Virus record (IMG/VR): IMGVR_UViG_3300047409_000150
Coordinates: 1-20,702 of that record
Length of the DNA: 20,702 nucleotides
From: a virus
Strand: one strand, 5' to 3'
The notes beneath the pieces are model-generated. The model had not been told where the DNA came from, did not search any database, and worked only from the letters and a program-made list of their open reading frames with translations. This document shows, in pieces, positions 1-20,702 of this stretch. The translations under genes were made by a program, and so were the position numbers. Every line of letters starts with the position of its first letter. Within the stretch, counting starts at the first letter, position 1.

Positions 1-127
1 CGAAAGACCCCGCCGCCCGAACCGCCCGAACAGTCCTACGCGTCGTGGGCTATCGAACAGGTTCGCAAACGCCGCGGTCCATGCCCGCACCTACGGACGC
101 GCCCAGACATCACTGGCCGACACGGCG
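1..127. repeat. Direct terminal repeat, left copy (circular closure)
   Basis: These 127 bases are identical to the last 127 bases of the window. The coding frame of the gene across the junction continues without a break. This is what a circular or circularly permuted molecule gives when it is opened at an arbitrary point. 127 is also the common largest k-mer of short-read assemblers, so the repeat is probably an assembly overlap and not a biological terminal repeat. Confidence 0.95.
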
Positions 128-204
128 GTAAGCGGCGCTGTATCGACTGTGGCGAAGCGGTCGACGTGGAACCGTCGTCAACTGTCGCGAACCCCGAAAA
201 ATAA
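1..204 (+). CDS. Small zinc-binding protein, 3' part (gene wraps round from 20567)
   Basis: This is the C-terminal part of a gene that begins with GTG at 20567 and crosses the circular junction. Joined, it encodes about 70 residues. A Cys-Pro-His near residue 31 and a Cys-x2-Cys about 20 residues later (ending CIDCGEAVD) suggest a CCHC-type zinc ribbon. The sequence is basic around the metal site, consistent with nucleic-acid binding, but no family is recognised. The CPH...CxxC layout resembles the 30-aa protein at 19053, so the two may be related. It is the last gene of the integrase operon, followed by the 120-bp promoter region at 205-324. Confidence 0.75.
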   Translation, partial: RKTPPPEPPEQSYASWAIEQVRKRRGPCPHLRTRPDITGRHGGKRRCIDCGEAVDVEPSSTVANPEK

Positions 205-324
205 TTTCTGTCGCGTACTGAAACGAACAGGACAGTCAGTCGCGAACTATTCAGGACGAACAGTCGACGACCCCGTAACGACACTGTTTGACACTGGTTC
301 CTACTGGCTGTCTAGTAGCCAGCC
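205..324 (+). promoter_or_regulatory. Early promoter region, probably leaderless
   Basis: No gene is seen here. A perfect -35 hexamer TTGACA (288-293), a 17-bp spacer and a -10-like TCTAGT (311-316, four of six consensus bases) sit just upstream of the ATG at 325. A start site about seven bases past the -10 would fall at about 323-325. The transcript would then begin at or next to the start codon, and no Shine-Dalgarno sequence is present. Leaderless mRNAs are common in actinobacteria. The spacer/-10 overlaps CTACTGGCTGTC (301-312), which recurs at 18798-18809, and a small inverted repeat (CTGGCT...AGCCAG). Both could be operator sequence. Confidence 0.6.
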
Positions 325-534
325 ATGCCAACCAAAACAGCGAAGAAGCTGCTACCCGCGCCCGACGCGGGCGACAGGGTTTACCGCGTCGAAGAAGTCG
401 CCGAACTAACGGGCCTGTCGCTGTCGGGCGTTCGGAAGATGTTCAACGATGGACGCATACGAACAATCCACCTAGGGACACGGCGGGTCGTCCCAGCGGA
501 CGAAATGCGGCGGATACTCACAGAAGGCGTCTAG
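325..534 (+). CDS. Excisionase-like helix-turn-helix DNA-binding protein
   Basis: A 69-residue protein with a MerR/excisionase-type (HTH_17-like) winged helix: YRVEEVAELTGLSLSGVRKM is the HTH, followed by a wing (GRIRTIHLGTRRVV) and a final helix. Members of this family act as excisionases (recombination directionality factors) or small transcription regulators. It is the first gene of the rightward early operon. No ribosome site precedes the ATG, and the promoter at 288-316 would give a leaderless message. It could be Xis, given an integrase in the operon just upstream on the circle, or a Cro-like regulator opposing the minus-strand HTH at 18494-18736. The sequence does not decide between these. 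Confidence 0.8.
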   Translation: MPTKTAKKLLPAPDAGDRVYRVEEVAELTGLSLSGVRKMFNDGRIRTIHLGTRRVVPADEMRRILTEGV

Positions 535-536
535 CG

Positions 537-947
537 ATGGACACGCTACGCGACGTCTTCACAGACCAGCCCGCCGAACAGCCGACGACGCTGTTAGCCG
601 AACAGGACCGGATACGACGGGAACGCTGGACGGAAACACAGGCGACGCCAGTCGTCCCGCCCGTCGACCCCGCGCAAGTTGAACGCGACTACGAACGGCT
701 GACCGAACGCCGACGCGCCGCACAGCTGGCGGCGGTCGCCCGACAGAACGCGGCGACCGCCCGACAGGTCGCCCAGTCGTTCGGCGAATACGGGCGAGCG
801 TTCCGAAAGGTTGCGGCGACGAAAGGGTCGCCCGTCGACCATGCGGTATGTCTGTTCCTGGCGGCGACCTGTGAAGAACAGGCGGACGAATACACGCGGC
901 TACAGGACGAATCGATGAAGACCGCAGACCGTCAGGGGTCGATATGA
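537..947 (+). CDS. Hypothetical coiled-coil protein
   Basis: 136 residues, starting at the ATG two bases after the previous stop, with GAAGGCG upstream as a possible ribosome site. The protein is rich in Arg, Ala, Gln and Glu. Residues about 55-100 (RDYERLTERRRAAQLAAVAR and onward) look like a long, charged helix or coiled coil. It has no transmembrane segment, no signal peptide and no motif I recognise. Its stop overlaps the next start (ATGA). As the second gene of the early operon it may be a regulator or host-takeover protein, but nothing in the sequence shows this. Confidence 0.75.
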   Translation: MDTLRDVFTDQPAEQPTTLLAEQDRIRRERWTETQATPVVPPVDPAQVERDYERLTERRRAAQLAAVARQNAATARQVAQSFGEYGRAFRKVAATKGSPVDHAVCLFLAATCEEQADEYTRLQDESMKTADRQGSI

Positions 948-1099
948 AACCCGTCGCCTACACATGCCCGAACTGTGGGCGAACCGTTCCCGACTGGTAC
1001 AAAAACCACGTATGCCTACCGCGTAAAAAGGATTTCGACCGCGCCGCAAAAATCGACCCGGGCGTCGCCCTGGCGAAACGACTGGCGGCGAAATGCTGA
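944..1099 (+). CDS. Small zinc-finger protein (CxxC...HxC)
   Basis: A 51-residue protein whose ATG overlaps the previous TGA (ATGA). Cys8-x2-Cys11-x10-His22-x-Cys24 forms a likely single zinc knuckle (TCPNCGRTVPDWYKNHVC), followed by a basic tail. Tiny proteins of this type are frequent in actinophage early regions and usually have no assigned function. DNA, RNA or protein contact is plausible. The next gene starts inside its last codons, so translation is probably coupled. Confidence 0.75.
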   Translation: MKPVAYTCPNCGRTVPDWYKNHVCLPRKKDFDRAAKIDPGVALAKRLAAKC

Positions 1100-1374
1100 A
1101 GACACCTGACGCCCTACGCGCTGTCGGGAATCGCATCACATACCGACAGCTGGACTACTGGATTCGGACAGGCGCTATCACAATCGGCGACGGGCGACGC
1201 CCAGGGTCAGGGAACCGCCGAACGTTCACGCCCGCCGAAATCCGCGCGCTAGTCGAATTCGTGAACGCCTACGAAATGCATTCCGACATGACGCGGCTGT
1301 TCGCTGACGGGTCCGTGTGGGAAAGTTGCATGGAACGCCAGCGGCTACATGTCATCCCTGGCGGTACGTCGTGA
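1093..1374 (+). CDS. MerR-like DNA-binding protein
   Basis: 93 residues. The N-terminal part (about residues 8-50) resembles a MerR-type winged helix: ITYRQLDYWIRTGAI is the recognition-helix region, then a basic loop with GSGNRRTFTPAEIRAL. The C-terminal half is helical with no recognised domain. It overlaps the previous gene by 7 bases, and its TGA overlaps the GTG of the lysozyme-like gene (GTGA). It is the second HTH protein of this operon and is probably a transcription regulator. Its target cannot be read from the sequence. Confidence 0.75.
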   Translation: MLKTPDALRAVGNRITYRQLDYWIRTGAITIGDGRRPGSGNRRTFTPAEIRALVEFVNAYEMHSDMTRLFADGSVWESCMERQRLHVIPGGTS

Positions 1375-1958
1375 CCCGCCGTATTCTCGCGTTCGCAGGG
1401 TTCGTGGCTGTCAGCCTGTTAATCCTCACTTCGACCGTGGCCCAGGCTGACAGCCGCCCAGCCCGTCCCGGCGATGTCGGGGCGCAAGTATCGCGCATAC
1501 AGCGACAGCTGGCCGCAGACGGCTACACAGTGGTCGTAGACGGGCGATACGGGCCACAGACGACACGCGCTGTTCGCCACTGGCAGAGGGCGAACAGGTT
1601 AACCGTCGACGGGGTCGCAGGACCCGAAACGCTGGCGTCGCTACTGCCAGCCACAGCGGGCGCGCCTGCGGTCAGGGTCGACCCGCCGACGATGACGCCC
1701 GAACAAATCATTCGCGACGTGTGGCCCGACGACAGCGAAGACCACGCGGTAGCCATTGCGACCCGTGAGTCGCGGCTAATCCCGACAGCGCGGAACGCGT
1801 GCTGTTACGGACTGTTCCAAATCAACTGGCCCGCGCACAGGTCATGGCTGGCCGCTGTCGGGGTCACGTCGCCCGCGCAGCTGTTGGACGCCCGCACGAA
1901 CGTGAACGTCGCCCTAGCACTATTCACGGCGGCGGGCTGGGGACCCTGGGCGCTATGA
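1371..1958 (+). CDS. Secreted peptidoglycan-binding lysozyme/transglycosylase-like protein
   Basis: 195 residues, GTG start overlapping the previous stop. Residues 1-26 are a classic signal peptide: MTRR, a hydrophobic core, then a signal-peptidase I site after AQA (26/27). Residues about 34-93 form a PG_binding_1 domain (GDVGAQVSRIQRQL...DGRYGPQTTRAVRHWQ). Residues about 108-195 are a lysozyme-like/SLT domain with the probable catalytic Glu133 in ATRESRLIP and the YGLFQIN motif. It should cleave or remodel cell-wall glycan outside the membrane. It sits among early genes, far from the amidase endolysin at 16137, so it is unlikely to be the main timed lysin. Roles in superinfection, wall remodelling or envelope change in the lysogen are inference. 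Confidence 0.85.
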   Translation: MTRRILAFAGFVAVSLLILTSTVAQADSRPARPGDVGAQVSRIQRQLAADGYTVVVDGRYGPQTTRAVRHWQRANRLTVDGVAGPETLASLLPATAGAPAVRVDPPTMTPEQIIRDVWPDDSEDHAVAIATRESRLIPTARNACCYGLFQINWPAHRSWLAAVGVTSPAQLLDARTNVNVALALFTAAGWGPWAL

Positions 1959-2134
1959 ACACGGACGCGCACCCTGGCGACACGCTACTTATCTGTCTGA
2001 GTGACGGAATCACGGCCGAACAGGCGGACGAAATCAGGCGTCAGCTATTACGGCGACTTCCTGGTCTATCCGATGTCGTTCTGTTGCCAGCGAATCACGT
2101 CATGGTCTACCGCCCGTCAGGGGTCGACGAATGA
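1955..2134 (+). CDS. Hypothetical small protein
   Basis: 59 residues. The ATG overlaps the TGA of the lysozyme-like gene (ATGA), and its own TGA overlaps the ATG at 2131. It contains a soluble alpha/beta pattern (TLLICLSDGITAEQADEIRR, then a helix and VVLLPANHVMVYRP), which suggests a compact fold. Small proteins with this look are common in actinophage early operons and have no assigned function. Confidence 0.7.
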   Translation: MNTDAHPGDTLLICLSDGITAEQADEIRRQLLRRLPGLSDVVLLPANHVMVYRPSGVDE

Positions 2135-2250
2135 ACCCGGTAACCCTGTTGCTGTGGTCGCTGTCGGGCGCGACAGACCTAGTCGTTCTAGTCGTGTGCG
2201 CGCTGGCGATAGTCGTCGCGTTCGTCGTGTTCGGGGGTGGCTGGCAATGA
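2131..2250 (+). CDS. Single-span small membrane protein
   Basis: A 39-residue protein that is almost wholly hydrophobic: MNPVTLLLWSLSG, then DLVVLVVCALAIVVAFVVFG as one clear transmembrane helix, ending GGWQ. Both ends overlap neighbouring genes by four bases (ATGA). The order secreted muralytic protein, 59-aa protein, membrane peptide might form an envelope-directed set before the recombination genes. A holin-like or exclusion role is possible but unsupported beyond the helix. Confidence 0.65.
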   Translation: MNPVTLLLWSLSGATDLVVLVVCALAIVVAFVVFGGGWQ

Positions 2251-3209
2251 CGACGAACCGCGTAGTAGCGACGATGACAGGCGACGACTGGCACGAATGG
2301 CGGCGCGGCGGTATCGGCGGGTCCGACATCGCCGCCCTAGTCGGACTGTCGCGGTACGCGTCGCCGACGTCGCTGTACTACGAAAAAACTGGGCTACTCA
2401 CCCGCGACCACGAAGACACAGAACGAATGCGAATAGGTCGCCGAATGGAAGGGCTACTAGCCGAAGAATTCGCCGACAGAACAGGTCTGTACTGTGTCGG
2501 CGCGCAGACCCTATGGGCGCACAAAGACCACGCGTTCGCCCGTTGCACACTGGACGGGTTCGCCGCCGAAAGCGACGACCTAGACGACACAGCGGTACTA
2601 GGGACCGTCCAGTTCAAAACAGACGGGCGGTTCGGCTGGCCTGACGGGGTTCCGCCGAACATACGCGCCCAGTGTGTGTGGGAAATGGGCGTAACAGGTC
2701 TGGCGATGTCCTGGCTAGTCGTCATGTTCGCGGGGTTCCGAATTCAGGTGTACGAAATCCCGTTCGACGACGAAGCCAAAACCGACTGGGAATTCATGCT
2801 GTCGACAGCGTCCGACTTCTGGGACCACGTCACGACAGGCGACCCGCCGCCGCCCGACGACCACGAAGCGACGACACGCGCCCTAGAAGAAATCCACGAA
2901 CCAGACCCGACACAGGAACTAGACGCGACCGACACGACGCGTTACCTGGTTGACCTGTTACGCGCCGCGAAGGCGAACACGAAAGCGGCGAAGGCGACAG
3001 AAGACGCCCTATCGAACGAACTACGCGGGGTCCTGGGCGACGCCTGCGACCTAGTCGACGGCGGGCGGGTCATCGCGTCATGGCGACCACAGACCGCCCG
3101 ACGATTCGACGTCGAAGCGTTCCGAACGAACTACCCAGACCTAGCCGACGTCTACACGAACGAAACGACATCGCGCGTACTGCGACTACACACAGCGAAG
3201 GGGAAGTAA
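2247..3209 (+). CDS. YqaJ-type viral exonuclease (RecE/lambda Exo-like)
   Basis: 320 residues, starting at the ATG that overlaps the previous TGA. The N-terminal nuclease domain shows the YqaJ pattern: WHEWRRGGIGGSDIAALVGLS, then GRRMEGLLAEEF (conserved Glu), TLDGF (metal Asp) and VQFKT. The last is the usual E-x-K position, with Gln in place of Glu here. The family degrades one strand of linear duplex DNA 5' to 3' to make 3' tails for its annealing partner. The C-terminal third is Ala/Lys-rich with a possible coiled coil. It lies directly upstream of RecT (TAATG overlap), making a RecET-like pair. The Gln is worth checking for activity. Confidence 0.88.
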   Translation: MTTNRVVATMTGDDWHEWRRGGIGGSDIAALVGLSRYASPTSLYYEKTGLLTRDHEDTERMRIGRRMEGLLAEEFADRTGLYCVGAQTLWAHKDHAFARCTLDGFAAESDDLDDTAVLGTVQFKTDGRFGWPDGVPPNIRAQCVWEMGVTGLAMSWLVVMFAGFRIQVYEIPFDDEAKTDWEFMLSTASDFWDHVTTGDPPPPDDHEATTRALEEIHEPDPTQELDATDTTRYLVDLLRAAKANTKAAKATEDALSNELRGVLGDACDLVDGGRVIASWRPQTARRFDVEAFRTNYPDLADVYTNETTSRVLRLHTAKGK

Positions 3210-4057
3210 TGCCCACAGGAACCACAGTCGAAGCGGCGGCGAAGGCGGCGGGCGACGCGAAAGACGTCGCCCAGACTCACCTACAACATCTGCGAACCAG
3301 TATCGAAAAAGCAGAACCACAGTTCGCTATGGCGCTACCCGAACACGTCAGTTCGGGACGGTTCATACGCGCCGCGCTTACCGCGCTGAACGTCGTTCCA
3401 CGACTCGCAGAATGCGAACCCCGTTCGGTCATCGCGGGACTAATGCAAGCCGCGCAGCTGGGCCTAGAAGTCGCCGACGTCCGCGGCCAGTGTTACCTGA
3501 TACCGCGACGCGACTCGCGGGCGGGCGTGATGAAAGCGACATTCCAGCTGGGTTACCGCGGCATGGTCGACCTAGCCGCCCGTTCGGGAATCACAGTCAC
3601 AGCCGAAGACGTCCACGAAGGCGACACGCTGGACTACGGATTAGGTTCGCGCCGCTACCTAGTGCATCGCCCGACGCTACGCGGCAACCGCGGCGACGCG
3701 TACGCCTACTACGCGGTCGCAACGTTCGCCGACGCCCGCGAACCCGAATTCAAAATCATGGGTCGTCAACAGATAGAGGAACATCGCGACAGGTTCGCCA
3801 GCACACGCGACGGGAAAGGGACCGTTACCGGACCCTGGGTCGAACACTTCGACGCCATGGCCCGCAAGACCGTGATACGCGCCCTACTGAACTACCTACC
3901 CGTGTCGGTCGAACTACGCGACGCCATACGCGCGGACGCTGTCGAAGCGACCACGAACGACCGCCCGCCGCCGCCCGAACTACCCGCGAACGTCGACGGG
4001 CTGACAGGTGAGATAGACGCCCTAACCGTTATCGAAGTCGACGAAAACCCGTCGTGA
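3209..4057 (+). CDS. recT: RecT family single-strand annealing protein
   Basis: 282 residues from the ATG that shares a base with the YqaJ stop, with GAAGGGGAAG as a strong ribosome site. The RecT core is clear: an N-terminal helix, FIRAALTALNVVPRLAECEP, SVIAGLMQAAQLGLEV, QCYLIPR, then FQLGYRGMVDLAARSG, GDTLDYGLGS and WVEHFDAMARKTVIRALLNYLP. RecT proteins coat and anneal complementary single strands made by the partner nuclease, for phage recombination, repair and circularisation. No RecA-like or polymerase gene is present, so replication probably uses host machinery with this recombination pair. Confidence 0.93.
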   Translation: MPTGTTVEAAAKAAGDAKDVAQTHLQHLRTSIEKAEPQFAMALPEHVSSGRFIRAALTALNVVPRLAECEPRSVIAGLMQAAQLGLEVADVRGQCYLIPRRDSRAGVMKATFQLGYRGMVDLAARSGITVTAEDVHEGDTLDYGLGSRRYLVHRPTLRGNRGDAYAYYAVATFADAREPEFKIMGRQQIEEHRDRFASTRDGKGTVTGPWVEHFDAMARKTVIRALLNYLPVSVELRDAIRADAVEATTNDRPPPPELPANVDGLTGEIDALTVIEVDENPS

Positions 4058-4374
4058 GTCTGTCGCCTACTCAGCTGTCGCTACGGGCGTTCCGCGAACT
4101 GGGTTACGTCGCCGAAGTCGTCGAACACTGGGTCAGCCAGCCGCCGCCAGGACACCGAAAAGACCTATTCGGATTCGTCGACGTGTTGGCTGTCGGCGAC
4201 GGACACACGGTCGCTGTGCAGTGTACTAGCGACACGAACGTCGCCAGTCGCATTCGCAAAATCGCCGACATGGACGCCCTACCGAAACTGCGCGAAGCGG
4301 GCTGGGTCCTGGTCGTCCACGGCTGGAAGAAACAGGGCGGACGCTGGGTCGTCCGCGAAGTCGACGTGTCCTAA
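4054..4374 (+). CDS. PD-(D/E)xK nuclease-like protein (possible resolvase)
   Basis: 106 residues, GTG start overlapping the recT stop (GTGA). The helix RAFRELGYVAEVVEHW leads into RKDLFGFVDVLAVG and a strand VAVQCTS, then an Arg/Lys-rich helix SRIRKIADMDALPKLREAG and the strand WVLVVHGW. This follows the small restriction-endonuclease-like fold seen in phage Holliday-junction-resolvase-like proteins, with D37/D43 and Q56 near the expected metal positions. The usual Lys of the last motif is not obvious. Its place beside YqaJ and RecT supports a role in recombination intermediates. Activity is an inference. Confidence 0.6.
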   Translation: MSLSPTQLSLRAFRELGYVAEVVEHWVSQPPPGHRKDLFGFVDVLAVGDGHTVAVQCTSDTNVASRIRKIADMDALPKLREAGWVLVVHGWKKQGGRWVVREVDVS

Positions 4375-4550
4375 TGCCCTACCGCCCGACGCCCGACGCG
4401 CTGGAACGCGACGCCCGAACACTGTTACTGGTTCTGGCTATCGCCCTGCGGAACATGGATCGTCTACACATAGCCCGCGGCGAAGAAGAAACCAGTACAG
4501 GTACATGCTGGCTACCCGAACAGGAACGCCCGCCGAATGGACGGTCGTAA
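4374..4550 (+). CDS. Hypothetical 58-aa protein
   Basis: It starts at the ATG that shares a base with the previous TAA (TAATG) and ends in a TAA that shares a base with the next ATG. The N-terminal half forms an amphipathic helix (DALERDARTLLLVLAIALRN), followed by a charged, Pro-rich tail. Its reading is supported by exact coupling on both sides and by phage-like codon use. No family is recognised. Confidence 0.65.
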   Translation: MPYRPTPDALERDARTLLLVLAIALRNMDRLHIARGEEETSTGTCWLPEQERPPNGRS

Positions 4551-4930
4551 TGGCTGGCTGGCGATGGGCGCGACTGGACGTCGACTACTTCCAGAACCCG
4601 AAAATCCGCAGCGTGTCGAACGACGCGCGGACGCTTCACATCGCCGCGATTCTGTGGACAACGAAGTACACAACTGACGGACATATCCCGAACAGTTCGC
4701 TAACAGATGTCGAACAGGACGCGAACATAAGCCACTACTGGACGAAAAGAAGGGTCGCTGAACTAGCGGCGGCGCGGCTGTGGCTACCAGGCGACGACGG
4801 CTGGGAACTACACGACTACGCCGACATGAACCCGCAGGCGATGCGGGCAAACGTGGAACGGGACCGCGCCGCATGGCGTGAACGTCAGGCGCGCTGGCGA
4901 AAGTACAGGCTTGACGATGTCACGCCGTGA
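4550..4930 (+). CDS. Probable replication-associated winged-helix protein
   Basis: 126 residues from ATG (TAATG overlap). The opening WRWARLDVDYFQNPKIRSVS and the run SNDARTLHIAAILWTTKYTTDGHIPNS resemble N-terminal domains of phage replisome-organiser and DnaD-like proteins. Those domains have a winged helix that recognises origin DNA. A tail of alternating Arg and Ala (NVERDRAAWRERQARWRKYR) would bind DNA. No helicase or ATPase motif is present. It is the last gene before a 144-bp gap with palindromes and DnaA-box-like sites, which fits an initiator next to its origin. That link is inference. Confidence 0.5.
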   Translation: MAGWRWARLDVDYFQNPKIRSVSNDARTLHIAAILWTTKYTTDGHIPNSSLTDVEQDANISHYWTKRRVAELAAARLWLPGDDGWELHDYADMNPQAMRANVERDRAAWRERQARWRKYRLDDVTP

Positions 4931-5074
4931 CACGCCGAAATGTCACCCCGTTAGTCACGGGGACTACACGACACAACACAACACTTATGAGTACACGCGT
5001 AGACAACTAAGGGTTTTACGCGTACTCGCCCGCTGTGGAAAAGCCTGTGAATAGGCCGACAGGAAGGGGACCGA
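4931..5074. other. Intergenic region with palindromes; weak origin candidate
   Basis: A 144-bp non-coding gap, long for this genome. It holds a short stem (CCCCG/CGGGG, about 4946-4962), an AC-rich run (ACACAACACAACACTT), an imperfect palindrome at 4989-5027 (GAGTAC-AC-GCGTA against TACGCGTACTC), and two sequences close to the DnaA-box complement TGTGGATAA: TGTGGAAAA (5034-5042, one mismatch) and TGTGAATAG (5046-5054, two mismatches). A strong ribosome site AGGAAGGGG ends the gap. It may be a replication origin, a terminator/promoter pair or an operator. Confidence 0.4.
4989..5027. repeat. Imperfect 39-bp palindrome
   Basis: The left arm GAGTAC-AC-GCGTA and right arm TACGCGTACTC pair over 11 bp, with a two-base bulge and a 15-base centre that holds GGGTTTT. 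As RNA it could form a hairpin (possible terminator, although no U-run follows). As DNA it could be a protein site. Confidence 0.6.
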
Positions 5075-5320
5075 ATGCCAGCGATACCGCGACGAAACCA
5101 GGTCACATGTCACTACTGCTACGACGTAATCGACATGGACGCCGAAACGACCTACCAGCGCGTACAGGGCTGGGCGAAGAACCGCGGCGGGCGCGGCGGA
5201 ACAAACGCCCTAGCCCTACGACAAACCCAGCTGTACTGGGCCTGTCACATGTGCATAGACAAGCGAACAGCGGGACTAGCTAGCGACAGCTGGGAACAAA
5301 TAGACCTGTTCGCCGAATGA
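5075..5320 (+). CDS. Small zinc-ribbon protein (CxxC...CxxC)
   Basis: 81 residues. The ATG has an ideal ribosome site (AGGAAGGGG, 6-base gap), which fixes the start. Cys12-x2-Cys15 (TCHYCYDVID) and Cys57-x2-Cys60 (WACHMCIDK) form a split zinc ribbon around a basic Gly/Arg linker (WAKNRGGRGGTNALALRQTQ). This type is seen near HNH and terminase genes in actinophages. A nucleic-acid role is likely and its target unknown. The next gene's ATG overlaps its TGA. Confidence 0.75.
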   Translation: MPAIPRRNQVTCHYCYDVIDMDAETTYQRVQGWAKNRGGRGGTNALALRQTQLYWACHMCIDKRTAGLASDSWEQIDLFAE

Positions 5321-5610
5321 TGTATTCGTTCGCCTGTCACGAATGCGGGCGAACGTTCCACCGATACACGCGCATATCAGGACCGCCGCCGACGTACTGC
5401 TCAGCCCGCTGTCGCAAACGCGCCCAGCGTCGACGGGCGCAGGTAATTGCAAATGCAACGACATCTGTTGCAAATGCAACAATCGGACTACAGTCAGCCG
5501 CGATGACCGACACCCCGACCGAACCAGACCCCGTCGAACCAGACCCCGTCGAACCCGAACCAGACCCCGAACCCGTCGTCGACGATGACAGCGCTAACAA
5601 AGGCGGGTAG
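5317..5610 (+). CDS. Zinc-finger protein with acidic Pro-Glu-Asp tail
   Basis: 97 residues. Cys7-x2-Cys10 and Cys28-x3-Cys32 make a zinc finger (FACHECGRTFHRY...PTYCSARC), followed by a basic RKRAQRRRAQ segment likely to bind DNA or RNA. Residues 43-57 read VIANATTSVANATIG and are encoded by two copies of the dyad described at 5446-5480. The C-terminal third is an acidic, Pro-rich repeat (EPDPV units). The 3' end overlaps the HNH gene by 26 bases in another frame. A basic finger joined to an acidic tail could be an adaptor or DNA mimic. No family is assigned. Confidence 0.7.
   Translation: MMYSFACHECGRTFHRYTRISGPPPTYCSARCRKRAQRRRAQVIANATTSVANATIGLQSAAMTDTPTEPDPVEPDPVEPEPDPEPVVDDDSANKGG
5446..5480. 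repeat. Two copies of a dyad, GTTGCA-AA-TGCAAC type
   Basis: Copies lie at 5446-5459 (ATTGCAAATGCAAC) and 5467-5480 (GTTGCAAATGCAAC), with starts 21 bp apart, which is two helical turns. The sequence is AT-rich in a high-GC genome. A third copy lies at 9138-9151. Identical dyads on the same face of the helix suggest a dimeric DNA-binding protein. They are also read in frame as ANAT peptides. Confidence 0.7.
5521..5578. repeat. Short tandem repeat encoding an acidic Pro-rich tail
   Basis: The 15-base unit GAACCAGACCCCGTC occurs twice in tandem (5521-5535, 5536-5550), followed by degenerate partial copies. It encodes E-P-D-P-V repeats. Unit length is a multiple of three, so copy-number change would keep the frame. 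Confidence 0.8.
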
Positions 5611-5923
5611 TACGACCCTGTGGCGAAAGATACGCCTGGTCATACTCACCCGCGACGGCTACGTCTGCCACTGGTGCCACGGCTACGCCGACACAGTCGA
5701 CCACGTCCTAAGTAGGGCAGAAGGCGGGCAAGACACGCCAGAAAACCTGGTAGCCGCCTGTCGACGGTGCAACTTCAGACGGGGTGCAATTCTGGGCAAC
5801 CAGCGACGCAACCAGAAACACGGGTCGTTTTTTCTGAACGCGAACCCCGCCCACACCCCGCCCTGTTCCCGGTATCTCTGTGAAACCCCTGGTCAGACGC
5901 TAGAAAACTCGAGGGTTTGGTAG
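5585..5923 (+). CDS. HNH endonuclease next to the terminase
   Basis: 112 residues. The HNH fold is clear: VCHWC (Cys28, Cys31), TVDHVLSRAEGG (His40), ENL (Asn54), CRRCN (Cys59, Cys62, then Asn63 in place of the last His). Small HNH nucleases beside the large terminase are typical of cos-packaging siphoviruses, where they help cut at cos and support terminase function (established for HK97-like phages). The ATG lies inside the previous gene. The C-terminal 30 residues are Pro-rich and may overlap packaging sequence. Its stop touches the terminase GTG. Confidence 0.9.
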   Translation: MTALTKAGSTTLWRKIRLVILTRDGYVCHWCHGYADTVDHVLSRAEGGQDTPENLVAACRRCNFRRGAILGNQRRNQKHGSFFLNANPAHTPPCSRYLCETPGQTLENSRVW

Positions 5924-7333
5924 GTGGTCGCCAGGTCTTGCCCTGGGTTACGGGGTTTGTCGCAGGGTCGCGGGCGGGTCGACGGTTTGGAGACTGTGGC
6001 GGCGCTGTTCGGTCATGGTTTGTATCCGTGGCAGTTGTCGGCGGGTCGTATGGGTCTGGCGCGACGCGGGGACCGCTGGCGTTACGCGGTGAACGTCGTG
6101 TGTGTCCCGCGCCAGTCGGGGAAAACGCGGTTCGACTTCCTGTTGTGTGTGGACCGCTGTCTCAGTCAGCCTGGCGCGCAGGTCTGGTATACGGCGCAGT
6201 CGCGGACGGACGCGGCGCTGAGGTTTCGTGAACTGGTTCGCCTGTTGCGCGGGTCGCCGCTGGTCGAAGACCGCCATAGGGGCGAACTGGGTTCGGGCGA
6301 TTTCCGGGTCAGGTCTGGTATCGGCGACGAAGAGGTCGCGTTCGCGAACGGGTCACAGCTACGAATCTTCGCGCCCGCCGAAGACAGTCTTCACGGTTCG
6401 GTCACGGACCTTGTCGTGTTGGACGAAGCCCGATTTTTTGACGCCTTGCGCGGCGACGGTCTTATGGCCGCGGCGTTACCGACGCAGGCGACCCGCGACG
6501 GTCAGGTGTGGATTACGTCGACGGCTGGCGACGCAGATTCCGGGTTCCTGTTGCGTCAGCTGGAAATCGCCAGGGCGTCGCTGACGAATTCGGGCCATGT
6601 CGGTCTATGCGAATGGGGTATCGGCGACGACACGGCGTCTGGGGACCTTCTGGCGACCGTTTGGAAGTGTCACCCCGCCGCGGGTCAGCCTGGCGGGCCG
6701 CGTCGTGAGGCGTTGTCGGTCGCCGCGGACCAGATGCCAGCCGCCCAGTTCGCCCACGAATACGGGAACCTGTGGCGCACAGCGGGCGACGCGCGTGTGT
6801 TGTCAGGTGACGCCTGGGCGGCGATTCAGGACGACAGCGCGTTACCTGACGGTCGTCCCGTGTTCGCCGCTGACGTTCCGCTAGACCGCGGCGAGTCGCC
6901 GATTGTCGCGTGTGTCGACGGGGTCTGCGAACTGGTCGACATGGTCCCGGCTGTGGGCGTCGCGCCGCGCCTGTTGGAACTAGTCGACCGCTGGGACCCG
7001 CCCGCTGTCGTCGTCGACGCCGCGGGTCCCGCTGGAACGGTCGCCGACAAACTTCGCCCAGTCTGCGACCGACTAGTCGTGTCGACGACGCGTGACATCG
7101 CCGCCGCCTGTGCGATGTTCTACGACGCGGTCGCCGCCCGAACGGTTCGTGTTCGCCCGTCGCTGGTTCTGTCACAGTCCGCGGCTGACGCCCGCAAACG
7201 ACAGGTCGGACAGTCCTGGGTTTGGTCGCGGGTCGACGGCGGTTCGCCGATTGTCGCCGCGTCGCTGGCGTTCTGGGGCTGGGACCGCGCCCGCACTATC
7301 GCCGCGAATCAACAGCAATGGGTCGCGTTCTAA
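5924..7333 (+). CDS. Terminase large subunit
   Basis: 469 residues from the GTG directly after the HNH stop. The ATPase has Walker A VPRQSGKT (61-68), Walker B DLVVLDE (162-168) and the coupling motif VWITSTAG. The C-terminal nuclease half shows Asp-bearing strands (VFAADVPLD, PAVVVDAAG). It packages DNA into the prohead and cuts concatemers. The length is normal for compact actinophage terminases. No separate small terminase was recognised upstream, so one of the zinc proteins or the HNH may serve that role, or it is absent. Leu is mostly CTG/TTG with very few CTA, unlike the early genes. Confidence 0.95.
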   Translation: MVARSCPGLRGLSQGRGRVDGLETVAALFGHGLYPWQLSAGRMGLARRGDRWRYAVNVVCVPRQSGKTRFDFLLCVDRCLSQPGAQVWYTAQSRTDAALRFRELVRLLRGSPLVEDRHRGELGSGDFRVRSGIGDEEVAFANGSQLRIFAPAEDSLHGSVTDLVVLDEARFFDALRGDGLMAAALPTQATRDGQVWITSTAGDADSGFLLRQLEIARASLTNSGHVGLCEWGIGDDTASGDLLATVWKCHPAAGQPGGPRREALSVAADQMPAAQFAHEYGNLWRTAGDARVLSGDAWAAIQDDSALPDGRPVFAADVPLDRGESPIVACVDGVCELVDMVPAVGVAPRLLELVDRWDPPAVVVDAAGPAGTVADKLRPVCDRLVVSTTRDIAAACAMFYDAVAARTVRVRPSLVLSQSAADARKRQVGQSWVWSRVDGGSPIVAASLAFWGWDRARTIAANQQQWVAF

Positions 7334-7342
7334 GGGGTCGTC

Positions 7343-8575
7343 ATGGGCTGGTTCAGTAAACGAAGCGCGCCAGGGTCGCCGATACAGTCGCCGCGGGCGA
7401 CGATTCGCACAGCGACAGACGGGCGCGACGTTCTGTTGAACACGCCTGACGGCTGGGAAGTCGATCAGCCCTGGCTGTGGTTCACGGGTCCCGCGGGCGG
7501 CGGGCTGGGTCCGTTCGGTAATCCGCTGGTCGCTAGTGACAGCGACCCGTTCGGGCTGTCGAATCAGGCGGGCGTGTCGCGTTGTACGTCGATTATCTGC
7601 GACACGATTTCGGGTCTTCCGTGGAAAGTGTTCCGCGGCGAGTACACCGAACTTCCGACGCCCGCCTGGGTTATCGACCCGCAGTCGACACGGGTAGACG
7701 GGCGAGTCGTCGACCCTGGGCAAGTGTGGGAATCGCGTCTGTCGGCGGTCGAATTCTGGGCGAACTGGATTTGTGCGGCGCTGTGGTTCGGCGACGGCTA
7801 CGTCTACGCGCCTGTTCGCGATTCGCAGGGTCAGCCACAGCCGCCGCTGTGGCAACTTCACCCCGCCGACGTGTCTATCGACGGCGGCGACTACTGGGTA
7901 GGCGATAACCGCCTGTCGCCTGGGTCTGTGATTCATCTTCGCGGGCTGTTGCCCTACTGGGACGGTCACGGACACGGGGTGATTACGACTCACGGTCCCG
8001 AACTGGCGTTAGCGGCGACTGTGCGGACGTACGCGGCGGGCGTGTTCAATTCGGGCGTTCCCGCGGGCTACCTGAAATCCATGTCGCCGACGATGACGCC
8101 CGACGACGCCGCGAAACTGAAAGCGGTTTGGCTGGCGCAGCATGGCGGCGCGAAACGGTCCATAGCGGTACTGAACGCGACGACCGAATTTCATCCGATT
8201 TCGATTAGCCCTGTTGACGCCCAGCTGACCGCGGCGCGCGAATGGTCGTTACGTGACATCGCCCTAGCGTTCGGGCTACCCGCCTACATGCTGGGCATCG
8301 CAGGCGATAACAGCACATACGCGAACGTCGAATCGCGAATGATCGAACTGAACCAGTTCACGCTGTTGCCATGGATACGCCGAATCGAAAGCGTTCTAGA
8401 TAGCGAATTTCCCGCGGGTACGTCGCTGAAAATCCGAACACAGGGACTACTGCGCGCGGACACGAAGTCGCGAAACGAAAGCTACAAGCTCGCCCTAGAT
8501 GCGGGCTGGCTGACCGTCGACGAAGTCCGCGCGCTGGAAGACCTACCGCCACTAGTGAACCAAGGGGTCGCGTAA
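7343..8575 (+). CDS. Portal protein (HK97-like)
   Basis: 410 residues, ATG preceded by AAGGGG at good spacing. It fits the phage portal family: QAGVSRCTSIICDTISGLPWKVFR, VWESRLSAVEFWANWICAAL, WQLHPADVSID, then EWSLRDIALAFGLPAYMLGI and YANVESRMIELNQFTLLPWI. The dodecamer at the capsid vertex is the DNA channel and docks the terminase and connector. Its TAA shares a base with the protease ATG. Confidence 0.95.
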   Translation: MGWFSKRSAPGSPIQSPRATIRTATDGRDVLLNTPDGWEVDQPWLWFTGPAGGGLGPFGNPLVASDSDPFGLSNQAGVSRCTSIICDTISGLPWKVFRGEYTELPTPAWVIDPQSTRVDGRVVDPGQVWESRLSAVEFWANWICAALWFGDGYVYAPVRDSQGQPQPPLWQLHPADVSIDGGDYWVGDNRLSPGSVIHLRGLLPYWDGHGHGVITTHGPELALAATVRTYAAGVFNSGVPAGYLKSMSPTMTPDDAAKLKAVWLAQHGGAKRSIAVLNATTEFHPISISPVDAQLTAAREWSLRDIALAFGLPAYMLGIAGDNSTYANVESRMIELNQFTLLPWIRRIESVLDSEFPAGTSLKIRTQGLLRADTKSRNESYKLALDAGWLTVDEVRALEDLPPLVNQGVA

Positions 8576-9135
8576 TGAGTAATTCCGAAATCGTGATGGA
8601 ACTGCGAAGGGTCGACCCGACAGAACGGGTCGTCGTCGGGGTCGTCGCACCGTACGACGAAGTGTCCTACCTGACCCCGCACATCGAAGGGGAACGGATT
8701 ATGCGCGGCGCGTTCGCGCGGTCTATCGCCCATCATCGCGGCGGGGTCCCGCTGTTGCGGAACCATTCGACCGACCGAAAGCTAGGCATGTCGACGGGCT
8801 GGGACGACACAGACGACGGGCTAGTCGGAACGTTCCAAATTAACGAAGGCGTCCACGGCGACGACCTGTTAGAAGATTGTCGAACGGGCGGGCTGGACAG
8901 TTTGTCGGTCGGGTTCCAAACGATTCAAGCGACCCGCGGCGAAGGCGGTATTCGCGAAATCCGCGAAGCGCGCCTAGTCGAAGTGTCACTAGTGGCCCTA
9001 CCCGCCTACCAGGGCGCGGCGATGCTGGCGGTCAGGTCCGCGCAGTCGCTCGACGACATTCTTGCCCCGTTCCTGAACCGTCCCGACGTGAACCTAGACC
9101 CGTTGCCAGCGATCCTGTACAGTCACGTCCGCTAG
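8575..9135 (+). CDS. Prohead maturation protease (HK97 family)
   Basis: 186 residues from ATG (TAATG overlap with the portal). The family landmarks are VVVGVVAPYDEV, RGAFARSI, LLRNHSTDRKLG (catalytic His64), LDSLSVGF (catalytic Ser111) and EVSLVALPAYQGA. It cleaves the capsid scaffold domain during head maturation. The end, RPDVNLDPLPAILYSHVR, looks like a natural C-terminus. It is closed by two adjacent TAG codons, the first being the annotated stop. Confidence 0.93.
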   Translation: MSNSEIVMELRRVDPTERVVVGVVAPYDEVSYLTPHIEGERIMRGAFARSIAHHRGGVPLLRNHSTDRKLGMSTGWDDTDDGLVGTFQINEGVHGDDLLEDCRTGGLDSLSVGFQTIQATRGEGGIREIREARLVEVSLVALPAYQGAAMLAVRSAQSLDDILAPFLNRPDVNLDPLPAILYSHVR

Positions 9136-9154
9136 TAGTTGCAAATGCAACTAC
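9135..9154. repeat. 20-bp dyad GTAGTTGCA-AA-TGCAACTAC
   Basis: Nine-base perfect inverted arms around AA, at the 3' edge of the protease gene. The central 14 bases (9138-9151) equal the copy at 5467-5480. The loop is too short for a good RNA hairpin, which favours a dimeric protein-binding site. Confidence 0.65.
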
Positions 9155-9301
9155 CCGCCTAACTGAATCCGCGGCCCGCATTAGCCCGCCCGCTGGGGAC
9201 TAGGCACCTGACGACGGTCAGCCCGCCGCCCAGACGGAAACACCTGAGGCACCCGCGTTACCGAACCCCGCTGGGGTTCCTGACGCATGGGAGAACCACA
9301 G
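9136..9301 (+). other. Protease-capsid gap with dyad, coding relic and hairpin
   Basis: No complete gene is seen here. It holds the dyad at 9135-9154, a stretch at 9204-9305 that reads as a Pro/Ala/Glu-rich peptide (APDDGQPAAQTETPEAPALP and on) with no start codon and with its TGA overlapping the capsid GTG, and a 7-bp hairpin at 9263-9279 (GAACCCC-GCT-GGGGTTC). The hairpin may affect capsid mRNA stability or translation. Confidence 0.5.
9263..9279 (+). promoter_or_regulatory. Hairpin upstream of the capsid gene
   Basis: GAACCCC and GGGGTTC pair perfectly over seven bases with a GCT loop, 22 bases before the capsid GTG. No U-run follows, so it is unlikely to be an intrinsic terminator. It may protect or punctuate the capsid message. 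Confidence 0.5.
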
Positions 9302-10480
9302 GTGAAACACGTAACACAGCTAATCGAAGAACGCGATTCGATTACCAGCGAAGTCAAGGCGTTGACGGAACGCGCCGCCGCGGAACAGTCGGACCTGACG
9401 CCCGAACAGCTGTCCTATATCGGGACACTTCAGGAACGCGCTGGGAAGATCGACGCCCAGCTAGTCGAACACTCAAAAATTCTGGATTCGCAGCGGTCCT
9501 ACGCGGACCTGTTGACGAAGCTGGAACCCCGCGAAGACCAGGCGAAGCCGGAACGTCGAAACGGGGTACAGAACGTCGAAACGCGTTCGTGGGGCGACCT
9601 GTTCGTCGAATCAGACGCGTTCAAGAACTACCGCGGGGCGGGTAGGTCACAGCCCGCGACGGTCCCTGGGCTGTTTGAAAGCCGCGCCGCGATCACGACA
9701 GGCGACGGGCTGGTCGTCCCGTACGTTTTCTCGCCTGTCGCGTACACGTACGCGACGCCGCTCATGTCGGTCGTCGGTCATATCACGACGGGGTCTAACG
9801 CTGTCGAATACGTCCGTTGGACGCCGAACCCGCAGGGCGCAGCGACAATCGTTCCTGAGGGTCAGCCGAAGCCCGAAGCGGTTATGAACGCGACGCCGAC
9901 GTCGAAGACGCTGGACACGTACGCCCACTGGAAGGGAATCACGCGCCAGGCGCTGGAAGACATTCCGCAGATTCGGTCGATTATCGAAAACCGGCTGAAG
10001 CAAGGAATCATGGTCGCGCTCGAAAACGCGGTCGCCGCCGCCCTGGCGGCTGACGCAGCGATTCCGCCCGCGACCGCCCCTGTCGGCGGGTCGCTGACAG
10101 AAGCGATTCGTGTCGGCATCGCGACTGTCCAGTCGGCTGGGTTCGCGACCCCGAACGCCGCGCTGGTCAATCCTCAGGACGCCGCGGGAATCGACATCGC
10201 GATGATGGCGGGGACCCTGAACGGGGCGAGTCTGAACGGAACCCTGTGGGGAATCAAAGTGATTCCTGTTCCTGGGCTGGCGGCGGGGACCGCGTACGTC
10301 GGCGACTTTTCCGCAGGCGTCCAAATCTTCGACCGCGGAACGACGTCGCTGTACATGACCGACAGCCACGGCGACATGTTCATTTCAAACATCGTCCTTC
10401 TGTTGGCCGAAATCCGCGCGCTGGTCGCTGTGACCGAACCCGCGGCTATCGCCGAATGTTCAGTAGCGGCTGGTCCGTAA
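9302..10480 (+). CDS. Major capsid protein (HK97 fold)
   Basis: 392 residues from the GTG at 9302. I prefer this start to the ATG at 9287 because GGGAG lies 8 bases upstream and the GTG overlaps a TGA (GTGA), the usual coupling in this genome. Residues about 1-105 are a charged coiled-coil delta domain (TQLIEERDSITSEVKALTER), removed by the protease. The HK97 core follows: GDGLVVPYVFSPVAYTYATP, VEYVRWTPN, PKPEAVMNATPTSKTLDTYA, ALVNPQDAAGID, WGIKVIPVPGLA. It forms the capsid shell. No separate scaffold gene is present, which fits the delta-domain arrangement. Confidence 0.95.
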   Translation: MKHVTQLIEERDSITSEVKALTERAAAEQSDLTPEQLSYIGTLQERAGKIDAQLVEHSKILDSQRSYADLLTKLEPREDQAKPERRNGVQNVETRSWGDLFVESDAFKNYRGAGRSQPATVPGLFESRAAITTGDGLVVPYVFSPVAYTYATPLMSVVGHITTGSNAVEYVRWTPNPQGAATIVPEGQPKPEAVMNATPTSKTLDTYAHWKGITRQALEDIPQIRSIIENRLKQGIMVALENAVAAALAADAAIPPATAPVGGSLTEAIRVGIATVQSAGFATPNAALVNPQDAAGIDIAMMAGTLNGASLNGTLWGIKVIPVPGLAAGTAYVGDFSAGVQIFDRGTTSLYMTDSHGDMFISNIVLLLAEIRALVAVTEPAAIAECSVAAGP

Positions 10481-10484
10481 CGCC

Positions 10485-10829
10485 ATGCCCGCGACCGTCG
10501 TTTCTGTGCGAATTCATCTGGGCGTCGACCCTGCGTCGACGGTCGACCAGGACGCATTAGAGGCGGCGGTCGCTGCGGCGAACGACGTCGTCGTCATGTG
10601 GCGACCTGACCTGACTACGGACCCTGGCGACGGGTCCGTGTTGCCGACGTGGCCCGCCCGTGTCGACCAGGCGGCTGTTATCGAAGCGGCGCGCCTGTAC
10701 GGGCGTCGCGGAAGTGTGCAAGGCGTCGCCGCGTTCGCCGACTTAGGCGTGTCGCTGTTACCGCGCCTAGACCCCGAAGTTCGTTCGCTGTTGGAACTGG
10801 GCGAATACCAGCGTTCGGTAGTCGCGTGA
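10485..10829 (+). CDS. Head-tail connector / adaptor protein
   Basis: 114 residues from ATG four bases after the capsid stop. It is mostly helical (STVDQDALEAAVAAANDVVV, AAVIEAARLYGRRGSVQGVA, LDPEVRSLLELGEY), matching the shape and position of HK97 gp6-like adaptors that sit under the portal. The identification rests mainly on order (capsid, adaptor, terminator, major tail) and helix pattern. Its TGA overlaps the next GTG. Confidence 0.75.
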   Translation: MPATVVSVRIHLGVDPASTVDQDALEAAVAAANDVVVMWRPDLTTDPGDGSVLPTWPARVDQAAVIEAARLYGRRGSVQGVAAFADLGVSLLPRLDPEVRSLLELGEYQRSVVA

Positions 10830-11167
10830 CGACGCCAGCGTTTGACCGCGGGTTAGAACTGGTCGACAAGTTGAAAGGCGCGGGCATTACCGCCACGGTC
10901 GACCCGCGGTCAGCGACCCCGCCGTGTGTGCTGGTTGGCCCGCCGACGAAACGGTACGACGTCGGCTGTGGATTTACCGCCGAATGGCAACTCATCGCGC
11001 TGGTCCCTGGGCCTGGGAACGCTGACGCGTTCAAAGCGCTGGACGCGCTCGAAACGGCGGTCGCCGAAGTCCTACCCGTGACACGTTCGACGCTGACCCA
11101 GTACAGCCTGACGCCCGACAATCCGTCGCTACCCGCCTACCGAATCGAATACACAGAAGGGGTCTAA
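10826..11167 (+). CDS. Tail terminator / head-tail joining protein
   Basis: 113 residues, GTG overlapping the previous stop (GTGA). The pattern is helix (ELVDKLKGAGITATVDP), strand (PCVLVGPPT), strand (FTAEWQLIALVPGPGN), helix (DAFKALDALETAVAEVLPV) and C-terminal strands. This suits the alpha/beta tail-terminator family (lambda gpU-like), which caps the tail tube and joins it to the head. Position just before the major tail gene supports this. A minor tail or connector role is the alternative. Confidence 0.7.
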   Translation: MTTPAFDRGLELVDKLKGAGITATVDPRSATPPCVLVGPPTKRYDVGCGFTAEWQLIALVPGPGNADAFKALDALETAVAEVLPVTRSTLTQYSLTPDNPSLPAYRIEYTEGV

Positions 11168-11169
11168 CC

Positions 11170-11592
11170 ATGATTACTGAGTCACGACTAAAGGACGGAA
11201 TTCTGACGCTGGGGTCCGCGCCAGGAAGCGACTTTTCGTGTCAAGTCACGAACTGCCGAATCAATTCCAGCTACGACGACGACGGCGACGCGGTCGAAAC
11301 GCTGTGCGGCGACACGATTCCGCCAGGGCGAAAACTGGGCGGGCGGGCGCTGGCTGGAACCGTCATACAGGACTGGTCTGCGGCGACGGGTTCGTTTATC
11401 GACTACTGCTGGGATAACGACCTGACCGTCGTTCCGTTCAGTTTCACGCCAGCGACAGGAACCGTGTTGACGGGCGACTGTCGTATCGAAGTGCCTAGCG
11501 AAACGTACGGCGGCGACGTGAACGTTCGCATTACGTCCGACTTTGAATTCGGGATTATCGGCGACGTCGTCCGAACGCCTGGCGACACATGA
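11170..11592 (+). CDS. Major tail tube protein
   Basis: 140 residues, with GAAGGGG upstream of the ATG giving one of the strongest ribosome sites here, as expected for an abundant protein. It is beta-rich (DFSCQVTNCRINSSYDDDGD, ETLCGDTIPPGRKLGGRALA, FIDYCWDNDLTVVPFSFTPA), like siphovirus tube subunits. Its place before the gp10-like and chaperone genes fits. Its end overlaps the next ATG. Confidence 0.85.
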   Translation: MITESRLKDGILTLGSAPGSDFSCQVTNCRINSSYDDDGDAVETLCGDTIPPGRKLGGRALAGTVIQDWSAATGSFIDYCWDNDLTVVPFSFTPATGTVLTGDCRIEVPSETYGGDVNVRITSDFEFGIIGDVVRTPGDT

Positions 11593-11975
11593 GTCAGGGC
11601 GAACTGACGATTCAGGTCGAAGGCCTAGCGGAACTGGCGCGCACGATGAAACGCGCAGGGGTCGACATCACGGAACTGAAAGACGCCCACACACGCGCCG
11701 CGCAGATAGTTGCCGACAGGGCGACCGCGCTCGCGCCGCGACGGTCGGGTCGACTGGCGGGCAACGTTCGCACAGCGAAACAGGTTCAGCGGGCGCGCAT
11801 CATGGCGGGGTCCGCGGCTGTCCCGTATGCGGGTCCTATCCACTGGGGCTGGCCCGCCCGCCATATCGAAGCGAACCCGTTCATATCGAACGCCGCCGTC
11901 GAAACCCAGGACCAGTGGCTGACCGCGTATCAGGAAGATATTCAGAAGGCGTTAGACACGGTGAGGGGTACGTAA
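11589..11975 (+). CDS. HK97 gp10-like head-tail/tail completion protein
   Basis: 128 residues (ATGA overlap). The HK97_gp10 family pattern is visible: VEGLAELARTMKRAG, RAAQIVADRATALAPRRSGRL (with the conserved AP.RSG.L), VPYAGPIHWGWPAR and ANPFISNAAVE. It acts in head-tail joining or tail assembly. In most phages it precedes the major tail gene. Here it follows, a small order change. Confidence 0.85.
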   Translation: MSQGELTIQVEGLAELARTMKRAGVDITELKDAHTRAAQIVADRATALAPRRSGRLAGNVRTAKQVQRARIMAGSAAVPYAGPIHWGWPARHIEANPFISNAAVETQDQWLTAYQEDIQKALDTVRGT

Positions 11976-12247
11976 TGGCGTGGCAAACGTTGCGCGTTCA
12001 GCTGAAAGGCGAAGACCCTGTGATCGTTCAGACGAACGCGCGTGACTGGGCGGCGGTCGCTATCGACCCGAACAGCCCGAAGGCGCTGGACATGACTTTT
12101 CGTGTCGCCCATCACGCCATGCGACGCCTGAACATGGACAACGTTCCGCGCGATTACGACGGGTTCCTAGAAGTGTTGGACGCCATTCCCGAAACGGTCG
12201 AAGACGAAGACGCGCAACTGTTGGACCCTACCCAGCCGGATCGTTAG
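11975..12247 (+). CDS. Tail assembly chaperone (G-like)
   Basis: 90 residues from ATG sharing a base with the previous TAA. The content is an N-terminal beta part (AWQTLRVQLKGEDPVIVQTN), a helix-rich middle (RDWAAVAIDPNSPKALDMTF) and an acidic end (DAIPETVEDEDAQLLDPTQP). Its place between major tail and tape measure is that of lambda gpG-type chaperones, which bind the tape measure during tail growth. The frame of the next small gene stays open under its 3' end, so a -1 slip could make a G-T fusion, although no canonical slippery heptamer is evident. Confidence 0.82.
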   Translation: MAWQTLRVQLKGEDPVIVQTNARDWAAVAIDPNSPKALDMTFRVAHHAMRRLNMDNVPRDYDGFLEVLDAIPETVEDEDAQLLDPTQPDR

Positions 12248-12258
12248 GGCATACCGCC

Positions 12259-12369
12259 GTGGCCCTAGCGATTCGCACAGGTGTACCGCCCGACGCGTGG
12301 CTAGAAGACACACGCGCCCTAGTGACCGCCGTCGAACTGTTCAACGAAATTGACCGGAAGCGACGCTAG
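12259..12369 (+). CDS. Tail assembly chaperone T-part (frameshift or separate)
   Basis: A 36-residue reading from GTG 12259 (ALAIRTGVPPDAWLEDTRAL and on), too small to stand out alone but with phage codon use and the usual T-domain look (GVPP.AWLEDTRALVTAVEL). It lies in the -1 frame relative to the gene before, and that frame has no stop back to at least 12166. In many siphoviruses this part is made only as a frameshift extension of G. A stand-alone start would have only a distant AGGG. Its TAG is two bases before the tape-measure ATG. Confidence 0.65.
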   Translation: MALAIRTGVPPDAWLEDTRALVTAVELFNEIDRKRR

Positions 12370-12371
12370 TC

Positions 12372-14126
12372 ATGGCCGCGCCCGCAACACTGAAAATCGA
12401 CATCATCGCCGACGCCACGAAGGCGTTAAAGGCGATGGGTCTGGTCGAAGACAAAGCGGGTTCGTCGAAACTGTCGGGACTGGGCAAGACAATCGCGGGC
12501 GCGCTGGGAACCGCGGCGATAGTCAGTTTCGGGAAAGCGTCCGTAACCGCCGCCCAAGAATCAGCCGTCGCGACCGCGCGACTAGACAGCGTGTTCGCGG
12601 CGATGGGCGACACGACAGGGAAAGCGTCGAAAGCGGCGCAGGATTACGCGTCGTCGCTGTCAGCGAAAATCGGCGTCGACGACGAAGCAATCATGGCGGG
12701 TCAGGCGCAGCTGGCGACGTTCGCCGCGGTATCGGACGCGACCGCCCGACAGGCTGGAATTTTCGACAGGGCGACCGCCGCGGGCGCTGACCTAGCGGCG
12801 ACGGGGTTCGGGTCTATCGAATCGAACGCGGTACAGCTGGGCAAGGCGTTACAGGACCCGACGAAAGGTCTGGCCGCGCTGGGTAAGTCGGGCGTGACGT
12901 TCACAGACGCGCAAAAAGAGTCGATTAAGGCGATGCAAAAATCGGGCGACCTACTCGGGGCGCAGAAGGTCGTACTGGGCGCGGTCGAATCACAGGTGAA
13001 GGGGACCGCCGAAGCGACCGCGACGTCGACCGCGAAAATGTCGGTCAAGTTCGGCGAACTACAAGAAACGATCGGGAACAAACTGCTACCCGTCATCGAC
13101 ACGGCTGTCGGGTTCTTCACGAAGTACATGGATCTTCTGATACCGCTGGGCGGGATCATTCTGGGTGTCGTCCTGGCTGTGAAGGCGTACGAACTTGCGT
13201 CGAATCTGGCGGCGGTCGCCCAGGGCGTGTGGAACGCCGTACAGGTCGTCTTTAACGCGGTCATGGCCGCGAACCCGATATTTCTGGTCGTTCTGGCGAT
13301 AGCCGCGCTGGTCGCTGGAATCGTCATCGCCTACAACAAAGTCGGCTGGTTCCGTGACTTTGTCGACGCCGCCTGGGACGACGTCGTAAAGGCGTTCGAC
13401 ATCTTGAAAGACGCGGCTATGGCTGTGTTCAACTGGATCAAACAGAACTGGCCGCTACTACTCGCGATTCTGACTGGCCCGTTCGGGGTCGCGGTCCTAC
13501 TCATCGTCAACAACTGGGACTCGATCAAGGCGGGCGCGACAGAAGTCTGGCAATGGGTGAAGGACAAGTTCGACGCGCTGTTGTCGTTCTTCCAAGGGCT
13601 GGGGTCGAAGGTGGGCGACGCTATCGGCGCGGTCGTCGACTGGATAAAGAAGCCGATACAAGCGGCCATAGAAATGTACGACGCGGTCAAGGGGAAGTTC
13701 GACGACCTGGTTTCGTTCCTGGGCGGTCTGGTCGACAAAATCGGCGGGGTCGTCGGGCGAATCGTCAGCGCGTTGAAAGCGCCGATCAACGCGTTTATCG
13801 ACGGCTGGAACAACCTCAGTTTTTCGGTCGGCGGCGGGTCCGTGTTCGGAATCGACATACCGAAAATCTCAGTCGATACGCCGAACATTCCGCGTCTCGC
13901 CCAGGGCGGAACCGTCCTGCGAACAGGTCTAGCCCTAGTCCACGCGGGCGAACAGTTCAGCGGGGTAGGAAAAACGTTCGGCGCGCAGACCGTGATAAAT
14001 CTTCACGTCACGACGACGGGTCTGGGCGCAGACTCGCCGCAGATACAGCGGGCGGTCGTCAACGCGATACGCGGTCACGTCGGGCGTAACGGGCCGCTCG
14101 ACTTCGCTGTCAGAACGGGGTCCTAG
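12372..14126 (+). CDS. Tail tape measure protein
   Basis: 584 residues, the largest protein of the genome. The N-terminal 240 residues are Ala/Lys/Ser-rich helices. A central hydrophobic zone has several transmembrane-like stretches (LLIPLGGIILGVVLAVKAYE, IFLVVLAIAALVAGIVIAY, LLLAILTGPFGVAVLLIV). Trp-spaced repeats follow (WNWIKQNW, WQWVKDKFDALLSFFQGLG, VVDWIKKP). Such proteins set tail length and move through the membrane at injection. At about 1.5 angstrom per residue, the general rule, the tail would be roughly 85-90 nm. No peptidase or muralytic domain is evident, which is worth comparing with the separate early lysozyme-like gene. Confidence 0.93.
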   Translation: MAAPATLKIDIIADATKALKAMGLVEDKAGSSKLSGLGKTIAGALGTAAIVSFGKASVTAAQESAVATARLDSVFAAMGDTTGKASKAAQDYASSLSAKIGVDDEAIMAGQAQLATFAAVSDATARQAGIFDRATAAGADLAATGFGSIESNAVQLGKALQDPTKGLAALGKSGVTFTDAQKESIKAMQKSGDLLGAQKVVLGAVESQVKGTAEATATSTAKMSVKFGELQETIGNKLLPVIDTAVGFFTKYMDLLIPLGGIILGVVLAVKAYELASNLAAVAQGVWNAVQVVFNAVMAANPIFLVVLAIAALVAGIVIAYNKVGWFRDFVDAAWDDVVKAFDILKDAAMAVFNWIKQNWPLLLAILTGPFGVAVLLIVNNWDSIKAGATEVWQWVKDKFDALLSFFQGLGSKVGDAIGAVVDWIKKPIQAAIEMYDAVKGKFDDLVSFLGGLVDKIGGVVGRIVSALKAPINAFIDGWNNLSFSVGGGSVFGIDIPKISVDTPNIPRLAQGGTVLRTGLALVHAGEQFSGVGKTFGAQTVINLHVTTTGLGADSPQIQRAVVNAIRGHVGRNGPLDFAVRTGS

Positions 14127-15518
14127 GTGCCTGTCTGGCGTCCTGGCGACGCGTGGCCCACTACGACGCCTGGCGGCGCTGTATCGCCTCACTGGGGCGG
14201 TTACACGAAGCTGTACGTACGCGCCGCTATCGGCGCTGGGAATTCGTTCCACATGGGCGCACACAACTACGACCGCCTGAACGCTGGGAACGTGTTAGGC
14301 GGCGGGACACCCGCGCCAGGCGGCGACCTGTGGGTCGATATCGCCTGTGACGTTCGCGATATCGGCGTGATAACTGGGGCGACGACGTCGCAGGGCATTC
14401 TGTCGAAACCCGACGCGGGAACCGTGACCGTCACTATCGCTGACCCTGGCGGTATCTACGACCCGCTGAACCCTGGCGGACCATTCGCCTACGGCGGACG
14501 GTCGCGACTGATACCAGGAACACCGATAGAGGTTTTCGCCGAAGTCGTCGACGGCGACACAGCCGCCGTATCGACTCACTACCTGTTCACAGGGACCGCT
14601 GACAGCTGGGAACAGGACTGGACGCCGAAGCCACACGACCGCGAAACGAAACTGGTCGCGACGGACGCGACAAAACAGTTCGCCCGACTGGACCGACCCG
14701 AACAGCCGCCCGCAGGCGCAGGCGACACGACGAAACAGCGCATACACCGAATCGTGGACTTTTTCGGCTGGACCGGAACCGTGATCGACCCGCCGACAGG
14801 GTCAGGGACCGCGACGCTACAGGCGACGACGCTCGCCCAGTCCGCCTGGGAACTGTTGAACCGCACACTGGACGACGAACTCGGTTACGTCTACGTCACG
14901 ACGAAAGGCGAACTTCGCTGGCTACCGCGTTCGACGTGGTCGACGACCGTTCCGCCGTCAGTGACGCTGGGCTGTGATGTCGGTTACGACGTCCTGATAG
15001 ACGCGACCCCGTCCGCGCTGGATCGGCAAATGCGAAACGCTGTCTATGCGGCGCGCACAGGCGGGGTAGCGCAGTCGGCGACGTCGCAAAGTTCGATTGA
15101 CAAGTATGGGCGCTACGACTACACGCGCACAGACCTAGGGTTAGCCGACGACGCGCAGGCGGGCGTGTGGGCGACGACACTGGTGACGCTGTACGCCTAC
15201 CCACAGGTCACGCTGGACGATGTCGTCATGCGACCCGACGTCGACCCGAAACCGTGGAAGGCGTGGAAGTCGATACTCGGTGTCACGCCCGTAACCGACA
15301 TCGTCCGCGTTCACTGGTCGCCGCCCGACATACCGACACATGTCGTCGACGTCAATTCGCGTGTGTTCGGCATCGCTCACGACATCACACGCGCCGCGTG
15401 GGAAGTGAAATGGCAACTGGTCAACAGTCGCCCAGCGGCGCAGGCGGGCGCTGTGTTCACGATGGGACCGCACCCCCAAGACCGCCTAGATAGCAATTTC
15501 GTACTGACAGCCGCGTAA
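14127..15518 (+). CDS. Minor tail protein (baseplate/tail-tip)
   Basis: 463 residues from GTG right after the tape-measure stop. It is beta-rich with SQGILSKPDAGTVTVTIADP, YDPLNPGGPFAYG and HYLFTGTADSWEQDW, as in siphovirus distal-tail/tail-tip proteins. Only two large tail-tip genes follow the tape measure, so this one probably joins the roles normally split among several proteins. A motif is repeated at both ends: FHMGAHNYDRLNAGNVLGG (near residue 42) and FTMGPHPQDRLDSNFVLTA (near residue 446). Confidence 0.8.
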   Translation: MPVWRPGDAWPTTTPGGAVSPHWGGYTKLYVRAAIGAGNSFHMGAHNYDRLNAGNVLGGGTPAPGGDLWVDIACDVRDIGVITGATTSQGILSKPDAGTVTVTIADPGGIYDPLNPGGPFAYGGRSRLIPGTPIEVFAEVVDGDTAAVSTHYLFTGTADSWEQDWTPKPHDRETKLVATDATKQFARLDRPEQPPAGAGDTTKQRIHRIVDFFGWTGTVIDPPTGSGTATLQATTLAQSAWELLNRTLDDELGYVYVTTKGELRWLPRSTWSTTVPPSVTLGCDVGYDVLIDATPSALDRQMRNAVYAARTGGVAQSATSQSSIDKYGRYDYTRTDLGLADDAQAGVWATTLVTLYAYPQVTLDDVVMRPDVDPKPWKAWKSILGVTPVTDIVRVHWSPPDIPTHVVDVNSRVFGIAHDITRAAWEVKWQLVNSRPAAQAGAVFTMGPHPQDRLDSNFVLTAA

Positions 15519-15531
15519 AGGGGAACGAAAC

Positions 15532-16140
15532 ATGACCGGACAGAAAACCTGGGCTATCGGCGAAGAAGTTCTAGCGACCGATTTCAATAACTACGTTCAG
15601 TCTCAGGTCACCGCGCAGTTCGCGAACGCCGCCGCCCGCGACGCCTGGTCAAGTCCGCCGAATGGCGCGCTGTGCGTCACGCTGGACGACGGTGTGCTAT
15701 GGCAACGTGGCCCGACCGCCTGGCGTAAACCCTGGGCGTCGCCCTGGGGTCGCGTCGGCGAAGCGGTAGCGGTAGCTGACCACTTGACGTTTACAACAGT
15801 GATGACAGCTATCAACGGAATGAGCATCACGTTTACCGCGTTCGCTGGGCGGCTGTATCGGGTCTATTTCATCGTCGCCGCCCGACAGAACACCGCGAAC
15901 GGTGTTCAGGCGTTCCAAATCTTCGACGGCACGACAGGCGCGTCGGTCATCCAGCGAATGGGCGTCGCGGGCCTGTTCGACGCCGTACAAGGCGAACTGT
16001 TGCTCAGCTGGCCCGCTGGGGCGCGGACCCTGTCCGTTCGGGCGAACGTTGCCGCAGGATCAATGGACATTCTGTCGGCGTCCGCTTTAAGCGGTCGCAT
16101 TTACGTTTCCGACATCGGCCCGACAGGGGTTCCGGTATGA
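15532..16140 (+). CDS. Minor tail protein, putative receptor-binding
   Basis: 202 residues, AAAGGGG upstream of the ATG. The start (TWAIGEEVLATDFNNYVQSQ, then FANAAARDAW, PNGALCVTLDDGVLWQRGPT, AWRKPW) is the common N-terminal module of actinophage tail-tip proteins that attaches to the tail. The C-terminal half is a beta-sandwich-like Ala/Gly/Thr-rich domain with FQIFDGTTGASVIQRM and SWPAGARTLSVRANV, a likely host-contact head. Position last among tail genes, just before the endolysin, supports adsorption. Its TGA overlaps the endolysin ATG. Confidence 0.75.
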   Translation: MTGQKTWAIGEEVLATDFNNYVQSQVTAQFANAAARDAWSSPPNGALCVTLDDGVLWQRGPTAWRKPWASPWGRVGEAVAVADHLTFTTVMTAINGMSITFTAFAGRLYRVYFIVAARQNTANGVQAFQIFDGTTGASVIQRMGVAGLFDAVQGELLLSWPAGARTLSVRANVAAGSMDILSASALSGRIYVSDIGPTGVPV

Positions 16141-16991
16141 CTGGCCGCTACTTGACCGAAATGGCCGACGTGTTACGCGCCGCAGGACTACACGTCGAAG
16201 AAGTCGACGGCTGGGAAACCCGCGCCCGTTCCTCGGGCGGCTACGCCGAAGGGCGACCGTGGGTCGTCATGTGGCACCACACAGCCAGCCAGGCGTCGCC
16301 CGATAGCGACATCGCCTATATCGTCGGCGCTGACACCGCGCCGATATCGAACCTGTACCTAGACCGCACAGGCTGTATCCATGTCATCGCCGCAGGCGCA
16401 ACGAACACGAACGGGAAAGGCGGGCCACAGTCGTTCACGCGTGGCACAGTCCCACTAGACAAAATGAACGAATACGCCGTATCCATCGAAGCGGCGAACA
16501 GCGGGCTAGGTGAACCGTGGCCCTGCGAACAAATCGACGCGTTCTTCGCCGCGTCAATCGCCCTGACGAACTGGCTGGGCCTATCCCCGTCCGATATTTC
16601 CAGCCACGCGGGCTGGACGACTCGCAAGATCGACCCAGCGACCGCCGCCGCCGTACAGGGACCGTGGAAACCGCGATCGGTCAACACGTCGGGAACATGG
16701 TCGCTGGACGACCTACGCCACGAAGCAACACGCCGCGCCACCACAGCCCCATCACCCACCCCGCCTACGGAAGAAGACGACATGACCGCAGCGACACTCT
16801 GGCGACCGAAAGGTTACGTAAACACGTTCCTCATCGGCGCTGGTTCCACCATGCATGTATCCGAAGCTGTCTACACATCACTGACCGCCCGCGGGGTTCC
16901 CGTAGTGGTCGAAATGCATCCACAGATGCTTGAAACGTGCCTGTTCCAAACCGGGCTGACCGAAGCGGATTTGGTCCCTGGCGGCGGCTGA
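16137..16991 (+). CDS. Endolysin, N-acetylmuramoyl-L-alanine amidase
   Basis: 284 residues (ATGA overlap). The N-terminal Amidase_2/PGRP domain (about residues 20-180) has WVVMWHHTAS (zinc His47), a SIEAAN motif, SSHAGWTTRKIDP (zinc His157 and Asp166, Lys164). It cuts the amide between muramic acid and the stem peptide. A Pro/Thr linker (TTAPSPTPPTEEDD) leads to a 69-residue C-terminal domain with no catalytic motif, probably wall-binding. Met216 at 16782 has GGAAG eight bases before it, so a free C-terminal domain may also be made. There is no signal peptide, so release needs a holin. Confidence 0.92.
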   Translation: MTGRYLTEMADVLRAAGLHVEEVDGWETRARSSGGYAEGRPWVVMWHHTASQASPDSDIAYIVGADTAPISNLYLDRTGCIHVIAAGATNTNGKGGPQSFTRGTVPLDKMNEYAVSIEAANSGLGEPWPCEQIDAFFAASIALTNWLGLSPSDISSHAGWTTRKIDPATAAAVQGPWKPRSVNTSGTWSLDDLRHEATRRATTAPSPTPPTEEDDMTAATLWRPKGYVNTFLIGAGSTMHVSEAVYTSLTARGVPVVVEMHPQMLETCLFQTGLTEADLVPGGG

Positions 16992-16993
16992 CA

Positions 16994-17359
16994 TTGCCAG
17001 ACTCAGGGATACACAAACCCAGCCGCGACTGGGTCGCGTTGACACTCGCAATCGGGCTGGCGACCGCCGTGAACCTGATAGTCGTCGGCGTCCTACTCGC
17101 CGCCTACTACCGCGGCCAGAAGACAGGCGACTACTCACTATCCGAAAACGCGACACAGGTACTCATCGCCGCATTCGGCGGAATGATCGGCGTCATCGGC
17201 GGATACGTCGGCGGTAGCTCAGTAGCGAAAGCGACGACCGTGTCAGCCGAACGCGACCAAATGCTGTTGAACGCCCAGCCGATACCCGACGACAACGCGG
17301 TCCAACATGTCGACATCGTCGGGACCGTCGAAACGACAGAAGCGACGCCCGACGCGTGA
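16994..17359 (+). CDS. Two-helix membrane protein, probable holin
   Basis: 121 residues, read from TTG 16994 (two bases after the endolysin stop). An upstream ATG at 16937 would overlap the endolysin by 55 bases and is less likely. It has two membrane helices (VALTLAIGLATAVNLIVVGV and VLIAAFGGMIGVIGGYVGGS) with a polar loop, and a charged C-terminal tail. Its position right after the endolysin suggests the holin that lets the amidase reach the wall. The start is uncertain. Confidence 0.75.
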   Translation: MPDSGIHKPSRDWVALTLAIGLATAVNLIVVGVLLAAYYRGQKTGDYSLSENATQVLIAAFGGMIGVIGGYVGGSSVAKATTVSAERDQMLLNAQPIPDDNAVQHVDIVGTVETTEATPDA

Positions 17360-17499
17360 CAGGGTTCGACTGGTCGAATCTGAACGTCGCCGCCGCGTTC
17401 ATACTCGGGGCGGTCCTGGCGACCGTCGCAACCATTCGCATCGTTCGCGCTGTGTCGGCGACGATGCGCGACGAACGTAAGAAAGACCGCGACAGCTAG
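17356..17499 (+). CDS. Single-span membrane protein, second holin candidate
   Basis: 47 residues, GTG overlapping the previous stop (GTGA). One transmembrane helix (VAAAFILGAVLATVATIRIV) is followed by a basic tail (MRDERKKDRDS). Pairs of small membrane proteins after the endolysin are typical of actinophage lysis cassettes, where one may act as holin partner or antiholin. Its TAG shares the palindrome CTAG with the TAG of the convergent minus-strand gene, leaving no room for a terminator between late and lysogeny transcripts. Confidence 0.7.
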   Translation: MTGFDWSNLNVAAAFILGAVLATVATIRIVRAVSATMRDERKKDRDS

Positions 17500-17863
17500 G
17501 ACCGTGTCACGTCGCGCAGCATCGCGGCTGTCTGGTCACGCCACACGAACAGCGCCGCCAGCGCGGCCACAGGAACCTTTCCCGAAGGTTTCGCCAGCTG
17601 TTCGACAACAGGAAGAACGATGTCGTCAACAGTCCACGGTCCAACATGACGCGGGGCGGTGTCGGGTTCGTGTGGGACGACGTCGACCGACTGGCGCGGC
17701 TGACGTCCAATCGTGACGGGTCCGTCCGCGATGCGGTGTATCACTCGCCCGACGACAGGTAGGGACATATCGTCGGGGTGGCGCTGTCGGATATGCGACG
17801 CCGGATTTCGGTACACGCCGCCGCACAGGTCGCAGCGGTAACGTCCTGATAGATCGCTTCCAT
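17496..17863 (-). pseudogene. C2H2-type zinc-finger protein, frame broken at 5' end
   Basis: From about 17843 to the stop at 17496 the minus strand reads as phage-like coding sequence with a zinc finger at its start: RCDLCGGVYRNPASHIRQRH (Cys-x2-Cys-x8/9-His-x4-His). A helical C-terminal part follows, with VEQLAKPSGKVPVAALAALF and WRDQTAAML. No start codon precedes the cysteines in this frame. The ATG at 17863, overlapping the stop of the 118-aa gene (TGATG), is one base out: it reads MEAIYQD and then runs into a 40-residue out-of-frame peptide ending at 17741. Adding one base near 17843 would give MEAIYQD-(R)YRCDLCGG. It may be a real mutation, a recombination junction or a sequence error. 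Confidence 0.7.
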
Positions 17864-18219
17864 CAGTCCTCCCACTCTTCGAGCTCTTTGCGGATCGCCT
17901 CGAGCAGCGCTTGGCGAGCTTCCTTTGACGGCGGCATCAACGAGAAATGACCCTCTGGCCGTTTCCAACCCCAGCGGGTCTCGGCCAGCGCCGCCATCGT
18001 CGAGGCGGCGGTCATGAACTTGTCGAGGCTGGTCTGCAGGATGATCGAGCCTTCGATGTCGGCTGAGATGATCATCACTGAGGGTTCGCCGGATTGCATT
18101 CCCGCCTCGATGACGCAGAACGTCATCGCCTGGTTGCCCGACAGATCGATGATCGGTTGCGGTAGGTCAGGCAGCGCGGGTGGGTCAGCCTTGCCTTGAG
18201 CCAGAATGCGCGCTTCCAT
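17863..18219 (-). CDS. Hypothetical protein in a foreign-composition block
   Basis: 118 residues. The ATG at 18219 overlaps the previous TGA and has GGGAGG ten bases upstream, so this start is preferred to the upstream GTG at 18252. It appears soluble, with a Pro-rich start, a beta core (MTFCVIEAGMQSGEPSVMII), a helix (SLDKFMTAASTMAALAETRW) and an acidic helix at the end (ARQALLEAIRKELEEWED). I recognise no family. Glu is GAG as often as GAA (about 7 to 5 by hand), against almost only GAA elsewhere, and GAGCTC and CTCGAG occur, which marks it as acquired. Downstream of the HTH gene it would be expressed in the lysogen, so it is a candidate moron or exclusion gene. Confidence 0.75.
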   Translation of the reverse strand: MEARILAQGKADPPALPDLPQPIIDLSGNQAMTFCVIEAGMQSGEPSVMIISADIEGSIILQTSLDKFMTAASTMAALAETRWGWKRPEGHFSLMPPSKEARQALLEAIRKELEEWED

Positions 18220-18350
18220 CAGTGCACCACCTCCCGGATCGAGTCGATGCACTTCGACTCGGCGAGACCGCCGTGTTCCCGACGGGCGTAGGCCGCGTCG
18301 AGCTCAGCGATCGCCGCCTTGACACCGTTCAAGCGGTCGACCGTACCCAC
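18219..18350 (-). CDS. Hypothetical short ORF, probably the 3' part of a broken gene
   Basis: From GTG 18350 this reads 43 residues (GTVDRLNGVKAAIAELDAAY and on to SIREVVH), mostly helical, with its TGA overlapping the next ATG and carrying the GGGAGG ribosome site of that gene. It may not be independent: the 54-aa gene before it stops inside it in another frame. One added base near 18338-18345 would fuse the two as ALWV-x-VDRLNGVKAAIA. Codon use changes to the foreign type about here. Confidence 0.5.
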   Translation of the reverse strand: MGTVDRLNGVKAAIAELDAAYARREHGGLAESKCIDSIREVVH

Positions 18351-18493
18351 AGCGCGACGTCGGGCGCGTCAGGTAGGTCTAGGGCCAGTCGGTTCGTTAG
18401 ATGTCCGTCGACAATTTCGGCGCGTAGCGGTACACCGTTGCGGTGTGCGAGGCCCAGAACCCAGCCGACAAATTGCGCGTGTCGAACGTTCAT
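18329..18493 (-). CDS. Hypothetical small protein, perhaps 5' part of a broken gene
   Basis: 54 residues from ATG directly after the TAG of the HTH gene (TAGATG). It reads RHAQFVGWVLGLAHRNGVPL, then RAEIVDGHLTNRLALDLPDA, with phage-type codons (CTA, GAA, CGA). It ends ALWVRSTA at a TGA inside the foreign-composition block. The abrupt end and the open frame just beyond it suggest a truncated or frameshifted gene. No family is recognised. Confidence 0.55.
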   Translation of the reverse strand: MNVRHAQFVGWVLGLAHRNGVPLRAEIVDGHLTNRLALDLPDAPDVALWVRSTA

Positions 18494-18736
18494 CTACTGC
18501 GACCGCCGTGGGGGGGGGGGGGGGGTCTGATTGCGACGTTCGCAGGCGGCTACGAACGCGGCGACCGCCGCAGGACGAAAACGAATCGTGTGGTAACCCA
18601 GACGCACCGACGCCAGCTGACCCGAACGGGCGTAGCGTTTCACGGTTTCAGGCGACACGCTCAGCATCGCGGCAACCTGGGCAACGGACAGTAATCGGTC
18701 ATCTATGGGCCTACCCCTTTCACCCGAACAGGTCAT
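18494..18736 (-). CDS. HTH protein, putative immunity/lysogeny regulator, with a poly-C tract
   Basis: 80 residues. An HTH_17/MerR-type domain occupies residues about 15-60: LLSVAQVAAMLSVSPETVKR, ARSGQLASVRLGYHTIRF, then AAVAAFVAACERR. It is the first gene of the only leftward cassette and faces the integrase across attP, as phage repressors often do. No larger cI-like repressor is present, so it is the best repressor candidate. An excisionase role is the alternative. Residues TPPPPPRRSQ are encoded by 16 consecutive C bases (18525-18510), a likely slippage site four codons before the stop. Confidence 0.75.
   Translation of the reverse strand: MTCSGERGRPIDDRLLSVAQVAAMLSVSPETVKRYARSGQLASVRLGYHTIRFRPAAVAAFVAACERRNQTPPPPPRRSQ
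18510..18525. repeat. 16-base G homopolymer (poly-C in the minus-strand HTH gene)
   Basis: Sixteen G in a row on the plus strand, within the last codons of the HTH gene. Losing one base would change the end to a short HGGRSR tail stopping on the next gene's ATGA. Gaining one would read about 45 residues further through the next gene's region. It is also the position in this window most prone to sequencing error. Confidence 0.9.
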
Positions 18737-18828
18737 GGTCAGCGACGACCCGTAAGTAAGCGGACAGTAAGAACCCCCACCCCCTGAACACTAGGCGCTA
18801 CTGGCTGTCACTGTCTACTACCGCTGTT

Positions 18829-19037
18829 CTACACACTTTCGTTACACACTGGCGGGTTCGTTCGGCGGAAAAGTGCCCCTGACCAGGTGGGCGTGACAGG
18901 AATCGAACCTGCGACTTCTACCGTGTCATGAGACACAACAGCCCAGTTCAGGCGTCACGAACAGGGGATTTCTACACACTGATAGCTACTATTTGTCCTG
19001 GGGTGATACCCGCTAGTACACACAACTACTACACACA
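18829..19037. repeat. Arm-type repeats (TACACAC) flanking attP
   Basis: Five copies of NTACACAC(T/A) lie on the plus strand: 18829-18837, 18842-18850, 18972-18980, 19016-19024 and 19029-19037. Two are on one side of the core and three on the other. This is the layout of arm sites bound by the N-terminal domain of lambda-type integrases. Assignment is from position and repetition only. Confidence 0.65.
18886..18929 (-). other. attP: attP core: 3' half of a tRNA-Val(GAC)
   Basis: On the minus strand this reads as a tRNA from the anticodon loop to the 3' end: loop ATGACAC (T33, anticodon GAC), stem 3' strand GGTAG, variable AAGTC, T-arm GCAGG-TTCGATT-CCTGT, acceptor CACGCCC, discriminator A, then CC. 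The matching 5' half (CTACC, GGGCGTG) is absent, so it is not a functional tRNA gene. Phage attP cores often copy the end of the host tRNA they enter so that the tRNA is restored. It lies just upstream of the integrase operon. Confidence 0.8.
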
Positions 19038-19052
19038 CAGGACACAGGAACC

Positions 19053-19145
19053 ATGAACGAAGCCACGCCGAAATGCCCGCACGTAACAGCCGACCACTAC
19101 AAGCCTTGCGCACAATGCGCCGCCAGGAAGGGACGGAACCGATGA
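19053..19145 (+). CDS. 30-aa zinc-knuckle protein upstream of integrase
   Basis: ATG at 19053 with AGGAA close upstream. It reads a 30-residue peptide, with Cys8-x-His10 (KCPHVTADH) and Cys19-x2-Cys22 (PCAQC), then a basic tail. The TGA overlaps the integrase ATG (ATGA), which supports it as a true, coupled gene. It may bind DNA at attP or only serve as a translated leader for integrase. The CPH...CxxC layout matches the wrap-around gene at 20567/1-204. Confidence 0.65.
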   Translation: MNEATPKCPHVTADHYKPCAQCAARKGRNR

Positions 19146-20365
19146 CCGCGAAGAAGACAGCGGGTCGCGCCCGCCACGGTCAAGGGTCCATGCGCTACGA
19201 CGCGACACGCGACCTGTGGGTCGCACAGGTCACTATCGGCGGGAAGCGAAAGACCGTCGCCCGAAAGACACAGCGCGACTGTCAGACCGAACTAGACAAA
19301 ATCATTTCGGCGATGCGCGCGGGCGAAGTCGTAACCCGTCGTGTCGGGCTGACCGTCGCCGACGTCCTAGACCACTGGCTAACCGTGTCGCTACCAAACG
19401 AAATCGCGGTCAGCGGGAAAGGCGACGCGCCAGGAACGCTAATCAATCATGGCGCGTACGTTCGTCGCCTGACCGCCGTCATGGGAAAGCGACCCGTCGC
19501 GAAACTGACCGTCGACGATGTCGAACGGGCCTACGCGGTCATCGCGAAAGGGTCCGACAAGAAACCCCGAAAGGCGGTAGGCGACGACTACCTACGACGA
19601 ATGCGGGTCACGCTGTTACGCGCCATGAAAGACGCCCGCCGTCGCCGCGTCGTGTCGGACGATGTTGTACGCGTCGTGTCGGACGCGATGATTCCCGCGG
19701 CGCTGACCGCGGCGAAAGGCGAACGCCGCGCGTTGACCGCCGACGAAATGCGGTCGCTATTGACCGCCAGCGAACCCCGTCGCTTACACGCGCTGTTCCT
19801 ACTGGCGTTGTCGTCGGGTATGCGCCCAGGCGAACTGCTCGGGCTGTACTGGTCCGACCTACACCTAGACGAAGACCTGTCGGGCGACGTCCCGTATCTG
19901 GAAGTGAATCACGCGGTACAGCGACAGGCGAATAACCGCTTCGCGGTAGTCGAAGAACTGAAAACGGCGGGTTCGTATCGCGCCCTAGAACTGTCGCCGA
20001 CAGTCGTCGCCGCGCTACGGGCGCACAGGGTCGCCCAGAACGTCGAACGACTCGCCGCGTCGTCATGGCCGAACCCAGACCTAGTGTTCGCGTCGACCCG
20101 TGGAACGATCCTGAACCCGTCGAACGTCCGTCGTGAATTCGCCGACGTGTGCAAGCTGGCTGGCGTCGCGAAGATCGTCCCGAACGAAACACGCCACACG
20201 TTCGCGACGATGCTGGCCGAATCGAAGATGAACACGTTTCAGATAGTCGACATTCTGGGACACACGAACGACCGCATGATTAACGCCCACTACCGGAAGA
20301 AGCGAAAGGGAATCGTTCGCGGGTCGACCGCTGTTGTCGACCAGTTCCTAGGGACCGCGAAATGA
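19142..20365 (+). CDS. int: Tyrosine site-specific integrase
   Basis: 407 residues from the ATG that overlaps the 30-aa gene's stop. An upstream in-frame ATG (19073) is less likely. The N-terminal arm-binding domain (GQGSMRYDATRDLWVAQVTI) is followed by a SAM-like core-binding domain (LTVADVLDHWL and on) and the catalytic domain, with Arg in SSGMRPGELLGL, Lys in LKTAGSYR, Arg in NETRHTFATML, His in ILGHTNDRM and the nucleophile Tyr in AHYRKK. The first His of the usual HxxR box is Asn here. It inserts the phage at the tRNA-Val matched by attP. TGA overlaps the next ATG. Confidence 0.95.
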   Translation: MTAKKTAGRARHGQGSMRYDATRDLWVAQVTIGGKRKTVARKTQRDCQTELDKIISAMRAGEVVTRRVGLTVADVLDHWLTVSLPNEIAVSGKGDAPGTLINHGAYVRRLTAVMGKRPVAKLTVDDVERAYAVIAKGSDKKPRKAVGDDYLRRMRVTLLRAMKDARRRRVVSDDVVRVVSDAMIPAALTAAKGERRALTADEMRSLLTASEPRRLHALFLLALSSGMRPGELLGLYWSDLHLDEDLSGDVPYLEVNHAVQRQANNRFAVVEELKTAGSYRALELSPTVVAALRAHRVAQNVERLAASSWPNPDLVFASTRGTILNPSNVRREFADVCKLAGVAKIVPNETRHTFATMLAESKMNTFQIVDILGHTNDRMINAHYRKKRKGIVRGSTAVVDQFLGTAK

Positions 20366-20562
20366 CCGCCCGCTGGCTAACGCGGGTAGACCTGACCGAC
20401 ACCGAACTAGGCGCGGTAATCACCGCGCTGAACTTCGCGCTGATTTGCGAAGGCGAAGTGTTCATAGACGAAGATGGACACGACGACGACGAACAGGTCG
20501 CCGCCGCTAGCGAACTACTCGGCCGACTACTAACGCGTCGTCGTCGGTCGTCAGCGAATTAA
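20362..20562 (+). CDS. Hypothetical acidic protein
   Basis: 66 residues (ATGA overlap with integrase). A helix (TDTELGAVITALNFALICEG) is followed by a very acidic stretch (EVFIDEDGHDDDEQ), another helix (AAASELLGRLL) and a basic end (TRRRRSS). No family is recognised. Its place directly after integrase and before the wrap-around zinc protein suggests a role in integration, excision or regulation, unproven. Confidence 0.7.
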   Translation: MTARWLTRVDLTDTELGAVITALNFALICEGEVFIDEDGHDDDEQVAAASELLGRLLTRRRRSSAN

Positions 20563-20566
20563 CGAC

Positions 20567-20702
20567 GTGACGAAGCGAAAGACCCCGCCGCCCGAACCGC
20601 CCGAACAGTCCTACGCGTCGTGGGCTATCGAACAGGTTCGCAAACGCCGCGGTCCATGCCCGCACCTACGGACGCGCCCAGACATCACTGGCCGACACGG
20701 CG
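20567..20702 (+). CDS. Small zinc-binding protein, 5' part (continues at position 1)
   Basis: Starts at GTG 20567, four bases after the previous stop. It is cut by the window end and continues at position 128 on the circle, ending at 204. The N-terminus is basic and Pro-rich (TKRKTPPPEPPEQ), then a helix (SYASWAIEQVRKRRG) and Cys-Pro-His, the first half of the metal site described for positions 1-204. Confidence 0.75.
   Translation, partial: MTKRKTPPPEPPEQSYASWAIEQVRKRRGPCPHLRTRPDITGRHG
20576..20702. repeat. Direct terminal repeat, right copy (circular closure)
   Basis: Exact copy of positions 1-127. Removing one copy gives a unit of 20,575 bp. It lies inside a gene, with no palindrome or cohesive-end feature at its borders, which favours an assembly overlap over a packaged terminal redundancy. 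Confidence 0.95.

Follow-up and report, generated by a model that had tools for sequence, protein, structure and literature searches.

A probable recent phage-derived insert in the excisionase operon of a temperate phage that avoids GAG

A 505-base block in the genome of a small temperate phage is best explained as a recent import from an L002-like phage with normal GAG content, received in the leftward operon headed by the excisionase gene of a phage that avoids GAG, and we assign this reading a probability of roughly 0.78. The window analyzed here is the whole of the 20,702-nucleotide IMG/VR record IMGVR_UViG_3300047409_000150; other viral contigs are referred to by L numbers. As is typical of a mosaic insert, the block differs from both of its flanks, relatives exist that lack it, and its only complete gene, encoding a 118-aa protein (p118), has a relative in another phage. 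Phage patchwork of this kind is ordinary. The avoidance of GAG at the DNA level across the clade is more surprising than the insert, and because the clade shuns this word, imports can be told apart from native DNA base by base.

RESULTS

Genome and operon context

The record carries an exact 127-base repeat at its two ends. We read this repeat as the k-mer overlap left when a circular molecule was assembled, and the genome is therefore taken to be circular and about 20,575 bp long. The exact end overlap also agrees with a circular assembly graph having closed through both joints of the block. The phage presumably comes from soil, to judge by the sample numbers that IMG gives for its relatives. 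Its terminase is 35 to 36% related to the terminases of small Rhodococcus and Gordonia phages. Structural and lysis genes in the window encode a portal, a capsid, tail proteins, and an amidase-type endolysin, and further genes encode a replication initiator, an HNH endonuclease, and a tyrosine integrase in addition to a RecE/RecT pair (Table 1). The half tRNA near the integrase fits a temperate phage. The counterpart of this tRNA region is similar in L005 and different in L009. A host search with a terminase profile in GTDB gave nothing better than a 30% match in Leucobacter, and a search with the tRNA half gave one match with a single mismatch in 396 genomes, covering the tRNA itself only.

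The preliminary description had treated the helix-turn-helix (HTH) protein encoded at the head of the leftward operon as a putative repressor. This protein is instead excisionase-like, scoring 32.2 bits against TIGR01764 (cut-off, 28.8), and therefore the argument for lysogenic conversion that was built on a repressor is lost. Near the end of the same gene there is a run of G residues that codes for a proline run, with 16 G in the window (18510-18525), 13 G in L005 (471-483), and 10 G in L009 (~772-781), so that the lengths differ by multiples of three.

Three close sisters of the phage (L005, L009, and L027) were found when relatives without the block were sought as proposed earlier. None of the three carries the block, and no relative was found that has the same arrangement with intact frames. 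A Cys4 gene directly follows the HTH gene in L005 and L009, and in L027 the Cys4 gene is followed by an intact 160-aa zinc-finger gene and then by the lysis genes. In the window (18490-18493), the 54-aa gene starts at the same ATG as the sisters' unrelated Cys4 gene (~454 in L005). The stretch before this common ATG is identical, and the exchange falls exactly at the start codon.

Table 1. Positions of the features discussed in the window
Feature	Position	Strand	Basis or remark
RecE-like exonuclease	2247..3209	+	phrog_434 1.6e-74
RecT-like single-strand annealing protein	3080..4057	+	phrog_148 6.4e-70; coordinates are those of the longest ORF, actual start codon probably more internal
Zinc-finger gene, 5'-truncated	17496..17840	-	alignment to intact 160-aa gene of L027 (L027:307-789)
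Foreign block, from phage without GAG avoidance (probable)	17841..18345	.	505 bases
First ~7 codons of further donor gene, cut at left joint	17841..17863	-	sequence
13-bp direct repeat CGCTTCCATCAGT, copy 1	17855..17867	.	downstream end of p118
p118, only complete gene of block	17863..18219	-	70% aa identity to L002:6001-6351
13-bp direct repeat CGCTTCCATCAGT, copy 2	18211..18223	.	start of p118
3' remnant of donor gene ("43-aa ORF"), 5' part missing	18219..18345	-	frame translation
Shine-Dalgarno-like GGGAGG of p118	18230..18235	-	upstream of ATG
54-aa gene, native part, 3'-truncated at right joint	18346..18493	-	longer homologues
Excisionase-family HTH protein, first gene of leftward operon	18494..18736	-	PF12728 1.8e-11; phrog_66
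tRNA 3' half beside integrase, probable attP	18893-18950

Base composition of the block

A change in composition between about 17843 and 18345 had been noticed in the preliminary description and is borne out by the counts. On the plus strand, GAG and CTC together occur 23 times in 17843-18345 compared to 88 times in all 20,199 bases outside it. At the outside rate the block would be expected to hold 2.2 (Poisson P ~3e-16). The 501-bp flanks contain only two GAG/CTC each, and the highest count among 503-bp windows starting up to position 17300 is 8. Relative to base composition, the GAG/CTC ratio is 1.25 in the block and 0.12 in the rest of the genome. Thus, the earlier statement that GAG becomes common holds as a contrast, but it is the remaining genome that is starved (about one-eighth) while the block has an ordinary GAG level.

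Longer words behave comparably. CGAG parallels GAG in its distribution between the block and the rest of the window, GAGCTC occurs twice in the block and nowhere else in the window, and CTCGAG occurs once in the block and once elsewhere (5908). GATC is found 8 times in the block and 22 times elsewhere in the window. Furthermore, we scored the window in pieces with third-order Markov models trained on several phages. The log-likelihood ratio for the block favors the model of L002, a phage unrelated to this one, over that of its own genome by +85 nats, whereas the adjoining pieces prefer their own genome (zinc finger, -34; 54-aa gene, -14; HTH gene, -22 nats), as do the amidase and holin pieces.

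Joints and truncated genes

The edges of the block defined by homology, 17841 and 18345, lie 2 to 5 bases from the values first proposed. Frames are indeed broken at both edges, since the 54-aa frame ends at ~18346 and no start remains for the zinc-finger frame left of ~17841. Homology of the zinc-finger gene to its L027 counterpart begins at 17840, with the second Cys-containing motif (YACRLC in L027, YRCDLC in the window). Approximately 45 first codons of the L027 gene are missing, and a search of all minus-strand frames of the block for the N-terminal part found it absent. At the other edge, homologues of the 54-aa protein in L024, L025, and L026 extend with VVPPPP(D/H)DW, whereas the window switches to RSTA and a stop. 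Because the zinc-finger N terminus and the 54-aa 3' end are absent, the edges are truncations rather than one-base errors, and the earlier proposal that one added base would heal each break does not hold.

Donor genes are also truncated at these positions. The reading frame that had been described as a 43-aa gene is chimeric, with its listed GTG start on the native side of the joint, and is actually the 3' remainder of a donor gene that was cut. Another donor gene, cut at the left joint, has a start ATG overlapping the p118 stop codon, and the resulting chimeric ORF continues to 17741. In all, four genes are cut, namely the native 54-aa and zinc-finger genes plus two donor genes. Composition, truncations, and absence from the sisters all agree with the original view of the edges as recombination joints of a foreign block. 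A 13-base stretch at the left joint (ACGTCCTGATAGA, 17841-17853) recurs in a tail gene (14989-15001), and this may be chance.

The p118 gene

The gene for p118 is co-oriented with the excisionase gene and, as reported earlier, has a good ribosome site, with GGGAGG before the ATG. This site contains GGAG, which has only four copies in the genome, two of them within the block. When the two small products of the block were compared with phage proteins as had been suggested, the 118-aa protein yielded one relative and the 43-aa product gave no convincing match. The relative is encoded by L002 (IMGVR_UViG_3300037070_002798) and is the sole one among the viral contig, phage, plasmid, and GTDB collections searched. 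There were no relatives in INPHARED, PLSDB, or GTDB genomes, and a profile of p118 and its L002 relative retrieved nothing further from the viral contigs.

A codon comparison of the two genes gave a dN of 0.217, a dS of 1.49, and a dN/dS of ~0.15, and this excess of synonymous change indicates that the p118 family is a real, constrained protein. Searches with p118 gave no matches in Pfam, NCBIfam, or PADLOC, none credible in PDB, and one weak match in PHROGs (0.064). An AlphaFold model (pLDDT of 47) was too poor for a fold search. The homologue in L002 lies downstream of a Cas4-type exonuclease and adjoins a Gp3-like gene. Going by these neighbors, we suggest with low confidence that this small protein is an accessory factor in the recombination or replication of phage DNA. 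In the window it may simply be a passenger that is expressed. The 13-bp direct repeat that brackets the gene could be a product of chance.

GAG avoidance across the clade

Outside 17841-18345, GAG and CTC are avoided about 8-fold in the window, on both strands and at all codon positions, and GGAG is nearly absent (ratio, 0.01). The avoidance is shared by L003 to L009 (Markov ratios of 0.13 to 0.23) and by L027 (3.6 per kb). It extends to the more distant L011 to L013 but not to L010 or L014 to L016. In the small actinophages RRH1, SallySpecial, and McGonagall the avoidance is weaker, with GAG ratios of 0.56 to 0.96. As a separate observation, GATC is missing from L004 to L007 and from L027, and the window has few copies of it outside the block. 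Depletion of CCGG is strong as well, and the pattern resembles restriction-site avoidance.

Codon bias alone was considered as a cause of the avoidance and was rejected. GAG and CTC spanning codon junctions occur 12 and 18 times, respectively, compared to 107 and 125 times after synonymous shuffling (a total of 30 versus ~232 expected), and none of 300 shuffles was as low as observed. C-to-T mutation is also an unlikely cause, as CTC sites of the L017 amidase gene are mostly CTA or CTG in the window. Known kinds of causes for word avoidance include depletion of protospacer-adjacent motifs (PAMs) (PMC4246573, PMC12174588) and avoidance of restriction sites (PMC4687349), and a literature search for GAG avoidance in phages found no paper. 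We tentatively raise the possibility, which we consider doubtful, that this DNA-level avoidance stems from host attack on the asymmetric three-base word, by CRISPR recognition of a PAM or by an undescribed short-motif nuclease, and that the block has not yet been purged.

The first ~4.4 kb of L017 is mostly 85 to 94% identical to the window and poor in GAG, and beyond this point identity is 66 to 77% and GAG is normal. The switch at ~4400 is either a second mosaic joint or the sign of a chimeric contig. Because identity and GAG level change together, GAG level marks ancestry, unless L017 is chimeric. The window holin is 88% identical to the L017 holin at the protein level, and five of the six GAG/CTC sites in its gene are common to both phages. 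The holin gene may therefore be an older, partly adjusted import.

Alternative explanations

The proposal that the block carries a selected cargo gene (a moron), with p118 acting in the lysogen by, for example, excluding other phages, is unlikely, though it is the most probable of the alternatives. The gene is intact, has a good ribosome site within an integrase-side leftward operon, and belongs to a family under purifying selection. However, p118 lacks any match in PADLOC, Pfam, or NCBIfam and any confident match in PHROGs, and its L002 relative is in a DNA-metabolism cluster rather than in a cargo position. Nothing was found to support the role in lysogenic conversion or exclusion that the preliminary description had anticipated. 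The main rival to the import reading, although rated slightly less probable still, is an assembly artifact, with 505 bases from a different phage erroneously built into the contig. Both joint sequences were searched in other viral contigs and no record spans either, and L003, which is 99.97% identical to the window, ends short of the block. These observations would be expected of a chimera, but the exact 127-base self-overlap of the contig is what a circular de Bruijn path at k=127 should produce. Two independent false joins around a short piece, both in nonrepetitive sequence without Ns, would also be needed, which is unlikely, and the native flanks are missing rather than duplicated. The self-closure of the contig and the need for two false joints are our reasons for rating this explanation low.

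The remaining two possibilities have very little probability. The frame arithmetic of the preliminary description is what speaks for a native region with two single-base sequence errors. This is countered by the ~45 N-terminal zinc-finger residues of L027, which lie in no minus-strand frame of the block, and by the composition shifts at both edges. An insertion sequence or other small mobile element would similarly account for a discrete 505-bp insert, but no transposase or endonuclease was found in the block and no inverted repeats of at least 6 bases exist between the joints. Moreover, the insert took the place of native sequence instead of splitting it and duplicating a target site, and fragments of donor genes are present at both ends.

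DISCUSSION

Proposed origin of the block

If the block is a recent import, the donor segment would have carried the 3' part of one gene, p118, and the first codons of another gene, in this order. The recipient would have been a GAG-avoiding temperate phage, and the leftward excisionase operon its entry site. On entry, the segment would have displaced both the 3' end of the 54-aa gene and the zinc-finger gene's 5' part, along with whatever lay between them. We infer that the exchange occurred by illegitimate or short-homology recombination, in a co-infection or with a resident prophage, and the phage's own RecE/RecT pair possibly assisted. p118 would then have been a passenger on the excisionase transcript, where its own ribosome site would serve for its translation. 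The donor search found nothing closer than 70% amino acid identity (L002, for p118 only).

The block represents a clean case of gene gain and breakage in small phages, with one intact orphan gene between truncated neighbors. Recent imports could be mapped in this GAG-avoiding clade, and perhaps dated.

Comparison with known systems

L002 resembles the block in carrying the 118-aa homologue at 70% identity and in its similar base composition. It differs in the gene just upstream of p118, which is not that of the block remnant, and L002 is not the direct donor. A better-known parallel is the illegitimate-recombination mosaicism of actinobacteriophages, in which the joints of mycobacteriophage mosaics lack extended homology (PMC3029335). 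The window shares with these genomes exchanges that lack extensive homology and fall at gene edges or close to them, and the involvement of small uncharacterized genes, and the switch in L017 resembles the same mosaicism. Unlike in that system, the joints in the window lie inside genes, leaving truncated remnants on both sides, and the provenance of the block is visible through GAG avoidance.

Relaxed recombination by phage Rad52-like and annealing recombinases is the subject of PMC3945230. The likeness is that a temperate phage with a RecE-like/RecT-like pair gains a short segment from another phage. The window differs in that no diverged flanking homology is shown at its joints, so that a mechanism of this type is inferred for it.
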